DNA from: Planctomycetota bacterium
GTDB lineage: Bacteria; Planctomycetota; Phycisphaerae; Phycisphaerales; SM1A02
Direction of reading: 5' to 3'
Assembly: GCA_017859745.1 (NCBI GenBank)
Contig: JAFMML010000004.1
Coordinates: 1-64,000 of the forward strand
Length of the DNA: 64,000 bases
The notes beneath the pieces were generated by a model. The model ran no database searches. It was given only the letters and a program-made list of their open reading frames with translations, and was not told where the DNA came from. Made by a program: the position numbers and the translations under genes. Shown piece by piece: positions 1 to 64,000 of the stretch (positions are counted from its first letter, which is position 1; each line of letters begins with the position of its first letter).

Positions 1-1272
1 GGCGGCATGGCCTCGACCGAGACCTTCGATCCCAAGCGCCACACGCCGTTTGAAGTCGGTCTGCCCGCCGAGCGGATCCTCTCGACCTTCCCGGCGATCG
101 ACACGTCCGTCGACGGCCTCCGGATCACCGAGGGGCTCGAGAACATCGCGCAGGTCATGGATCGCGGCACCCTCATCCGATCGCACACGGTCGCCGACCT
201 CGGCCACATCCTGCATTCGCGACACCAGTACCACTGGCACACCGGCTACATCCCGCCGCAGACCGTCGCAGCGCCGCATCTCGGCGCGTGGATCTCGCGT
301 CTGCTCGGGCCGAGGAATCCGGCGATCCCGGCGTTCATCGACATCGGCCAGCGGCTCGAAGGCGTGGGTGAACAGGAGGAGCTCAAGGCATTCCACACCG
401 CCGGGTTCCTCGGCGGCGAGCATGGGCCGCTGCTGCTGCCGCATCCGATCGACGCGGCGCAGGCGGTGCGGCCGCCCGAAGGGATGACGCCATCGCGGTT
501 CGAGAACCGCGACCGCTTCTACCGCCGCATGCTCGAGGCGACACCCGAATCGCGGCGCCAGGCGGGAAGCCCCGCGGAGTCGATCGTGCGCTCGATGGAG
601 CAGGCCCATCGCCTGCTTGGGTCCGACGCCGCCGCGGCGTTCGATCTCTCGCTCGAGCCGAAGGCGGCCTTCGACGCCTACGACACCGGTCGCTTCGGTC
701 GCGGCTGCCTGCTGGCGCGGCGGCTCGTCGAGGCCGGCGCCCGCTTCATCGAGGTGACCACCGAGTACGTGCCGTTCGAATCGTGGGACACCCACGAGAA
801 CGGCCACGAGACGGTGCGGAAGATGAAGGCGCAGATCGATCGTCCCGTCGCGCAGCTGATTCGCGACCTCGAGGAGCGTGGTCTTCTCGATCGCACCCTC
901 GTCGTGCTCGCCAGCGAATTCAGTCGCGACATGATGACCGAGGGCCGGCCCGGCTCGACGGCGCGGGACCAGTCCCGGGCTCCAGCCGACGTGATGCAGG
1001 AGATGAGGCAGTACGGCATGCACCGGCACTTCACCCTGAACGGCTCGGTGCTCCTCTTCGGCGGCGGCATGAAGAACGGTCACGTCCACGGCGAGACCGC
1101 CGACGAGCGGCCGCTTGTGACGGTGCGCGATCCGGTCACGGTCTCTGATCTGCACGCGACGATCTTCAGCGCCCTCGGCATCGCGCCCGACACCGCACTC
1201 GATGTCGAACGTCGTCCCTTCTACGTGACCGAAGACGGCAAGGGCCGTGCCGTCGAGTCGCTGTTCGCCTGA
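1..1272 (+). CDS. DUF1501 family protein, 5' end cut by window
   Basis: The reading frame is open from base 1; the first in-frame ATG is at 7 but is probably internal, because DUF1501 proteins normally begin with a Tat-type signal peptide and a longer N-terminal part that is missing here. The visible 421 residues carry the usual family features: a RSHTVADLGH segment, a 'GRGCLLARRLVEAGARFIEV' block and a late 'GGGMKNGHVHGET' segment. Family knowledge: these are abundant exported planctomycete proteins distantly related to sulfatase/alkaline-phosphatase folds, usually encoded next to a DUF1549/DUF1553 (PSD1) cytochrome-like protein; that partner would lie left of the window. The biochemical function is not established. 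It converges on the LuxR-type gene across a hairpin. Confidence 0.88.
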   Translation, partial: GGMASTETFDPKRHTPFEVGLPAERILSTFPAIDTSVDGLRITEGLENIAQVMDRGTLIRSHTVADLGHILHSRHQYHWHTGYIPPQTVAAPHLGAWISRLLGPRNPAIPAFIDIGQRLEGVGEQEELKAFHTAGFLGGEHGPLLLPHPIDAAQAVRPPEGMTPSRFENRDRFYRRMLEATPESRRQAGSPAESIVRSMEQAHRLLGSDAAAAFDLSLEPKAAFDAYDTGRFGRGCLLARRLVEAGARFIEVTTEYVPFESWDTHENGHETVRKMKAQIDRPVAQLIRDLEERGLLDRTLVVLASEFSRDMMTEGRPGSTARDQSRAPADVMQEMRQYGMHRHFTLNGSVLLFGGGMKNGHVHGETADERPLVTVRDPVTVSDLHATIFSALGIAPDTALDVERRPFYVTEDGKGRAVESLFA

Positions 1273-1313
1273 ACGCGCCTTCCGCCGCACCGCCGGGCGC
1301 TCCCGCAGGCGGC

Positions 1314-1332
1314 CTCCCCGCTCGGCGGGGAG
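1314..1332. terminator. Hairpin between convergent genes
   Basis: A perfect 8-bp stem (CTCCCCGC / GCGGGGAG) with a 3-nt loop lies in the 93-bp gap between two converging genes. There is no T tract, as is common in GC-rich genomes, so it could act as a bidirectional terminator or as a mRNA 3'-end stabiliser. Confidence 0.5.
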
Positions 1333-1365
1333 CGGCCGACCCGTCGCCGAGCGATCGCCCCGCGT

Positions 1366-2268
1366 TCAACGCTCTCCCAGATCCCGCCGCTCGACGCCGG
1401 CGAGTCTTGCCGCGAGCGCCGCCTGGCTCGAGACGCCGAGCTTGCGGTAGATCCGCCGCGTGATCGTGGCCACGGTGTGCACCGACAGGCCCATCCGCTG
1501 GGCGACGTGGGCACGGCTCAGTCCGTCGGCGAGGGCGAGAGCCACCTCGCGCTCCCGCGGCGCGAGGGCGCCGACTCCGGTCTTCCGGACTTCTCCGAGG
1601 TCGGCCCTCGCCAGCTTCGAGCGGGGCGTCATCCAGACCGCCGGCAGCGGGAGCAGGTCGCCCACCAGCGGTTCGAGAGAGATGCTGATCGACTGATTGC
1701 AGTACGCCGGGCGCGGCTCGCTCCCGGCGGCGGACCGCTTCGCCCGAGACGGACGGGGTTGGGGCGTCGCGAGGAACTCGACGACGGCGAGAAGGCGACG
1801 CCGCAGCTCCGCGAAGTCCTCGTCGGTGAAGTGCCGCATGGTGTGCTGCCGGAACCGAAATCCCACCTTGGGATTGAACTCCGGATCGGCATGCCGCTCG
1901 ACGCACCGGGCGAACTCCGCCTCCACCGACGCACTCGACGCCATGGCAAGCTCCACCGAGTTCGGATCCGCGTCGTCGAAGGTGACGACGATCCGATCCG
2001 TTGCCACGCGATAGGCGACCGAGGTGCGGGGCCTTCGCGCCCGCACCACGTCGATCAGATCGTGTTGGGCGAGGAGATCCACATGCGCCTGCAGCGTGCG
2101 GCGATCGAGGGCGAGCGAGGTCTCCAGTTCCGAGAGCGTGACCAACGACCGAGAACCCCGAATCGCCTCCCACGTCCGCAGCGCGGCGTAGTTCCGAAGG
2201 AGCGCGGCGACCGCCGGCTGCTCCAGATCAAGGACGGGACCCTCGGGCATGGTCCGATGATCGCACAT
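1366..2268 (-). CDS. LuxR-type HTH transcriptional regulator with N-terminal winged helix
   Basis: This 300-residue protein appears to have two DNA-binding-like modules. Residues about 25-80 look like a winged helix (LVTLSELETSLALDRRTLQAH), and residues about 235-290 are a clear LuxR/GerE HTH (LAPREREVALALADGLS, then AHVAQRMGLSVHTVATITRR). The middle (about 85-200) is charged and unrecognised; there is no receiver, PAS or AAA domain, so no obvious phosphorylation input. ATG at 2268 is used; a second ATG (MPEGP) at 2250 is equally possible. It is divergent from the beta-helix dockerin gene at 2554, and the 285-bp space between them carries three inverted repeats, which suggests it may control that gene or itself. 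The target is unknown. Confidence 0.85.
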   Translation of the reverse strand: MCDHRTMPEGPVLDLEQPAVAALLRNYAALRTWEAIRGSRSLVTLSELETSLALDRRTLQAHVDLLAQHDLIDVVRARRPRTSVAYRVATDRIVVTFDDADPNSVELAMASSASVEAEFARCVERHADPEFNPKVGFRFRQHTMRHFTDEDFAELRRRLLAVVEFLATPQPRPSRAKRSAAGSEPRPAYCNQSISISLEPLVGDLLPLPAVWMTPRSKLARADLGEVRKTGVGALAPREREVALALADGLSRAHVAQRMGLSVHTVATITRRIYRKLGVSSQAALAARLAGVERRDLGER

Positions 2269-2310
2269 CCCAGACGGCGCAGTCCACCGCGATCCGGTCG
2301 ATCACACCGA

Positions 2311-2471
2311 TGTACCTCTTCCGAGGTACAGGCAAATGCGGTCTCCGAGGCGGTTCGCTCGCGGCCGTCGTCCACCAAGGCGACTCTCCTCGCAACTTCG
2401 GATCCGACCGGAACAGACCGGAGGAATCCGCCGGATTCGCGGACTCCCCGACGGCACCGCGCCGTCGGGGA
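2311..2471. promoter_or_regulatory. Three inverted repeats between divergent genes
   Basis: Three perfect inverted repeats lie within 160 bp: TGTACCTC-ttcc-GAGGTACA (2311-2330), GAATCC-gcc-GGATTC (2424-2438), and an 11-bp stem TCCCCGACGGC-accgc-GCCGTCGGGGA (2445-2471). The last ends three bases before a -10-like TACTCT (2474-2479) that could serve the gene at 2554. The gap 2269-2553 has no convincing ORF. The first repeat is a plausible operator for the divergent LuxR-type regulator; the third could be an operator or a hairpin across the promoter. Confidence 0.5.
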
Positions 2472-2553
2472 CCTACTCTTGACAGGAACGCGTCTTGATC
2501 GCCTCGCGTCCGAGCACCCCGGTCGAGCCCGGACATCCAATGGAGACCTCAGC

Positions 2554-3522
2554 ATGACCGTCAACCATCCGTTTCGCAGCACTTCGATTCGCGCGGCCAG
2601 CATGCTTCTCGGCGCCACGGCGTCGCTGGCCTCGGCCGACACGATCACCGTCTGCCCCGACGGATCCTGCGACTTCACCGATCCCGCCGCCGCCGTCGCA
2701 TCGGCCGTGACCGGCGACGTCGTGGAGATCGCCGCGGGGACCTACCTGCTCCAGCAGCCGATCTCGGTCTATGGACCGGAGCAACTTGTGATCCGAGGCG
2801 AAGTCGACTCCAAGGGCATGCCGGCGACCGTCCTCGACGGCCAAGGCCAGTTCACGGTCCTCGGCATGCTGCACACGTCCGACGAGACCTTGATCGAGAA
2901 TCTGGTCATCACCAACGGCCGCGCCGACTACGGCGGCGGCATGTTCTTCCACAGCGCCGACCCGGTCTTCGTCAACTGCCGCATCGAGAACAACATCGCG
3001 AACATCAACGGCGCCGGCTCGTTCATCAGCGGCGATTCGCGTGTGACGTTCGTCGGGTGCGAGTTCACGGGGAACGGCACGCCCTGGCCCAATGGTGCCG
3101 GAGGCGCGGCGTGGATCAGCGCGTCCGAAGTCGTATTCGTCGACTGCCTGATCTCCGAAAACACCACGTTGGGCTACGGCGCCGGACTCTTCGTCTCCTC
3201 CGGCAGCGTGGCGAACCTCGACTCGACTCGGGTATGCGGCAACTCCGCCCCGAGCACGCCGCAGATCTTCGTCGCCGCCGGCGGCGCATGGCACGACTTG
3301 GGGGCGAGTTGCGTGGTCGACGACTGCGACACCTGCCCGGAAGCCCCGGCGTGCCCGGCGGATCTCAACCTCGACGGCATCGTGAACGGCGCCGACCTCG
3401 GCATCGCCCTGGCCTGGTGGGGCGACTGCAAGGGCGGATGCGCGGCCGACCTCGACGGCAGTGGGGCCGTGAACGGGGCCGATCTCGCGATCCTGCTCGC
3501 GGCGTGGGGCGCGTGCAGCTGA
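2554..3522 (+). CDS. Secreted right-handed beta-helix protein with C-terminal GC-type dockerin
   Basis: The 322-residue product starts at an ATG with GGAG 8 nt upstream. It has a signal peptide (hydrophobic ASMLLGATASLASA, cleavage near residue 29). Residues about 30-255 resemble polymorphic-outer-membrane/right-handed beta-helix proteins, with repeated 'NCRIENNIAN', 'GCEFTGNG' and 'DCLISENT' style turns. The C-terminus (about 265-322) has two dockerin-like repeats (DLNLDGIVNGADLGIALAWW and DLDGSGAVNGADLAILLAAW). The dockerin is a family hallmark of Phycisphaerae secreted proteins, with presumed calcium binding; the anchoring partner is unknown. The beta-helix could be a polysaccharide-binding or lyase-like fold, but no catalytic motif is visible. 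It is probably transcribed alone. Confidence 0.87.
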   Translation: MTVNHPFRSTSIRAASMLLGATASLASADTITVCPDGSCDFTDPAAAVASAVTGDVVEIAAGTYLLQQPISVYGPEQLVIRGEVDSKGMPATVLDGQGQFTVLGMLHTSDETLIENLVITNGRADYGGGMFFHSADPVFVNCRIENNIANINGAGSFISGDSRVTFVGCEFTGNGTPWPNGAGGAAWISASEVVFVDCLISENTTLGYGAGLFVSSGSVANLDSTRVCGNSAPSTPQIFVAAGGAWHDLGASCVVDDCDTCPEAPACPADLNLDGIVNGADLGIALAWWGDCKGGCAADLDGSGAVNGADLAILLAAWGACS

Positions 3523-3562
3523 GCCGGCAAGCCTTGTCGGAGGCGGCTCGACCGTCCCGCCC

Positions 3563-3736
3563 TCAGGCGTGGGCGGAGGCGGCATCCCCTCGACGCGCGA
3601 CGGTGCGCTGGAAATGCCAGGCTGCGGCGACCGCCGCGAGGACGACGGCGAGGAAGGCGAGCAACGGCCAAAGCTGGGGCTTCGCCGGATCGGTGCAGCG
3701 GTACGCGAACGAGACCACCAGAAACAACTGGGCCAT
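3563..3736 (-). CDS. Small single-span membrane protein (57 aa)
   Basis: The product begins MAQLFLVVSFAYRCTDPAKP, followed by a strong hydrophobic span (WPLLAFLAVVLAAVAAAWHF) and a basic tail (QRTVARRGDAASAHA). ATG at 3736 is preceded in frame by a stop codon 12 bases upstream, so the start is well bounded. Codon third positions are strongly GC-rich, as in neighbouring genes. It lies between two plus-strand genes, only 40 bp after the beta-helix gene on the opposite strand. Function is unknown; it is too short for a domain call, so confidence is limited. Confidence 0.55.
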   Translation of the reverse strand: MAQLFLVVSFAYRCTDPAKPQLWPLLAFLAVVLAAVAAAWHFQRTVARRGDAASAHA

Positions 3737-3899
3737 CGGCGTCGTTCAAACGGAGTTCACGATCCCGGCGGCCCGAGGTTCCTTCGTCGCAGACGGCCGC
3801 GGAAACTCGACCGGGGGGCCAAGGACCGACCCGAGGCACTTCGACATGCCCGAACCCACCACATCGTCTCCGGCGCCCTTGCGCGACTCGCTTCGCCGC

Positions 3900-5456
3900 A
3901 TGAAGGACCTCCGGAGGTGGATCGCTGCGATTCTCGCGGCGAGTTGCCTCCTCGCCGTCGGGCCGACGGGCTGCGCGGGCGACCCCACGCCGCAGACCTT
4001 CGCGTCCGGCGTCGCGCCCGATCTCGATGCCGCAGACAAGCCGCCCGACGTCCCCCGTCGTCCCAACATCGTGATCCTGTTCACCGACGACCAGCAGGCC
4101 GCGACGGTGGATCGCGGCGTGCTGCGGCAGGTGCGGACACCCAACATCGATCGCCTCTCCGGCCGCGGCGTGTCCATGCGGAGCGCCTATGTGATGGGCG
4201 GCCCTCATGGCGCCGTGTGCATGCCGAGCCGCGCCATGCTGCTCACGGGCATGCACCACTTCAGACTGCCCCGCGGGATCACATGGACGTGGTCCGCACC
4301 CCCCGCCGAACGCGGTCGCCACGACGGACCCACACTGCCGAGCCTGCTGCGCGATGCGGGCTACGAGACCTTCTTCACGGGCAAATGGCACAACGGCCGC
4401 CCCTTCTTCGCGGCGAACTTCGAGGGCGGCGACGCGATCTTCTTCGGGGGCATGTCGGACCACGACGCCGTGCCCGTCCACGAGTTCGACCCGACCGGCC
4501 GCTACGAGGCCTCGAACGCGACGCGGCCCGACACCCACTCGAGCGAACTCTTCACCGACGCGGCCCTGGAGTTCCTGCGGGACCGCGACGGCGAACGACC
4601 ATTCCTGCTCATGGTGTCCTACACCGCCCCGCACGACCCCCGGACCTCGCCGAAGCCCTTCGCGTCGATGTACCCGCCCGAGGAGGTCGCGCTGCCTGCG
4701 AACTTCATGTCCGCGCATCCCTTTCCGATCGGCGACCTCGACGTCCGGGACGAGCGACTCGCCCCGCTGCCTCGCACGCCCGAGGTCGTCCGCGAGCACA
4801 TCGCCGACTACCACGGCATCGTGACGCACCTCGACGCCCAGATCGGACGGATGCTCGACGAACTCGACGATCGGGGTTTCGCCGACGACACCGTGGTGAT
4901 CCTCGTGGGCGACAACGGACTCGCCCTTGGGCAGCACGGCCTTCTGGGCAAGCAGAACATCTACGAACACAGCAGCCGCGTTCCGATGATCGTCGCCGGT
5001 CCCGGCGTGCCCGCGGGCGAGACCCGCGACGGACTCTGCTACGTGCACGATCTGTTCCCGACGGTGCTCGAGTGGTGCGGAGTGCCCGTCGCCGACAACG
5101 TCGACGCCCGCAGCCTCGTGCCGATGCTGTCGCCGGGCGCCGAGGAGATCAGGCCGACCCTGCTGCTGGGCTACTCGACCGGAGCGATGCTCGACACGCC
5201 CGACGGCCCGCGTCCCAAGGGCGTCCTTCGCGGGGTGCGATCGGGCGGATGGAAACTGATCGAGTCCTGGTGCGAGGGCGTCCGCACGACTCGCCTCTTC
5301 GACCTCGAGAGCGACCCCTGGGAGTTGCAGGACCTGTCCGAACTGCCGGCGCTCGCCGATCGACTCGCTGCGCTTCGCGTGGAGTTGGCGCGCCTGATGC
5401 GAGAAGCCGGCGACCCGATCGATCCTGCGATCTTCGCGATCGACGCCTCGAGTTGA
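3900..5456 (+). CDS. Sulfatase (formylglycine-dependent), exported
   Basis: This 518-residue arylsulfatase-family hydrolase (alkaline phosphatase superfamily) should cleave sulfate esters, probably on a polysaccharide. The metal site starts at NIVILFTDDQQ (residues 56-66); the formylglycine motif is C107-M-P-S-R111, followed by AMLLTG; later GKWHNGRP and VGDNGLALGQHGLLGK supply further metal and substrate ligands. The N-terminus is a hydrophobic export signal ending at Cys25 (PTGC), so it may be a lipoprotein, though the lipobox is imperfect. An upstream in-frame ATG at 3846 would add 18 residues; 3900 is preferred because it puts the basic n-region directly before the hydrophobic stretch. 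The C-terminus has the typical 'LFDLESDPWELQDL' block. No formylglycine-generating enzyme is present in the window. Confidence 0.92.
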   Translation: MKDLRRWIAAILAASCLLAVGPTGCAGDPTPQTFASGVAPDLDAADKPPDVPRRPNIVILFTDDQQAATVDRGVLRQVRTPNIDRLSGRGVSMRSAYVMGGPHGAVCMPSRAMLLTGMHHFRLPRGITWTWSAPPAERGRHDGPTLPSLLRDAGYETFFTGKWHNGRPFFAANFEGGDAIFFGGMSDHDAVPVHEFDPTGRYEASNATRPDTHSSELFTDAALEFLRDRDGERPFLLMVSYTAPHDPRTSPKPFASMYPPEEVALPANFMSAHPFPIGDLDVRDERLAPLPRTPEVVREHIADYHGIVTHLDAQIGRMLDELDDRGFADDTVVILVGDNGLALGQHGLLGKQNIYEHSSRVPMIVAGPGVPAGETRDGLCYVHDLFPTVLEWCGVPVADNVDARSLVPMLSPGAEEIRPTLLLGYSTGAMLDTPDGPRPKGVLRGVRSGGWKLIESWCEGVRTTRLFDLESDPWELQDLSELPALADRLAALRVELARLMREAGDPIDPAIFAIDASS

Positions 5457-5464
5457 AACCCGAT

Positions 5465-6460
5465 CTATCGCGGCCCCGACCAGATCCGCGACCACACCCC
5501 GCGAAGGCGGTCGAGGTTCATCGCGGTCGGAAGCCGCTGCGGTTCGATCTCGTGCCAGTGCGGGTTGCCGCGGCCGGCGACCGCATGGCGAAAGACGTGG
5601 TCGGGATCCTGGCCCATGCGCAGGTCCGTGAGGACCAGGAGATCGCCCTCGACGTCGGCTCGGACGAATCCGTCCGCGAACCAGTCGAGGCGGATCGCCG
5701 CGGGAATCCCCCTCGATCGTTCGAACGCCGCGGGGTCGCCGGGCCGAGGCTCGAACTCGATGGGACCATCCTCGGCGACAAGCGAGTCGAATCCCTCGAG
5801 ATGTCCCGCGCCGTCGAGGACCACCACCCGCCACAGCAGCGTGTTGAACGGCGTCGGCGTCGCGAAGATCGGAGCATCGGCGAGGCCGCGATCCGCCAGC
5901 GAGGCCCGGGCGTTTCGCAGGACGATGCCCTGGGCGATCCAGGACCAGCCCAGATACGCGGTCGAGACGGCGAGCGCCGCAGCGAGGCACCAGCCGCTTG
6001 CCGGGATCCTCGGCCGCCACAGCACCACCAGCGCCGCGACGAGCAGCGGCGAGGTGTACAGCGGATCGATGATGAACACCGTCGCCCACGCGATCGGCGG
6101 CGAGGCGACCGGCCACCACAGCTGCGTGCCGTAGGCGGTGTGGGCATCGAGCAGCACATGGGTCGTCAGGGTCAGCATCACCGCCGCGAACCAGCGGCCC
6201 GGGCACTCGCCCACCGGGCGCCACCACCGTCGCATCGCCCACCAGATGGCGACCGCCAGCGGCACCAGCACCAGCAGCGAGTGGCTGAAGCCCCGGTGCT
6301 GCGTGAAGTTCGCCACCGCATCGCCGTAGTCGATGGCGACGTCGAGATCGGGCAGCGTGCCCAGCATGGCGCCGACGGCGAGAGCCTTGCGACGCTGCGA
6401 AGCGGGCACGCACGCCGCGGCGACGCAGGCCCCGAGGGCGATCTGGGTGAGGGAGTCCAT
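5465..6460 (-). CDS. YdjM/DUF457-type membrane metal-dependent hydrolase
   Basis: The 331-residue protein begins MDSLTQIALGACVAAA and continues with AMLGTLPDLDVAIDY and FTQHRGFSHSLL, the signature of the YdjM (LexA-regulated inner-membrane) family. The Asp and His residues (PDLD, HRGFSHS, DAHTAYG) form the presumed metal site. About five membrane spans fall in the first 200 residues; residues about 225-320 form a soluble domain of beta character (TPFNTLLWRVVVLDG, DLLVLTDLRMGQDPDH). The substrate is unknown in this family. It converges on the upstream sulfatase with only 8 bp between stop codons. Signal is strong for family, weak for role. Confidence 0.87.
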   Translation of the reverse strand: MDSLTQIALGACVAAACVPASQRRKALAVGAMLGTLPDLDVAIDYGDAVANFTQHRGFSHSLLVLVPLAVAIWWAMRRWWRPVGECPGRWFAAVMLTLTTHVLLDAHTAYGTQLWWPVASPPIAWATVFIIDPLYTSPLLVAALVVLWRPRIPASGWCLAAALAVSTAYLGWSWIAQGIVLRNARASLADRGLADAPIFATPTPFNTLLWRVVVLDGAGHLEGFDSLVAEDGPIEFEPRPGDPAAFERSRGIPAAIRLDWFADGFVRADVEGDLLVLTDLRMGQDPDHVFRHAVAGRGNPHWHEIEPQRLPTAMNLDRLRGVWSRIWSGPR

Positions 6461-6526
6461 GCTCGTGCGGGGGCGATGGCCTGATCGAGTGCGACGGCGA
6501 AGACCGGCCGGAACTCGCGCCTGGAC

Positions 6527-8938
6527 TCAGGATTCGGCGCTCGGCGCCGAGACCGATCGCAGCGTCCGAGGCTCGTCGTCGTTCTCGATCTCGCGGATGC
6601 GGCCCGGAATGTCGAGCGACTCGAGCCTCTTCGGATCCCACTTGCGGGCGACGAGATCCTCGTGCAGCTCCCGCAGCCTCGGCACCTCGCCCGACGCCGC
6701 CCCGCCGTAGGTCCGCAGCGCGTTCAGGCACCGCTCGATCCGGTTGCCCATCCCCCACCGATCCGGATCGATCAGATCGATGCAGATCGGAACTCCATCG
6801 ACGATCCCGTGCTCGGCGAAGAGATCCAGTCCCGCGAGTCGGATCTCGTCGGCGAACATGATCCCGCTCGGGGACGGCTCGCGCATCGCCTGCAGGATCG
6901 ACGGCATCAGCGGCTCGAGTTCCTCGAAGGACAGTCGTCGGTAGACCGAACCGATCGCCCCGCGAGCGCGTCCGTCCTCGTTGCGGAGCCCCGCGACGAC
7001 GGCGTTTCGAAGCGCATCGCGATCGACGCCCTCGAGCGACCGACCGACCATGCCGTCTCGTCGATCGAAGAGGGCGAAGCACAGATACCGCTGCTGCATG
7101 CCGCGAGGATCGGACGCGTCGGGACCTGCCGCAAGCATCTCCAGAAGTCTCGGCAGCAGCGGCATCGCCGGGGCGCCCACCGCGGCGATCGCCTCGGCCG
7201 CCTTGATTCGAAGCCACAGGTCGTCGGCGCCGAGGAGCGGCTCGAGAGCGCCCAGCAGCGGCGCCGCCCGACCCTTCAACTGCGCGGCGGCCTGACAGGC
7301 TCCGAGCCTCGCTTCGAGATCTCCTCGGGTCAGCATGCGTCGCAGTCGGTCGATCGGGATCTCCTCGCGCTCCGCGAGCACCATCGCCGCCCGCTCCCGG
7401 ACCACCGGCGACCAGCTCGTCAGGTTCCGAAGGAGCGTCCGCTCGGAACGACTCGACCAGGACTCCAGCCTCGTGCGAGATCCCCAGTCGCGTCCGTCTC
7501 GGACCACGACCTCGGCCTCGCGGCGATTCATCTGCGGTGCGACGCTCGGAGTTCGACCGGTGATCGCAAGGCGTCGGCCCGGCTGCGCGTAGGCCAGCAT
7601 GAACAGACCCGTCGCATCCCAGCCGCGATAGCTGTCGGGCTTGGTCTGCGGAGGGCCCTGGTGGGTGAAGCCGCCATCCCAGCGTCGGGCGAGGTCGTAG
7701 TACCAGCCGAACTCGTTCATCCACGCACCGCTCGCGACGGGGCCGGAGAGCGCGACGCCCGGCATCGCCCACAGCATGTTGAAGTAGTTGCCGGTGTGAC
7801 CGTTGTCCCGCTCGTTGCCATGGGAAGCGACGCTCATCCGCGAGAAGTACTCGACCGCCTCGGCGTCCCCAAGCAGGTTGAACAGCACCGCCGCGGCGCC
7901 GTTCTTCCCGTTGTCGTCGTGGGTCTCGATCCAGGGATGATGGTCGCCGTAGGGGACGCTGCCCTTGCCGACGTAGAAGCGCACGAGTCCCGCGGACTTC
8001 GCGATGGCCTCGTCCAGTTCGGGGCTCTCGACGCCCGCCTCGCGGGCCAGCACCAGCGAGATCGTCAGCGGAAGGCCCGGCGCGTTCATCATGCCGTAGC
8101 CGGCGAGGCGACCGTTCTTCTGCACGAAGCGGTGTCCCCACGAACCGACCTCGCTCTGGCCCCGGACGATCTCCATGGTCACCCGTTCGAGCGCCGGCAG
8201 GACCGAGCGGTCGCCGGTCGCCAGCACGTACTCCGCCAGCAGCAGGTTGACGGGCCCGTACCACCAGGAGTGCAGCTGGCGTCGGTCGAGATCGGAGTAG
8301 GTCGACGCCCAGTCGACCTGAGCCTTCACCAGCGGCAGATGCTCCGGATCGCCGCAGGCCAGCAGCGCGAGCGCCGCGTAGCAACGCTCGATCGGATTGC
8401 CGTCGTCGGGATTCTCCCGCATCGCCGCCGCGATCGCCTCGCAGCCCTGCTCGAGAACCACGCGGGACTTCGCACACTCGAAGGGCGCCGTCGGCGAGTA
8501 CGGCCCGAGCGTCTCGATCGCCACCACGGCTTCGTCGGTCCGGCCGTCTCGCCAACGGATCAGGCTCAGACGGCCGTCCGCCGCTTCGGCACGGCCGATC
8601 GCCCGTCCGAACTCGACCCGCGGATCGAAGGCGAATCTCCGGCCATCGACGCCCAGCAGCACGTCGCCCACCGCGACCACGCCCTCCGCAGGCGAGCCGG
8701 GCGCGACCGAGGTGACCATGATCTGCCGCGCCTCGGTGGTCTCGAGACGGTTCGAATGCATCCAGCCCCGCAGGCCGGTCGGCCCGAGGTTCCAGTCGTG
8801 GGTGGCGCCTTCCGGCACCGTCTCGCCGCGTGTGAAGTCCGGATTGGACGAATCGTCCGGAGGCGCGACCGCGGGACCGAATGCGCTCAGCACCGCCCAG
8901 GCCGTCGTGCCGATTCCGATTCTCGCCATCAGGTTCAT
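6527..8938 (-). CDS. Exported PDZ-domain protein with helical toroid-like and HEAT-like regions (DUF6288-like)
   Basis: The product is 803 residues with a signal peptide (RIGIGTTAWAVLSAFGPAVA). After a short 'THDWNLGPTGLRGWM' block comes a PDZ domain (about residues 50-135: QIMVTSVAPGSPAEGVVAVG, then DVLLGVDG). A long helical region (about 150-470) contains HSWWYGPVNLLLAEY, NGKNGAAAVLFNLLGD and HTGNYFNMLWAMPG, which look like a lyase-type alpha/alpha barrel. The C-terminal third (about 490-790) has HEAT-like repeats. From memory this arrangement matches planctomycete proteins annotated DUF6288; that match should be confirmed. ATG overlaps the stop of the preceding gene by four bases (ATGA), so the two are cotranslated. 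Function unknown; a secreted polysaccharide-processing or scaffold role is only a guess. Confidence 0.82.
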   Translation of the reverse strand: MNLMARIGIGTTAWAVLSAFGPAVAPPDDSSNPDFTRGETVPEGATHDWNLGPTGLRGWMHSNRLETTEARQIMVTSVAPGSPAEGVVAVGDVLLGVDGRRFAFDPRVEFGRAIGRAEAADGRLSLIRWRDGRTDEAVVAIETLGPYSPTAPFECAKSRVVLEQGCEAIAAAMRENPDDGNPIERCYAALALLACGDPEHLPLVKAQVDWASTYSDLDRRQLHSWWYGPVNLLLAEYVLATGDRSVLPALERVTMEIVRGQSEVGSWGHRFVQKNGRLAGYGMMNAPGLPLTISLVLAREAGVESPELDEAIAKSAGLVRFYVGKGSVPYGDHHPWIETHDDNGKNGAAAVLFNLLGDAEAVEYFSRMSVASHGNERDNGHTGNYFNMLWAMPGVALSGPVASGAWMNEFGWYYDLARRWDGGFTHQGPPQTKPDSYRGWDATGLFMLAYAQPGRRLAITGRTPSVAPQMNRREAEVVVRDGRDWGSRTRLESWSSRSERTLLRNLTSWSPVVRERAAMVLAEREEIPIDRLRRMLTRGDLEARLGACQAAAQLKGRAAPLLGALEPLLGADDLWLRIKAAEAIAAVGAPAMPLLPRLLEMLAAGPDASDPRGMQQRYLCFALFDRRDGMVGRSLEGVDRDALRNAVVAGLRNEDGRARGAIGSVYRRLSFEELEPLMPSILQAMREPSPSGIMFADEIRLAGLDLFAEHGIVDGVPICIDLIDPDRWGMGNRIERCLNALRTYGGAASGEVPRLRELHEDLVARKWDPKRLESLDIPGRIREIENDDEPRTLRSVSAPSAES

Positions 8939-9906
8939 GTCGATTCTCCAGGGTCCTGCCCGATCACCACGCTGACGGAACTCGCCACCGCGCGACCGTA
9001 CTTGCGTTCGCCATCCGCCCCGTTGCGATAGCGCATTCTCGCCTCCACACAGAGTTCATCGAGCCGCGCCGCGTCGAATCCCTCGCGCGGAAGCCTCGGC
9101 AGGCCACGCCTTCGCTTGAACGACTCGATCCGTTCGAACAGTTCGTCGGGAAGGACCGCCCTTCGCGCGATCCCATCGCGAAGGCCTCGCTCGGCGAAGG
9201 TGAAGTCGCTGCTCCAGTTGAACCACTGGATCGAGCCGCCCAGGCGAAGGATCCGCAGGCGACCGTCCTGCGACCCCAGCTGAAGCAGCGGAGAGGAGAT
9301 CGCCAGGCGCGGAAAGTGGAGGTTCGGGAAGAGCCGGCAATTCCAGTAGGACTCGGCGGTCCGCACGAACTCCTCGAGCGATGTCACGTTGCGGAAGCCC
9401 GATTCCGCCATCGGCATGTGCTCGATCTTCGGCTTCGCGACGTCGACCGTGTCGTTGGCGACATCGAAGTAGTGGGAGCCGAGCTGGAGGGCGTTCTGGA
9501 AGTACCGGTCCCGCAGGATGCCCCAGATCCGTCCGACATGGCCGCCTTGTTCGCCGAAGGCGAGGACCGCCCGGAGCGCTTCCGACGGGGTTCCCTCCTG
9601 TCCGCGGGCGAGGAACCTCCGCAAGGCGGTTCGGGTGATCGCCAGGCAGTAGCCCTTGGGATAGAGACTGGGGTCGCCTCGCAGCGCCTGGTCGGGATGG
9701 TCGACGAGATGCCCTCGCAGCTCCTCGTCGACCTCCGCACGAATCTCCAGGAACTCCGCCTCGAGATGCGGCAGCGCCGGGAGGATCCACCGCTCGGTCA
9801 GTTCGATCTGGCGCTCGTCGATCGGCTGGACTCGCTCGAACTGAATCGGCGATCGCGCGAGAATGCGCTCGACGAGCCCCTCGAAGTCCGTCTTCTCCGG
9901 CCTCAT
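8935..9906 (-). CDS. Conserved-looking hypothetical protein, operon partner of PDZ protein
   Basis: The 323-residue protein has no signal peptide or membrane span, so it is predicted cytoplasmic. I do not recognise a family. Its N-terminal half is helical and acidic/basic mixed (LEAEFLEIRAEVDEELRGHL), the middle contains GSHYFDVANDTVDVAKPKIE and ESYWNCRLFPNLHFPRL, and the C-terminal third is arginine-rich (FKRRRGLPRLPREGFDAARL). The stop codon overlaps the start of the 803-residue PDZ gene (ATGA), which argues for stoichiometric expression with it. An even smaller ORF upstream overlaps its start in the same way. Confidence 0.78.
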   Translation of the reverse strand: MRPEKTDFEGLVERILARSPIQFERVQPIDERQIELTERWILPALPHLEAEFLEIRAEVDEELRGHLVDHPDQALRGDPSLYPKGYCLAITRTALRRFLARGQEGTPSEALRAVLAFGEQGGHVGRIWGILRDRYFQNALQLGSHYFDVANDTVDVAKPKIEHMPMAESGFRNVTSLEEFVRTAESYWNCRLFPNLHFPRLAISSPLLQLGSQDGRLRILRLGGSIQWFNWSSDFTFAERGLRDGIARRAVLPDELFERIESFKRRRGLPRLPREGFDAARLDELCVEARMRYRNGADGERKYGRAVASSVSVVIGQDPGEST

Positions 9907-10094
9907 CCGCGGGCGACCGTCCGAGCGGCGTCGGCCGAGACGTCGCGCCGATCCGGGCGAGTCCCGTGCAGGACGATCGGCAAGCCGGGCATGGGGCAGG
10001 TGATCGCCGATGTGGCGCGGGCGACGGTGGGCATGCGGGGCTCCTGCGACTCGACCCTGTGGATCGGCGATTCCATCTCATCGTCCACGATCAC
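9903..10094 (-). CDS. Possible small protein heading the PDZ operon (63 aa)
   Basis: This short frame (GTG at 10094; ATG alternatives at 10076 and 10034) ends in TGA overlapping the ATG of the 323-residue gene, giving a second consecutive four-base overlap. About 89% of its codon third positions are G or C by hand count, in line with real genes here. The sequence (for example MPTVARATSAITC, PMPGLPIVLHGTRPDRRD) matches nothing I know and has no membrane span. It may be a real coupled leader gene or only an open leader. Confidence 0.35.
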   Translation of the reverse strand: MIVDDEMESPIHRVESQEPRMPTVARATSAITCPMPGLPIVLHGTRPDRRDVSADAARTVARG

Positions 10095-10244
10095 CAGCGG
10101 CGATCAAGCATCCTTCCGACGAAAGTGCATCGCGGCCCCACGGCCTCCTCGATCCCCGTCCATTCCACGTGCCACCCTCGGCCCCGTGGACAGACTCCAG
10201 ACGGCGATGCGGCGATTCGCGATTGCTCCCGGGCCCCCCGGTGC

Positions 10245-10250
10245 TAGCGT
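10245..10250 (+). promoter_or_regulatory. -10-like TAGCGT upstream of choice-of-anchor gene
   Basis: GTGCTAGCGT precedes the gene at 10310 by about 60 nt. A GGAG Shine-Dalgarno sequence lies 8 nt before the ATG, so this would give a classical leadered mRNA. No good -35 hexamer is visible. Apart from this and the small ORF, the 10095-10309 gap holds nothing I recognise. Confidence 0.3.
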
Positions 10251-10309
10251 TGACGGAAGGCCGGTCGGCGCGACGTCCGGGCCCGAGCTTCGGAAGGCAG
10301 GAGCACGCC

Positions 10310-11014
10310 ATGCGGACACGTCCACTCGCCGTCACCCTCTCGCTGACCCTCGCGGTGGCGTCCTCTGGGGACACCATCGTGCAGGAGGGTGGTCTTTCCG
10401 GAAGCGCCGGGCCTCCGACGGAGCACCTCATCGAGCTCGACCGGTTCGACACGCTCGATGGAACCCGCCAGCTCAACTTCGTTCTGCTCGAGTTCACCAC
10501 GGCGCTCTTCGCCGAGAGCGTGACCACCGGCAAGGGCGGAATCGTCGAAGCCTCGGCGGCCTTGTGGGCGGACTACTTCCTCTTCGACGGCCCGATCATC
10601 GCCGAGACCGACACCTCGATCTCCACGACGGTCGACAACAGCGAACCACCGGTCGCGACTCTGTACCTCGACACCGACGAGGTCGCGGTCGAGTACACGT
10701 CTCCTCGGGATCTCGCGCCCTGGATCGGCACCGGGACGATCCTGCTCTCGGCGACGGCGCAACTCACCGTGGAGGAGAGTCCGCCGGACGTCATCGAATG
10801 GTTCGCGGGCGGCGAAGTGACCTATCGGGTGACCTACGACTTCGACCCCGTCGTCCCCTGCCCCGCCGATCTCGACGGCAGCGGCGCGGTCGACAGCGCC
10901 GACCTCGCGATCCTGCTGAGCGCGTGGAAGACCGCCGACGGCGACCTCGACGGCGACGGCACCACCGGCGCGGAGGACCTCACCGTGCTGCTCGCGGCGT
11001 GGGGCGACTGCTGA
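10310..11014 (+). CDS. Secreted choice-of-anchor (type E-like) protein with GC-type dockerin
   Basis: The 234-residue protein has a signal peptide (RPLAVTLSLTLAVASSGDT) and a beta-rich body with ELDRFDTLDGTRQLNFVLLE near residue 42, which resembles the 'choice-of-anchor E' domain seen in PEP-CTERM proteins. The C-terminal 50 residues are two dockerin repeats (DLDGSGAVDSADLAILLSAW and DLDGDGTTGAEDLTVLLAAW). In Phycisphaerae this domain type occurs with a dockerin in place of PEP-CTERM, consistent with interchangeable surface anchors. ATG is preceded by GCAGGAGCACGCC. Function unknown, likely extracellular. It converges on the SGNH esterase gene. Confidence 0.83.
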   Translation: MRTRPLAVTLSLTLAVASSGDTIVQEGGLSGSAGPPTEHLIELDRFDTLDGTRQLNFVLLEFTTALFAESVTTGKGGIVEASAALWADYFLFDGPIIAETDTSISTTVDNSEPPVATLYLDTDEVAVEYTSPRDLAPWIGTGTILLSATAQLTVEESPPDVIEWFAGGEVTYRVTYDFDPVVPCPADLDGSGAVDSADLAILLSAWKTADGDLDGDGTTGAEDLTVLLAAWGDC

Positions 11015-11025
11015 GGTGGGAAGTC

Positions 11026-11046
11026 GCGACCGCTCGCACCGGTCGC
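11026..11046. terminator. Hairpin between convergent genes
   Basis: A 7-bp perfect stem GCGACCG / CGGTCGC with a 7-nt loop fills the 33-bp gap between the converging choice-of-anchor and SGNH esterase genes. There is no T tract. Confidence 0.4.
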
Positions 11047-11047
11047 C

Positions 11048-11797
11048 TCATCCGGACAGTTCCGGCACGATCGCATCGGCCCAGATCCCGTATCCGGACG
11101 GCGTCAGATGGAGGAAGTCGGGCATGAGTTCGCGCGGAATCGATCCATCCGGATTCACGAAGCGATCGCCGAGGGCGTGCGTGTCGAATCTCGCCCGTCC
11201 GCCGGCGTTCTCCGCGGCGACGAACGCCCGCAGCGCCTGGTTGATCTGAAGGATGTCGCCCCGCATGGCGTTGAACCTCTCGCCGCGGGGGAGGATCTCG
11301 AGGATGTGGATCGTCGCTTCGGGACACTGCGCAGCGAGCGTCCGGGCGACCTCGACGATGCCCGCGAGCGTCTCGGCGGCGTTGCTCGTGCCGTGGCCAA
11401 GGTTGTTGGTGCCGATGAGAAGGACGATGTGCTCGGGCGCCAGTCGCGTCAGCGGCGCCTGCTCCAGGCGCCACAGCACATGCTCGGTGCGATCGCCGGA
11501 GTTGCCGAGATTGAGCGCCCCGAGCGGCGCGATCTTCTCGGCCCAAACCTGTCGTCCCGGCCCCTCCCACGACTGCGTGATCGAGTCGCCGACGAAGAGC
11601 ACCCGCGTCGGACCGGACTCCCGCACCCGGCGAATGCACTCGTCCTGACGGGCGATCGAACCGGCCTGTTCGCGTGGCGCCGGGGTCGTCGAGGTCGGAC
11701 CCTCCGGCGCACCGTCCTGCGCCGGCGACGAACTCGCGAACGAGAAGAGCACCGCCGCCAGAAGCGGACCGACCGTCGAGACGCGAGAGAAGGGCAT
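11048..11797 (-). CDS. SGNH/GDSL-family esterase, secreted
   Basis: The 249-residue product has a signal peptide (VGPLLAAVLFSFASSSPAQ). Block I of the SGNH family is RVLFVGDSITQSW with nucleophile Ser72; block II includes LGNSGDRTEHVLW (Gly); block III is LLIGTNNLGHG (Asn132); block V is DFLHLTPSGY with the catalytic Asp and His. It most resembles the PAF-acetylhydrolase-like group, often found in polysaccharide clusters where it removes acetyl groups. ATG at 11797 has AAGGAG six bases upstream; the frame is open further upstream but without a signal peptide. A -10-like TAGAGT (11832-11827) overlaps the end of the sulfatase gene upstream on the same strand. Confidence 0.88.
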   Translation of the reverse strand: MPFSRVSTVGPLLAAVLFSFASSSPAQDGAPEGPTSTTPAPREQAGSIARQDECIRRVRESGPTRVLFVGDSITQSWEGPGRQVWAEKIAPLGALNLGNSGDRTEHVLWRLEQAPLTRLAPEHIVLLIGTNNLGHGTSNAAETLAGIVEVARTLAAQCPEATIHILEILPRGERFNAMRGDILQINQALRAFVAAENAGGRARFDTHALGDRFVNPDGSIPRELMPDFLHLTPSGYGIWADAIVPELSG

Positions 11798-11829
11798 GTG
11801 GACTCCTTGGGTTCGGGGAAGGCCGCACT

Positions 11830-13629
11830 CTACTCGTCGGCGGCCGGAGCCACCCGTGGCGTGCCGGCGGATTCGGTCGGCGATGAGGCGGGGCGCGCAT
11901 GGAGCACGATCTGGTAGGCCCCTCGATCCTCGTCGTCGCCGATCGTCGAGCGGAGGTCGAGATCGCCTTCGGGCAATTCGACACCGCGAATCCACGCCCG
12001 GCGGGCGCCGGGCTCGAACATCCCCGCCGCCATCGTCCTTCCGAAGCGAAGTTCGATCGCCTCGCCCGCCCCGGCCGAGGCCCGAACCACCTCGACGTCG
12101 AAGGTCGTGGGCCGCGCCACGGAGAGATGCCAGTCGCCCTGACGGCCCCAGCCCCGTGCGTCGGTGCGGGTCCAGTCCTGCCGGGTGAGCGCCGTCGAGG
12201 TCTCGTGCGGTGTTCCGACCACGATGCGGGGACGGGCGAATGGATCGGGACGGGTCCCCGCGATGTCGTCGTACCAGGCGTCGTACGCCGCGAGAAGGCG
12301 GGCGACGACCTCAGGACGCTCCAACGCGAGATCACGCCGCTCGCCGGGGTCCGACACCACGTCGTGGAGCTCGTACGGCACGTCGGCGGGCATGGATTCC
12401 TTCCCGAAGCCGGTCTCGTGGGTCAACTTCCACCGACCTTCGTGGACCGCGATGTGATGCCTCCGCACCGGCACGTCCCCGCGGTGCGCCTGGATGACCA
12501 GCGTCCGATCGCTCGGAACCGGGCGAGTCGGATCCCGAAGCCACGGAGCCATGCTGATGCCGTCCAGGCGAAGTCCTTCGGGCGTCTCGAGATCGGCGAG
12601 ATCGAGCAACGTCGGAAGGACGTCGATGTGCGCCGACAGGACCGCCGACTCGCCCGGCGGCAGCGTTCCGGGCTGGTGCCAGAGCGACACCGTTCGGATG
12701 CCACCTTCACGGACCTGCCCCTTGGTCCCGCGAAACGGACCGACGAACCTCGCCCCCGCGGGACCGTTGTCGGTCAGGAACAGGACGATCGTGTTCTCGG
12801 CGATGCCGAGACGATCGATGGTCGCAAGGAGGCGTCCGACGTTGTCGTCGATGTTCTCGATCATCGCGAAGACGCGACTCGTCCGATCGATCCTCTCCGG
12901 CGTCGCCTCGCCGAATCCGTCGAGGACCGGCGCAAGGTCCGCCGACGCGTAGTGATCGCGGAGTTCCTCCGGGACGTCGTGCAGCGGATCGTGCGGCGCG
13001 TTCGTCGAGATGTAGGCGAGGAAGGGACGTTCCGCGGCGACCGCCCGTTCGATGAACTCGATGCCCGCCTCGAACTGGACGTCGGTGCAGTAGCCCTCCG
13101 TCGCGACAAGGGCGCCGTTTCGGAACATGATCGCGTCGGTGTAGCGCCGCTCGTTCTCGATGGGCTCCGACGGCTGGGCGAGTCCGCCGCCGCGATGCAC
13201 CAGGGCCTCGTCGAACCCCTGATCGATCGCCCGCATCGGATACGCGTCGCCGAGGTGCCACTTGCCGAAGACGCCAGTGACGTACCCCGCGTCGCGCAGG
13301 ATCTCCGCGAGGGTGACCTCCTCCGGCTCCATCTGGGCACGGCCGACGTAGGTGTCGAACGCCCGGGTCCGCTGGGCGTGTCGCCCGGTCAGGAGCGATG
13401 CGCGGGTCGGCGTGCACACCGGGCTGACGTAGAAGCGCGAAAGCCGCGCGCTCCCGGCGGCCATGCGGTCGAGGTTGGGGGTGCGGAGGACGGGATTCCC
13501 GGTGAATCCGAAGTCGCCGTAGCCCTGATCGTCGGTCATGACCATCACGATGTTCGGCGGGGTCGCCGCCTCGGCGAAGGAGACGAGGAGGACGAGGACC
13601 AGGGCCGACATCGGATGAGCACGGATCAT
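11830..13629 (-). CDS. Sulfatase (formylglycine-dependent), secreted
   Basis: This 599-residue arylsulfatase-family enzyme has a signal peptide (SALVLVLLVSFAEAA), metal site PPNIVMVMTDDQGYGDFGF, and the formylglycine motif C72-T-P-T-R76 (a Thr variant common in planctomycete sulfatases). GVFGKWHLGD, NAPHDPLH and LFLTDNGPAG are the other conserved active-site segments. Residues about 470-599 form an additional beta-rich C-terminal domain (TALTRQDWTRTDARGWG, FDVEVVRASAG) typical of the arylsulfatase A-like family. ATG at 13629 is chosen because a TACCTT hexamer ends exactly six bases before it, predicting a leaderless mRNA. The downstream SGNH gene starts 32 bp after the stop, so the two probably form a desulfation/deacetylation operon. 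Confidence 0.93.
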   Translation of the reverse strand: MIRAHPMSALVLVLLVSFAEAATPPNIVMVMTDDQGYGDFGFTGNPVLRTPNLDRMAAGSARLSRFYVSPVCTPTRASLLTGRHAQRTRAFDTYVGRAQMEPEEVTLAEILRDAGYVTGVFGKWHLGDAYPMRAIDQGFDEALVHRGGGLAQPSEPIENERRYTDAIMFRNGALVATEGYCTDVQFEAGIEFIERAVAAERPFLAYISTNAPHDPLHDVPEELRDHYASADLAPVLDGFGEATPERIDRTSRVFAMIENIDDNVGRLLATIDRLGIAENTIVLFLTDNGPAGARFVGPFRGTKGQVREGGIRTVSLWHQPGTLPPGESAVLSAHIDVLPTLLDLADLETPEGLRLDGISMAPWLRDPTRPVPSDRTLVIQAHRGDVPVRRHHIAVHEGRWKLTHETGFGKESMPADVPYELHDVVSDPGERRDLALERPEVVARLLAAYDAWYDDIAGTRPDPFARPRIVVGTPHETSTALTRQDWTRTDARGWGRQGDWHLSVARPTTFDVEVVRASAGAGEAIELRFGRTMAAGMFEPGARRAWIRGVELPEGDLDLRSTIGDDEDRGAYQIVLHARPASSPTESAGTPRVAPAADE

Positions 13630-13635
13630 GCGCGG

Positions 13636-13641
13636 AAGGTA
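13636..13641 (-). promoter_or_regulatory. Leaderless -10 TACCTT of the sulfatase gene
   Basis: On the minus strand TACCTT is followed by six bases and then the ATG at 13629. A transcript starting 6-7 nt after a -10 would begin at the start codon. There is no Shine-Dalgarno sequence. Confidence 0.5.
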
Positions 13642-13669
13642 GTCCGGTCGCGATCCACGGTCATCTCCG

Positions 13670-13675
13670 TATCGT
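13670..13675 (+). promoter_or_regulatory. -10-like TATCGT of the SASA esterase gene
   Basis: TATCGT lies 47 nt before the ATG at 13723, and GGAG precedes that ATG by about 9 nt. This is a leadered counterpart to the divergent leaderless sulfatase promoter 30 bp away. Confidence 0.35.
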
Positions 13676-13722
13676 GAAGCGGTCCGTTCCCTCGACGCGT
13701 TCACCACCCCGGAGACCCCGAC

Positions 13723-14712
13723 ATGCCCCCGACGATCGACCGCGTCCCGATGCACGCCGCCGCGGCGGCCCTCGTCCTCGTGGGCCTCGGTGCGGCAGTT
13801 GCCGCCGCCCACGCCGACGACGGGCCGGTCAAGGTCTTCATCCTCGCCGGCCAGTCCAACATGGTCGGCGCCGGACAGGTCGCGGCCAACCCCGATCGCA
13901 ACGGCGGCAAGGGCTCGCTCGAGTGGCTGGTCGAGCAGTCGCCGGATCGGGCGAAGTACGCGACGCTTCGCGACGCGGACGGCGAATGGGTCGAGCGCGA
14001 CGACGTGAAGATCTGGTACCTCGGCCGCACCGGGGGACTGAAGCCGGGATTCGGCGGCAACGAGAACGCGATCGGACCGGAGCTTGGATTCGGCACCGTG
14101 GTCGGCGACGCGTTCGACGAACCGGTCGTGCTGGTCAAGATCGCCTGGGGCGGCAAGGCGATCGGCAAGGAGTTCCGGCCACCGAGTTCCGGCGGAGAGG
14201 TCGGCGCCGAGTACCGCCAGCTCGTCGACCTGTCGAAGGCGACCATCGCGAACCTCGGTTCGATCTTCCCGGAGTTCGAGGGGCGAGAGATCGAGCTCGT
14301 CGGCCTCGGCTGGCACCAGGGCTGGAACGACCGGGTCAATCAGGCGTTCAACGACGCCTATGAGGACAACCTCTCCAATCTGATTCGAGATCTTCGCAAG
14401 GAGCTCGAGGCGCCGCAGCTGCCGTTCGTGATCGCCGAGACCGGCATGACCGGTCCCGACGAGAAGCACCCGCGGGCCCTGTCGCTGATGGCGGCGCAGA
14501 AGGCGGTGGCGGAGAAGCCGGAGTTTCGCGGCACCGTCGCCTTCGTGCCGACGAGATCGTTCTGGCGCGACGAGACCGACTCGCCGTCGAAGCAGGGCTA
14601 CCACTGGAACTCGAACGCCGAGACGTACTACCTGATCGGAGAGTCCATGGGCCGAGCGATGCTGGGCGTTCTGGCCGAACGATCGGCGCCCGGCTCCCCG
14701 GCCGACCACTGA
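13723..14712 (+). CDS. SASA-family carbohydrate acetylesterase, secreted
   Basis: The 329-residue protein has a signal peptide (HAAAAALVLVGLGAAVAAAHA) and the sialate-O-acetylesterase/SASA signature ILAGQSNMVGAG with nucleophile Ser45. Later GGKAIGKEF and GLGWHQGWNDR are the conserved oxyanion and Gly/His blocks, and a C-terminal HWNSNAETYYLIG supplies the presumed catalytic His. Such enzymes release acetyl groups from sugars. It is divergent from the sulfatase at 13629, so together with the SGNH esterase it forms a compact sulfatase/esterase locus. ATG at 13723 has GGAG upstream; ATG at 13750 is a less likely alternative. Charged residues between about 55 and 95 are an insertion relative to the minimal fold. 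Confidence 0.88.
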   Translation: MPPTIDRVPMHAAAAALVLVGLGAAVAAAHADDGPVKVFILAGQSNMVGAGQVAANPDRNGGKGSLEWLVEQSPDRAKYATLRDADGEWVERDDVKIWYLGRTGGLKPGFGGNENAIGPELGFGTVVGDAFDEPVVLVKIAWGGKAIGKEFRPPSSGGEVGAEYRQLVDLSKATIANLGSIFPEFEGREIELVGLGWHQGWNDRVNQAFNDAYEDNLSNLIRDLRKELEAPQLPFVIAETGMTGPDEKHPRALSLMAAQKAVAEKPEFRGTVAFVPTRSFWRDETDSPSKQGYHWNSNAETYYLIGESMGRAMLGVLAERSAPGSPADH

Positions 14713-14752
14713 GGTCTCCCGCCGACATCGCCGCGGACTCCCGACGCGCCGC

Positions 14753-17506
14753 TCAGCCCCGCGTGTTCCACGCCGCGAGCAGTCGAGACAGGTCCGGCGC
14801 TCCGACCACACCGTCGCCGTCGAAGTCCGCCGGTCCCGACGTCGCCCACTGGCTCAGCAGGATCGCGAGATCCTGAGGCCCGACGACGCCGTCCTGATCG
14901 AGATCCTCGATGGCCGTCTCCACCCCGCACTCGTCGGGCACGCCGTCGCCGTTCGAATCGGCGCTGCGGCCCGACTCGATGTCGCAGGCGTCGGGCACGT
15001 TGTTGCCGTTGCAGTCGAGTCCCTCGCCGGGAAGGAAGTCGAAGCCGGTCGGCGACCAGAGCCCGGTGTCGTGCCCGGTCACGTAGGACCGCAGGAAGTT
15101 GCCGGAGTCCACGTCGAACTCGTAGATGCGAGACGCGTTGACGTGCAGCTCGGCGATGTCGTTGTCGAAGAGCCCGCCGCCCTGCCCCCCCGGGTCGACG
15201 TGGTGCCGACTGGCGTAGACGTTCCCGTTGGGGCCGATCCGCACCCCCCACGGCTCGTCGAAGGTGAGCGCCGTGCTGGTGCCGCCCCGGTTGAACCGGC
15301 CCAGCGGCGCACCGGTCGTCCCATCGAACTCGAGAAGTTCGTCGGTTCCGCGACTCGCCACGATCAGGTGGCCATCCGGCAGGAAGATCATGCCTCGGGG
15401 CGACGCCAGACCGCCGTTGTCCAGCGAGCTCACGAACACGTCGATGAATTCGCCGGTCTCTCCGTCGTAGCGCCGCACCTGCCGATCGCCGCCGTTGACG
15501 TAGAGGTGGCCATCGGGTCCGAACGCGAGGCCGAAGGGCGAGATCAGCCCTCCCGCGTCCGCCTCGACGAACACGTCGACGAACGATCCGGTCCCGCGAT
15601 CGAAGCGCAGCACCGAGTTGGTGCCGCCGCTCGCGACGTAGAGGAGGCCGTCCGTCGGGCCGATCTCGAGGCCGGTCGGCGCCGAAAGCATCGATCCGGC
15701 GCCGGCCAGATCGCCGAGTGCCGTGCCGCTCCGATCGAATCGCGCCACCCGATCGCCGGCGCCGCTCGACACGTGGACCACGCCGTCGCGATCGATCCGA
15801 ACGTCGTTGCCGTCGAGCACCGGGGACCCCTGCGCGATCGCGGTGAGCGTTCCGGTCACCGCGTGGAAGCGCCGCGGCGCGCCATCCGCGGCATGGGTCG
15901 CGATCCAGCAGTCCAGTGCCCCGTCGAGCGCCGCGAAGTCGATCTCGCCGTCGCCGTCGCAGTCCTCGCAGGCGTCGAGGATCCGGTTGCGATCGAGATC
16001 GAGGCTCATGTCCGCCATCAGCTCGTCGTAGTCGGGGATGCCGTTGCCGTCGCAGTCCGCCTCGCACTCGTCCGGAACGCCGTTGGCATGGAGGTCGGCG
16101 CTGGTGCCCAGGGCGATGTCGAGGCGATCGGGCACGCCGTTGCCGTTGCAGTCGGCCTGGCACTCGTCCGGCACAAGGTCGCCGTCGACATCGGCGGCTC
16201 CGGAGGCGATCTCCTCGTCGTCGAGGATCCCGTCACCGTCGCAGTCCTCGCAGACGTCGGGCACTCCGTTGCCGTTGGCGTCCGTCGCGGCTCCGGAGGC
16301 GATCTGCTCGGCGTCGTCGACGCCGTCGCCGTCGCAGTCGAAGTGCCCGCAGGGAATCTGCTCGAGATACAGGCGCACCTGCTCCTGCACGTAGGTGTGG
16401 AACCGGAGATCCGACACCGCGTTTCCGCCGCTCACCGACTGGCTGCAGTAGCTCATGATCGTGCCGCGTTGCGGCGGCGCCGCGAGATTGAAGCAGTCGT
16501 CGAGACCGTAGGAGTGGGTGTGGTACGCGCCCACGTTGTGGCCGATCTCGTGGGCCACGACCATGACGTCGTAGTGGTAGATGCTGGGCCGATCGAGGTC
16601 GGGGATGAAGCCGAGGGCGTAGCCCGCCACGGAGTAGGCGGCGTTCCCGCAGAGCGCCGACAGGTAGGCGATGCCGCCCCAGGGCAGATCGCGGCGTCCC
16701 GAGAGGAACTGGGCGACGTCGCGCTCGACCTCGCCCATCTGCTGGTTCCAGTGCTGGCGAAAGGGCTGCAGCGGCTCGGGCTCGTTGAAGAGATCCTCCG
16801 GCGTGTCCCAGACTCGGACGAAGGTCAGTTCGATCCGGGCATCGAAGTCACGCTCGAAGATGTCGCTGACCGCCGAGTAGAGCTCGACGATGTAGTCGAG
16901 GGTGTCATCGACGTCGCCGCCGACCATCTGGTGGAGTTCGTGGTCGGTCTCGACGGCGAGTTCGATCACTCGCGTGGTCTGCGGCACTCCGAGCATCGCC
17001 GCCGTCCGGCCCGAACGCGGCGGCATCGGACCGAGACGATGGTCCGCACCGCATCCGCACAACGGCGTGTTCGGCGGCAGGCCCCGCTTCGACCCCCGCT
17101 TCGACGAGGGATCGGCCGACCGCTCGCGTGTGGAGATCCAGTGCCGCGTGCCGTCGAGATCGAGGTAGCCGATTCGCCCCTCGGCGGTCTCGACGAGGAA
17201 CATCCGCGATCCCGACTCGCCATCGACCTCGCCGCGACGAACACGCACGCGACTCCGGTCCCAGCCGTGGGGTCGATCTCGACCGACGACGAATCTGGTG
17301 CGGTCGGTGACCACCGACGCGGGTGAGAGCTGAACCTCGACCTCGCCGAGGTCCTTGACCTCGATCGACGTCGTCGCCGAGGGCCGCGGTGGCGCGACGA
17401 CTGCGGCTGCGGGTCCCGCCGCGCCCAGCGGAGCCGTCATCAGGGCTGCGAGGATCATGGTCGGAACTCGGCGCAAGCACCGGTCGGCGCGGCTCTCGTC
17501 GTGCAT
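14753..17506 (-). CDS. Large secreted metzincin protease with thrombospondin-3-like repeats, beta-propeller and dockerin
   Basis: This 917-residue multidomain protein has an export signal (ILAALMTAPLGAAGPAAA). A propeptide-like region (about 40-170) is followed by a metzincin domain: zinc site HEIGHNVGAYH (about 319-329) and Met-turn IMSYC about 22 residues later. Residues about 380-520 are Asp-rich 'DGDGxxDxxE' calcium-binding repeats of thrombospondin type 3 style. Residues about 550-840 form an NHL/SMP-30-like propeller with repeated 'APTGLEIGPTDGLLYVASGG' type blades. The C-terminus has two dockerin repeats (DLDQDGVVGPQDLAILLSQW, DFDGDGVVGAPDLSRLLAAW). The first in-frame start is a TTG at 17521; ATG at 17506 is preferred. 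It probably cleaves extracellular protein while held at the surface. It converges on the SASA gene. Confidence 0.9.
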   Translation of the reverse strand: MHDESRADRCLRRVPTMILAALMTAPLGAAGPAAAVVAPPRPSATTSIEVKDLGEVEVQLSPASVVTDRTRFVVGRDRPHGWDRSRVRVRRGEVDGESGSRMFLVETAEGRIGYLDLDGTRHWISTRERSADPSSKRGSKRGLPPNTPLCGCGADHRLGPMPPRSGRTAAMLGVPQTTRVIELAVETDHELHQMVGGDVDDTLDYIVELYSAVSDIFERDFDARIELTFVRVWDTPEDLFNEPEPLQPFRQHWNQQMGEVERDVAQFLSGRRDLPWGGIAYLSALCGNAAYSVAGYALGFIPDLDRPSIYHYDVMVVAHEIGHNVGAYHTHSYGLDDCFNLAAPPQRGTIMSYCSQSVSGGNAVSDLRFHTYVQEQVRLYLEQIPCGHFDCDGDGVDDAEQIASGAATDANGNGVPDVCEDCDGDGILDDEEIASGAADVDGDLVPDECQADCNGNGVPDRLDIALGTSADLHANGVPDECEADCDGNGIPDYDELMADMSLDLDRNRILDACEDCDGDGEIDFAALDGALDCWIATHAADGAPRRFHAVTGTLTAIAQGSPVLDGNDVRIDRDGVVHVSSGAGDRVARFDRSGTALGDLAGAGSMLSAPTGLEIGPTDGLLYVASGGTNSVLRFDRGTGSFVDVFVEADAGGLISPFGLAFGPDGHLYVNGGDRQVRRYDGETGEFIDVFVSSLDNGGLASPRGMIFLPDGHLIVASRGTDELLEFDGTTGAPLGRFNRGGTSTALTFDEPWGVRIGPNGNVYASRHHVDPGGQGGGLFDNDIAELHVNASRIYEFDVDSGNFLRSYVTGHDTGLWSPTGFDFLPGEGLDCNGNNVPDACDIESGRSADSNGDGVPDECGVETAIEDLDQDGVVGPQDLAILLSQWATSGPADFDGDGVVGAPDLSRLLAAWNTRG

Positions 17507-17521
17507 CTGAATTCGTTCCAA

Positions 17522-17563
17522 GCGTCTGGAGATCGGCGTCTGGAGATCGGCGTCTGGAGATCG
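17522..17563. repeat. 14-bp tandem repeat (three copies) upstream of the metalloprotease
   Basis: Three perfect head-to-tail copies of GCGTCTGGAGATCG end 16 bp before the ATG of the protease. The rest of the 17507-17862 gap has no convincing ORF; a 6-bp stem hairpin CCACCG-act-CGGTGG (17836-17850) lies just past the stop of the downstream-facing DUF1254 gene and may terminate it. Confidence 0.75.
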
Positions 17564-17862
17564 GCGACCGAGTCGGTGCGAGCATCGACCACGGCCACCC
17601 TCTGGAGGATGATGCCGATCCGCGACGCGGGCAAGGTGGTTGCGGCGAAGTTCGGGAATCCAGCCGAGCCCTGCCGAGGCATCCGCCGCCCCGATCCGTC
17701 ACCGCCGATGGCGGATCGGCAACGCCTCGTCACCTCGATCGAGGCGCGTGGCGATCCCGACCCGCCCGCGGCATCGTCGCGCGAGGCGGGCGCGAACGAC
17801 GCCGCGCCGCGGCTCGAGCCGGCCGCGGTCCCCGGCCACCGACTCGGTGGACACCTCGCCGC

Positions 17863-19419
17863 TCAGTCGACCTTCTCGATCTCGCCGGGCCGCCAGGTCT
17901 TGTCGAACCACGGCTCGAGGGGGCCGTAGAGGCGGAGGATGGCGAACCAGGCCTTGCCGGGAACCGTCTGGATCCAGTTCGATTCGTGGCCTGCAGGCGC
18001 CTCGGGGGCGAACCAGAGCGTGATCGATCCGTCCGCGTTCGAAACCAGGTCCCTGTTGCGTTGACTGTTCTTGCTCGGGTAGGGCTGGCCGGTCTGCAGC
18101 ATCGATCGGGTCTGGGGGTCGTAGACCACGATCGACCAGAAGTCCTTGGCCGGTGGATCGGCGGGAATCGTCAGCCTGTAGGTGTCCGATCCGTCGAGGT
18201 ACGCCCCGCTCGAGTCCGTGGCGGCGAGGGCGTACTGCGAGCCGGCTCCCAGCAGCTTCAGCACCATGGCGGGCGTGTTCACGGTGGCGACGTAGAAGAA
18301 CCGGGTCCGGGCGTCCTTGTTGCGACCGCCGTTGCCGTCGTCGATCAACCATCGATGGTCCTCGCCGTCGAAGGCGCTGAACCACACGCTGCCGGGATAG
18401 ATCGACGCGGTCTCGGATCGAGACCGGAACGAAAGGGCCCGCGCCGTGGCGTTGCCGATCTTCGCCGCGTCGTCGAGGATTCGCCGCATCCGCTCGTCCG
18501 GCGCGAAGGTCTGTCCCTTCTCGATGCCGATGGCCGCGAGATTGCCGCGAAGCTCGGGGTCGATGAAGTCGATCGGCTCGCGCTGGATCACCTCGTCGAT
18601 CTCCTCGTAGAAGGTCGCGTCGTTGGCGTGGATGGTGTTGAAGATCCGTCCGGTGCCGGGGATGAACTCCATCGGCGGCGGAGCGTCGGCCTGGGACAGC
18701 GGGTAGATCCTGAGGCCCTTGGTCCACATCTCGCGAGCCGCGTCGGTCTTGCCGTCCTTCAGAAGGCCCCGCAGCGGAAGCACGTTGATCATCGAGGGCG
18801 TCCGCGCCACGAAGTACCCCTCGGGGATCTCGCCCTCGTAGGACTCGGGCACGATCAGGTACTTGCCGCCCTTGCCGCGGTCGGGCCCCGGCGCACCCAT
18901 GTCGATCACGAATCGGAAGAACGCGTCGTTGACCGTGCCGGGTCCGGCCCCCGGCGGAATCTCCACGACGATCGGCCCGTCCTTGCCGACGTCGAGCACG
19001 CCGATCGCGTAGACCGTGTCGGTGTTTCCGGTCAGGAAGAGGCTGTTGGAATCCATCAGGTCGCCGAAGAGCAGGACCTTGTTGCAGCCGTCGATGCCGA
19101 CCTCCATCATTCCGCGACGGATGGCCTCGATGGACGCCGCGGGGATGAAGTCGAGGAAGGCCTCGACGGCCCGCATGCGGTGGAGGTTGTCGTAGACCGA
19201 GTCGACCGTCGCCTCGTCGGGCATGCCGTCGAAGAAGCGCATGGTGCCGATCGAGGTCTCGGCCTCGTCGGGGGTGAGGATCTCCGGCGGCATCCGATGG
19301 TTGAATCCCGGGGTCGCATCCGACGCCGGGGGGTCGCCGGCATGGGCAAGGGAGGCCGTGGACGCTGGAAGAAGCATCGAGAAGAGGATCGCCGTGTTCC
19401 AAACGCTCATGGAGTTCAT
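17863..19419 (-). CDS. DUF1254/DUF1214 domain protein, secreted
   Basis: The 518-residue protein has a signal peptide (NTAILFSMLLPASTASLAHA). The N-terminal half is the DUF1254 region (VDSVYDNLHRMRAVEAFLDF, NTDTVYAIGVLDVGKDGPIV) and the C-terminal part is DUF1214 (GSDTYRLTIPADPPAKDFWS, VVYDPQTRSMLQT, GKAWFAILRLYGPLEPW). These two domains are widespread together in exported or periplasmic proteins of bacteria; no enzymatic activity is established. ATG at 19419 is taken; ATG at 19410 or an upstream frame extension is possible. Upstream -10-like TATCTT at 19530-19525 would give a leader of about 100 nt. No operon partner. Confidence 0.9.
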   Translation of the reverse strand: MNSMSVWNTAILFSMLLPASTASLAHAGDPPASDATPGFNHRMPPEILTPDEAETSIGTMRFFDGMPDEATVDSVYDNLHRMRAVEAFLDFIPAASIEAIRRGMMEVGIDGCNKVLLFGDLMDSNSLFLTGNTDTVYAIGVLDVGKDGPIVVEIPPGAGPGTVNDAFFRFVIDMGAPGPDRGKGGKYLIVPESYEGEIPEGYFVARTPSMINVLPLRGLLKDGKTDAAREMWTKGLRIYPLSQADAPPPMEFIPGTGRIFNTIHANDATFYEEIDEVIQREPIDFIDPELRGNLAAIGIEKGQTFAPDERMRRILDDAAKIGNATARALSFRSRSETASIYPGSVWFSAFDGEDHRWLIDDGNGGRNKDARTRFFYVATVNTPAMVLKLLGAGSQYALAATDSSGAYLDGSDTYRLTIPADPPAKDFWSIVVYDPQTRSMLQTGQPYPSKNSQRNRDLVSNADGSITLWFAPEAPAGHESNWIQTVPGKAWFAILRLYGPLEPWFDKTWRPGEIEKVD

Positions 19420-19524
19420 CCTGTTGATGCCGGCAGGCTCGACGTGGAACGCTCGACACGTCGTCGCGCCGCCGCGGAGGAAAAGATGCCCGCACGGAGG
19501 TCCCCCCAATGCTGACACTGCGTC

Positions 19525-19530
19525 AAGATA
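19525..19530 (-). promoter_or_regulatory. -10-like TATCTT for the DUF1254 gene; rest of the gap empty
   Basis: GGCTATCTTGACG on the minus strand is the best promoter-like match in the 395-bp gap 19420-19814. On the plus strand TACGAT near 19626 could drive the gene at 19815, but with a long leader. I see no RNA gene or other feature in this gap. Confidence 0.3.
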
Positions 19531-19814
19531 GCCGAACGGTGCTCGGCCGTGACGACGGCGAGGCGGCGGGCGCCGACGATCGGCCGGAGCGCCTCCTCGC
19601 CCGAGGAACCCCGCGGGCGGAGGACTACGATCCGTTCGGTGCATCGCCGAGACCGCGTGCCAGCTTCCACCGAGCCCCAGACGGTCGTCCGGCCTCCGGA
19701 ACAACGGCTTGGCGTCGATGTGTCCCGATCATCGCGACGCCGGGGCACGTGGCCTCGAACCGGTGCACGACCGCTCGGCGCCCCGGAGCGGGCCGGATCC
19801 GGGAACGATGCCCC

Positions 19815-20222
19815 ATGAGGCAAGAGGCGCCTTCACCGACGGATCCGATCGTGCTGCGGACGATCCGATGGATCGCTCGCCTCGCGAGTCTCGCCAGTCT
19901 CGCCATGCTCGCGCTCTTCGCCACCAGCGGCGGGCAGAGCCCCACCGGATTCGAATGGCTGCTGCTCGCGTGCTTCCCCATCGGCGTCGCGATCGGGATG
20001 ATCGTGGCGTGGTTCGCGGAGATCTCCGGAGGACTGATCACGCTGGCGAGCCTGTCGGCGTTCCACCTTCTTCACGCGCTCGGGGCCGATCGTCCGCCAA
20101 GCGGCCCGTGGTTCGCGATCTTCGCCGCGCCGGGACTCGTGCTGCTTGCGGTCGGACTCGTCTCGACATGGCGACGTAGGCGGCGGGGTCGGAACCGCCG
20201 GACCGCGGCGAAGCGGACCTGA
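19815..20222 (+). CDS. Small integral membrane protein (four spans)
   Basis: The 135-residue protein has four hydrophobic segments (IARLASLASLAMLALFATSG, FEWLLLACFPIGVAIGMIVA, LITLASLSAFHLLHALG, WFAIFAAPGLVLLAVGLV) and ends in a very basic tail (TWRRRRRGRNRRTAAKRT), which places the C-terminus in the cytoplasm. It resembles small planctomycete/archaeal membrane proteins of unknown role, from memory the DUF7670-like type. ATG at 19815 lies just after a short open frame that I rejected. It converges on arsM. No function can be assigned. Confidence 0.75.
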   Translation: MRQEAPSPTDPIVLRTIRWIARLASLASLAMLALFATSGGQSPTGFEWLLLACFPIGVAIGMIVAWFAEISGGLITLASLSAFHLLHALGADRPPSGPWFAIFAAPGLVLLAVGLVSTWRRRRRGRNRRTAAKRT

Positions 20223-20309
20223 CGCCGCACGGTTCTCCGGAATTCACGGCCTCGAACGCCCGCTCGCCCACGCGCCGTCGCCCCCGACGGCACGGCGGCT
20301 CGGCGACGG

Positions 20310-21284
20310 TCAGGCCTTCCGGGCCGCGACGTCGAGGCTGGTGACCATGTCGCTCGGCCGCGTGCCCTGCGGCAGCGACGTCGCGATGCGCCTCCACAGC
20401 GGATCATCCCACGCGGTCATCGCCTCGACGTACTGCGGCTTCGAGACCAGTTCGATCTCGACGAGCCCGGCGGCCTCCGCGTCGCGACGGACCTCCTCGA
20501 CGAGCACCGCACCGGCGATGCAGCCGACGAGCGCCTCGAGATCCTCGCGCACCGCACCGGGCAACGGCTGCAGCAGCGAGAGGTCGGAGACCGCGACGCG
20601 ACCGCCGGGCTTCAGCACCCGAGCGATCTCCCGCCACACCTGCGGCTTGTCGGGCGAGAGGTTCAGGACGCAGTTGGAGATCACCACGTCGACGCTCCCA
20701 TCGGCCACCGGCAGATGCTCGATCTCGCCGAGGCGGAACTCGACGTTCGCGAGGCCGGTGCGATCGCGGTAGCTCGCGACGTTCGCGCGGGCCTTCCCGA
20801 GCATCTCCGGAGTCATGTCCACCCCGATCACCCGGCCCGACGCGCCGACCTTCGCGCCCGCCACGAAGCAGTCGAAGCCGCCGCCGCTGCCCAGGTCGAG
20901 CACGACCTCGCCTTCGACGAGCGAGGCGAGCGCGGTCGGATTGCCGCAGGAGAGTCCGAGGTTCGCCCCTTCGGGGACGACGGCGACCTCGTCGGCGTCG
21001 TATCCGATCGCGGCGGCGAGGGCGTCGGGCGTGAAGGTCGCCGGACCGCAGCATCCGCCGCCACCACAGCAACCGCCGTCGTCGGACGCGGATACGAGAT
21101 CGAGACCGCGGGACTCGGCCGTCGCCTCCGACCAGCCTCCCGCGACCGCGATGCGGGCGTAGCCCTCTCGGACCCGGGCTCGGGTGGAGTTCCCGTCGTC
21201 ATCCGACGCGGGAGCGTCGCATCGTTCGTCGGCGGCCGTGTGGTCGTTCGGAGTTCGAATCGCGTCGTCGTGCTGGTCGGGCAT
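20310..21284 (-). CDS. arsM: Arsenite S-adenosylmethionine methyltransferase
   Basis: This 324-residue enzyme methylates As(III) using SAM, a detoxification reaction in the cytoplasm. The Rossmann motif is [14 protein letters not shown] (about 127-140) followed by [11 protein letters not shown]. The arsenic-binding cysteines are visible: [12 protein letters not shown] (Cys205) and GCIAGA (Cys255), matching the conserved ArsM pair, plus Cys113 (LSCGNP). A glycine-cysteine cluster GGCCGGGGCCG (70-80) precedes the methyltransferase fold, as in many bacterial ArsMs. ATG at 21284 is used; ATG at 21299 is an alternative. It lies 136 bp downstream of an ArsR-type gene on the same strand, so arsenic-responsive control is likely. 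Confidence 0.95.
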
Positions 21285-21420
21285 GGTCGAGTTCCTCATT
21301 TCGCGTTGTGGTCCGCTTCCCATCGTCGATCGGGCCGGTCGGCCCGATCGGGTTTCCAAGCCGCGCCCCGAGAAGGGTCTCTGTCGGCCTTCCTCGCGAC
21401 ATTGTTCGGGGCGTTCGGGG

Positions 21421-21834
21421 TCATCCCGCTCTCCTGCGGCGACGCGTCCTGTCGGCGACACGCGTCGCGGTCCGGGGCGGCGAGGGGGGACCGCACTCCT
21501 CGATCGCCGCGGCGAGGCGTCGCATCCGATCGGCGATCTCCGCATGCGATGCCGCGTAGCGCACCGTTCGACCGGCCCGGGTCGCCTCGACGAGACCGGC
21601 ACCGCCGAGCGTCTTCAGATGTCGAGACACCACCGAGAGGTCGACATCGCAGCAATCGGCGATTTCACCGACCGAACAGGGTCGGGCACACTTGACGAGG
21701 CACCCGAACAGGCGCACCCGCGTGGGATCGCCGAGAGCGCGGAAGAGCCCCGGATCGAGCAGGTCGTCGACCGGTCGGCAGCAGGCCGCGGCGGCGCGGG
21801 GGGTGGCGGGCGGACGCTTGCGTGTTTGCACCAT
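21421..21834 (-). CDS. arsR: ArsR/SmtB-family metalloregulator
   Basis: The 137-residue repressor has the ArsR winged helix: LFRALGDPTRVRLFGCL at about 30-46 and the recognition helix region SVGEIADCCDVDLSVVSRHL at about 54-73. It is rich in cysteines: Cys18/19, 45, 49, 53, 61/62 and 114. Cys61-Cys62 in and next to the HTH correspond in position to the classic ArsR metal site, and Cys45/49/53 add a second possible set, so As(III)/Sb(III) or Cd(II) sensing fits. The C-terminus is basic. ATG at 21834 is preferred because a TACAGT -10 ends six bases before it (leaderless). It is directly upstream of arsM. Confidence 0.93.
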   Translation of the reverse strand: MVQTRKRPPATPRAAAACCRPVDDLLDPGLFRALGDPTRVRLFGCLVKCARPCSVGEIADCCDVDLSVVSRHLKTLGGAGLVEATRAGRTVRYAASHAEIADRMRRLAAAIEECGPPSPPRTATRVADRTRRRRRAG

Positions 21835-21870
21835 GATGCAACTGTATGGCCGTCCTATCGCGGTGGGCAA
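21826..21870 (-). promoter_or_regulatory. arsR promoter and candidate ArsR operator
   Basis: On the minus strand TTGCCC (21870-21865), an 18-bp spacer and TACAGT (21846-21841) form a promoter whose start would fall at the arsR ATG. Overlapping the start codon is an inverted repeat TTGCA-N6-TGCAA (21826-21841), well placed to block RNA polymerase. The remainder of the 21835-22129 gap holds nothing recognisable on the plus strand apart from CATAAT at 22081. Confidence 0.55.
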
Positions 21871-22129
21871 GCGCCTCGTTCGGCCGGCGATGCCCCGATG
21901 GCGTCCCGGCGATCCTCCTCCAGGTGCAAAGGCGCGAGTCCGGATCCCCACTCCCCTGCTCCCACCTCGGCATTCCGCGGCTCACGACCCCCGCCGAGAG
22001 TCCGAGAGGCCGGGCGCACGGATTTCGGCCCGCCGCGGGCGACCTCTCCGGACGTCGAGCCCGAAGCGTTGCCGGACCCTCATAATGCATGGCTTCGACC
22101 AAGCCCCCGCAACGTTCCGAGATCCTCCG

Positions 22130-23686
22130 ATGCCCACGCTTCCCGATCGTCTGAGTCTGCGCCTCGCCCTGCCCGGCCTTCCCGAGTTCGAGCCGCTGGT
22201 GCGGGACTTCGCCGGCCGGGCGCTCGACTTCTCCGACTTCGTCGGCGCTCGTCGGGATGCCCTTCTCGAAGCGTTCATCTCGAGCCTCTCGCTGATCGAG
22301 GAGACCCTGAGGCAGGAGGGTGATCCCATCGTCGACTTCGAGATCGAGGCGGCGATCGACGCCGATGCGCTGGAGTTCCGTGTGCTCGAGCACGGCATGC
22401 CGCTCGGCGCCGCCGGCGACGAGTCGGATGCGATCTCGCCGCGGCCCGGCGCCGACATCGCCGACCGCGTGCGACCTGCAGAGGTCTTCGATCGCCTCTG
22501 GTGGGTGCAGAAGGGTGCCGACGGATCGGAACTGCACCTTCGAATCCACCGCCCCCACGCGACGATCGACGTGCTCGAGGAGGTTCAACATCGTCTCGAG
22601 GAGGCGAACGAGGCCGAGCACACCGATCTCGAAACGTCCGCGAGGACCGCCGGCTATCGGATTCGCGAGTACCGCCCGAGCGACGGTCTCGAGATCGCGA
22701 GACGCGTGTACGAGGCCTACGGACGCACCTACGCCAACCCCGATCTCTACGTGCCGGAGCGCATCGAACGCCTGAACCGCGACGGTCGGCTCCACTCGAT
22801 CGTCTGCGAGGCGCCGGATGGTGGGATCGTCGGCCACTACGGATTGGAACGTCCCGATCTCGGACCCACCGGCGAAGCCGGTCAGGCGGTCATCGACCAT
22901 CGCCATCGCGGCCACGGCCTGATGCGACCGATGCGCGAAGCCGTCGAGGAGTTGGGTCGAAATCTCGGTCTGATCGGCGTGTGGAGCCAGCCGACGGCGA
23001 TGCACCCGCTGAGCCAGCGCATGAACATCAAGTTCGGTTCCGCCCCCTGCGCCCTGCAGCTCGGTCGAATGCCGTCCGGCACGGTCTTTCGAGGGGGCGT
23101 CGCAGGCTCGTCGTCCGACCACGCGCCGGGCGGTCGACGTTCGAACTTCCTCTACTGGCATGCGCTCGAGGAGGAGGCCCCGCTCGCGGCACACGCGCCC
23201 GACGCACTGGTCGAACTGCTGACGGCCCTCTACGCAGCGCGAGGTCGCGAGGTCGAGTTCAACCACGGCGGCAGCGCCTCCCACGCCCCCAAGGGCGAAC
23301 CGGTGCACTGCCGATACTCCAACGAAACCGGATCGGCCTGGATCTCCGTGGATCGGCTCGACCCCGGCACCACGGACGCGATTCGTGCGGCCGCCGACGC
23401 CATGGAGTCCGCCGCCAACGCCGAAGCGGTGTTCGTGGATCTTCCGATCGACGACCCCGGCACGCCGGCGGCGGCCGACCGACTTCTGAACGACGGCTTC
23501 TCGCCCTGCGGCATCGCCCCACGAGTCGTTCCACGGGAGGACGGACGTCGTGCCGAGGACGCGATTCGCCTCGTGCGTCACACCGCCCCGGTCGATCTTC
23601 CAGGCGTCGTGGCCGAGGGCGAACTTGGACGGCGACTCGCCGAGTTCGCCAGCGGCGGCGCGTGGACGGGTCCGGAGGACTCCTGA
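22130..23686 (+). CDS. Degenerate HATPase-like plus GNAT acetyltransferase fusion
   Basis: The 518-residue protein appears to be modular. Residues about 1-165 look like an anti-sigma-factor-type histidine-kinase ATPase fold (RLSLRLALPGLPEFEPLVRD; LLEAFISSLSLIEETL in the N-box position; FRVLEHGMPLGAAG in the G1 position), but the usual N-box Asn and G1 Asp are not evident. Residues about 175-335 form a GNAT domain: YRIREYRPSDGLEIAR, then the acetyl-CoA loop HRHRGHGLM and a MNIKFG motif. Residues 335-518 are a second GNAT-like or dimerisation region. Such fusions are known in several phyla but their role is not established. ATG at 22130 chosen; ATG at 22085 is possible. Cytoplasmic. Confidence 0.75.
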   Translation: MPTLPDRLSLRLALPGLPEFEPLVRDFAGRALDFSDFVGARRDALLEAFISSLSLIEETLRQEGDPIVDFEIEAAIDADALEFRVLEHGMPLGAAGDESDAISPRPGADIADRVRPAEVFDRLWWVQKGADGSELHLRIHRPHATIDVLEEVQHRLEEANEAEHTDLETSARTAGYRIREYRPSDGLEIARRVYEAYGRTYANPDLYVPERIERLNRDGRLHSIVCEAPDGGIVGHYGLERPDLGPTGEAGQAVIDHRHRGHGLMRPMREAVEELGRNLGLIGVWSQPTAMHPLSQRMNIKFGSAPCALQLGRMPSGTVFRGGVAGSSSDHAPGGRRSNFLYWHALEEEAPLAAHAPDALVELLTALYAARGREVEFNHGGSASHAPKGEPVHCRYSNETGSAWISVDRLDPGTTDAIRAAADAMESAANAEAVFVDLPIDDPGTPAAADRLLNDGFSPCGIAPRVVPREDGRRAEDAIRLVRHTAPVDLPGVVAEGELGRRLAEFASGGAWTGPEDS

Positions 23687-23768
23687 TCGAAGTTCGAGCG
23701 CCCGACCCTCGCGCGCCGAAGATCCCTCGAGCGCGCCATACCGCGCATCGATCGCGCCGGAGACGACC

Positions 23769-24254
23769 ATGCGACGCCACTTGAGAGGCATTCTTCTCGC
23801 GACGCTCGTCGTGGTCGTGGCGTTCGGACTGCTCTGGGCGATGCAGCGCGCAGCGAGCCCTTCGACCGACGGCGCCAACATCCACCGTGCGATCGTGCTC
23901 GGATGCGTGGCCATCGGCGCGGTCCTCGCCACGGTGTCCGCAGGCGCCGTGATCTGGATGCGGTCCTGGCCCGCGCGAGTGCTGCTGGTCGTGGCCGGCG
24001 TGCTTGCGTTGTGGGCGAGTCTGGTGATCGGCACCGGCGCGGGATATCGCGCCTGGCAGGCCATGCCGGAACCGCCGGAAGCGGCGTTCGCCGACGGTGG
24101 CCCGCTGGTCTTCAGCCTCCTTCTGGGTTGGCTGCCTGCCACGGTCTTCGTCGGACTCGCCATGCTCGTCCTGTGGCTCTTCAAGAAGATGATCGATCGG
24201 ATCGCTCCGATGGACCATGCGACAGACACCCCGGCGGGCTCCCCCTCCAGCTGA
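23769..24254 (+). CDS. Integral membrane protein (four spans), unknown
   Basis: The 161-residue protein has four hydrophobic segments: LRGILLATLVVVVAFGLLWA, HRAIVLGCVAIGAVLATVSA, RVLLVVAGVLALWASLVIG and GWLPATVFVGLAMLVLWLF. The N-terminus is basic (MRRHLRG) and the start has GGAG 8 nt upstream (CCGGAGACGACC). No family recognised. It follows the GNAT fusion by 82 bp on the same strand and may be cotranscribed with it. Confidence 0.75.
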   Translation: MRRHLRGILLATLVVVVAFGLLWAMQRAASPSTDGANIHRAIVLGCVAIGAVLATVSAGAVIWMRSWPARVLLVVAGVLALWASLVIGTGAGYRAWQAMPEPPEAAFADGGPLVFSLLLGWLPATVFVGLAMLVLWLFKKMIDRIAPMDHATDTPAGSPSS

Positions 24255-24291
24255 GCGTTCCCGAAGAGGTCGGGCTCCAGGCGACCCAACG

Positions 24292-24331
24292 GGCAAGGAC
24301 GCCATCGACCACGCGGGATGAGGTCCTTGCC
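24292..24331 (+). terminator. Long-loop inverted repeat after the membrane-protein gene
   Basis: GGCAAGGAC and GTCCTTGCC form a perfect 9-bp stem with a 22-nt loop, 38 bp after the stop of the membrane-protein gene. It could terminate transcription or form a 3' structure; there is no T tract. The gap 24255-24478 has no other visible feature. Confidence 0.35.
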
Positions 24332-24478
24332 TGAACCCCGCTCCCAAGAAGCCAAGTCCACACTTCTTCCACGGTGTCGGCCGGCGCCGCTGTCATGATG
24401 GACGCTCGCGAGGAGCGGTTTGCGCTGGACCGCCTGCCGATCTCGGTCGATGACCTCATGGATGCCGAAGGAACTTCA

Positions 24479-25654
24479 ATGACGCGCCGATTCCGACCGA
24501 CAACCTCCGCCGCGGTCCTGCTGGCTGCACTCGTCGCCGTACCGACGACGACGCTCGGACAGACCTGCGCCCCCGACCTCAACCACGACGGGGTCGTCGA
24601 TGCGGCCGACCTCGGACTGCTGCTGCTGGCCTGGGGCAAGTGCAGCGACGGCAACGGCGGCGGCGTTCCGGCGGTCCTCGACTGGACGATCTCCTCGCGG
24701 GTGGACGCCGAACCTTCTCAAGGCAGTTCGGTGCAGAACCCCGGCGGAACCGCGGTCAGGATCTGGGACAAGAACGACAACAGCACCTACTGGAGCGACT
24801 TCGCGGTCAACAACCTTGAACTGCTGCGCGGCCCGACCGGATCCGACGACCGCCTCCGCATCGGGATCACCGTGGACTTCTCGACCATGCAGGGCACCGA
24901 CGGACCGGTGAACGCCAACTTCTACATCAACGGGCATGGCGTCGACGGTTCCGACACTCCGGCGCTCGTCAACGAGACCTACTCCCGCTGGTACTACGGC
25001 GATTCGAACAGCGGGCCCGGCGCCGCATGCACCAACAGCACCACGATTCCCGAACTCGACCTCTTCGAGACCGGTTCCTCCTCGACGATCGCCGGAGGCC
25101 TGCCGACGCTGATGCAGATCACCACCCATGCGGGCATCGGCGGAGGCGGGCAGCCTGGGGCGTTCATCGGTCTCGGCGACACGGCGGACTACTCCGTCGA
25201 GAGTCAGAACATCACCACCAGCGAACCCACCCTCGTGGTCGAGGGAACCAACGCCACCCATCTCGGGATGAACCTCGATCTCCCCTTCAGACTGGTGTAC
25301 GAGATCTCCAGCACCCGCATCACGCTGACCGCGACCCAGGGCAAGGTCGTCTCGGTGGTCCGGTACGACCCGCCGGAGGGCGTCCGGGACTGGACCAGCT
25401 ATCGCTGGTTCAGCGCCGTGATCGGCGTGAACAACAGCTACTACGCGGGCCAGTACAACGGCATCTCCGTGTCGACGGACCACGCCGCCGAGTACCAGTC
25501 CTGGCTGGCCTCGGAGATCACGTTCGAACTCAGCACCGACGGCGGACTCACCTACCAGCCCTGTTCGTCGCTGGAAACCTACAGCTCCGGCTACCACTAC
25601 GAGGCCAGCGAGTGCCCGGTCGAATCGAGAGCCCTCCCGACCACGCTGCCGTGA
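24479..25654 (+). CDS. Secreted protein with N-terminal single dockerin repeat
   Basis: The 391-residue protein has a signal peptide (SAAVLLAALVAVPTTTLGQ). Unusually, the dockerin-like repeat is at the mature N-terminus and occurs only once (DLNHDGVVDAADLGLLLLAW, residues about 34-53). The rest (about 65-391) is a beta-rich domain with conserved aromatic residues (VRIWDKNDNSTYWSDFAVNN, SYRWFSAVIGVNNSYY), which I do not recognise; it resembles a jelly-roll or laminin-G-like binding domain. ATG at 24479 begins a good signal peptide; the frame is open 105 bases further but without one. It is probably an extracellular binding protein. No partner gene. Confidence 0.8.
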   Translation: MTRRFRPTTSAAVLLAALVAVPTTTLGQTCAPDLNHDGVVDAADLGLLLLAWGKCSDGNGGGVPAVLDWTISSRVDAEPSQGSSVQNPGGTAVRIWDKNDNSTYWSDFAVNNLELLRGPTGSDDRLRIGITVDFSTMQGTDGPVNANFYINGHGVDGSDTPALVNETYSRWYYGDSNSGPGAACTNSTTIPELDLFETGSSSTIAGGLPTLMQITTHAGIGGGGQPGAFIGLGDTADYSVESQNITTSEPTLVVEGTNATHLGMNLDLPFRLVYEISSTRITLTATQGKVVSVVRYDPPEGVRDWTSYRWFSAVIGVNNSYYAGQYNGISVSTDHAAEYQSWLASEITFELSTDGGLTYQPCSSLETYSSGYHYEASECPVESRALPTTLP

Positions 25655-25703
25655 CCGAAGGCTGCACGCCGGCACGCGGCGGACGTGACCAACACATGGC
25701 GTC

Positions 25704-26147
25704 GTGGAGTCGGACACGGTGACGGCTGGCACCTCCGTCCACCGCCGGCGTCTCCGGTTTCTGCTGCTGGCCGTCCTGACCGTCCCGGTCGGCCTCGCGA
25801 CGCGGCGGTTTCCACACTGGTTCCCCGACGTCGTCGCCACCTACGCCGGCGACGTGCTCTGGGCGGTGGTGGCGTACGCCGTCTGCAGCGGCGTCGTTCC
25901 GGGATGGTCGATTCGCGCTCGCATCGGGGCGTCGATCACCGTCGCATTCGCCGTGGAGTTCAGTCAGCTGTGGCATCCGGAGTGGCTCGACGCGCTGCGC
26001 CGCACCACGCTCGGGCATCTCGCTCTCGGCATCGGGTTCGAGTGGAGCGACCTTCCCTGCTACACGCTCGGCATCCTTCTCGCGGCTGCCGGCGAGGCGT
26101 TTCTGGCGGGACGCCGAACCGAATCGAAGCGCGACCGGGCGGCTTGA
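25704..26147 (+). CDS. DUF2809 family membrane protein
   Basis: The 147-residue protein has four predicted membrane spans and the family's typical segments: GLATRRFPHWFPDVVATYAG, GDVLWAVVAYAV, VAFAVEFSQLWHPEWLDALR and LGHLALGIGFEWSDLPCYTL. GTG at 25704 is the first start; GTG at 25722 would also fit. DUF2809 proteins are small membrane proteins of unknown function. The gene begins 49 bp after the dockerin protein gene and converges on the TetR gene. The 117-bp gap after it holds nothing that I recognise. Confidence 0.88.
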   Translation: MESDTVTAGTSVHRRRLRFLLLAVLTVPVGLATRRFPHWFPDVVATYAGDVLWAVVAYAVCSGVVPGWSIRARIGASITVAFAVEFSQLWHPEWLDALRRTTLGHLALGIGFEWSDLPCYTLGILLAAAGEAFLAGRRTESKRDRAA

Positions 26148-26264
26148 CCATCGGTGCGATCGGGACCGGGCCCAGAGCCGGTGACTTGCCGGGAGAGCCG
26201 TGCGGAGGCGCGGCGATCCGACCTCGATCCGACCTCATCAGTTGCTTCGACGATCGGTCGGCCG

Positions 26265-26966
26265 TCACGCCTTCGGGGTCGGCACGCGACCTCGATCGAC
26301 CTGCGCGTACAGCGTGGCGTGCCAGAAGGTGTGCATGATCCCGATCACGTATTCGGCACGGTCCTTCTTCTGCCGCCGGCTGCCCCTCGAGCCGAGATGC
26401 TCGATCAGCAGCGCGGCGTCGAGGCGATTCAGGGCGTGGGCGATCGCGCCGGCATCGAGGGACCGGTCGATCAGACCAGCCGTCTGTTCGAGGCGAATGC
26501 GAGCGGCTACGCCGTCGTCCCAACGGGTCATGAACTTCGACCACGCCCGCTCGAGGCGGGAATCGAGCGGGGCCGCCTCGGAGACGGCCCGGAACAGCGG
26601 GCCGTGGACGACGCAGGCCTCGGCGATGCCGCGAAGTCCCTCGCGGGCACGTCCGTAGGAGGATGCCGCATCGTCGCAATCGCCGCCGAACCAGGGTCCA
26701 GCGGACTCGTGCATCGCCACCTCGACCTCGGACAGCAGCACCTCGATCAGTTCGTGGATGTCCTCGAAGTAGACGTAGAACGCCGGACGGCTCAGAGGCG
26801 TCGCCGCCATCAGTCCGCCGACGGTGAGATCCCGAAACGGCCGTTCGGACAGGAACTCCAGGGCCGCCGCGACGATCAGCGACCGTGCCTGTTCCGGCGA
26901 ATGCCGAGGCGATCTCGTTCGTTCGGCCGGGCTCCGGCGTTGGGGGCGTGGCGGGAGTCGTCTCAC
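26265..26966 (-). CDS. TetR-family transcriptional regulator
   Basis: The 233-residue protein has a TetR N-terminal HTH: ARSLIVAAALEFLSERPFRD (about 27-46), LTVGGLMAATPLSRPAFYVY, FEDIHELIEVLL (ending near residue 80). The C-terminal part resembles the EthR-type ligand domain (ARSYGRAREGLRGIAEA region, then GIMHTFWHATLYAQ). The ATG overlaps the stop of the VTT gene by four bases, so the repressor is translationally coupled to the membrane protein. Its ligand is unknown. In such pairs the regulator commonly controls its own operon. Confidence 0.9.
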   Translation of the reverse strand: MRRLPPRPQRRSPAERTRSPRHSPEQARSLIVAAALEFLSERPFRDLTVGGLMAATPLSRPAFYVYFEDIHELIEVLLSEVEVAMHESAGPWFGGDCDDAASSYGRAREGLRGIAEACVVHGPLFRAVSEAAPLDSRLERAWSKFMTRWDDGVAARIRLEQTAGLIDRSLDAGAIAHALNRLDAALLIEHLGSRGSRRQKKDRAEYVIGIMHTFWHATLYAQVDRGRVPTPKA

Positions 26967-27751
26967 GAGGGCATGCTAGTCGCGTCGCTCCGACCGCCGT
27001 CCGTTGCCGAGGCCGAGTGGATCGATCGAATGGCGATTCGGGAGACCACGACCGCGACGATCACGCTGGCCGCGACACTGCCGTAGACCCCGACTTCGCG
27101 AAGGACCGAGTCCCCGGGCGGCAGGTCGTCGGCGCGGGTCGCCAGATCGGCGGTGTGCCGGGCCGCGAAGCCGATCGACACCGCGGAGAGGGTCCCCGGG
27201 ACGAGACCGACCAGACCCGCGAGGTACTCCCGAAACCGGATCCGGCTGGCCGCGAGGATCCAGTTCATGATCGCGAAGCCCACCGGCGTCATGCGAAGCA
27301 GCACCACCGCGCGTGTCCCCCGGTCGCCGACGGCGGTGTCGATCGCCGCGAGACGCGGATGCCGGTCGAGCACCCTCCCGACCCAGGATCGGAATCCGCG
27401 ACGCACCAGCGCGAAGGTCGCGATCGCCGCGATGAACGAAGCCGTCAGCATCCAGACGAGCCCCCACAGTGGCCCGAAGATCGCGCCCGCCGCCATCGAG
27501 AACAGGGACTTGGGCAGGAACAGGAGCAACGCGAGAGCGACGCTGGCCACGAACATCGCCGGCGCCCACGGACCAAGGGTGCCGAGCCACCGCTCGAAGG
27601 CGGCCTCGTGAGGCTCGACCCAGCGAAACCACGCCGACGCCAGCGCCGCGATCAGCAGCGCGGCGACGCCGATCTTGACCAGCATCCCCCACCACGCGCG
27701 ATGCACGGCGGGCACGGGCCGTCCGGAGGAGCGAACGCCGTTCGACGACAT
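26963..27751 (-). CDS. TVP38/TMEM64 (VTT/DedA-like) membrane protein
   Basis: The product is 262 residues with about six hydrophobic segments and the VTT signature: FLPKSLFSMAAGAIFGPLWG, then FALVRRGFRSWVGRVL, VVLLRMTPVGFAIMNWILAA and FREYLAGLVGLVPGTLS. Family members are membrane proteins linked to lipid scrambling or transport. A GTG at 27757 adds two residues; ATG at 27751 is preferred because TAGGCT ends exactly six bases before it. It is the first gene of a two-gene operon with TetR. Confidence 0.9.
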   Translation of the reverse strand: MSSNGVRSSGRPVPAVHRAWWGMLVKIGVAALLIAALASAWFRWVEPHEAAFERWLGTLGPWAPAMFVASVALALLLFLPKSLFSMAAGAIFGPLWGLVWMLTASFIAAIATFALVRRGFRSWVGRVLDRHPRLAAIDTAVGDRGTRAVVLLRMTPVGFAIMNWILAASRIRFREYLAGLVGLVPGTLSAVSIGFAARHTADLATRADDLPPGDSVLREVGVYGSVAASVIVAVVVSRIAIRSIHSASATDGGRSDATSMPS

Positions 27752-27757
27752 GTCCAC

Positions 27758-27763
27758 AGCCTA
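27758..27763 (-). promoter_or_regulatory. Leaderless -10 TAGGCT of the VTT-TetR operon
   Basis: GGCTAGGCT on the minus strand is followed by GTGGAC and ATG at 27751, giving the six-base spacing seen at other genes here. No Shine-Dalgarno sequence is present. Confidence 0.5.
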
Positions 27764-27880
27764 GCCGTCGGAGCATGCGCCAATGCCCACGACGCCGACC
27801 TCGTCCCCACGCCGTCGGGCGGTCCCGAGGCTGCTCTGCTCGCGCGCGGGACGGCCGGGATCGCGGAACCCGAGCGCCGG

Positions 27881-27886
27881 GTTAGC
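27881..27886 (+). promoter_or_regulatory. -10-like TAGCAT of the DoxX-like gene
   Basis: GGTTAGCAT lies 23 nt before the ATG at 27910; a GAGG element lies between them, so this promoter would give a short leader with a weak ribosome-binding site. Confidence 0.35.
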
Positions 27887-27909
27887 ATCCGTCCCGAGGA
27901 CCACACCCC

Positions 27910-28323
27910 ATGCTCGAACGACTTCTCGATCCCATCGTGTCGGCCCAACTGCTGTCGGCCCTGCTGCTCGCCATCCTGTTTCTGCAGTCGGGTCTCGACA
28001 AGGTCTTCGACTTCAAGGGCAATCTCGCCTGGCTCAACGACCACTTCGGCAAGAGCCCGTTGCGCGGACAGGTCCTTCCGATGCTGGTGGTGGTCACCAT
28101 CACCGAGTGCGCCGCCGGGGCCCTCGCCGCGGCCGGAGCGTTCCAGATCGCCTTCGGCGACTCCACGACGTTGGCTCTCTGGGGTGCGCAGCTCTCGGCC
28201 CTGAACCTGGTCATGCTCTTCTTCGGCCAGCGGATCGCGAAGGACTACGCCGGCGCCGCGGCGCTGGTGCCGTACTTCCTTCTGAGCATCGGATCGATCC
28301 TGCTGTTGGGACTTCTCGCCTGA
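27910..28323 (+). CDS. DoxX-like small membrane protein
   Basis: The 137-residue protein has four membrane spans and resembles the DoxX/DoxD-like family: LLSALLLAILFLQSGLDKVF, FDFKGNLAWLNDHFGK, VLPMLVVVTITECAAGALAA, AAALVPYFLLSIGSILLLGL. Family members are associated with quinone/thiol redox chemistry, but this is not established for this subgroup. It lies 71 bp upstream of the sialidase-like gene on the same strand and may be expressed with it. Confidence 0.83.
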   Translation: MLERLLDPIVSAQLLSALLLAILFLQSGLDKVFDFKGNLAWLNDHFGKSPLRGQVLPMLVVVTITECAAGALAAAGAFQIAFGDSTTLALWGAQLSALNLVMLFFGQRIAKDYAGAAALVPYFLLSIGSILLLGLLA

Positions 28324-28393
28324 CCTTCCGGCCTTGACGCGGACTTCGATCGGTCCCGGAACCGCGTCGACCGCTTCCGATGGAGTCGATCCC

Positions 28394-29755
28394 ATGAACG
28401 ACGCCGACCGGATTCGCTTCCTGCGCCGAAGTCCCCATCCGGCGCTTCTTGCGTCGGCGATCGCGACCCTTCTGGTCGCGTCGGGCCTCGCCGCCTCTCC
28501 GACCGCCATCGATCCGCCTGCGGCCGCCGGATCGTTCGGCCTCGAACTCGTCGAGGACGACGGAGCCGTCATCGCCACCTGGATCGAACCGCGCGAAGGC
28601 GCTGCGGCGATTCGGTTCAGCCGCTTCGATCCCGCCGGAAAGGGCTCGTGGTCGGCGCCGCGGACCGTCGCGGAGCGGAAGGACCTGTTCGCCAACTGGG
28701 CGGATCGTCCCGCGGTGCGTCGGGTCGCCGACGGATCGCTGCTGGCCCACGAACTTCGCAAGATCGCCGAGGGAACCTACGCCTACGGGGTGCGGCTGTC
28801 GCGATCGACCGACGAGGGCGCGACATGGACGGATCTGGGATGGCTGCACGACGACACCCGATCCGTCGAACATGGATTCGTCTCGATGCTGACCGAAGGA
28901 GACGACACGCTTGCGGTCTGGCTCGATGGCCGCGAGATGCCGGAACAGGCGGCCGGCGACGGACACGGCCACGGCCACGGGCACGAGGCGGCGGGAGGGG
29001 CCATGACGCTGCGCACGGCGATCCTCCCCGGCAAGGGGCCGGCACCGAAGGCGGAGTCGCCGAAGGGACCTGCGACCTCGCGAGGGCTCGACGGTCGAGT
29101 GTGCGAGTGCTGCGCGACCGACGTGGCGATGACCGACCGCGGACCGGTGGTGGTCTATCGAGATCGGGGCCCCAACGAGGAGCGAGACATCTCCATCGTG
29201 CGACGCGACCAGGGTCGCTGGACCGCTCCCGCACCCGTGTCTTCCGACGGCTGGATCATGCCGGGATGCCCCGTCAACGGGCCGTCGATCGCCGCGGACG
29301 GCTCGAAGGTGTGTGTCGTCTGGTTCACCGCGGCGGTCGGCGATCTCGACGACCCGAGTCCACCGAGAACGCTGGCGGCCCGCAGCCCGGATGGCGGCGC
29401 GACCTTCGGGCCCGCGGTCGAACTCTCGGCCACCACCATCGGCCGCACCGATGTGGTGATGCTCCCCTCGGGCGACGCCGTCGCGTGCTGGGTCGATCGT
29501 CTCGATCCACCGATCGCGGGTGAGTCGCCCATGGACCGCAGAACCGATCGGGGTTCGATCGCGCTGCGCCGCATCCGCGCCGACGGATCCCTCGGCGAGA
29601 CGCTGCTGGCGGCGCCGATGCATCCGGGACGCCTCGCGGGCGTCCCCAGACTGGCGTCGCTCGGCGGCGACGGGACCGAACCGCGACTGCTGCTCTCCTG
29701 GCGCGACGAGGACTCGGATCGCCTGCGGGCGATGGTGCTGCGTCCGCCGCAGTGA
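28394..29755 (+). CDS. Sialidase-like beta-propeller protein, exported
   Basis: The 453-residue protein has a signal peptide (HPALLASAIATLLVASGLAA). The body shows sialidase-type Asp-box turns (RSTDEGATWTDLG, RSPDGGATFGPAVEL) over about six propeller blades. Two unusual metal-binding-like elements are present: DGHGHGHGHE (about residues 196-205) and VCECCATDVAM (about 236-246). The Asp and Arg residues of true sialidases (catalytic Tyr/Glu and Arg triad) are not all identifiable, so hydrolysis of sialic acid should not be assumed. Start at ATG 28394 has GGAG 8 nt upstream; a start at 28334 would lack the signal. It precedes a sulfatase by 55 bp. Confidence 0.8.
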   Translation: MNDADRIRFLRRSPHPALLASAIATLLVASGLAASPTAIDPPAAAGSFGLELVEDDGAVIATWIEPREGAAAIRFSRFDPAGKGSWSAPRTVAERKDLFANWADRPAVRRVADGSLLAHELRKIAEGTYAYGVRLSRSTDEGATWTDLGWLHDDTRSVEHGFVSMLTEGDDTLAVWLDGREMPEQAAGDGHGHGHGHEAAGGAMTLRTAILPGKGPAPKAESPKGPATSRGLDGRVCECCATDVAMTDRGPVVVYRDRGPNEERDISIVRRDQGRWTAPAPVSSDGWIMPGCPVNGPSIAADGSKVCVVWFTAAVGDLDDPSPPRTLAARSPDGGATFGPAVELSATTIGRTDVVMLPSGDAVACWVDRLDPPIAGESPMDRRTDRGSIALRRIRADGSLGETLLAAPMHPGRLAGVPRLASLGGDGTEPRLLLSWRDEDSDRLRAMVLRPPQ

Positions 29756-29798
29756 CCGCCGCCGATTCGTCGGCGGAGGCGTCGCGATCGGGGTTCAC

Positions 29799-29804
29799 TA
29801 CGAT
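29799..29804 (+). promoter_or_regulatory. Leaderless -10 TACGAT of the sulfatase gene
   Basis: TACGAT is followed by TCGGGC and the ATG at 29811, again with six bases. It lies in the 55-bp gap after the sialidase-like gene, so the sulfatase probably has its own promoter. Confidence 0.5.
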
Positions 29805-29810
29805 TCGGGC

Positions 29811-31448
29811 ATGAGCATTCGAACGCTTGCCGGAATCGCACTGGCCGCCGCCACGACCGCGACCGCGTCGCCGCAGGCCGAGCCGTCCGCCGAGGCGGCG
29901 CGTCGGCCCAACATCGTCTTCATCATGGCCGACGACCACTGCATGCAGGCGATCTCCTGCTACGGCGCGTCCGCCGGCCCGAACGTCGTCGAGACGCCGG
30001 GCATCGATCGGATCGCCCGCGAAGGCATGCGCTTCGATCGGGCCAGCGTCACCAACGCGATCTGCGGCCCGTCGCGGGCGACGATCCTCACCGGGAAGCA
30101 CTGCCACCAGCACGGCTTCGCGACCAACGGCCAGAAGTTCGACGGATCCCAGCAGACCTTCCCGAAGCTGCTGCAGCAGGCCGGCTACCGCACCGAGGTC
30201 GTGGGCAAGTGGCACCTGTCGAGCCCGCCCAGCGGATTCGATCGAAGCGAGGTCCTCGTCGGCCAGGGCGACTACTGGAACCCGTTGCTCGTCCTGGACG
30301 GGAAGCGGTCGCGGCGCGAAGGCCACACCACCGATCTCATCCACCAGTCCGCGGTCGAGCGCCTCGAGGCGTTCGCCGCCGACGACGACGCCCGCCCGTT
30401 CCTGCTGATGGTGCATCACAAGGCGCCGCACCGGAACTGGATGCCCCATCCGCGACATCTGGACCTGTTCACCGACGGCGACCTTCCGGTGCCGGACAGC
30501 TTCTTCGACGCTCCGGACCGGCGCTCCCCCGCCGGCGCGATCCAGACCATGCAGATCGATCGGGATCTCGCGTGGCTCTACGACCTGAAGATCGATCCCA
30601 CGACGCTCTACCCCGACGAGGAGGTCTCGCGGCTCGATCGGTGGATGACGAACGAACTCGCCCGCGTCCCGCAGGAGGCCCTCGACGCCTACGCCGAGGC
30701 GCACGGCGAGGAGAACGCGGCCCTCGCCGCCGCGATCGACGCCATGAGCCCCCGCGAGCTTGCGCTCTGGAAGTTCCAGCGCTACGCCAAGAACTACCTG
30801 CGGACCGCGCAGGGCGTCGACGACTCCGTCGGCGGCATCCTCGAGGCGCTCGACCGGCTCGACCTGGCCGACGACACCATCGTGGTCTACACCAGCGACC
30901 AGGGCTGGTATCTCGGCGAACAGGGCTGGTACGACAAGCGGTGGATGTACGAGCCCAGCTTCCGCACCCCCCTCGTGGTGCGATGGCCCGGCGTGGTCGA
31001 GGCGGGCTCGACCTCCGACGCGCTGGCGCAGAACCTCGACTTCGCCTCGACCTTCCTCGAGGCCGCGGGCGTCGCGCCGCCGGCCGATCTCCAGGGCCGG
31101 AGCCTCGTGCCGGTGCTGCGCGGCGAATCGGGCGCCGACGAGACGCTGCGCGACGCGGCGTACTACCGCTACGAGGAGTCGCGAGGCGCCCACACCGTGC
31201 CGCGGCACGAAGGCGTCGCGACTCGCGAGGCGAAGCTGATCCGCTACCTCGATCTGCTCGACGACGAGGGAGACGCGATCCTCGAGCTCTACCGTCTCGA
31301 TGTCGATCCTGAGGAGCGCGACAACCTCGCCGGCCGCCCCGAGCACGCCGAACTCGAACGAAGCATGCTCGATCGCCTCGACGACCTCCGCGCGTCGTAC
31401 CAGGCGCCGGAGAACGTGCCCGCTCCGACGCCCCGCCCGGGAACCTGA
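29811..31448 (+). CDS. Sulfatase (formylglycine-dependent), secreted
   Basis: This 545-residue enzyme starts with a short signal (TLAGIALAAATTATASPQA). Metal-binding residues begin at RRPNIVFIMADDHCMQAISC; the formylglycine motif is C85-G-P-S-R89 followed by ATILTGKHCHQHG. EVVGKWHLSS, HHKAPHRNWMPH and YTSDQGWYLGEQGWYDKRWM are characteristic of the heparan/mucin-type sulfatase subfamily, with the extra Tyr-Asp-Lys-Arg block often seen there. The C-terminal half includes LYRLDVDPEERDNLAGRPEH, the family's closing motif. It likely removes sulfate from host or algal glycans. A -10 six bases before the ATG supports this start. The third sulfatase in the window. Confidence 0.94.
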   Translation: MSIRTLAGIALAAATTATASPQAEPSAEAARRPNIVFIMADDHCMQAISCYGASAGPNVVETPGIDRIAREGMRFDRASVTNAICGPSRATILTGKHCHQHGFATNGQKFDGSQQTFPKLLQQAGYRTEVVGKWHLSSPPSGFDRSEVLVGQGDYWNPLLVLDGKRSRREGHTTDLIHQSAVERLEAFAADDDARPFLLMVHHKAPHRNWMPHPRHLDLFTDGDLPVPDSFFDAPDRRSPAGAIQTMQIDRDLAWLYDLKIDPTTLYPDEEVSRLDRWMTNELARVPQEALDAYAEAHGEENAALAAAIDAMSPRELALWKFQRYAKNYLRTAQGVDDSVGGILEALDRLDLADDTIVVYTSDQGWYLGEQGWYDKRWMYEPSFRTPLVVRWPGVVEAGSTSDALAQNLDFASTFLEAAGVAPPADLQGRSLVPVLRGESGADETLRDAAYYRYEESRGAHTVPRHEGVATREAKLIRYLDLLDDEGDAILELYRLDVDPEERDNLAGRPEHAELERSMLDRLDDLRASYQAPENVPAPTPRPGT

Positions 31449-31512
31449 TCGCATCGGGACTCGCGAATCGGCCGGGCCCTTCGGTCTCCGCTCCGACGCG
31501 ACGGCGGCTCGC

Positions 31513-33366
31513 CTACCTGGTGCGCGACCAGCTGCCCAGCAGGTGGGCCAGATCGCTCGCCCCCACGACGCCGTCGAGATCGAGATCCGCCGGACCGCCC
31601 GGCGACCCCCAGTGGGCCAGCAGCATCGCGACGTCCGGCCCCGAGGTGAAGCCGTCGCCGTCGAGGTCGCCCCGCGGCGTCGACGCCGTGTTCCAGAACG
31701 CGTCGACGTCCGCCGCGTCGAGGCTGCCGTCGCCGTCGAAGTCGAGCATTTCGCGTCCGGGGACCAGCGGGCCGAGGCCCCATGCCTGGAACGATGCCCA
31801 ATCGGCGCGGTCCACCGCGCCCCCGCCATCGACGTCGCCGAGCCGCGACGGTGGATAGGCGGTCCACAACTCGCCCGCAGGCAGATTCGCCAGCGTGCGA
31901 ACCGGTCCGTCGTTGGGCCATCGCACCGTGATCTCGTCGGCGGCGTCGTGGGGCCCCATGCCGAAGTGCAGGACGGTCTCGTTCTGCCCCAGGTAGCCGT
32001 TGCCGCCGACGTGCACTTCGGCCCACTGTCGAAGGGTCCCCACCCGAAGTCGAGCGGTCGCGCCGATCGCGTGGTGGTTGGGCGCCTCGCCGACGACCCG
32101 AACCCGGAGCCAGTTTCGCACGTCGCCGTGGTGGTTGATGTAGAGCGCGACGTTGCCGCCGTGATTGTTCTGCAGCATGTCGAGGTCCCCGTCGCCATCG
32201 ACGTCGCCGACGATGGAGACGTAGGAGACCCCCGCGGTGCCGGCGAGATCGGCGCCGGCGGTGACGTCCACCATCGGCGGGGAACCCGGGTTCATGTACA
32301 GGTTGTTGGCGTCGAACTGGTCGTTGACGTAGAGATCGAGGTCGGTGTCGTTGTCGAAGTCCCAGAGGATCGCGGCCCAACTGAGGGTGTGGTGGGCGAC
32401 GCCCCACAGCTCCTGCTGCTCCTCCCAGGTCCCGTCGGGGCGGCTCACGATGAGCGGATTCGCGCCCAGGAGCGGCGGAACGGGATCGCTGATGTTGGTG
32501 AGGTAGAAGTCGGGGCGTCCATCCCGATTCAGGTCTCCAGCGGCGATGCCCATCGAGAACAGCGAAACGTCGGTGCCGCTCGACTCGGAGACCTCCACCA
32601 GCGTCCCGACGTCGTTGCGGAACAACTGGTTCGGCCCGGTGAACGGGCCTCGATCGTTGCTGAGATAGAGATCCGGCCAGGTGTCGCCGTCGGTGTTGGT
32701 CCACATGCTCTGCAGCGAGGCCCGCTCGCTCTCGGCGCCCCATTCCGAACCCACGCGCTCGAAGGTGCCGTCGCCTCGATTTCGGTAGAGCCGGTTGCGG
32801 ATCGAGTCCCCGGCACCCGGGATGATGTACTGGCACGTGTACAGGTCGAGCCAGCCGTCGCCATCGAAGTCCGCGACGCTCGCGCCCTTGGTCGGCAGCG
32901 ACTCCGCGATGCCCGCCTCTTCGGAGACGTCGGTGAAGCTCCAGGGCGAATCCTGCCGGTACAGGCGATTGTCGTCGCCGAGGTACTGGCCGACGAAGAG
33001 GTCCAGATCGCGATCCCCGTCGTAGTCGAAGGCGAGCACCACACTGGGTTCGGTCAACGGGAACAGGGCCGCGTCGAAGCTCCGATTGGCGAAGTTCCCC
33101 GCGCCGTCGTTCTCGAAGAACCCGATCAGTCCGTTGCTGCGACCCAGCAGCACGAGATCGTCGTCCCCGTCGAGGTCGAGATCCGCCAGGGCCATGCCGA
33201 AACCGGAGTACCCGAACAGCGGCGGGTACTGTTGCATCGTGTACTGGATGCCCCGATCGAACGCTTCGGAGGTGAACGGGATCACCTCGTCGCCGGCCGA
33301 CGCCGCGCCGACCGCTGCCGGCACCGTCAGAAGCAGCACGAGCGAGGTTGTGCGGGGGACCGGCAT
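31513..33366 (-). CDS. CRTAC1/UnbV-type FG-GAP repeat protein with dockerin
   Basis: The 617-residue secreted protein has a signal peptide (TTSLVLLLTVPAAVGAASA), then seven or so FG-GAP/VCBS-like repeats with calcium-loop motifs (DLDLDGDDDLVLLG, DYDGDRDLDLFVGQ, DFDGDGWLDLYTC, DLNRDGRPDFYLT). Residues about 430-510 are the ASPIC/UnbV domain (NWLRVRVVGEAPNHHAIGA, QWAEVHVGGNGYLGQNE, LHFGMG). The C-terminus (about 525-617) has dockerin-like repeats (DLDGDGFTSGPDVAMLLAHW, DLDLDGVVGASDLAHLLGSW) plus two looser ones. ATG at 33366 has a strong AAGGAGG 13 nt upstream. It is probably an extracellular adhesion or carbohydrate-binding protein. It converges on the sulfatase gene. Confidence 0.88.
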   Translation of the reverse strand: MPVPRTTSLVLLLTVPAAVGAASAGDEVIPFTSEAFDRGIQYTMQQYPPLFGYSGFGMALADLDLDGDDDLVLLGRSNGLIGFFENDGAGNFANRSFDAALFPLTEPSVVLAFDYDGDRDLDLFVGQYLGDDNRLYRQDSPWSFTDVSEEAGIAESLPTKGASVADFDGDGWLDLYTCQYIIPGAGDSIRNRLYRNRGDGTFERVGSEWGAESERASLQSMWTNTDGDTWPDLYLSNDRGPFTGPNQLFRNDVGTLVEVSESSGTDVSLFSMGIAAGDLNRDGRPDFYLTNISDPVPPLLGANPLIVSRPDGTWEEQQELWGVAHHTLSWAAILWDFDNDTDLDLYVNDQFDANNLYMNPGSPPMVDVTAGADLAGTAGVSYVSIVGDVDGDGDLDMLQNNHGGNVALYINHHGDVRNWLRVRVVGEAPNHHAIGATARLRVGTLRQWAEVHVGGNGYLGQNETVLHFGMGPHDAADEITVRWPNDGPVRTLANLPAGELWTAYPPSRLGDVDGGGAVDRADWASFQAWGLGPLVPGREMLDFDGDGSLDAADVDAFWNTASTPRGDLDGDGFTSGPDVAMLLAHWGSPGGPADLDLDGVVGASDLAHLLGSWSRTR

Positions 33367-33443
33367 GTCCGAGACGCGACCTCCTTCCGCTGAGCTCCGC
33401 TCTGCCGAACTCCCCCCCCATTTCGCACGGAAGTTCATCAACA

Positions 33444-33471
33444 AGACTAACCCGCGATCGCCCTTGGGCAA
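33444..33471 (-). promoter_or_regulatory. Promoter of the CRTAC1 gene
   Basis: On the minus strand TTGCCC (33471-33466), a 16-bp spacer and TAGTCT (33449-33444) form the best sigma70-like pair in the window. It gives a leader of about 70 nt containing the AAGGAGG ribosome-binding site. Confidence 0.5.
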
Positions 33472-33517
33472 CGACGACATCGTGACCACCGATCGATTTT
33501 CCGGGGATCGGTCCCCG

Positions 33518-35089
33518 ATGCGGGCGATCTTCCCGGTCGCGGTGGCGATCTCGCTTCTCGGATTCGCCATGGCGGCAGGTCCCCACGCCCTCACCGCGAG
33601 CGTGGCAGGCACCGACGCCCGGGCGATGTCCCCTGTGGTTCCGGGGCACGCCAGATCGAAGGAGGTCGAACCTCCAGCGGCACCGGAACTCGACGAGGCG
33701 GGCGAGGAAGGTCCGGGTGCCGAAGCCGCCCGGACGATCGATCCCGACGAGATGGCCGCCCTCGCCGAGCTGCTCGGAGGCACGACCTGGGCCCGCCGCG
33801 CCCTCGGTGTGATGCGACTCGAGTCGATGCCGTCGGCGATCGCGGGGCCGCGCCTCGCCGCGGCGCTTGCCGATCCCGCATGGCAGGTGCGTTCCTTCGC
33901 CGCCGCCGTGTCGTCGCGACGCGGCGAGCTCGAACGTCTCGACGAGCGTCTGAAGGTCGAGCCCCATCCCCTCGTGGTGCGGACGCTCCTGCGCGGCCGA
34001 GCCCGAGGCGACGAGATCCGTCTCGCGCGCGGCATCGAGCAACTGCTCGCCAGCGGCGACGACGCCGAGCGCCTGCTCGGCGTCGAACTCGCCCTCGCCT
34101 CGGGGCTCGATGCGCTCGCCGAGAGGGCGGAGGACGTCTTCGTCTCGATCGTCCTGCGGATGACCGCGGCCGAGGCCGGTCGCTTGTCGCCTCGGCTCGC
34201 GGAGATCTCCCGTGCCGACGATCTGCGGCGCGACCATCGCTGGCGCTCGTGGCTGCGCCGAAACCGCGGCCGGCTCGAACTCGACGGCGCGTGGCTTCGT
34301 CCTGCCCGAACCGCCGTGTCCGACGAGGACGTCGGCGGAGCTTCCCGCGAACCCGCGGCCGCGCCCATCGGCCCGCCCAACGCCATCGCGGCCCTCGAAC
34401 CTCGCTCCTTCGTCGGACTCGTCGAGTACGTGCGGGAACTTGCCGAGCGACGCGTGGATCTCGCCGTGGCGATCGACTGCACCGCCAGCATGTCCGGTGA
34501 ACTCGCCGAGGTGCAGGGTGGCCTCGACGATCTGATGCTGTTCGTGGGCGACGTCTGCGCGGACCTTCGAATCGGCGTGGTCGCCTACCGAGATCGCCGC
34601 GACCGGTTCGAGACGCTGCCGATGGACTTCACGGGATCGCTCGCCCAGGCGCGGACCTTCCTCTGGCGCCTGACCGCCGAAGGCGGCGGCGATCGGCCCG
34701 AGGCCGTTCGGCCCGCCCTGGAACGACTGTTCCGGGAGTTCTCCTGGTCGCCGGATCGAACCGGAGTGGTCGTGCTGGTGGGAGACGCGCCGCCGCACCC
34801 CGGTCACGGGGCCGCCTGCATCGACCTCGCGAAACGAGCGGCCGCGGTGGGCATCACCACCCACGCGATCTCCGCGGCGCCGCCGCTCGAGGATGAAGAG
34901 GCTCCCGCGCGAGGCCGTCGCGGTCCGCCGGAGCACTTCCCCGAAATCGCGGCGGCCGGTGGAGGGCGACTCGTCGAACTCGCCGAGGACGACTCGCTGG
35001 TCGCCGAGATCGCGGGTCTCACCATCGGGGGCCGGTTCGAGGAGGCCCTCGGCGGATTCTTCGAGGCCTACCTTGCCGTCTGCCGCTGA
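33518..35089 (+). CDS. Exported protein with helical repeat and von Willebrand A domain
   Basis: The 523-residue protein has an N-terminal hydrophobic signal or anchor (RAIFPVAVAISLLGFAMAAG). Residues about 75-250 look like HEAT-type helical repeats (LAELLGGTTWARRALGVM, LADPAWQVRSFAAAV). Residues about 313-500 are a VWA domain with an intact MIDAS: D320-C-T-A-S (DxTxS), then GVVAYRDRRDRFETLPMDFT with the Thr and VVLVGDAPPHPGHG with the Asp. The extreme C-terminus extends the domain. VWA proteins bind partners through a divalent metal. Its 3' end overlaps the converging obg gene by 22 bp. The starting ATG is not supported by a clear Shine-Dalgarno. Confidence 0.86.
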   Translation: MRAIFPVAVAISLLGFAMAAGPHALTASVAGTDARAMSPVVPGHARSKEVEPPAAPELDEAGEEGPGAEAARTIDPDEMAALAELLGGTTWARRALGVMRLESMPSAIAGPRLAAALADPAWQVRSFAAAVSSRRGELERLDERLKVEPHPLVVRTLLRGRARGDEIRLARGIEQLLASGDDAERLLGVELALASGLDALAERAEDVFVSIVLRMTAAEAGRLSPRLAEISRADDLRRDHRWRSWLRRNRGRLELDGAWLRPARTAVSDEDVGGASREPAAAPIGPPNAIAALEPRSFVGLVEYVRELAERRVDLAVAIDCTASMSGELAEVQGGLDDLMLFVGDVCADLRIGVVAYRDRRDRFETLPMDFTGSLAQARTFLWRLTAEGGGDRPEAVRPALERLFREFSWSPDRTGVVVLVGDAPPHPGHGAACIDLAKRAAAVGITTHAISAAPPLEDEEAPARGRRGPPEHFPEIAAAGGGRLVELAEDDSLVAEIAGLTIGGRFEEALGGFFEAYLAVCR

Positions 35090-36108
35090 GCAGGATCGCG
35101 ATCGAGATCGGTCGCATCGACGACCTTCCACACCCCCTCGAGCAGATCGCGCACGCCTTCGCCCGTCGCACCGCTGACGAAACCGACCGGCGCGACGCCA
35201 GACGCCTCGGCGAAGGCCTCGAGCAGTTCCGCTCGAAGGTCCTCCGGCACGAGATCGCTCTTGTTGAGCACCACGATCTCCGGCTTCTCCGCGAGTTGCG
35301 GTGCGAAGCGCTCCAGTTCGGCCCGAATGATCCGGTAGTCCGTCGCGGGATCGCGCGACGCCTCGGGCGCGGCGTCGACGAGGTGGATCAGCACGCCGGT
35401 CCGCTCGACGTGCCGCAGGAAGTCGTGTCCGAGGCCCGCCCCCTCGGCGGCGCCCTCGACGAGGCCCGGGATGTCCGCCACCAACAACCTTCGCTCGCCG
35501 GGAAGTTCCGCGATGCCCAGTTGCGGCGACAACGTGGTGAACGGGTAGTCCGCGACCTTGGGGGTGGCTCGGCTGATCGACCGCAGGAAGGTGCTCTTGC
35601 CGGCGTTGGGCAGGCCGACGAGGCCGACGTCGGCCAACAGCTTCAGCTCGAGCGACAACCGCCGCTCGATGGCGACACCGCCGGGCGTCGTTCGGGTCGG
35701 CGCCTGCTGTACGGAGTTCTTGAAGCGATCGTTCCCGTATCCACCCCTGCCTCCCGCCGCGACGAGGACCTCCTCGCCGGCCGTGACGAGATCCGCGATC
35801 GCTTCACCGGTCTCGGCATCGTGGACGAGGCATCCCACCGGCACGGCGATGCGACAGGCGGTTCCGTCGGCCCCGTGCCGACACGCCGCGCCGCCGGGCT
35901 CACCGTCGCCGGCAGCGAATCGTCGGCGGTGGGCGAAGGGCAGCAGCGTGTCGAGATGCGGGTCGGCGACCAGCACCACATCTCCCCCACGTCCACCGTC
36001 GCCCCCGTCGGGACCGCCCTTGGGCACGAACTTCTCCCGCCGAAAGCTGCACTTCCCATCACCGCCCTTGCCGGAGCGAACGGTGATCTCGGCGGCGTCG
36101 ATGAACAT
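35068..36108 (-). CDS. obg: GTPase Obg/CgtA
   Basis: The 346-residue ribosome-associated GTPase has the glycine-rich Obg fold at residues about 1-158 (MFIDAAEITVRSGKGGDGK, GGPDGGDGGRGGDVVLVAD) and a G domain (about 159-330) with G1 GLPNAGKST, G3 DIPGLVEGAAEGAGLGH and G4 NKSD. It assists 50S assembly. There is no long C-terminal OCT extension, which is normal for many bacteria. ATG at 36108 starts MFIDAAEITV, the canonical N-terminus; the frame is open further upstream but not conserved. It lies 127 bp after rpmA, the conserved rpmA-obg order. Confidence 0.97.
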   Translation of the reverse strand: MFIDAAEITVRSGKGGDGKCSFRREKFVPKGGPDGGDGGRGGDVVLVADPHLDTLLPFAHRRRFAAGDGEPGGAACRHGADGTACRIAVPVGCLVHDAETGEAIADLVTAGEEVLVAAGGRGGYGNDRFKNSVQQAPTRTTPGGVAIERRLSLELKLLADVGLVGLPNAGKSTFLRSISRATPKVADYPFTTLSPQLGIAELPGERRLLVADIPGLVEGAAEGAGLGHDFLRHVERTGVLIHLVDAAPEASRDPATDYRIIRAELERFAPQLAEKPEIVVLNKSDLVPEDLRAELLEAFAEASGVAPVGFVSGATGEGVRDLLEGVWKVVDATDLDRDPAQRQTAR

Positions 36109-36235
36109 GGTGAGACGGACTCCCAACAGACGGAAGGCGAATGCGAAGACGCCGCGACGACTGCCTCGAGGGGGCCGGTCGCGCGGCGTCGGATCGAACG
36201 AATGGGTGGTTTCCGGCGTCGATGTCGCGGACGGT

Positions 36236-36514
36236 TCAGCCGCCGGCGACGCAGGTGAGACGCGGGGTGGCCGGATCCGCCGGGATGATGTCCACCTTGC
36301 GGCCACGGAAGCGGACTTCACCGTCGGCGAGCGCCATCAGGCAGTCGTCCTTGGCTCGCATGACGAGATAGCCGGGCTTGAAGGGCGTCCCGCACTGCCG
36401 AAGGATGATGGCCCCCTTGCGAGCGAACTGGCCGCCGTAGAGCTTGATGCCACGGTACTGCGGGTTCGAATCGCGACCGTTCTTGGTGGAACCCTGTCCC
36501 TTCTTGTGTGCCAC
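36236..36514 (-). CDS. rpmA: 50S ribosomal protein L27
   Basis: The 92-residue protein begins at a GTG codon (VAHKKGQGSTKNGRDSNPQY), with GGAG 8 nt upstream; the family's usual start MAHKK confirms it. Basic C-terminal half (KGAIILRQCGTPFKPGYLVM) is typical. Length and spacing are normal. It heads the rpmA-obg operon; the usual rplU (L21) gene that precedes rpmA is not directly upstream. Confidence 0.98.
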   Translation of the reverse strand: MAHKKGQGSTKNGRDSNPQYRGIKLYGGQFARKGAIILRQCGTPFKPGYLVMRAKDDCLMALADGEVRFRGRKVDIIPADPATPRLTCVAGG

Positions 36515-36648
36515 GGCAATGCTCCGAATACCGAACGAGAAGACGCGAAGGCGAGATTCGTGCCATCAGAGGCGAAGACCCCTGTGATGGACAACGACCC
36601 GCCCGACGTTCCGAGGCCATGGAGACCCCCAGTCGAGGCGAGCCCCGA

Positions 36649-36654
36649 AGTCTA
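36649..36654 (-). promoter_or_regulatory. -10-like TAGACT upstream of rpmA
   Basis: CGCTAGACTTCGG on the minus strand lies about 134 nt before the rpmA GTG and is the best -10-like match. TATTCG about 15 nt before the GTG is an alternative. The gap 36515-36820 has no convincing gene. Confidence 0.25.
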
Positions 36655-36820
36655 GCGGCGATCCCGAGGAACGCCACCCCCCAAATCGCCGCCCGCACGA
36701 GGATTCCGGTCGTTGGACGCCCCGCCGAAGGGTGTGCCACCGAAGGATGGAAGACTCCTCCGACAGCCGCCGCGCCAGTCGAACCAGCCGAGCCAGCCAA
36801 GCCAACCTCGAAACCTCAGG

Positions 36821-36910
36821 ATCCCGGAGGATCCCGGAGGATTCCGGAGGATTCCGGAGGATCCCGGAGGATCCCGGAGGATCCCCGAGGATCCCCGAGG
36901 ATCTCGGGAG
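36821..36910. repeat. 10-bp tandem repeat array, eight to nine copies
   Basis: Head-to-tail units of ATCCCGGAGG run from 36821 to 36900, with single-base variants ATTCCGGAGG and ATCCCCGAGG in pairs, and a ninth degenerate copy to 36910. The end of the array forms a palindrome CCCGAG-gat-CTCGGG (36894-36908). The period of ten is not a multiple of three, so it is not a coding repeat. It lies 38 bp after the stop of the next gene on the minus strand. Confidence 0.95.
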
Positions 36911-36947
36911 GATCCCGGGCCCTCGGCGTCGCAGACTCGGCGAGGGC

Positions 36948-37670
36948 TCAGCGGAAGGTCAGCGTCTCGGAGACCGGCTTCAACGCCGTTCCCGCGAGGG
37001 CTCCGACCCGCCCCGGGGTCTCGAACCGGATCACCTTCTGCTGTCGGAGCACCACATCGTCCCCGGTTGCGGGGTGCTTGACGGTGCCACGCCGATTGGA
37101 AACGCCGCCGACATAGACCACCAGGGCCGACGGTTCTTCGTTGACGACGGTGAGAATCGACGGATCGAAGACCGGCCAGACGGCAAACCCGTCCCGGATG
37201 TGCGCTCGACCGACCGGGAGCAGCCCGATCGCCTGATTCTGATCGAGCACCGGGGGACGCTCGGCCGCGCCCATGGCCTTGGACCTGTTCAGCATCCGCT
37301 TGACGTCGTCGGTGACGACGCTGGGCACTTCCCGTCCAGATCGCTGCAGCGGGCCACCGTCGCCCTGGAGTTCGAAGACGGGGGCCCAGTTCCGAGGCTG
37401 CGAAGTGCGGTTGCCGACCTCGTAGGTCAGCACCCAATAGGCCTTGCCGGTCGCGTCGTCGATGTGGACGCGAAGCGCCTTGGGCGTGAAGTCCAGTTCC
37501 CATTCGTCCCCGGCAGGCACTCGCTCCATCGGGGGCGCGGTAGGCGCCGCTGGCGAGACCTGCGAAGAGGCCGGGGCTGAAACGGCGAGTGCGGCGACGG
37601 CCGCGGCGGACCAGAGGCGGCAAGATCGGGCGAGGAGATGGAGACGATCGATCGAGTGGGCCTGGTTCAC
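36948..37670 (-). CDS. Secreted hypothetical protein of a Phycisphaerae-type family
   Basis: The 240-residue product has a signal peptide (RLWSAAAVAALAVSAPASSQ) and a body starting WELDFTPKALRVHIDDATGK with TYEVGNRTSQPRNWAPVFEL, a family I know as widespread, uncharacterised exported proteins in Phycisphaerae. Later DQNQAIGLLPVGRAHIRDGF, VVYVGGVSNRRGTV and VLRQQKVIRFETPG are also family-like. The reading frame is open to an ATG at 37760, but a TACACT -10 at 37705-37700 lies inside that extension, so GTG at 37670 is taken as the start. No membrane anchor; likely periplasmic. Confidence 0.82.
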   Translation of the reverse strand: MNQAHSIDRLHLLARSCRLWSAAAVAALAVSAPASSQVSPAAPTAPPMERVPAGDEWELDFTPKALRVHIDDATGKAYWVLTYEVGNRTSQPRNWAPVFELQGDGGPLQRSGREVPSVVTDDVKRMLNRSKAMGAAERPPVLDQNQAIGLLPVGRAHIRDGFAVWPVFDPSILTVVNEEPSALVVYVGGVSNRRGTVKHPATGDDVVLRQQKVIRFETPGRVGALAGTALKPVSETLTFR

Positions 37671-37750
37671 GGGAAGTCTCGCAATGGGGCGAATCTCGAA
37701 GTGTAGCGGCGGGATCCGCGACTGCGGCTCGCCAGAGGCTGGATCCGGCG

Positions 37751-37756
37751 TAGGCT
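37751..37756 (+). promoter_or_regulatory. -10-like TAGGCT before the GNAT gene
   Basis: GCGTAGGCT ends ten bases before ATG 37767, leaving a leader of only a few nucleotides. It supports 37767 as the start. On the other strand TACACT (37705-37700) would drive the divergent secreted-protein gene. Confidence 0.4.
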
Positions 37757-37766
37757 TCATCCAGCG

Positions 37767-38909
37767 ATGCCTCCCCTCGGCGACTCAACCTCGATCCAGA
37801 GTTCTCAGGACCGATCCAGCCACCGCATCGATCGGGTCTCGTCGGGCCCACGGGCCCAGGGAGATCCGCCGTCGGACGCCGTCGGTTCCTGTGGATCGGG
37901 CGGCGACTCCGATCCGGTGGCGAATCCGGGCGCCGCTGGGGTAACGCCCGAGGTCGAAATCCTCCCGAGCGACAGCGATGCCCCGGCCCGGGGAGGTCGA
38001 CGCCTCGGGCCGGTGACGGCCGAACGTCTCGAGACCGCGCTCCAGCGGCTTGTGGGGAGCACCGCGGCAGCCCGACGCCTCGCCGTCGGACACCGGACCG
38101 GGCAACTTCGGCTCGACGCGGTCTGGGGCCTCGACGGACCCACGGGCGGATTCGAGTCGGTAGCGGTCCTGATGCGCAACGCCGGACGGACTGCCGGCGT
38201 CCTGCTGTCCCCGGTGCGGAACCGGAGTGAGATCCAGCCCGCCGCGGAATTGATCCGGGCACTGCTTGCGGATCGACGGTTCGACGCCGACCTCGCTCAG
38301 GCGATGCTCGATCCGGCCCGCCCGCTCGACCGCGAACCGCTGCTCGCGGCCGGGTTCGAGTCTCTGGCGGAGCTTCGATTCATGGATCGACCGCTCCCGG
38401 GACCGTCGATCGCCCCCACGCATCGCGACAACGGGTCGATCCGGATCGAGACCTGCGGCGACGAGCCCCCCGCTTCTCTGCATCGTCTGCTCCTCGAGAC
38501 CTACCGCAAGACCCTCGACTGCCCGGGACTTGCAGGGGCACGACGAGTCGAGGACGTGCTGGAGGGACATCGAGCGGCGGGACACTTCCGTGCGGACTTC
38601 TGGCGACGCCTGCTCGTCGATGGCGTGCCCGCCGGCCTGTCCCTGCTGAACCCCAACCCCGATGCCGGATGCGTCGAACTGGTCTACTTCGGCCTGGCCG
38701 AATCCTTCCGGGGGCGGGGACTTGCGGCCGCTCTGCTCGGCGACTCGATCCGAATCGCCGGCGGCGCCGGACTTCCTCGACTCTCGCTCGCCGTCGACGA
38801 CCGCAACATTCCGGCACTCCGCCTCTATCGAAGGCACGGATTCGTGCCGGGCGCCGTGCGATCGGCGCTGGTCAAGCGTCTTCGAACGCCCGACACCACG
38901 GTCGCATAG
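37767..38909 (+). CDS. GNAT-family N-acetyltransferase with unusual N-terminal region
   Basis: The 380-residue cytoplasmic protein ends in a clear GNAT domain (about 235-375): VELVYFGLAESFRGRGLAAA contains the R-x-x-G-x-G/A acetyl-CoA loop, followed by LSLAVDDRNIPALRLYRRHG and a closing FVPGAVRSALVKRL. The first 80 residues are low in hydrophobics and Ser/Asp/Pro rich, possibly disordered; residues about 80-230 look like a second, degenerate GNAT fold (LDAVWGLDGPTGGFESVAVL). The substrate is unknown. It precedes the dnaA region by 531 bp. Confidence 0.82.
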   Translation: MPPLGDSTSIQSSQDRSSHRIDRVSSGPRAQGDPPSDAVGSCGSGGDSDPVANPGAAGVTPEVEILPSDSDAPARGGRRLGPVTAERLETALQRLVGSTAAARRLAVGHRTGQLRLDAVWGLDGPTGGFESVAVLMRNAGRTAGVLLSPVRNRSEIQPAAELIRALLADRRFDADLAQAMLDPARPLDREPLLAAGFESLAELRFMDRPLPGPSIAPTHRDNGSIRIETCGDEPPASLHRLLLETYRKTLDCPGLAGARRVEDVLEGHRAAGHFRADFWRRLLVDGVPAGLSLLNPNPDAGCVELVYFGLAESFRGRGLAAALLGDSIRIAGGAGLPRLSLAVDDRNIPALRLYRRHGFVPGAVRSALVKRLRTPDTTVA

Positions 38910-38940
38910 ACGCTTCGCGCCAACGGCTCAACTGCCCAAG

Positions 38941-38949
38941 TTGTCCACA
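38941..38949 (+). promoter_or_regulatory. DnaA box TTGTCCACA
   Basis: A perfect TTGTCCACA (the high-GC form of the TTRTCCACA box) lies 491 bp upstream of dnaA, flanked by AAG and ACC so that GTTG-TCCA-CAAC forms a small inverted repeat. It is the only exact box that I find in the 38910-39440 gap, so it suits dnaA autoregulation more than a full origin. Confidence 0.6.
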
Positions 38950-39210
38950 ACCGACAGACAGCCCCATTCACGGTCGGTGGGGAAATCGTTTGCGCCGAGT
39001 GAACACGATGGTTGCGCGCCAAACGCCCCAAGTTCGCCCGATGGAAAAGTCCGGCGGCGTCCTCGAGGGGTCGACTCCCCGGTACCTTCGCCGGTGGTCC
39101 CAGGGATGGGATCCCCGCTCGTTTCGGGTCGCTCGACACTCGTCGGGGCCGATTCGATTCGAGGGGTGGAACGAGGACCGCATGCGGCGTGGTGTTGCCT
39201 CCGATGCGGA

Positions 39211-39240
39211 TCGGACCTGATCGGACCTGATCGGACTCGG
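39211..39240 (+). repeat. 10-bp direct repeats upstream of dnaA
   Basis: TCGGACCTGA occurs twice in tandem (39211-39230), followed by the variant TCGGACTCGG (39231-39240); ATCGGACC recurs at 39281. The copies are iteron-like in layout. The rest of the 531-bp gap between the GNAT gene and dnaA contains no convincing gene. Confidence 0.7.
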
Positions 39241-39440
39241 ATCGAGCCGCCAGAAGGCCGCCCGACCCGAGTCGAGGACGATCGGACCCGCCGAAGTCGA
39301 GCGGATCTCCCCGCGAACCGCGCGAGGAGATGCCAGAGCGGCTGCGGTCCCCGTCGCGAACGGACTCGAGTCGATCTTCAGATCCCCGCGGCCGCAATCG
39401 GTGCGTCCGCGACGCCGAGACCGTTCCCTGCTGCCCGTCC

Positions 39441-40943
39441 ATGCCCGCCTCCGACGCCTCGATCTCCAGACTCGACACCGCCTCGGCCGCGCTGGCCCGC
39501 CGCATCGGTCCCCAGCGCTTCGACATGTGGTTCGGAGGCGGAACCCGTCTGGAACTCCGAGACGACGCGCTCGAGGTGATCACGCCGTCGCCGTACGCGG
39601 CCGAGTGGATCAAGCGGCACTTCACCGAGGCCCTGCAGGGGGTGGCCGCCGACACCCTCGGACTGGGGGACGCCGCTCGGATCCGGGTGCGGGCAGTCGC
39701 CGACGCCCCCGGCCGCCCTCGTGCGGAGGGGGGTGAGGCCGACGCATCCAAGTCCAGATCGGAGACTTCGGCGAATTCGACGGCCTCCGAGCGGCCCGAC
39801 GCCCGAGCCGATGCCGACGGACCGGGCGGCCGGCCCGCCCTGCCACGACGTCGGCCTTCCTCCGAGCGATGGCGGCGTCTCGACGACTTCGTGGTCGGTC
39901 CTTCCAACACGCTCGCCTTCGAGATCGCCCGACGCACCGCCGACGGCGGAGCGGGCGCGGAACGGATGCTGTTCCTGCACGGCGAGTGCGGTGTCGGCAA
40001 GACCCATCTGCTGCAAGGCATCTGCCGGCGGCGGCACGAGCGATCCACCGATCGGATCCAGGCGGCGCGGGTTCGCTACACCACCGGCGAGCAGTTCACC
40101 AACGAGTTCATCGCGGCGGTCCGAGGCGGTTCCGTCGACGCGTTTCGGCGTCGGTTCCGCGGCCTCGACGTGCTGGCGATCGACGACGTCCACTTCCTGT
40201 CCAACAAGACCGCGACCCAGGGCGAGTTTCTCCACACCCTCGACGCGATCGGCCTTGGCGGCGCGACGGTCGTCCTCGCCTCCGACGAGCATCCCCGTCA
40301 GATCGGTCGGTTCAATCGATCCCTCGTCAGCCGATTCCTTGCGGGCATGGTCGTCGAGCTCGATCCGCCCGATCGGGAGACCCGCCGGCAGTTGCTGCGA
40401 CGCCTGCTCGCCGCCCGAGGCTTCGAGGCGACCGAGGCCGCCGAAGAGGCCATCGTGGGTCGCTACGTCGCCTCCGCGCGCGAACTCGAGGGCGTGGCGG
40501 CCAAGCTCACCGCGCTGTCGGCCCTCGACGAGGGATCTCGGCCTCGTCAGCCGTCGGCGACGTCGGGACGTATGACTCTGGGCATGGTGCTGGTGGAGCG
40601 GCTTCTCGAGGAGGATCGCCGGGCCACGCGACGGACCCCGGTGCGGTTGGGTGCCATCGTCGATGCGGTGGCGTCGGCCTTCGACGTGGGACGCGAGGAC
40701 CTGCTGTCGGCCTCGAAGCACCGGGCCGCCTCGGAGGGCCGCGGGGTGGTGGTGATGCTGGCCCGACGCCTCACCACGCTCAGCTATCCGGAGATCGCCC
40801 GCGGCCTCGGCCGACGCAACCACTCCGCCATCCACGCCGCCGAACGTCGGATTCGCACCGCGATCGAGACGGGTGATCGATCCGCGGAGGCCCTGCGCGA
40901 ACGCATCGACCGCATGGCGCACGAACTCGTCCGCGCCGACTGA
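39441..40943 (+). CDS. dnaA: Chromosomal replication initiator DnaA (divergent)
   Basis: The 500-residue protein has the full DnaA layout. Domain I is at about 1-85 (ISRLDTASAALARRIGPQRF, EVITPSPYAAEWIKRHFTEA), a variable acidic linker follows, and the AAA+ domain III (about 150-370) has Walker A GECGVGKTHLLQG, Walker B VLAIDDVHFLSNK and sensor/arginine region NRSLVSRFLAGMVVEL. Domain IV has SKHRAASEGRGVVVMLARRL and ends GLGRRNHSAIHAAERRI. The box-contact motif differs from the usual GGRDHTTV: here GRRNHSAI. ATG at 39441 begins a good domain I; an upstream frame extension to 39330 is unlikely. Codon usage is like its neighbours. Confidence 0.94.
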   Translation: MPASDASISRLDTASAALARRIGPQRFDMWFGGGTRLELRDDALEVITPSPYAAEWIKRHFTEALQGVAADTLGLGDAARIRVRAVADAPGRPRAEGGEADASKSRSETSANSTASERPDARADADGPGGRPALPRRRPSSERWRRLDDFVVGPSNTLAFEIARRTADGGAGAERMLFLHGECGVGKTHLLQGICRRRHERSTDRIQAARVRYTTGEQFTNEFIAAVRGGSVDAFRRRFRGLDVLAIDDVHFLSNKTATQGEFLHTLDAIGLGGATVVLASDEHPRQIGRFNRSLVSRFLAGMVVELDPPDRETRRQLLRRLLAARGFEATEAAEEAIVGRYVASARELEGVAAKLTALSALDEGSRPRQPSATSGRMTLGMVLVERLLEEDRRATRRTPVRLGAIVDAVASAFDVGREDLLSASKHRAASEGRGVVVMLARRLTTLSYPEIARGLGRRNHSAIHAAERRIRTAIETGDRSAEALRERIDRMAHELVRAD

Positions 40944-40978
40944 GGGCGACTGCCGGGGGCCGCATGTCGGCGCCTCGC

Positions 40979-40984
40979 TACACT
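40979..40984 (+). promoter_or_regulatory. Leaderless -10 TACACT of the helical-repeat gene
   Basis: TACACT is followed by CGCCCC and GTG at 40991, again six bases. It lies in the short gap after dnaA and favours the GTG start over the ATG at 40964. Confidence 0.5.
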
Positions 40985-40990
40985 CGCCCC

Positions 40991-42496
40991 GTGCGACACC
41001 CACGCCTCCACAACATGCTTGCGGGATTCGCGCTCGCGAGCGTCGCCTCGGTGGTCGTCGCGCAGGAGGGGACCTCGCCCTATGGGCCGGTGGATGTGCC
41101 TTCGGAGGCGATGCGCCGGGTCCGCGCCGCCCTGACGCATCGCCCGGACGGTTCGCACCACCTGCTCCTGACGTCGTTGAGGCAGCTGCGGACCGATTCG
41201 CTGCGTCCGTTGTTCGAACAGCTCGTCGAGGCCGACCACTGGACGCTGCAGCTCGACGGCATCCTCGGACTTGCCGAACTGCAGGACCAGCCGGTCGATC
41301 CCGCGCTGCTCGAGCTGATCGAGGCGCCGGCGGAGCGGGCCGCCGCGATCCGCGCGGCGATCGCCTTGGATCTCGTTCGCGTCCCGCAGGCGGAGGAGAT
41401 GCTTCGCTGGAGCGCAGTGCCCCCGCAGGAACAAGTGGCGCTGATGAGCGAACTGCGCCTCCGCGAAGCCCGGGTCGACGCCGCGCAACTCGCCGCGTTG
41501 GCGAAGGACGCCGACGCGAAGGTCGCTGGGGAGGCGTCGGTGCTGCTGGCCGATCTCGGCGACGCCTCCGCGATCGACCAGTTCGTCGATCGAACCCGTC
41601 GTCTCTCGGGCCCCGGTCGGGAAACCGCCATCGTCGCGCTGGCTCGCGCCGCCGAACGGCATCGCTCCAAGGCCTGCATCGCGAGTCTCGCGGCCTCTGC
41701 AGGCGCCGACGACGCGACCCGCGCCGAGCGACTGGCCTGCCTCGCGGCGCTTCTCGCCACGGACCTCGAGGTCGGCCTGGAGATCTGGGCCGAGTTGTTC
41801 GAGTCGGCCACCTCCAACGCGGCTCGCCTGCGAACCGCCCTGCTGCTGCTGGCATCGGAGCAGCCGATCCCGCCGGAGACCTTCGCGCTGATGCAGGGAC
41901 GCGGCGAGGTGCTCGAAGCCCTCGGCGCGGCGGCGACGGCCATGGCGACCGGCACCGATCGTGTCGAAGCCTTCGAGCGGATCCTGGCGGGAGGACATCG
42001 AATGTCCGTCGCTTGGGCGATGACCGCGTTGCTCGATCAGCCTGCCGAGGTCGCCTCGTCCATCTACGTGTCCCTGCTGGACTCGCTGATCGAAGGTCGC
42101 CTCGGAACTCCGGTGCTGGCGATCGAGGCGGCGTCGCGACTGGCGGCCATCGATCCGGACGCCATGGCGGCGGTGCTCCGGAAGGCGGCGGCCGAGGACG
42201 ACGCGATGCTCGAGGCGATTCTGGTCGGCGTGCTCTCTTCCGACGATCGCGCCGCCGCGGGACGCCTCGCCCGCGGCATCCTCGGTGAGGGCGGACGACG
42301 CTGCGACTCGCTGGCGATTCTCGCGATCGCCCGAACCGACGAGCCACTGTCGCCGGACGATCTCGAGATGCTCGCCGTGGCGGCCGCCGGTGGCGGTCGT
42401 CTCGATCCGTCGCTCGAAGTGCAGGCGGCCTGGCTCTACCTGGACCGACTCGATCGCATACCCGAGACGCTCGCCAGCGCCGCCGGGGAGCCCTGA
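40991..42496 (+). CDS. Exported helical-repeat (HEAT-like) protein, unknown
   Basis: The 501-residue product starts with a signal peptide (RHPRLHNMLAGFALASVASV, cleaved near VVAQEG). The remainder is almost entirely amphipathic helices about 30-40 residues apart, rich in Ala, Leu and Asp/Glu (LLLTSLRQLRTDSLRPLFEQ, LDGILGLAELQDQPVDPALL, RAAIALDLVRVPQAEEML), consistent with HEAT-type repeats. There are no catalytic motifs. GTG at 40991 is chosen over ATG at 40964 because a -10 hexamer ends six bases before it and because the ATG would place nine charged residues ahead of the signal. It follows dnaA and precedes the DegT-fold gene by 49 bp. Possibly a periplasmic binding scaffold. Confidence 0.82.
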   Translation: MRHPRLHNMLAGFALASVASVVVAQEGTSPYGPVDVPSEAMRRVRAALTHRPDGSHHLLLTSLRQLRTDSLRPLFEQLVEADHWTLQLDGILGLAELQDQPVDPALLELIEAPAERAAAIRAAIALDLVRVPQAEEMLRWSAVPPQEQVALMSELRLREARVDAAQLAALAKDADAKVAGEASVLLADLGDASAIDQFVDRTRRLSGPGRETAIVALARAAERHRSKACIASLAASAGADDATRAERLACLAALLATDLEVGLEIWAELFESATSNAARLRTALLLLASEQPIPPETFALMQGRGEVLEALGAAATAMATGTDRVEAFERILAGGHRMSVAWAMTALLDQPAEVASSIYVSLLDSLIEGRLGTPVLAIEAASRLAAIDPDAMAAVLRKAAAEDDAMLEAILVGVLSSDDRAAAGRLARGILGEGGRRCDSLAILAIARTDEPLSPDDLEMLAVAAAGGGRLDPSLEVQAAWLYLDRLDRIPETLASAAGEP

Positions 42497-42545
42497 TCCG
42501 CGTCGACCATCTCGTCCCGTCCGTTCCGACCGAGTCCGCTCAGAC

Positions 42546-43661
42546 GTGTTCGATCCCATCTCGACATCGCAGCCGCGACCGGTTCCCGGCGATGCCCAGG
42601 CGCTTGCCGAGGCGTTGCGGACCGCGGTCGGCCACGAAGCGAGACGCCTCGAGGAGACGCTGGCCTCGATCGCAGGACGGCCGTTCGGCGTGGGCGTCGG
42701 TTCTCCCGGCACGGCATTCGAGGTCGCGTTCCGCGCGTTGGGCATCGGTCCCGGCGACGAGGTGCTTCTGCCGGCGCTCGGATCGGTCGAGGCCGCGGAT
42801 GCCGTCGCTCGGGTCCACGCGATGCCGGTGTTCGCCGACGTCGATCCCCGCAGTCTTGGACTGTGCCCCAAGTCGGTCGAAGCGAGGATCGGCGAACGGA
42901 CCCGGGCGATCGTCGCGACGACGCTGCTGGGCGACGCCGGAGGCCTCGAGACGATCGCCAACCTCGCCGCACGACATGAAGTCACCCTGGTCGAGGATGC
43001 CAGCGATGCGCTGGGAGCCTCCCACGGCGGGCGCCCGATCGGCAAGTTCGGCCGCGTCGCGCTGCTCGCCCTCACCGACGATCGTCCCGTCGCGGCGTCC
43101 GGCGCGACGGTGCTGGCGACCCACGACGACGTGCTCGCGAAGCGATGCCGCCGGTTCGGCGCCGGCGTTCCCGACGAGGATCTCGATCGGGCGGGCGTGG
43201 ACAGTCCGCTCGACGACTTCCGGGCCGCCGTCGGCCTCAACCGGCTCGTCCGACTCTCAGAGGCGCTCGAGGCGAGGCGGCGCATCGCCGACACCTACGT
43301 GCGGCGCCTCAGTGGAGTCTCGGATCTGATTCTCCCGGCACCACGTGGCGACGGAGGCGGTGCGTGGCCGCGATTCGTGGTGCGCCTGTCCGATCGTTTC
43401 AGCCCCTTCGAACGCGACGAGGTTCTCGAGGGGATGCGGAGACACGAGATCCTCGCGACCACCGGTCCCGTCGCGACCCCGTTGCTCGTGCGGCACGGCC
43501 ATCGCACCGGTCACACCGACGGTGCATTCCCCGTCGCCGAACGGGCCGCAGGCCGATCGATCGCCCTGCCCTTCCACGAGGGTCTCTCCGAACCGGAGAT
43601 CGACCTCGTCTGCCAGACCCTCGACCTCATGATCCAGCGGACCTCCTTCCGACGGGATTGA
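42546..43661 (+). CDS. DegT/DnrJ/EryC1-fold protein lacking the catalytic lysine
   Basis: The 371-residue cytoplasmic protein has the aminotransferase-I-like fold of sugar aminotransferases: VGVGSPGTAFEVAFRALGIG, GDEVLLPALGSVEAADAV, MPVFADVDPRSLGL and the cofactor Asp in VTLVEDASDALGASHGG (Asp151). In the active-site loop the family's SFFPTK is replaced by ALTDDR, so Arg180 sits where PLP normally forms its Schiff base. A histidine, as in the ColD-type dehydratases, is not there either. Start is GTG at 42546 (VFDPISTSQ). It could be an inactive regulator or an unusual dehydratase/binding protein. Confident of the fold, not of function. Confidence 0.85.
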   Translation: MFDPISTSQPRPVPGDAQALAEALRTAVGHEARRLEETLASIAGRPFGVGVGSPGTAFEVAFRALGIGPGDEVLLPALGSVEAADAVARVHAMPVFADVDPRSLGLCPKSVEARIGERTRAIVATTLLGDAGGLETIANLAARHEVTLVEDASDALGASHGGRPIGKFGRVALLALTDDRPVAASGATVLATHDDVLAKRCRRFGAGVPDEDLDRAGVDSPLDDFRAAVGLNRLVRLSEALEARRRIADTYVRRLSGVSDLILPAPRGDGGGAWPRFVVRLSDRFSPFERDEVLEGMRRHEILATTGPVATPLLVRHGHRTGHTDGAFPVAERAAGRSIALPFHEGLSEPEIDLVCQTLDLMIQRTSFRRD

Positions 43662-43718
43662 CGGTTCCGTCGGGATCGAGGTCGACACGCCGGCACCGAT
43701 GATGCGATCCGAGGCCCC

Positions 43719-45287
43719 TCACTCCCACTCGATGGTCGCGGGCGGCTTGCTCGAGATGTCGTAGACCACGCGGTTGACGCCGCGCACCTCGTTGATGATG
43801 CGGTTGCTCACCGTCGCCAGGACGTCGTAGGGAATGCGGGCCCAGTCGGCGGTCATGAAGTCCTGGGTCTCGACGGCGCGGATCGCCACCACCGAGTCGT
43901 AGGTCCGTCCATCGCCCATCACCCCCACCGCCCGCACCGGCAGCAGAACCGCGAAGGTCTGGTCGGTGCTGCGGTAGAGCGAGTTCGCGACGATCTCCTC
44001 GAGCAGGATCTCGTCGCACTGCCGCAGGACCTCGAGGCGTTCCGAGGTGACTTCACCGAGCACCCGCACCGCGAGTCCCGGACCGGGGAACGGATGCCTC
44101 CAGACCACGGCGCTGGGCAGGCCCAGCACCTCGCCGAGCGCCCGCACCTCGTCCTTGAAGAGGTCCCGCAGGGGTTCGACCAGCTCGAAGCCCAGCTCCT
44201 CGGGAAGACCGCCCACGTTGTGGTGGAGCTTGATGCCCGCGGCAGTGCCGGCATGACCGTGGCCGCTTTCGATCACGTCCGGGTAGAGCGTGCCCTGTGC
44301 AAGGAACGCGGCGCCGCCGACGCCCTCGGCAGCCTCCTTGAACACGTCGATGAAGCGATGGCCGATGCGACGCCGCTTCTCCTGCGGGTCGGTGATGCCG
44401 GCAAGGTCGCCGAGAAACGCCGCCGAAGCGTCCACGACGCGGAGATCCGCCTCGAAGTGGTCCCGGAACGTCCGTTCGACCAGTTCCCGTTCGCTGGTGC
44501 GCAGCAGGCCGTTGTCCACGAAGATGCAGGTGAGTTGCCTGCCGATGGCCCGCTGCAGCAGCGCCGCCACCACCGAGCTGTCGACCCCTCCGGACAGGCC
44601 GCAGATGACGCGACCGTCGCCGACCTGGGCTCGAACCCGCTCGCAGGCGGCCTCGAGGAAGTCGCTCATCCGCCACGACGCATCGCAGCGGCAGATTCCG
44701 TAGAGGAAGTTCCGCAACAGATCGCCGCCATGCGGAGTGTGGGTGACTTCGGGGTGGAACTGCACGCCGTAGAACCGCTTCCCGAGATGCCGAACCGCCG
44801 CATGCGGGCAGGTCTCCGAGGACGCCAGCACCTCGAAGCCGGTCTGGAGTCCCGAGACCTGATCGCCGTGGCTCATCCAGACGCTGGTGCGATCGGGCAG
44901 GCCTGCGAGCAGATCGCCGCCATCCTCGATGCGAAGCGCCGTGCGTCCGAACTCGCGGGCCTCGGCGGCCTCGACGGTCCCGCCGAGGATCTGGCAGCCG
45001 ATCTGCATGCCGTAGCAGATGCCCAGGATCGGCACGCCCAGATCGAAGATCGCCGGGTCGCAGCGAGGAGCCTCGCGATCGGTCACCGACGACGGTCCTC
45101 CGGAGAGCACGATCCCCTTCGGGCGCATCGCGGCCAGTTCCGCGGCGGGCCGATCCGGTGCGACGAGCATGCTGAAGACGCCCGCCTCTCGAATCCGCCG
45201 CGCGATCAGCTGCGCGTACTGGCTTCCGAAGTCGAGGATCAGGATGGTGTCGACGCCCTCGGGCGGCGTGGGTTGGACGGTGGACAT
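43719..45287 (-). CDS. guaA: GMP synthase (glutamine-hydrolysing)
   Basis: The 522-residue enzyme converts XMP to GMP using glutamine. The N-terminal class I amidotransferase domain (about 15-200) has [18 protein letters not shown] and the nucleophile Cys in [10 protein letters not shown]; catalytic His and Glu are in [13 protein letters not shown]. The ATP-PPase domain has [13 protein letters not shown], and the dimerisation C-terminal domain ends [23 protein letters not shown] at 45287 has GGAGCGACC upstream. Length is normal for the family. It is divergent from the cytochrome oxidase operon. Confidence 0.98.
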
Positions 45288-45424
45288 GGTCGCTCCATGG
45301 TCCGGGGCCGGCGAAACCGCGAAAGGTATCACGACCCGCTTCCATTCGGGGGGGCGTGCCTCCGGAGCGCCGCTCCGCGAACCGCTCGTCGCCCCGGCCG
45401 CCGAGGACGCATCGCGTCTTCGGG

Positions 45425-45430
45425 TACCCT
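45425..45430 (+). promoter_or_regulatory. -10-like TACCCT of coxB
   Basis: TACCCT ends eight bases before the coxB ATG at 45439, giving an almost leaderless transcript for the oxidase operon. No -35 or Shine-Dalgarno sequence is clear. The gap 45288-45438 has no other visible feature. Confidence 0.4.
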
Positions 45431-45438
45431 TCGACGCG

Positions 45439-46617
45439 ATGCGAGGTCTTCGACGTGGTCGATCTCTCTGGAGACTCGGTTTCGGCTGGGCATCCGCGCC
45501 GGCCTGCGATCGACCCGTCCGGGTAGGCCGCCTGATCGCGACATCGCTGGTCATGACGGTCCTGGCGGTCGGGGCGGTCGCGGCGCCCGTGGCCGCCGCA
45601 GCAACGCAGACCGCCGATGCGACCAGCTCGGAGATCTGCGATCCCACCTCCGGCCTGCCGCTGCCGAGCATCCCGTCGATGTTCGAGCCGGCCAGTCCGC
45701 CGGCGGCGGACATCGAAGCCCTGACCTGGCTGCTGCTGGGCATCTGCGCCGCGATCTTCGTGGTCGTGCAGGCGGCGCTCGTGCACGCGATCGTCAAGTA
45801 CCGCGCGGGACGCGCCGCCGTCGATCGGGATGGCGTTCCCGGCGAACCCCGCCAGGTCTACGGCAGCAATCCGGTCGAGCTGGCCTGGACGGTGATTCCG
45901 ATCGTGATCGTGTTCGTCCTCGCGATGACCTCGGTGCGACTCATTCGGGACATCGAGCGGACCTCGCCGCCCGAGGGAGCCCTCGCGGTCACCGTGATCG
46001 GGCATCAATGGTGGTGGGAGTACCGCTATCCCGAACTGGGCATCGTCACCGCCAACGAGCTGGTGGTCCCGGCGAACCGCCCCGTCTGGCTCGAACTGCA
46101 TTCGGCCGACGTCAACCACTCCTGGTGGGTGCCGCAACTGTCCGGCAAGAAGGACTGCATTCCCGGCCACACCAACGTGCTCTGGTTCGAGGCGGAGCGC
46201 CCCGGGGTCTTTCTCGGCCAGTGCGCCGAGTACTGCGGCACCCAGCACGCCAACATGCTGCTCCGGGTCGAAGCCCGCGACGACGCGGGATTCGACGCGT
46301 GGGTGCGGGGCCAGCAGTCGCCGCCGGCATCCGACGACGACGAAGAGGTTCTCCGTGGTCGCGAGGTCTTCCTCGCCCTGGCCTGTCAGGCGTGCCACGA
46401 CATCGCCGGAGTCAGCGAAGGCGCCTTCGGGCCGAACCTCACGCATCTCATGAGCCGGTCCACCATCGGCGCGGGCGTGGCGCCGCTCGACCGCGACACC
46501 CTGCGGCAGTGGATCGACGACCCGCAGACCCTCAAGCCCGGCTGCAACATGCCGAGCCTCGAACTCGACGACGCCCAGCTCGACGCGGTGGTCGCCTATC
46601 TCGCGACGCTCCGCTGA
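45439..46617 (+). CDS. coxB: Cytochrome c oxidase subunit II with C-terminal heme c domain
   Basis: The 392-residue subunit has an N-terminal signal/hydrophobic segment ([20 protein letters not shown]) and two membrane helices ([40 protein letters not shown]). The CuA site is complete: His227 (VNHSWWVPQ), then Cys262, Glu264, Cys266, His270 and Met273 ([13 protein letters not shown]). Residues about 300-392 form a cytochrome c domain with C316-Q-A-C-H320 and an axial Met (about 371, CNMPSLELD). This caa3-type arrangement lets the subunit accept electrons from the bc complex without a separate cytochrome c. Starts at ATG 45439. First gene of the operon. Confidence 0.97.
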
Positions 46618-46657
46618 CTCCGCCCACTCCGCCGACTCCATCCGTTCACCGATCCCG

Positions 46658-48337
46658 ATGACCACGCTTCCGACCACGCCCGCCGAGACCGTCGCCGACC
46701 GCAGGGCCGAACCGCTGTCGGCGCGACTGCACCTGTGGGCGATCACCGTGGACCACAAGCGCCTCGGGATCATGTACGTGCTGTCGGGGCTCGTCTTCTT
46801 TCTCGTGGGAGGCCTCGAGGCGTCCGCGATGCGGGCCCAGCTCGCCCGGCCCGGCAACGACCTCGTGAGTCCGGAGGTCTTCAACCAGCTCTTCACGATG
46901 CACGGCACCACGATGGTCTTCCTCGTGGGCATGCCGGTGCTGCTGGGGATGGGCAACTACCTGATCCCGTTGATGATCGGGGCGCGGGACATGGCCTTCC
47001 CCCGCCTCAACGCGTTCGGGTTCTGGCTGTTCCTCTTCGGCGGCCTGCTCCTCTACTACAGCTACATCGGCGCCCAGGGTCTCTACGGGACCTCGGCGGC
47101 GCCCGACGTGGGCTGGTTCGCCTACGCCCCGCTGACCGATCGCACCTTCAGCCGCGGCAACAGCACCGACTACTGGATCCTCGGGATCATGGTCAGCGGC
47201 TTCGGCTCGATCGCGACCGGCGCCAACCTGGTCGCCACCATCCTGTGCATGCGCTGCCGGGGCATGACGCTCATGCGGATGCCGCTCATGGCCTGGATGA
47301 TGCTGGTCGTCGGCGTGCTGGTGCTGACGGCGCTGGGCCCCCTGACCGCGGCGCAGGTCATGCTGCTCTTCGACCGCAACCTCGGCGCCCACTTCTTCGA
47401 TCCGCAGGAGGGCGGCAGCGCCATCCTGTGGCAGCACTTCTTCTGGTTCTTCGGCCACCCCGAGGTCTACATCCTGATCCTGCCGGCGTTCGGCTTCGTC
47501 AGCGAGATCGTGCCGACCTTCAGCCGCAAGGTGATCTTCGGCTACCCGCTGATGGTGGCCGCGACGGTGGGCATCGGCTTCATCTCGCTGAGCGTCTGGG
47601 CCCACCACATGTTCGCGGTCGGTCTCGGGCCGGTGCTCGACGCGTTCTTCAGCGCCATGACCTTCATGATCGCGGTGCCGACCGGGATCAAGATCTTCAA
47701 CTGGATCGGCACCATGTGGGGCGGCCGCATCCGCTTCGCGAGCCCCATGCTCTTCGCCACAGGCTTCGTCGCGATGTTCGTGATCGGCGGGCTCACCGGC
47801 ATCATGCTGGCGATGGTGCCCTTCGACTGGCAGGTCAGCGACAGCTACTTCGTGGTCGGCCACTTCCACTACGTGCTCTTCGGCGGCACGATCTTCGCGA
47901 TCTTCGGGGCGCTCCACTACTGGTATCCCAAGGCGGTCGGCCGCATGCTGAACGAGACCATCGCGAAGTGGTCCTTCTGGCTGCTGTTCGCGGGGTTCAA
48001 CCTGACCTTCTTCCCGATGCACATCAGCGGCCTGCTGGGAATGCCGCGCCGCATCTACACCTTCCAGCCCGACCGAGGCCTCGAGCTCTGGAACCTGCTC
48101 TCGACCGCCGGCGTGCCGCTGCAGGCCGCGGGCGTCCTGCTCATCGTGTGGAACCTGCTGCGTTCCCACCGCAAGGGCGCGATCGCGGGCAACGATCCGT
48201 GGGACGCGTGGACGCTCGAATGGGCGACCACGAGTCCGCCGCCCGAGCACAACTTCGACGAGCCGCCGACCGTCGGCAGCCGCCGCCCCCTGTGGGACCT
48301 GAAGCACCCGGAGGATCCCGATGGCCGCTACGAGTGA
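46658..48337 (+). CDS. coxA: Cytochrome c oxidase subunit I
   Basis: The 559-residue catalytic subunit has about 12 membrane helices and all redox ligands: His82 (MHGTTMVFL) and His404 for heme a, His402 for heme a3 (VGHFHYVLFG), and CuB ligands His267 (WFFGHPEVYI, with the cross-linked Tyr271), His316 and His317 (AHHMF). The D-channel entry Asp111 and Asn118 (GARDMAFPRLNAFGFW) and the K-channel Lys345 (PTGIKIFNW) are conserved, so it is an A-type proton-pumping oxidase. The N-terminus starts MTTLPTTPAETVADR. It is 40 bp after coxB and overlaps coxC by 17 bp. Confidence 0.98.
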   Translation: MTTLPTTPAETVADRRAEPLSARLHLWAITVDHKRLGIMYVLSGLVFFLVGGLEASAMRAQLARPGNDLVSPEVFNQLFTMHGTTMVFLVGMPVLLGMGNYLIPLMIGARDMAFPRLNAFGFWLFLFGGLLLYYSYIGAQGLYGTSAAPDVGWFAYAPLTDRTFSRGNSTDYWILGIMVSGFGSIATGANLVATILCMRCRGMTLMRMPLMAWMMLVVGVLVLTALGPLTAAQVMLLFDRNLGAHFFDPQEGGSAILWQHFFWFFGHPEVYILILPAFGFVSEIVPTFSRKVIFGYPLMVAATVGIGFISLSVWAHHMFAVGLGPVLDAFFSAMTFMIAVPTGIKIFNWIGTMWGGRIRFASPMLFATGFVAMFVIGGLTGIMLAMVPFDWQVSDSYFVVGHFHYVLFGGTIFAIFGALHYWYPKAVGRMLNETIAKWSFWLLFAGFNLTFFPMHISGLLGMPRRIYTFQPDRGLELWNLLSTAGVPLQAAGVLLIVWNLLRSHRKGAIAGNDPWDAWTLEWATTSPPPEHNFDEPPTVGSRRPLWDLKHPEDPDGRYE

Positions 48338-48953
48338 CGCCACCGTCGATCCCACGGACGGCGCGACCCGCCGAGACGCCGTCGAATGGCGGCCCTCCCG
48401 CGGCAAGGTCGGCGTGGCCTCGCTCATCGCGATGGAGAGCTTCTTCTTCGGCACCTTCATCGTGGCGTTCCTCTTCTACATCGGGAAGGACGTCCACGGC
48501 CCCACCGGCGCCACCGCCCTCGACGTCGGCCCGGTGATCGTCTGGTCGATCTGCCTGCTCTCCTCGAGCGCCACCGTCGTCGCCGCCGTGAAGGCTCTCG
48601 CCCGCGGCGCGAAGGCCGCATTCGAGTTCTGGATGGGGGCGACGCTGCTGCTCGGCGGCGCGTTCGTCTACGGCACCGCGGTGGAGTGGCGCGGCCTGAT
48701 GCTCGACCACGAACTGTTCATCTCGACCAACCTCTTCGGCAGCACCTACTACGGTCTCGTCGGCTTTCACGCGTTCCACGTGGTGCTGGGACTCCTGGCG
48801 CTCGGCATGATCTGGACGCTCTCGAAGCTCGGGCACCTGCGGGCCGTCGATGCGGAGAAGGTCGAACTGGTCAGCTGGTACTGGCACTTCGTGGACGTCG
48901 TGTGGATCTTCGTCTTCACCAGCGTCTACCTCTTCGGCACGGGGATCCTCTGA
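48321..48953 (+). CDS. coxC: Cytochrome c oxidase subunit III
   Basis: The 210-residue subunit has about five membrane helices and the subunit III signature: SLIAMESFFFGTFIVAFLFY, GFHAFHVVLGLLAL, SWYWHFVDVVWIFVFTSVYL. It is the shorter bacterial form. ATG at 48321 lies inside the end of coxA, with a GGAGG Shine-Dalgarno sequence in the coxA coding region, so translation is coupled. Its stop shares one base with the next start (TGATG). Confidence 0.96.
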   Translation: MAATSDATVDPTDGATRRDAVEWRPSRGKVGVASLIAMESFFFGTFIVAFLFYIGKDVHGPTGATALDVGPVIVWSICLLSSSATVVAAVKALARGAKAAFEFWMGATLLLGGAFVYGTAVEWRGLMLDHELFISTNLFGSTYYGLVGFHAFHVVLGLLALGMIWTLSKLGHLRAVDAEKVELVSWYWHFVDVVWIFVFTSVYLFGTGIL

Positions 48954-49768
48954 TGGCGACTCCGGACGACGCGCGAGAGACGCCCTACGCCCGGGCGATT
49001 CCCCGACCGACCGCGGGGCCGCTGGTCGCCGCGTTCGGCGTCGCCATGCTGTTCGCTGGCATCGTCACCAACGTCGGCGCCAGCGTGGTCGGCGCGGTGG
49101 CGCTGGTCTTCGGCGGCGTGATCTGGTTTCGCGAGGTCATGCCGGACGAGGCCGTCGAACCGATCGAGGCGACCGGCGGCCAGACCGTGGTGACGCCTCC
49201 GCCGCTGCCGGCCCGGGACGCCCCGAGCCGAAGACTCCTGCTGCCGGTCGAGATCCATCCATATCGGGCCGGACTCGTCGGTGGACTCGCCGGCGGCGCC
49301 GCCATGGCGGTCGTCGCGGCGGCATGGGGCCTGGTCGAGCACGGCAGCGTGTGGCTTCCGATCAACCTGCTCGCGGGCGCGGTCAATCCCGGCATGGCGG
49401 CGATGGGCGAGCCGGAACTCGCCGCCTTCGACGGAGGTTGGATCGCGATCGCCGTCGGCATCCACGCGGCCCTTTCGATCATGACCGGCCTCCTGTTCAC
49501 GGTGGCGCTCCCGATGATGCCGCGACGACCGATGCTGTTCGGCGTCGTCGTCGCGCCGGTGATCCTCTCCTCGCTTTCCTGGAGCACCATGGGCATCGTG
49601 AATCCAGCCATGGAGGAGTTCATCTCCTGGCCGTGGTTCGTCGGCAGCCAGATCGCCTTCGGCGCGGTGTGCGGCGCGGTCATCTCCCGCGTCGAGAAGG
49701 TGCCGACGATGGCGGCGCTGTCGACCTCGGAGCGGCTCGGCATCGAGCAGAGCGAGGTGGGATCGTGA
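48953..49768 (+). CDS. Membrane protein of the respiratory operon, unknown
   Basis: The 271-residue protein has about six membrane helices (PLVAAFGVAMLFAGIVTNVG, VVGAVALVFGGVIWFREVMP, LVGGLAGGAAMAVVAAAWGL, WIAIAVGIHAALSIMTGLLF, MLFGVVVAPVILSSLSW, FVGSQIAFGAVCGAVISR). A cytoplasmic or periplasmic linker (about 55-95) is acidic/proline-rich. It shows no cysteine or heme motif. It lies where a subunit IV-type gene is often found but does not resemble cox4. It starts at an overlapping TGATG and ends in a GTGA overlap with the cytochrome c gene, so it is stoichiometrically expressed with the complex. Confidence 0.83.
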   Translation: MATPDDARETPYARAIPRPTAGPLVAAFGVAMLFAGIVTNVGASVVGAVALVFGGVIWFREVMPDEAVEPIEATGGQTVVTPPPLPARDAPSRRLLLPVEIHPYRAGLVGGLAGGAAMAVVAAAWGLVEHGSVWLPINLLAGAVNPGMAAMGEPELAAFDGGWIAIAVGIHAALSIMTGLLFTVALPMMPRRPMLFGVVVAPVILSSLSWSTMGIVNPAMEEFISWPWFVGSQIAFGAVCGAVISRVEKVPTMAALSTSERLGIEQSEVGS

Positions 49769-50496
49769 GGGCGACGCTCCTTCTGGCGACGTGCGGCGCA
49801 CTCCTCGCCGGCTGCGGCGGCGGGGCTCTTCCTCCCGGCAGCGTCGAGGCGGCCCCGCCCGAGGCGCCGGGTCTCGACACCGCCGAAGGGGTCGCCGCCT
49901 TCTACGCCAACGCCTGCTCGGGCTGTCACGGCGCCGACGGCTGGCACGGAGCGGCACGACCGCTCGCCGATCCCCTGTGGTGGCGCACGATGCCCGACGA
50001 GCAGATCGTCGAGGCGACCGCGGTCGGCCTGGGTCGCCTGATGCCGGGCTTCTCGAAGGATGCCAAGGGCGGGCCGTACATCGCCTACGCCGGCCTCGAT
50101 CGCGACGACGTCGCGACGTTCGTGAAGGGACTCCGCAAACGCTGGGAGACCGGGGGTGAACCGGCCCCGGCCGGATCGGCGGTTCGACTCGGCGACGCGT
50201 CGATGGGCGGCGAACTCTTCTCGGCGCACTGCGCGTCCTGCCACGTCGAGGGAAGTCGCGACAGCGTGCTGAACCCGTTCTATCTCGCCAACGTCACCGA
50301 CCAGGGCCTCTGGAGCGCCGTGGTCTTCGGCCGACCCGATCTGGGCAAGGCGCCCTCGTCGCTGTCGCCGGACGAGATCGCCGACGTCGTCGCGTTCATG
50401 GCGAGCAGGCGACCGTCGTGGGCCTCGCAAGGCGCCGTCGAGCCGCCGCTTCCGACATCGCCCGATCCCGACACCACCAGGGAGACCTCTCCGTGA
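49765..50496 (+). CDS. Di-heme cytochrome c lipoprotein
   Basis: The 243-residue protein has a lipoprotein signal (LLATCGALLAGC, lipidated Cys17). Two heme sites are present: C51-S-G-C-H55 (first domain, axial Met in LMPGF, about residue 93) and C156-A-S-C-H160 (second domain). The second domain has no convincing axial Met; the equivalent stretch reads VFGRPDLGKAPSSLS. GTG at 49765 overlaps the previous stop by four bases (GTGA), as does its own stop with the Rieske start. It is membrane-anchored and probably shuttles electrons between the bc complex and oxidase. Confidence 0.93.
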   Translation: MRATLLLATCGALLAGCGGGALPPGSVEAAPPEAPGLDTAEGVAAFYANACSGCHGADGWHGAARPLADPLWWRTMPDEQIVEATAVGLGRLMPGFSKDAKGGPYIAYAGLDRDDVATFVKGLRKRWETGGEPAPAGSAVRLGDASMGGELFSAHCASCHVEGSRDSVLNPFYLANVTDQGLWSAVVFGRPDLGKAPSSLSPDEIADVVAFMASRRPSWASQGAVEPPLPTSPDPDTTRETSP

Positions 50497-51191
50497 GTGC
50501 AGCCGAGGACGAACGCAGAGCGAACGACACGCCCCTGCCGCAGGCGAGCGGCGCCGACACCCAGAGCGCGACGGACGGCTCGCCCTGCGAAGGCTGCGGA
50601 AGCTCCGCGGCAGCCGGTGGCGGCCGGCGAGAGTTCATGTTCAAGATCGGGCTTGGCCTCATGGGTGCCGGCGGTGTCGCCGCGGCCGCGCCCGTCGTCT
50701 CGGCGATGCTGGCGCCGGGATTCCGTTCCTACGCCGAACAATGGGTGGACCTGGGCGCGGTCGAGGACTTCCCACCCGGCGAGACCCGCTTCGCCACCTT
50801 CGTGAACCCCTGGACCGCACCCACCGACGGGCTCACCGCGAGAACGGGTTGCTGGGTCCGCCACATTCCGCCCGGCGGCGCATCCAGGCGTGGGCCGGTG
50901 CAGCCGCTCGATACGAGCTCGGACGAGCCCCCGCCGCCGGACGCGTTCAATCCGGAGGCGCCGGACTTCCAGGTGTTCGCGGTCAACTGCGCCCATCTGG
51001 GCTGCCCGGTGCGCTGGTTCCCGCAGTCGCGGCTCTTCATGTGCCCCTGCCACGGCGGCGTCTACTACGAGGACGGTTCCCGGGCGAGCGGCCCCCCGCC
51101 TCGCGGACTCTTCCCCTACCCGGCGAAGATCGAGAACGGTCGCCTCTGGATCGACGCGGGACGACTTCCGGGCCTCGAGGAGGCGCCCTGA
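50493..51191 (+). CDS. Rieske iron-sulfur subunit of a cytochrome bc complex
   Basis: The 232-residue protein has a twin-arginine-type N-terminus (GGRREFMFKIGLGLMGAGGV) and one membrane helix, then a Rieske domain with cluster ligands CAHLGC (about 166-171) and CPCHGG (about 185-190), the usual Cys-His and Cys-His pairs. An N-terminal extension of about 45 residues contains a PCEGCG motif, absent from normal Rieske proteins. GTG at 50493 overlaps the cytochrome c stop by four bases. It is cotranslated with the cytochrome b gene (the stop TGA shares a base with the next ATG). Confidence 0.95.
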   Translation: MSAAEDERRANDTPLPQASGADTQSATDGSPCEGCGSSAAAGGGRREFMFKIGLGLMGAGGVAAAAPVVSAMLAPGFRSYAEQWVDLGAVEDFPPGETRFATFVNPWTAPTDGLTARTGCWVRHIPPGGASRRGPVQPLDTSSDEPPPPDAFNPEAPDFQVFAVNCAHLGCPVRWFPQSRLFMCPCHGGVYYEDGSRASGPPPRGLFPYPAKIENGRLWIDAGRLPGLEEAP

Positions 51192-52702
51192 TGACGGACC
51201 ACGGCTCGCCCAACGAGCGAGGTCCGCTCGCCCGCGCCGTGCTCGGCCCGCTCTCGTGGCTCGAGGACCGCACCGGCATCGGCGCGTTCATCGCGCCGAT
51301 CATGACCCACCGCGTGCCGCCGAGCGCGAAGTGGTTCTACGTCTTCGGCAGCGCGACGCTGATGTTCTTCTCGCTGCAGATCGTCACCGGGATCTGCCTC
51401 GCGACGCTGTACGCCCCGAGCGCCTCCAACGCCTACCAGAACCTCGTCCACATCGACACCCAGGTGCCGTTCGGATGGATGCTGCGGGCCCTGCACGGTT
51501 GGTCGAGCAACGCCATGGTGGCGATGATGATCCTCCACATGGTGCAGGTGTTCCTGCACGCGACCTACAAGTTCCCGCGCGAGATGACCTGGATGGTCGG
51601 CGTCCTGCTCTGCCTGCTGACGCTGGCCCTCGCCTTCACGGGGCAGGTGCTGCGGTGGGACCAGGACGCGTACTGGGGCATCGGCATCGGCGCCGCCATC
51701 GCCGACCGCATCCCCTTCGTGGGCAACTGGGCGCGAGGCCTGCTGCTCGGCGGTCCGATCATCAGCGGCGAGACCCTCAGCCGGTTCTTCGCCCTGCACG
51801 TCTTCGTGCTGCCAGGGATCACCATCGCCCTCGTCGGCCTGCATCTGGTGCTCGTGCTTCGGCATGGGATCAGCGAGATGCCCAAGGCCGGCGAGCCCGT
51901 CGACCCGGCGACCTATCGCGAGGCCTACGAGAAGCGGATCCACAAGGAAGGCGTGCCCTTCTGGCCCGATGCCGCCAAGCGGGACATGGTCTTCTGCGGG
52001 CTCGCCCTGCTGGCCCTGGTCGCGATCGCGCTTCTCGCCGGCCCGATGGGTCCCAACGGCATCCCCGATCCCACCGACATCGAGACCAACCCGAGGCCGG
52101 ACCTGCCGTTCCTGTGGATCTTCGGTCTGGTCTCGCTGATCCCGCCGGCGAGCGAGACGGCGGTGATGCTGATCGCGCCGGGCGTGCTGATCCTCGGCCT
52201 CGTCCTGCTGCCTCTCTTCGGCAACGCCGGCGAACGGGCTCCGAGCCGCCGGCCCTTCATGGTGCTGGGCGTGGTGCTCGCGGCCACCACCGTCGGAATC
52301 CTCACGTGGGAGGGCGCGAAGAGTCCGTGGAGCCCGGTGATGGACGCGTGGAGCTCGATGCCGACGCCGATCGAGTACGTCGAGGATCGAGGACCGCTCG
52401 AGCTGCAGGGCGCCGTGGTCGTTCAGAACGCCCAGTGCCGCAACTGCCACGAACTCGGCGGAGAGGGCGGCAAGCGTGGACCGGCGCTCGACGACGTCGC
52501 GACGCGCCTCTCCTACGACCAGCTGATCCGCCAGGTCCAGCAGGGCGGCGGCAACATGCCTGCGTTCGGCAAGAACCTGACCAGCGCCGAGACCGAAGCG
52601 GTCGTGAGGTTCCTGCTGACCATGCATCCGGCGAACGAGCCGGTCTCCAGCCCGCCGGGCGCACTGCTGCCGATTCCGCCGCAGGCCGCCGAGCGACGCT
52701 GA
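51191..52702 (+). CDS. Cytochrome b with fused C-terminal cytochrome c
   Basis: The 503-residue protein joins a full cytochrome b to a heme c domain. Heme b ligands are His102 and His116 (LHGWSSNAMVAMMILHMVQV) and His203 and His218 (ALHVFVLPGITIALVGLHLV). The Qo-site motif, normally PEWY, reads P303-D-L-P (NPRPDLPFLWIFG). Residues about 400-503 hold C416-R-N-C-H420 and axial Met456 (GGGNMPAFG). The b/c fusion in one chain places a heme c next to the Rieske protein, as in menaquinol-cytochrome c reductases. ATG at 51191 overlaps the Rieske stop. Confidence 0.95.
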   Translation: MTDHGSPNERGPLARAVLGPLSWLEDRTGIGAFIAPIMTHRVPPSAKWFYVFGSATLMFFSLQIVTGICLATLYAPSASNAYQNLVHIDTQVPFGWMLRALHGWSSNAMVAMMILHMVQVFLHATYKFPREMTWMVGVLLCLLTLALAFTGQVLRWDQDAYWGIGIGAAIADRIPFVGNWARGLLLGGPIISGETLSRFFALHVFVLPGITIALVGLHLVLVLRHGISEMPKAGEPVDPATYREAYEKRIHKEGVPFWPDAAKRDMVFCGLALLALVAIALLAGPMGPNGIPDPTDIETNPRPDLPFLWIFGLVSLIPPASETAVMLIAPGVLILGLVLLPLFGNAGERAPSRRPFMVLGVVLAATTVGILTWEGAKSPWSPVMDAWSSMPTPIEYVEDRGPLELQGAVVVQNAQCRNCHELGGEGGKRGPALDDVATRLSYDQLIRQVQQGGGNMPAFGKNLTSAETEAVVRFLLTMHPANEPVSSPPGALLPIPPQAAERR

Positions 52703-52757
52703 ATCCCGTCCCTCGCGCCGGACGCTCGGCGAGTCGGACCACCTCGCCCTCCGCGAC

Positions 52758-52763
52758 TACGCT
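52758..52763 (+). promoter_or_regulatory. Leaderless -10 TACGCT of the CtaG fusion gene
   Basis: TACGCT is followed by CCGCCC and ATG at 52770, again six bases. The two-gene unit 52770-55546 therefore seems to have its own promoter although it follows the bc operon by only 67 bp. Confidence 0.5.
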
Positions 52764-52769
52764 CCGCCC

Positions 52770-55049
52770 ATGCCTGCCGCCTGGACCGTGCCCCCGTGGA
52801 CGACGATCGCGATCGTCCTGCTCGCGGCGGCGTACCTGCGCGGACGCATCGGCCTGCCGGAGCGATTCTCGAGAGGACGAGCCGCATGCTTCCTGGCCGG
52901 CCTTGCCACGCTCTGGATCGCGCTGGCCTCGCCGGTCGACCTCTATGCGAACTACGCCCTCTGGCCGCACATGGTGCAGCACGTGCTGCTGTCGCTGGTC
53001 GCGGCGCCGCTCGTCGTGCTGGGCATGCCCGGAGTCCCGGTCTTTCGCGGGCTGCCTCGATCGTGGCAGCGGTTCGTCGGCCCGCTGCTGGCGGCGCGAG
53101 CGACTCGCCGCGCGTATCGCCTGCTCCTGCATCCGCTGACCGCGGGGATCCTCTTCTCGCTGGCGATGTGGATCTGGCACATCCCGGCGCTCTACGACCT
53201 CGCGGTCGCCGTTCCGTTCTGGCACGCCGTCGAGCACGCCTTCTTTCTCGGCACCGGGGTGCTCGTCTTCTGGAACGTCTTCGAGCCGTGGCCGTTCCGG
53301 TCGGCGTGGGGACCGTTGCCGCGGGTGCTGCTGCTGTTGGCGATCGATCTGCAGAACACGGTCTTCTGCGGCATCCTCGCCTTCGCGGGCCGGCCGCTGT
53401 ACGCCTCGTACGAGACCACGGCGCCGATGCTCGGCGTCTCGCCGATCGCCGATCAGGAGATCGCCGCGGGACTGATGTGGGTCGCGAGCCAGGCGGTGAT
53501 GCTGCCGATCGCGGGATGGCTCGTCGCCCGCAGCGTGCGGACATCGAATCGACGGTCGCCGCTGGCCCTGCCGAGCGGTGCGGGCGGTGTCCCGACGCCT
53601 TCGTCGGCATCGTCGGCCACCTCGCCCCCGGCACGACGCCGTCCGCGGCCGACGCTTGCGAGGGCGGTGCTCGGACCGGCCCTGAAGCATCGCGCGGTCC
53701 GCGACGGCGTGCGCTGGATCGCGTTCGCGCTTCTCGTCGCGGTCTGCCTCGACGGCTGGCTGGGCCCGCAGGAGGCGCCCGCGAACCTCGCGGGCACCCT
53801 GCCGTGGACCCACGGCCGCGGCGTGGTGGTCCTCGGCATCCTGCTCGTGGGCAACCTCGCCTGCATGGGCTGTCCGTTCATGGCGCCGCGCGGCCTGCTG
53901 CGACGGTTCGTGCGCCCGACCCGTCCGTTTCCGAAGGCCTTGCGATCGAAGTGGCTCGCGGTCGGTCTCGTGGCGATCTGGCTCGCCTGCTACGAGGCGT
54001 TCGACCTCTGGGCGAGTCCGATGGCGACCGCGTGGATCCTCGCGGGCTATGTCGCGGCGTTGATCGCCGTCGACGCGTTCTTCTCGGGAGCGTCGTTCTG
54101 CAAGCACGTCTGTCCGCTCGGGCAGTTGCACGGCGCGATCGCCGAGGCCGCCCCGGTCGAGGTCGGCGTGCGCGACGCCGAGATCTGCGAGCGTTGCACG
54201 ACCATGGAGTGCATTCGAGGAGCGCCGGTCGTCGCGCCGGCGCCCGCGGCGACGCTCGCGCTGCCGGTGCTCGCGACGCCTCGGTCGGCAACGAGGATCC
54301 CCGGCTGCGAGATGCACCTCGCCCAGCCGCGCAAGCGTGGCAACCTCGACTGCACCTTCTGCATGGACTGCGCCCACGCCTGCCCGCACGACAACGTGGA
54401 CCTCGTCGATCGTCGCACCGTCGAGGATCTCGCCGACGATCCGCAGCGATCGGGCGTGGGCCGGATCTCCCGGCGCCTCGATCTGGCGATGCTTGCGGCG
54501 GTGCTGGTCTTCGGCGCCTTCGCGAACGCCCTCGGCATGACCGAGCCGCTCGTCGAGGCGATGCGGCGGTTCTCGGCGTCGATCGGTCTGCCGGACGACC
54601 GGGTGGTCGCCTTCGTCGGCACGCTCGCGTTCGCCCTGCTCGTTCCGGCGGTGATCGGCGTCGTCGCCGCAGGCGGCTCGCGAGAACGGTTCTGCCGCGG
54701 CATGCGCGGTCTTCTGCCGCTTGGGGCCTCGATGTGGGCGGTGCACTTCGGCTTCCACCTCGTGACCGGCTTTTCGGCGGGCTGGGCGAGCCTGCAGCGG
54801 GCCGCAGGCGACGTCGGCCTCGATCTGGGGACGCCGCAGTGGGCGCTCGCCTGCTGCGCGAACGTGCCGCCCTGGCTCGTGCCCGCGGAACTGCTCGCGT
54901 TGCAGGTCGGTGTGCTCGTCTCCGCGGCCGCGCTGGTCCGAAGTCTCGGCCGCCGCGCGTGGCCGTGGATCGCGATCGCGGCGGCACTCTGCATGCTCGG
55001 CTTCTGGATCGTGCAGGTGCCGATGGACATGCGTGGGACGGTGGCATGA
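52770..55049 (+). CDS. CtaG-type oxidase assembly domain fused to a membrane 4Fe-4S domain
   Basis: This 759-residue membrane protein has a caa3-type CtaG domain at about 1-255, with conserved histidines His67, His71 (HMVQHVLL), His137 (WIWHIPALY), His152 and His156 (WHAVEHAFFL). A Ser/Pro/Arg linker (260-295) leads to a second membrane domain (about 310-759) of the NapH/NosR/CcoG type, with C365-M-G-C-P, C444-K-H-V-C-P, C473-E-R-C and C481, and C528-T-F-C-M-D-C-A-H-A-C-P. That spacing (CxxCxxCxxxCP) is a ferredoxin 4Fe-4S site. A role in preparing copper for CuA/CuB is a good guess. ATG at 52770 is preceded by a -10 at six bases. It is overlapped by the next gene by four bases. Confidence 0.93.
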   Translation: MPAAWTVPPWTTIAIVLLAAAYLRGRIGLPERFSRGRAACFLAGLATLWIALASPVDLYANYALWPHMVQHVLLSLVAAPLVVLGMPGVPVFRGLPRSWQRFVGPLLAARATRRAYRLLLHPLTAGILFSLAMWIWHIPALYDLAVAVPFWHAVEHAFFLGTGVLVFWNVFEPWPFRSAWGPLPRVLLLLAIDLQNTVFCGILAFAGRPLYASYETTAPMLGVSPIADQEIAAGLMWVASQAVMLPIAGWLVARSVRTSNRRSPLALPSGAGGVPTPSSASSATSPPARRRPRPTLARAVLGPALKHRAVRDGVRWIAFALLVAVCLDGWLGPQEAPANLAGTLPWTHGRGVVVLGILLVGNLACMGCPFMAPRGLLRRFVRPTRPFPKALRSKWLAVGLVAIWLACYEAFDLWASPMATAWILAGYVAALIAVDAFFSGASFCKHVCPLGQLHGAIAEAAPVEVGVRDAEICERCTTMECIRGAPVVAPAPAATLALPVLATPRSATRIPGCEMHLAQPRKRGNLDCTFCMDCAHACPHDNVDLVDRRTVEDLADDPQRSGVGRISRRLDLAMLAAVLVFGAFANALGMTEPLVEAMRRFSASIGLPDDRVVAFVGTLAFALLVPAVIGVVAAGGSRERFCRGMRGLLPLGASMWAVHFGFHLVTGFSAGWASLQRAAGDVGLDLGTPQWALACCANVPPWLVPAELLALQVGVLVSAAALVRSLGRRAWPWIAIAAALCMLGFWIVQVPMDMRGTVA

Positions 55050-55546
55050 GGCGGCGGCGCACGCATCGTTCGCTCGGCCCTGCGGCGGTGCTCGTCGCAC
55101 TCGTCACGGCGACGCCCGTGGCCAACGGCGACGGCGGCGCCCTCGTCGCACGAGGCGAACTGGACAACGGCGAACCCGCAGCGGTCTTCGTCTCGCCGGT
55201 CCCGCCGCGGGTGGGGCTCGTCGCGATCGAGGCGGCGTCGGCATCGTGGCGGGCGACGCCCCCACGCATCCTCCTCGAGCGGAACGGATTGGTGCTCGGC
55301 GGCGCCTCCGCACCGTCGCCGTCCGATCCGCTTGCGGCCTTCATCGAGATCGAGGTGCCCGCCGAGGGCATGTGGCGCCTCGTCGTCGAGAGCGATGCGG
55401 GACGTCTCGAAGCCGACGTGCCGATCGCGGCCCAACCTCCACCCTGGCGGAGTCGCCTGCCATGGATGCTGGCGTGGATCCCGGCGACGCTGTTGCTGTG
55501 GGCTCGCGCTCGCCTGGTGCGAGGCCGGAACGCCCTCTCCGCATGA
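55046..55546 (+). CDS. Small exported, membrane-anchored protein after the CtaG fusion
   Basis: The 166-residue protein has a signal peptide (RRRRTHRSLGPAAVLVALVT), a beta-rich extracytoplasmic domain (about 30-130: VARGELDNGEPAAVFVSPVP, AAFIEIEVPAEGMWRLVVES) and a C-terminal membrane helix (LPWMLAWIPATLLLWARARL) with a basic tail. No cysteine or metal motif is visible. ATG overlaps the previous stop (ATGA), so it is coexpressed with the fusion. Position suggests a FixH-like role in oxidase assembly, but the sequence does not show that family. Confidence 0.75.
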   Translation: MRRRRTHRSLGPAAVLVALVTATPVANGDGGALVARGELDNGEPAAVFVSPVPPRVGLVAIEAASASWRATPPRILLERNGLVLGGASAPSPSDPLAAFIEIEVPAEGMWRLVVESDAGRLEADVPIAAQPPPWRSRLPWMLAWIPATLLLWARARLVRGRNALSA

Positions 55547-55577
55547 CGCCTCGGGCCTCGAGGGACGGCCGACGGCC

Positions 55578-56906
55578 TCAATCGTGCCGGAGGGCCTCGA
55601 TCGGATCCTTGCGGCTCGCGACCATCGCCGGATAGATCCCGAACACGAGACCGACGCCTGCGGCGACGAGGAAGCTGACGGCGATCGACCACAGCGTCAC
55701 CTGCGGCTCGAGGGTGAAGTTGCCGTTCGAGACCCCCTCGAAGATCGGCAGGCTCATGAGCCACGGGACGATCGTCCGCAGGCCGAGCGCCGTACCGATG
55801 CCGATGCCGATGCCGAGCAGCCCGCCGACCGTCGAAAGGGTCCCCGTCTCGACGAGGAACTGGCTCACGATGTGCTTCCGCGTCGCGCCGAGGGCGCGGC
55901 GGATCCCGATCTCGCGGGTCCGCTCGGTGATCGATGCGAGCATGATGTTCATGATGCCGATGCCGCCGACGAGGAGGCTGATCGCGGCGATCGCGACCAG
56001 CATGATGTTCCAGACCAGCAGCGCCTTCTTCGCGTTCTCCAGAAGCTCCCACGGCACGATCAGCTGCACGTCGTTCATGTCGGGATGGCCGGTCTCGACC
56101 AGGCGCTCGATCCGCTCGGCCATCGGGATCACGCTCTCGGTGTCGGGCGCCGACAGATAGACCTCGTAGAGCTCGACCTGCTCGCCGGAGAACGATCCGC
56201 TCTCCCGGCGCACCACGATGTCGCCGAACCGGCGCTGCGCCGTGGTCAGCGGAATGTGCACGTCCTTGTTGAGATCGCGGTTGACCAGGGCCGAACCGGC
56301 GCCGCCTGCGAAGCCGATCGGCTCGAGGACGCCGACCACGCGGAAGATCTCCTCGTCGATGCGGAAGTCCTTGCCGAGCGGATCCTCGAGGGGGAAGAAC
56401 TGGGCGGCCACGGCCGATCCAATGACCGCCACCGGAGCGCCGCTGACGATGTCCTCCTGCGTGAGATAGCGGCTTCGCGGCGCGAGTCGGAGGTTGGCGG
56501 CCTGTTGAAGCGCCGGCACCGTGCCGAAGGCCTGGCTCACCGTCCGAGACGCCCCGCGGCGAAGTTCGGATCCGACGCTCTTCAGAGGCACCACCTGATC
56601 CGCGTCGCCGATCCACCTCTCGAGGCGGCGGAGGTCCTGGTAGCGAAGGCCGTAGCTGACCACGAAGGACTGCACGCTGGACGCGCTGCCGGTCGCCGGA
56701 GGCTTGCTCGAACGCACGATGATGTTGGTCGCGCCGAGGGACTCGATGTCCCGAAGCGCCGCCCGCTTGTTGCCCTCGCCGATCGCCACCACCACGATCA
56801 CCGCGGCGACGCCGAGGATGATGCCGAGGCTCGTCAGGACCGAACGCAGCTTGTGCAGCGCGAGGTTGGCAAGGCCGAGGCGGAGCGTTTCAAGGAGAAA
56901 GGACAT
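55578..56906 (-). CDS. FtsX/MacB-type ABC transporter permease
   Basis: The 442-residue protein has the MacB layout: a membrane helix near residue 25 (LTSLGIILGVAAVIVVVAIG), a long extracytoplasmic MacB_PCD domain (about 45-300) with NIIVRSSKPPATGSA, and three C-terminal membrane helices with the FtsX motif (LLVGGIGIMNIMLASITERT, EIGIRRALGATRKHIVSQFL). Such permeases export peptides, lipoproteins or antibiotics or act as mechanotransducers. The partner ATPase is not in the window. It starts ATG at 56906 and runs convergent to the 166-residue gene. Confidence 0.94.
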   Translation of the reverse strand: MSFLLETLRLGLANLALHKLRSVLTSLGIILGVAAVIVVVAIGEGNKRAALRDIESLGATNIIVRSSKPPATGSASSVQSFVVSYGLRYQDLRRLERWIGDADQVVPLKSVGSELRRGASRTVSQAFGTVPALQQAANLRLAPRSRYLTQEDIVSGAPVAVIGSAVAAQFFPLEDPLGKDFRIDEEIFRVVGVLEPIGFAGGAGSALVNRDLNKDVHIPLTTAQRRFGDIVVRRESGSFSGEQVELYEVYLSAPDTESVIPMAERIERLVETGHPDMNDVQLIVPWELLENAKKALLVWNIMLVAIAAISLLVGGIGIMNIMLASITERTREIGIRRALGATRKHIVSQFLVETGTLSTVGGLLGIGIGIGTALGLRTIVPWLMSLPIFEGVSNGNFTLEPQVTLWSIAVSFLVAAGVGLVFGIYPAMVASRKDPIEALRHD

Positions 56907-56938
56907 GGCGTCGATGGTGGGCGGCGGCGCAGCCGCTC

Positions 56939-56948
56939 ATGCTATCGT
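56939..56948. promoter_or_regulatory. Overlapping divergent -10 elements
   Basis: The ten bases ATGCTATCGT read TAGCAT on the minus strand (toward the permease at 56906) and TATCGT on the plus strand (56943-56948, ending eight bases before ATG 56957). The two promoters would be mutually exclusive. Gap 56907-56956 has no other feature. Confidence 0.4.
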
Positions 56949-56956
56949 CGCGTTCG

Positions 56957-57253
56957 ATGGACGCGGACCACTCGATTCTCTCGCAGCGCGACTCCGACGG
57001 ATGCTGGCTCTTCGAGATCGAGGCGGCCGCCGAGGACGGGACGCCCCCGCGACGACACGTCCTTCGGCTGGCCTGGCCGGACTACGACCTGCTGTCGCCG
57101 GGCGGCGACGTCCCGCCGGAGCGGGTCGCGGCCGTGGTCTTCGCGTTCATGCGGGACCATCCGGAGTTCGCTCCGCTGCCCGAGCGTCTGGACGCGTCCT
57201 GGGCCAGGCGTCGGATCGCCGGAGCCGACCGCCTGATCGCGGCCCGCCTCTAG
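56957..57253 (+). CDS. Small hypothetical protein (98 aa)
   Basis: The product begins MDADHSILSQRDSDGCWLFE and is acidic overall, with no membrane span or signal; aromatic and Leu residues at spacing (VLRLAWPDYDLLSPG, VVFAFMRDHPEFAPLPERLD) suggest a small folded helical protein. I do not recognise a family. A near-leaderless -10 TATCGT supports this start. It is divergent from the permease. Confidence 0.7.
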   Translation: MDADHSILSQRDSDGCWLFEIEAAAEDGTPPRRHVLRLAWPDYDLLSPGGDVPPERVAAVVFAFMRDHPEFAPLPERLDASWARRRIAGADRLIAARL

Positions 57254-57278
57254 GCCCACCGGACAGCTCTTGAGCAGG

Positions 57279-57293
57279 GCCAGGTCGCCTGGC
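57279..57293 (+). terminator. Hairpin after the 98-aa gene
   Basis: GCCAGG-tcg-CCTGGC forms a perfect 6-bp stem 25 bp after the stop codon. The rest of the gap to 57401 is empty. No T tract. Confidence 0.4.
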
Positions 57294-57401
57294 AAGGGAG
57301 CGCCGCCGTTGGAGTCCGGCTCCGCTCGACGGACCGGATCGGGTCGGAACGACGCCGCGACCCGATGTCGCCCCCCCTTGCTTGAAGGCGTTTGGTGGGC
57401 G

Positions 57402-59321
57402 CTAGGGACACTCGCCCCACAGCGTCAGCAGGACGGCGAGATCGCCTCCATCGACGAGTCCGTTGTCGTCGATGTCCGCGAATCCGCCGCCTGCACCCCA
57501 CTGCCCGAAGAGCAGGGTCAGATCGGCTCCTCCGACCTGCTGATCTCCGTTGAAGTCGCCCGTGCAGGTCTCGAGGCAGTCCGAGGTGCCGTTTCCGTCG
57601 GCATCGGTGTCGGGAACACCGCAACCGCAGTCCCCCGGCTCGATCTTCCCGGGGTCTTCGGAGCACTCGTCGCAGCCGTCGCCGAATCCGTCGCCGTCGC
57701 TGTCCACGGTGCCGCACGACGCATCCGCCTGATAGCGGATCGTGAACGTCATCTCGCTCGCTTCGCAGACCGGATCGACCGGACTGGTGGCGGTGATGCG
57801 AACCACCTCGCCGTCGGATCCACCACCGGAGATCGCGGCGTTGAAGACGCCGTCGGCGAAGACGGAATCCTCGCCCTCCGGTCGGCACTCCTCGCCGTGG
57901 CCGCCGAACACGATGCCAAGCAGCCGCTCGTTGACGCGAAACGCGAACAGTTCGCTCGATCCGTCGTGGTCGGAGACCGCGGCCACCGAGAGGATCGCCG
58001 ATGAACCGGGCGAGACCGGAGGCAGCGGCGGCAACTCGATCTCGACCGACTGGCCGTCGACGGGAGGAACGAACACCGGCGACTCGAACTGGACCTCGCC
58101 ATCGCCGGATGGAATCGAGCATCGGTAGTTCGACATGACCACCGCGGTCTCGTCGATGGTGCGCCCGTTGTCGGCGGAGGCGGTCCCGGTGGGTTGGCCG
58201 TCGTGGATCACGTCGGGGCTCGAGAGGCGAGGCCAACGGGTGCCCGGCGAGTAGGCCAGGACCGTTCGCCACTGCCCACCGCTGTCGCCGAAGAACCGCC
58301 GGCCGACCGAGTAGGAGAACACCCCGCCACTGTTGCAGCCGCCGCCGTCGCCGGGGGCGTGGCAGCATCCCTGGTTGTGGCCGATCTCGTGCGTGAAGGT
58401 GAGATTCCCGACCGCGCAGTCCCACACCACCACCGAGAATCCCCACGACGGCGAGTCGGTCCCGAGCAGGTAGGCGACGCCGCAGTAGGAGGGATGTTCG
58501 CCGGTGATCAATGTGACCAGATCCGCGCCGAGCGCATCCCGCTCCGCGTGCACGCCGTCGAGAACTCCGTCGTTGGTCGCCCGAAGCGCCTGAAGGGTGC
58601 CGCTCTGCGCATCGCCGTCGAAGGGCTCGCTGACGCTCATGTCGACCGCACGCATGCGGGTGCCGACGCCGCTGAGAGCGTAGACATGGTTGCTCATGGC
58701 CACGGAAGCCTCCGCGATCGCCCGAATCGCCGACGGTCCCCCGGCCTGCACCTGGGCGGTGGGGGTCCACTTGATCAGCACATCGAGCGTGCTTCCGTCG
58801 TCGCAGCCCCCCGCGAGTCCGCCCTCGGCGTGCGAAGGGAGGTCGATGGAGATGGCACCGAGGCATGGGGGGAATGCGCCGGGTCGCCGCAGGATGCGGA
58901 CCCGGCCGTCGCCGAGCGGGATCGCCTGCACCACGGCTCCGTCACCGGGGTCGTAGGCGATCATCGATCCTGCGCTCGTGCCGATCTCGAGCAGCCATCC
59001 GCGAACGTCTCCGGAGTCGTCGAGCACCCGACCCTCCCAGACCCGTTCGCTTCGCGCAGACTCGATCGCCTCGACCTCGCCGGCGCTTCCGAGGCGAAAC
59101 CTCCGAGACGCCGGAACTCCGGACCGCGAGTCGTCGTCGTCCAGGAAGAGACTCGAGGCCTCGACGAGTTCGTCGAGCGAGGCATCCGAGACCGGCGGCG
59201 GCGAGATCGCCATGCGTCCGTGGGGCGGTGCGGCCTCGGACGCCGAGGCGACGACCAGCGTGCCGAACAGAAGCAGCAGACGGACACAGACCGGATGGAG
59301 AACTCGGGCGGAGGGTGGCAT
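57402..59321 (-). CDS. Secreted metzincin protease with dockerin
   Basis: The 639-residue protein has a signal peptide (VCVRLLLLFGTLVVASASEA), a propeptide-like region and a metzincin domain with zinc site HEIGHNQGCCH (311-321) and a Met-turn-like VVMSNYRC. Note cysteine within and after the zinc site. A beta-rich C-terminal domain (about 430-535) follows. A TSP3-like DSDGDGFGDGCDECSEDPG segment precedes two dockerin repeats (DFNGDQQVGGADLTLLFGQW, DIDDNGLVDGGDLAVLLTLW). It resembles the larger protease at 14753 but lacks its propeller. ATG at 59321 is the best start with a -10/-35 pair 80 bp away. Likely extracellular. Confidence 0.9.
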   Translation of the reverse strand: MPPSARVLHPVCVRLLLLFGTLVVASASEAAPPHGRMAISPPPVSDASLDELVEASSLFLDDDDSRSGVPASRRFRLGSAGEVEAIESARSERVWEGRVLDDSGDVRGWLLEIGTSAGSMIAYDPGDGAVVQAIPLGDGRVRILRRPGAFPPCLGAISIDLPSHAEGGLAGGCDDGSTLDVLIKWTPTAQVQAGGPSAIRAIAEASVAMSNHVYALSGVGTRMRAVDMSVSEPFDGDAQSGTLQALRATNDGVLDGVHAERDALGADLVTLITGEHPSYCGVAYLLGTDSPSWGFSVVVWDCAVGNLTFTHEIGHNQGCCHAPGDGGGCNSGGVFSYSVGRRFFGDSGGQWRTVLAYSPGTRWPRLSSPDVIHDGQPTGTASADNGRTIDETAVVMSNYRCSIPSGDGEVQFESPVFVPPVDGQSVEIELPPLPPVSPGSSAILSVAAVSDHDGSSELFAFRVNERLLGIVFGGHGEECRPEGEDSVFADGVFNAAISGGGSDGEVVRITATSPVDPVCEASEMTFTIRYQADASCGTVDSDGDGFGDGCDECSEDPGKIEPGDCGCGVPDTDADGNGTSDCLETCTGDFNGDQQVGGADLTLLFGQWGAGGGFADIDDNGLVDGGDLAVLLTLWGECP

Positions 59322-59399
59322 CGTCGGGAGGTTTTCGGGGGCTTGTCGGGGATGAGGACGGAGGAGGAAGACGGAGGAGGAGGCGGACCGGGGACTTCC

Positions 59400-59427
59400 A
59401 GCATCGCACCCTTCCTCCATGAAGCAA
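59400..59427 (-). promoter_or_regulatory. Promoter of the second metzincin gene
   Basis: On the minus strand TTGCTT (59427-59422), a 16-bp spacer and GATGCT (59405-59400) are followed by a 78-nt leader rich in CTCC repeats. The gap 59322-59644 otherwise has short direct repeats near 59548-59585 (GATCGACCTTC-like) and no gene that I recognise. Confidence 0.4.
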
Positions 59428-59644
59428 CCGGAATGGAGCAAGACGGACTCGATCCGCCTGCACGTCCGCACGCGACGAGCGGGGTCGCCACCGAAGTCCG
59501 CAGGCCGGTCGCGGGCGTCTGGGACGTCGAGGCGGATCGGACCGATGCGATCGACCTTCGATCGACCTGCGAGCGACCTTCGAGCGCATCTCCCGACGCA
59601 GGTTCCCGGTCGATCGAGGCGCCGGTCCGTCGCGAGGAGTCTTC

Positions 59645-61210
59645 TCAGCCGGGCATCAACCCCGCGGTGCCCTGCCCGGAGAACTGCAACGGCAACTCCA
59701 CCGCGAAGGTTGCGCCTCGGCCCGGTTCGGAGACCAGCGACACCGAGGCACCGAGCAGGCCGGCGAGTTCTCGACAGATCGCGAGGCCCAGACCGGTGCC
59801 GCCGTGGTCGCGGGTGTGACTGGCATCGACCTGTCGAAACTTCTCGAAGATCCGATCCTGCATGTCGTAGGGAACTCCCGGCCCCTCGTCGCGCACCGAG
59901 AGGCGCACGCCTGGGGTGCGATCGGCCCGGGTGAACCGCTCGGCCGACAACGTCACCGTGCCGCCCTCCGGCGAGAACTTCACCGCGTTGGACAGGAAGT
60001 TGAAGAGGATCTGCTGCAGCTTGCCGGCGTCGGACTCGACCTGCGGCAGTTCTGCGGCGACGCGAGTCTCGAGACGCACCGATCGGGCGTCCGCCTGCGG
60101 CGTCATGATCGTCTCGAGACCCTCGATGAGGTCGGAGACGCTCACCGGCGCGATCGAGAGCTCGACCCGGCCCGCCTCGATCTTCGCCATCGCGAGCAGC
60201 TCCTCGATCATCCCGAGCAGGCGTCGACCGCTCTCGACGATGTTGGCGAGGTATCGAAGCCGCTTGGGATCGGGGGCGGTCTCGGTCTTCGCGATCTCGT
60301 CGAGCAACTCCGCGAAGCCGAGGATCGAGTTGAGAGGCGTCTTCAGTTCGTGGCTGACGTTGGCGAGGAACTCGCTCTTCAGACGGTTGGACTCGTAGAG
60401 ACCGATGTTCGCCTCGGAGAGCTCCCCCACCTTGAGGTCGAGCGAGCTGTTCATGGCCTCGAGGCGCTCGCGGGTCTCCTCGATCTCGTCGAGCATCGTG
60501 TCGAGACCGCGTCCGAGTTCCTCGAAGTCGTCGCCGGTGCGCACCGTCGAACGGGCCGAGGGATCGCCGCGACGCACCCGGTCGACGGTGTCCTGCAGTC
60601 GTCGGACCGGAGAGAGAATGAGCCGGGAGAGGATGGCGTGGAAGACCAGCACCGCGAGAAGGCCCGCGGCGAGCCCGCTGGCGACGATCCAGATCCGGTT
60701 GCGCAGAAGCTGCCCCGCCGCCGCGGGACTGGTGCGGTCGATCAGCAGCACCGCCTCGATCGGGTCCACGATGGAGGGCACCAGAAGTCGCGGCGTGAAG
60801 TCGATGAAGCCGGTGTCCTGCAGGCGGGCCAGATCGCTGGCGCGGATGGCACGCACGTACCGGTAGATCGTCCGCCCATCGACGTCGGTGGCGCGAAAGG
60901 AATCCACCGCGTCGGGGGTCCGTTCGAACCGCTGCAGGACCTGCTCGAGGAAGGGGTCGCCCTCGGCGGCCTGCCACGCGCGGCCGAGCGGCAGCAGCTC
61001 CATCGGAATGGCGAGGCCTTCGCTTCTGCCGAGGATGAAGCCGTTCTCGAGCCACGTCTCGGCCAGTTGTCGCGAGACCTCCAGCTGGTTCTCGACCACG
61101 AGGCGCTGGGTGCGGATCCACGGCACGCTGAGCGCGGCGGCGAGGATCAGCAGCACCGCGATCGAGAAGATCAGCTGGCACTTGTTCGCGAGAGACAGCC
61201 CGCGGTTCAT
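59645..61210 (-). CDS. Membrane sensor histidine kinase
   Basis: The 521-residue kinase has two membrane helices (CQLIFSIAVLLILAAALSVP near 11-30 and IWIVASGLAAGLLAVLVFHA near 173-192) flanking a periplasmic sensor of about 140 residues, a HAMP domain (about 195-245), then a HisKA domain with phosphoaccepting His287 (FLANVSHELKTPLNSILGF) and an HATPase (N-box QQILFNFLSNAVKFS, G1 VRDEGPGVP, G2 GGTGLGLAI). The sensor domain has the shape of Tll0287-like heme sensors but no CxxCH is present. The cognate response regulator is not in the window. ATG at 61210 is the best start, 29 nt after a TATGCT -10. Confidence 0.95.
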   Translation of the reverse strand: MNRGLSLANKCQLIFSIAVLLILAAALSVPWIRTQRLVVENQLEVSRQLAETWLENGFILGRSEGLAIPMELLPLGRAWQAAEGDPFLEQVLQRFERTPDAVDSFRATDVDGRTIYRYVRAIRASDLARLQDTGFIDFTPRLLVPSIVDPIEAVLLIDRTSPAAAGQLLRNRIWIVASGLAAGLLAVLVFHAILSRLILSPVRRLQDTVDRVRRGDPSARSTVRTGDDFEELGRGLDTMLDEIEETRERLEAMNSSLDLKVGELSEANIGLYESNRLKSEFLANVSHELKTPLNSILGFAELLDEIAKTETAPDPKRLRYLANIVESGRRLLGMIEELLAMAKIEAGRVELSIAPVSVSDLIEGLETIMTPQADARSVRLETRVAAELPQVESDAGKLQQILFNFLSNAVKFSPEGGTVTLSAERFTRADRTPGVRLSVRDEGPGVPYDMQDRIFEKFRQVDASHTRDHGGTGLGLAICRELAGLLGASVSLVSEPGRGATFAVELPLQFSGQGTAGLMPG

Positions 61211-61238
61211 GATCCGACTCCGTCGTGGGGCGCCCCCG

Positions 61239-61245
61239 TAGCATA
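61239..61245. promoter_or_regulatory. Palindromic divergent -10 element
   Basis: TAGCATA reads TAGCAT on the plus strand (toward the gene at 61305) and TATGCT on the minus strand (toward the kinase at 61210). One -10 could serve both directions. Gap 61211-61304 has no other feature. Confidence 0.35.
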
Positions 61246-61304
61246 CGGACCCGACGGAAGATCCCCATCCGCGGCAACGTCGAACCCTCCACAGGACGCC
61301 AGGC

Positions 61305-61679
61305 GTGCGCAAGCCCGACACCGATCCCCTCGACGTGCGGATGACCGACGTCCTCTGCGACTACTGCCATCGCGAATGGACCGAGTCGGTCCCCATGATC
61401 GAGGGCCACCATGGCGCCTGCGTCTGCGGACGCTGCCTGTCGGCCGCCTACGTCGCGGTCGTCCACGCCGGCGTCGACGACGGTGAAGGCGCATTCAAGT
61501 GCCGGATGTGCCTCGAGGACCGCAAGGACTCCTCCTGGGCCAGTCCGGTCGACGAGGAGGCGCTGATCTGCCTGCGGTGCATCAAGCTCGGAGCAAGAGC
61601 CCTCGAGAAGGACGCCGAGAGCGGATGGACTCGGCCGGAGGCCGGCGATGCCGGTTCCGCACAGGAAGGCGCCTGCTAG
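61305..61679 (+). CDS. Small cysteine-rich (probable zinc) protein
   Basis: The 124-residue cytoplasmic protein has four CxxC or CxC-type clusters: C18-D-Y-C21, C39-V-C-G-R-C44, C66-R-M-C69 and C89-L-R-C92, plus His35/His36. This pattern is consistent with two zinc knuckles, each of four cysteines. There is no catalytic motif or family that I recognise. Start is a GTG at 61305; a later ATG (MTDVLCDYC) is possible. It is divergent from the kinase. Confidence 0.75.
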   Translation: MRKPDTDPLDVRMTDVLCDYCHREWTESVPMIEGHHGACVCGRCLSAAYVAVVHAGVDDGEGAFKCRMCLEDRKDSSWASPVDEEALICLRCIKLGARALEKDAESGWTRPEAGDAGSAQEGAC

Positions 61680-61723
61680 CATCCGAGCAGCTCAGACGAA
61701 CGCCTCCCCAGTCGAGTCCGCAC

Positions 61724-61927
61724 ATGACCAACCACACGCACGACCGCGACCATCCCCACCACCGAAGTCACGGAAAGGACGCGCCCGATTCGCGTTCCTC
61801 GAAGCCGCGGACCATCGTCGTCGTGGGCATCGTGCTGATGCTCGTCGCGATGCTGGTGTACGTGCTGACCGTCGACGAGTCCCTCGCCCCGGGCAACGAG
61901 GGCGAGCGGATCGAGGCCGCGGAATAG
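61724..61927 (+). CDS. Small His-rich single-span membrane protein (67 aa)
   Basis: The product starts with a cytoplasmic His/Asp/Lys-rich segment (MTNHTHDRDHPHHRSHGKDA), followed by one membrane span (IVVVGIVLMLVAMLVYVLTV) and an acidic tail. The histidine-rich part could bind metal. A TAGCAT at 61677-61682, overlapping the stop of the Cys-rich gene, would give a leader of about 40 nt. Function unknown; convincing as a gene because of the clear span and codon use. Confidence 0.65.
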   Translation: MTNHTHDRDHPHHRSHGKDAPDSRSSKPRTIVVVGIVLMLVAMLVYVLTVDESLAPGNEGERIEAAE

Positions 61928-61932
61928 GGCCG

Positions 61933-61967
61933 CCGGAGGACCGAGGCGAGTCCGCCTCGCGCTCCGG
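61933..61967. terminator. Two-tier hairpin between convergent genes
   Basis: An inner stem CGAGGCG-agtc-CGCCTCG (61942-61959) lies inside an outer CCGGAG / CTCCGG stem (61933-61938 and 61962-61967). It sits between the small membrane-protein gene and trmB, so it can terminate both. No T tract. Confidence 0.55.
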
Positions 61968-62004
61968 ACCGCCCGCGGTCTCCGCGGTCATCGCCGCAGC
62001 GGCG

Positions 62005-62658
62005 TCATCGCCGCAGCAGCGTCATCGCGTGGAACGTCCGTCCCTCCTCCCGAAACTTCCGCTCGAAGTTGGTGCCGACGATCTCGCCCTCGGCGGCGTG
62101 TTCCGGGCGAGCGAAGGGCCGGCGTTCCCACCGATCCGCATGGCGGCCCGCCAGGTCCTCGTACCACGCCCACAGATCGGCATGGTCGGTGACCAGGCGC
62201 AGCTCGCCGCCGGCCATCAGGACGCGATGAAGATCCTCGAGACTCCGGTCCTGAAGCACACGGCGCTTGTGATGACGGGCCTTCGGCCACGGGTCGGAGA
62301 AGTAGAGATGAATGGTCCGAGCGACCCCGTCCTCGACCCGGTGCCGGACGAACTCCACCGCGTCGCCCCACAGCACCTTGACGTTGGCGAGACCGTGCCG
62401 ACGCAGACGATCCGCCGCATAGCGCCAGAATTCGCCGGCCTGTTCGATGCCCAGCAGGTTCGTCTCGGGATTCGCGGACGCCTCCGCGAGCAGAAAGGTC
62501 CCCTTGCCGGATCCGATCTCGATCTCGAAGGGACGCTCGGGATGCGCGAAGAACCCGCGCGGATCGAACCGCCCCGCCTCGAAGGGCGGCAGATCGTCCC
62601 GGTTCAGTCCCACGCCGGCCACGTCGGGATCGCGGCCCCGCATGATGCCGAAGCTCAC
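62005..62658 (-). CDS. trmB: tRNA (guanine-N7-)-methyltransferase
   Basis: The 217-residue enzyme methylates G46 of tRNA. SAM motif FEIEIGSGKGTFLLAEA (about 44-60), then LLGIEQAGEFWRYAADRL and the TrmB signature IHLYFSDPWPKARHHKRRV with its catalytic Asp. The C-terminal FERKFREEGRTFHAMTLLRR matches family ends. GTG at 62658 is taken because it overlaps the stop of the upstream hydrolase gene by four bases (GTGA); ATG at 62643 would remove five residues. A 17-bp duplication spans its stop codon. Two-gene operon with the hydrolase. Confidence 0.97.
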   Translation of the reverse strand: MSFGIMRGRDPDVAGVGLNRDDLPPFEAGRFDPRGFFAHPERPFEIEIGSGKGTFLLAEASANPETNLLGIEQAGEFWRYAADRLRRHGLANVKVLWGDAVEFVRHRVEDGVARTIHLYFSDPWPKARHHKRRVLQDRSLEDLHRVLMAGGELRLVTDHADLWAWYEDLAGRHADRWERRPFARPEHAAEGEIVGTNFERKFREEGRTFHAMTLLRR

Positions 62659-64000
62659 GATCCGTCGCCTCCCCCGCCGATCCCGGCCGACTCGTTCGCG
62701 ACCGCGGTCGTCTCGCCGATCCACTCGACGAGGAGTTCGAGCACCGCAGGATCGATCGTCGTCTCGATCTCGCCGTACTCCTCGACCCCGCCGGTTCGGG
62801 CGGGCTGGAGAAGGTGATTGAGGCCGTCGAGACGCTCGATCCGGTGCGGCACCCCGGCGACCTCGAGGGCCGCTCGAATCCGCGGCAGGTTCTGATCGGC
62901 ATCGACCTGGGTGTCGAGCGTGCCGTTGATCGCGAGCACCGGCACCTTCGATGCGGCAAGCAGCGGCGCCGGATCCAGCGAGATGAACCTCTGCATCCAT
63001 GGAGTCCGCATCTGCGCGATCACGCCGTCGGCCTGGGCAAGCAGCGTCGCCTCGTCGGCCTCCGTCCCTCCCGGCAGCAGCGCCGACTGCGCGGTCACGA
63101 GATCGACCGCGGAACGCTGCGCCTCCTGCCAGTCCTGCGCCGCGACCGCATCGAGCAGCCGTCGCTGGCTCTCGAGGATCGGCGCCGCATCCTCGGCCGA
63201 GGTGCCGGAGGCTTCGACCAGTCGCCGCATCTGCACCTGCAGGAGATCGCGACCGGGCACACCGGGGCCGGCAAGCAGCACCATGAACGCAAGCGGGTTG
63301 CGGGGCGTCGCCTCCTCGTGCTGCCAGCGGGCGACGATCGGCGCGACGAGGCCTCCCTCGCTGTGACCGAGGATGCCGACGCGGGCCGCATCGACCTCGG
63401 GCTGCATCTTCAGGAACTCCGTGGCGGCGTCGGCATCGGTCGCGAACTCGAACGTCGTCGCCGTGGTCGCGTCGCCACCGCTTCCGCCGATGCTTCGATC
63501 GTCGCACCGAAGGACCGCAAGACCGCCGCGCGTCAGGGCGTCGGCGATCACGAGAAAGGGCTTGTGACCGAAGATCGTCTCGTCGCGATCCTGAAGTCCG
63601 CTGCCCGAGACCAGCACCACCCCCGCGACCGGCTGGTCCGCCGACGCGCTCTTCGGCACGGTCAGCGTGCCCGCGATCGAATGCCCGTGCGGGTGGCGGA
63701 ACTCGACCTCGCGAACGAGATACGGGAAGGGCGGCTCCGGATGCTGCGGCCGGGCGGGGCCGGCGGCGAGGTCCCCGGCGATCCGAGACATCTCGAGCGG
63801 AAGTTCCGCGCCCGCCTGTCGAAGCGTGCCGCCGAGCCGGCCTCCTGCGACATCCTCGGCGAGTTCGAGTGCGAGCGGTGCGGCGCCGACCGGAAGGCGC
63901 AAGGTCCACACTCCACCGTCCGAGGCGTCGACGATCATGGCCATGCGATCGACGCCCTGCGCCGGAATCGACAACGCCGCCGCCGGACCGAAGCCCGCGT
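62655..64000 (-). CDS. Alpha/beta hydrolase (serine peptidase S33-like), 5' end cut by window
   Basis: The frame is open to the right edge; the first possible start is a TTG at 63974, but the sequence before it (FGPAAALSIP) is also open, so the gene surely starts outside the window. The visible 440 residues have an N-terminal beta-rich domain (about 1-90), then the hydrolase fold: PVAGVVLVSGSGLQDRDETI, GLAVLRCDDRSIGGSGGD (oxyanion region), nucleophile in GILGHSEGGLVAP (G-H-S-E-G-G), VPVLAINGTLDTQVDADQNL with the Asp and LDGLNHLLQP with the His. A cap domain (about 230-330) is helical. Likely an extracytoplasmic esterase or peptidase. It is cotranslated with trmB. Confidence 0.9.
   Translation of the reverse strand, partial: AGFGPAAALSIPAQGVDRMAMIVDASDGGVWTLRLPVGAAPLALELAEDVAGGRLGGTLRQAGAELPLEMSRIAGDLAAGPARPQHPEPPFPYLVREVEFRHPHGHSIAGTLTVPKSASADQPVAGVVLVSGSGLQDRDETIFGHKPFLVIADALTRGGLAVLRCDDRSIGGSGGDATTATTFEFATDADAATEFLKMQPEVDAARVGILGHSEGGLVAPIVARWQHEEATPRNPLAFMVLLAGPGVPGRDLLQVQMRRLVEASGTSAEDAAPILESQRRLLDAVAAQDWQEAQRSAVDLVTAQSALLPGGTEADEATLLAQADGVIAQMRTPWMQRFISLDPAPLLAASKVPVLAINGTLDTQVDADQNLPRIRAALEVAGVPHRIERLDGLNHLLQPARTGGVEEYGEIETTIDPAVLELLVEWIGETTAVANESAGIGGGGDGS

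Follow-up and report, generated by a model that had tools for sequence, protein, structure and literature searches.

How copper is delivered to CuB in bacteria without Cox11 is an unsettled question, on which a fusion gene of a Planctomycetota bacterium bears. The gene lies in the window analysed here, i.e., the whole stretch of 64,000 nucleotides taken from contig JAFMML010000004.1, and encodes a protein of 759 residues (P0001) in which a CtaG domain is joined to a NapH-like Fe-S domain. What such a chain may do for the caa3-type oxidase encoded beside it, and whether its Fe-S half is concerned with copper, are the questions that this locus raises.

The Fusion Gene

The gene for P0001 occupies 52770..55049 on the + strand, with an ATG at 52770 and a TGA at 55049. 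A sequence-only reading of the same DNA had described a single frame of 759 residues starting at 52758; the frame stands, while its start has to be moved to the ATG found 12 bases further downstream. All the residues singled out in that reading (H67, H71, H137, H152, and H156, together with the cysteines C365/C368, C444/C448, C473/C476/C481, and C528/C531/C534/C538) are present as positioned. To these the alignment of the family (A3, 33 rows) adds C513, an invariant cysteine that had been overlooked and that brings the conserved cysteines of P0001 to 12. Compared with 49 other proteins, P0001 displays 33–77% identity. From the Pfam Caa3_CtaG match (4e-53), the conservation in these 49 proteins and the nearly constant absence of internal stops from the frame in the relatives, it can be concluded, on sequence grounds, that the frame is a real gene. 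Since the same frame is found in many independent genomes, an assembly artefact has been ruled out as the origin of the fusion.

The CtaG Half and the Linker

The assignment of the first third of the protein to CtaG is borne out by Pfam, as PF09678 (Caa3_CtaG) matches residues 21–257 (52830..53540, + strand) with 180.7 bits and an E-value of 3.9e-53, well over the gathering score of 27.7 bits; conservation, the helices of the AlphaFold model and the charge bias also delineate this domain, which comprises seven helices. The five histidines named above are nearly invariant in the family alignment, and D228 is kept in 44 of the 48 rows having a residue at that position; conserved histidines and one Asp are the proposed metal ligands of Caa3_CtaG. 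With 78.8 bits, P0001 remains below the NCBIfam cut-off of 279 for TIGR02737, the equivalog of the Bacillus subtilis-type CtaG, and its CtaG half is, by sequence, a divergent member of the wider CtaG family and not a TIGR02737 equivalog. A 2022 review (PMC9145763) treats the involvement of Caa3_CtaG in the assembly of CuB as tentative only.

No CtaG match other than the fusion occurs in the genome of the window. Extra CtaG copies were seen in a single relative (L085, G004:C44), where a pair of oppositely oriented, unfused CtaG genes adjoins a gene for a heavy-metal P-type ATPase-like protein and several SCO genes. In P0001 the CtaG domain is followed by a low-confidence linker (residues 258–295, 53541..53654, + strand, pLDDT about 46–75), and the stretch matching residues 257–306 ranges from 26 to 73 amino acids among the relatives.

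The Fe-S Half

The NapH-like membrane Fe-S core (residues 303–547, 53676..54410, + strand) has four helices and was delimited by NCBIfam, hhalign and the conserved cysteines. It is laid out as two Cys pairs at helix ends (C365xxC368P and C444xxxC448P), followed by eight Cys of the two-cluster ferredoxin type (C473xxC476xxxxC481, C513, and C528xxC531xxC534xxxC538P). This second domain had been read as CcoG/NapH-like, a proposal of which only the NapH part survives. NapH/MauN is the best NCBIfam match (E 1.2e-10 with the whole P0001 and 4.4e-11 with its C-terminal part), the 41.3 bits over part of the model being below the cut-off of 213 for TIGR02163. The hhalign comparison of family A3 with NapH-like proteins gives an E-value of 4e-15 (probability 98.4, 173 columns), and the profile comparison with CcoG gives 1.5e-6 over 99 columns. 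On the C-terminal part, TIGR02745 (CcoG) reaches 9.1 bits (E 0.54) vs. an NCBIfam cut-off of 316.7, and membership of this half in CcoG has been ruled out on this ground and on the preference for the NapH-like profile. Moreover, a C-terminal Ig-like domain in cis, of the CcoG type, is seen neither in the Pfam scan of P0001 nor in its predicted helices, which run to the end of the chain; the same scan gives no match to Cox11 (PF04442). The C-terminal half of P0001 is therefore assigned, from its sequence, to the NapH-like superfamily.

The remainder of the chain is a five-helix module (residues 570–759, 54477..55046, + strand), identified by family conservation, AlphaFold helices, profile comparison and charge bias. 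It contains the motifs W656xxH659xxxH663 and, at the C-terminus, PMxMRG (M752, M754), conserved in the family; a sister subfamily, alignable to the Fe-S protein over its full length (E 1e-62), retains both the His pair and PMxMR. In two loci of genus g6 (L016 and L019) the fusion occurs in a form naturally deprived of the ferredoxin region (about residues 461–567), which still possesses CtaG, both membrane Cys pairs, H659/H663 and PMxMRG.

Predicted Structure and Topology

The AlphaFold2 model of P0001, based on 50 sequences, has a mean pLDDT of 88.7 and a pTM of 0.73, and sixteen transmembrane segments can be read from its helices. The counts of K+R alternate between successive segments, from 7.0 in the loop 361–394 to 0.1–0.4 in most outer loops, with the weakest contrast (1.4) in the loop before the sixth segment. 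The amino end is predicted to be outside. On the basis of the alternating charge bias, all twelve cysteines are predicted to be cytoplasmic, and H67, H71, H137, H152, H156, H659, H663, M752, and M754 to lie near the outer face. No match with E <= 0.001 was obtained with Foldseek for the whole model against the PDB, and the best VIA-align hit in the same database (Z 7) is within noise and mostly covers the CtaG half, so that the C-terminal half was barely probed by this comparison; a PDB sequence search with P0001 gave no match.

The Oxidase Operon and the Exported Partner

Upstream of the fusion, and on the same + strand, lies a set of genes for a bc-caa3 chain. The first is coxB (45019..46617), identified as being of the caa3 type by its C-terminal cytochrome c domain (Pfam COX2 and Cytochrom_C) and by co-occurrence; the coordinates are those of the open frame, whose true start is probably near 45400. 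It is followed by coxA, for subunit I (46658..48337, Pfam COX1 5.8e-162), coxC, for subunit III (48321..48953, Pfam COX3), a gene for a conserved protein of 271 residues (48953..49768), assigned to no family and found at this position in the relatives' oxidase operons as well, and a cytochrome c gene with two cytochrome c-type stretches (49765..50496, family scans and synteny). The genes for the Rieske protein (50493..51191) and for a cytochrome b with a C-terminal cytochrome c domain (51191..52702), both recognised by Pfam and synteny, complete the series. One SCO-like gene is found on another contig of the genome, near a second coxB-like match.

Downstream, the stop codon of the fusion overlaps, in an ATGA, the start of the gene for P0002 (55046..55546, + strand), an exported protein of 166 residues with an Ig-like beta-sandwich and a C-terminal membrane anchor. 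The model of P0002 (pLDDT 91.3) consists of the beta-sandwich and the anchor, and its nearest fold matches are Ig domains, although weak (best E 5.5e-3). The coupled exported protein had been suspected of belonging to the same unit as the fusion, a suggestion sustained by synteny in nearly all the loci examined. An Ig-like periplasmic domain has been described in CcoG (PMC7558416), and by analogy the domain carried there in cis may here be supplied in trans by P0002. His- or His/Met-rich inserts, such as HADHRGHEGHAGMNMSSAMMHGD, were observed in the P0002 relatives of L047, L052, L054, and L056; P0002 of the window has no His-rich insert.

Distribution and Evolution

Of 101 relatives, 26 encode the fusion, whole or in fragments and usually in a stop-free form; genome G012, which contributes no more than a piece of CtaG at the end of a contig, has been excluded from this count. 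A scan of species-representative genomes revealed the fusion also in Planctomycetota, Verrucomicrobiota, Myxococcota and in one Bryobacterales MAG. In nearly all the fused loci located on long enough contigs, across phyla, the gene order is coxB (with cytochrome c)-coxA-coxC-hypothetical-cytochrome c-Rieske-cytochrome b-fusion; the fused locus L057 is without oxidase genes on its short contig. The phylogenetic profile of the fusion against caa3-type coxB, recommended in the sequence-only reading, gave coxB of this type in 26 of the 26 carriers among the 101 relatives, and this result, together with the synteny, upholds the proposed link between the fusion and the adjacent caa3-type oxidase. 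A coxB of this type without the fusion was found in two genomes, G047, only 55% complete, and G029, which has an unfused CtaG. The co-occurrence has a Fisher p of 4e-22, or 3e-15 within the family, both values being inflated by kinship among the genomes. Cox11 was found in none of the 61 relatives tested, and CcoG is absent from the genome of the window and from 24 of the 26 fusion carriers.

As regards the history of the chain, the CtaG and Fe-S halves have evolved in step (correlation of pairwise distances 0.83), and in the tree of the Fe-S half a branch with support 49 and 95 splits the fused from the stand-alone forms. As each form is confined to one side of this branch, the sequences are compatible with a single fusion event.

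Stand-Alone and Distant Fe-S Relatives

Stand-alone relatives of the Fe-S half are present in Pirellulaceae and other Planctomycetota, in Bacteriovoracaceae and in an Elusimicrobia MAG, and no bc-caa3 genes were found around them within flanks of 8 kb. They belong to a set of four genes encoding a His-rich HxEH membrane protein without a Pfam name, a YtkA-like protein, the NapH-like Fe-S protein and, in the position of P0002, an exported anchored protein of the HEGPPxP type. The YtkA-like lipoprotein has the motif NMxHAGMxP in most cases and matches PF13115 (5.5e-12) in R. baltica; in B. subtilis, YtkA (CtaK) has a role in cytochrome c oxidase biogenesis (PMC9145763, PMC13344008), and the context of the stand-alone form, as judged from the genes present, supports a link with copper. 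The set was observed in loci L039, L043, L048, L049, L050, L051, L053, L061, L155, and L156, and in Pirellulaceae it is followed by genes for FG-GAP/ASPIC-UnbV proteins. The HxEH membrane protein was also considered as a hidden CtaG, an identification left unsupported by a profile probability of 7.6 over only 20 columns around WHxxEHA.

A more distant subfamily (L086, L087, L152, L153, L154, and L157) is found in operons with NapA-, NapG-, and NapH-like genes, most of these neighbours having been named by reading their sequences and not by a family scan. Several of its members are fused to a YHS metal-binding domain, and an SCO-like gene is part of the L152 operon; the YHS fusion was dropped as additional evidence for copper, as the genes concerned lie in the NapA/G/H operons. 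The occurrence of the same domain, His pair and PMxMR included, in such operons implies, at the level of sequence, that the Fe-S domain by itself would be a general electron module and not a copper-specific one.

Proposed Function and Alternatives

A role of P0001 in oxidase biogenesis, taken alone, appears highly probable. The fuller statement, that P0001 is a copper-handling CuB assembly factor with a built-in Fe-S electron module and with P0002 as its partner, is, as a whole, evenly balanced between being right and being wrong. According to this proposal, P0001 would be an assembly factor of the adjacent caa3-type oxidase, in which the five histidines of the CtaG half would bind copper near the outer face and aid its delivery to CuB in subunit I. 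On the cytoplasmic side, eight cysteines would hold two predicted [4Fe-4S] clusters and the four others would lie at the membrane edge, while the five-helix addition would place His659/His663 and Met752/Met754 at the outer face. The two halves would most likely be joined so that copper remains Cu(I) where it is inserted, or is reduced there from Cu(II), with electrons drawn from the cytoplasm or from the quinone pool; P0002 would act on the same outer side, as a substitute for the Ig-like domain present in cis in CcoG. Reduction may take place in the cytoplasm, as with CcoG (PMC8475189), or the electrons may cross the membrane by an unrecognised route. We infer the identity of the metal, the clusters, the path of the electrons and the reduction of Cu(II) by P0001; the case for copper is built on the fusion with CtaG, the Met/His-containing YtkA-like partner of the stand-alone form, the absence of Cox11, the usual absence of CcoG and the predicted topology. 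Counting against this reading are the two proteins of a single genus (L016, L019) that have naturally lost their ferredoxin part, the presence of the same C-terminal domain in NapA/G/H operons and the tentative status of Caa3_CtaG as a CuB assembly factor. A further weak point is the separation of the sites: the clusters are predicted to be cytoplasmic, the CtaG copper site lies on the outer side, and no cofactor that could connect them across the membrane was recognised. A more specific version, in which electrons from the cytoplasmic [4Fe-4S] clusters would cross the membrane to an outer His2Met2 site (H659, H663, M752, M754) and reduce periplasmic Cu(II), the resulting Cu(I) passing to the CtaG histidines and then to CuB within a single chain, is considered unlikely.

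Among the alternatives, the Fe-S half could reduce a target other than copper, such as disulfides of the CuA site, of Sco or of apo-cytochrome c, or maintain the redox state of heme or subunits, while CtaG would handle copper separately. That NapH-type domains are general electron modules, that the related subfamily resides in NapA/G/H operons, one of which has an SCO-like gene, and that the Fe-S half itself bears no copper-specific signature all speak in its favour; yet the clade is paired with copper-type partners in two arrangements (the CtaG fusion and the YtkA-like Met/His protein), and the window shows no thioredoxin-fold gene next to the fusion, so that we regard this explanation as rather improbable. 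P0001 could also be a respiratory subunit, in which a NapH-like dehydrogenase, oxidising quinol or ferredoxin, would supply the bc-caa3 chain and CtaG would be attached for co-assembly only, as might be suggested by the position of its gene directly downstream of those for the Rieske protein and cytochrome b and by NapH/MauN being the nearest named family. This possibility seems quite doubtful, however, as the Fe-S half is joined to an assembly factor and not to a respiratory subunit, its clusters are predicted in the cytoplasm and the bc and caa3 donors are outside, and the stand-alone relatives have no bc-caa3 genes in the 8 kb flanks. Finally, a copper importer or exporter module similar to the CtaG-CopD fusions, whose Fe-S half would reduce copper in the cytoplasm, either prior to transport or following it, finds a parallel in the 16-helix CtaG-CopD fusion CtiP of Corynebacterium glutamicum (PMC9145763), in the reduction of Cu(II) by CcoG in the cytosol (PMC8475189) and in the predicted cytoplasmic location of all the P0001 cysteines, but is given little chance, as the Pfam scan of P0001 shows no match to CopD and no known membrane-spanning transport motif was found.

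Comparison With Known Systems

The proposed assembly factor shares features with several proteins already described. B. subtilis CtaG (PF09678), which is required for an active oxidase (PMC9145763), shares the conserved histidines of P0001 in a domain of seven helices and is encoded by a gene ending a caa3 oxidase locus; it stops, however, after the seven helices, whereas the chain of P0001 continues with a NapH-like Fe-S domain and a five-helix module. CtiP, which serves the bc1-aa3 supercomplex (PMC9145763), likewise combines CtaG with another membrane module in one chain of 16 helices. The partner of CtaG in CtiP is CopD-like and N-terminal, with no Fe-S domain described, whereas in P0001 it is C-terminal and contains 12 Cys. 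NapH/MauN (TIGR02163) and P0001 have in common four helices, the Cys pairs and the layout of a dicluster ferredoxin, but the former has neither the five-helix module nor CtaG and belongs to a different operon. CcoG/RdxA/FixG (TIGR02745) is also a membrane protein with two Cys pairs at helix ends, a two-cluster ferredoxin and a link to oxidase biogenesis, from which P0001 differs in the lack of an Ig domain in cis, in the first pair being CxxC and in five extra helices; CcoG serves the cbb3 oxidase. A precedent for the coupling of copper handling to an Fe-S domain is CopZ of Archaeoglobus fulgidus, in which a copper chaperone carries a Cu(II)-reducing Fe-S domain in the same protein (PMC7558416); CopZ is, however, a cytosolic chaperone, and the two membrane domains of P0001, CtaG and NapH-like, belong to other families.

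Thus, fusions of CtaG and a fusion of a chaperone with an Fe-S domain were already known, and what appears to be new is the joining of CtaG to a NapH-like Fe-S domain, of which no account was found in the open-access papers searched; planctomycetes do not figure in the 2022 review on proteins of oxidase assembly (PMC9145763). With CtaG and an Fe-S electron module combined in one oxidase operon in at least three phyla, the fusion offers a single gene in which copper handling and redox control can be tested together.
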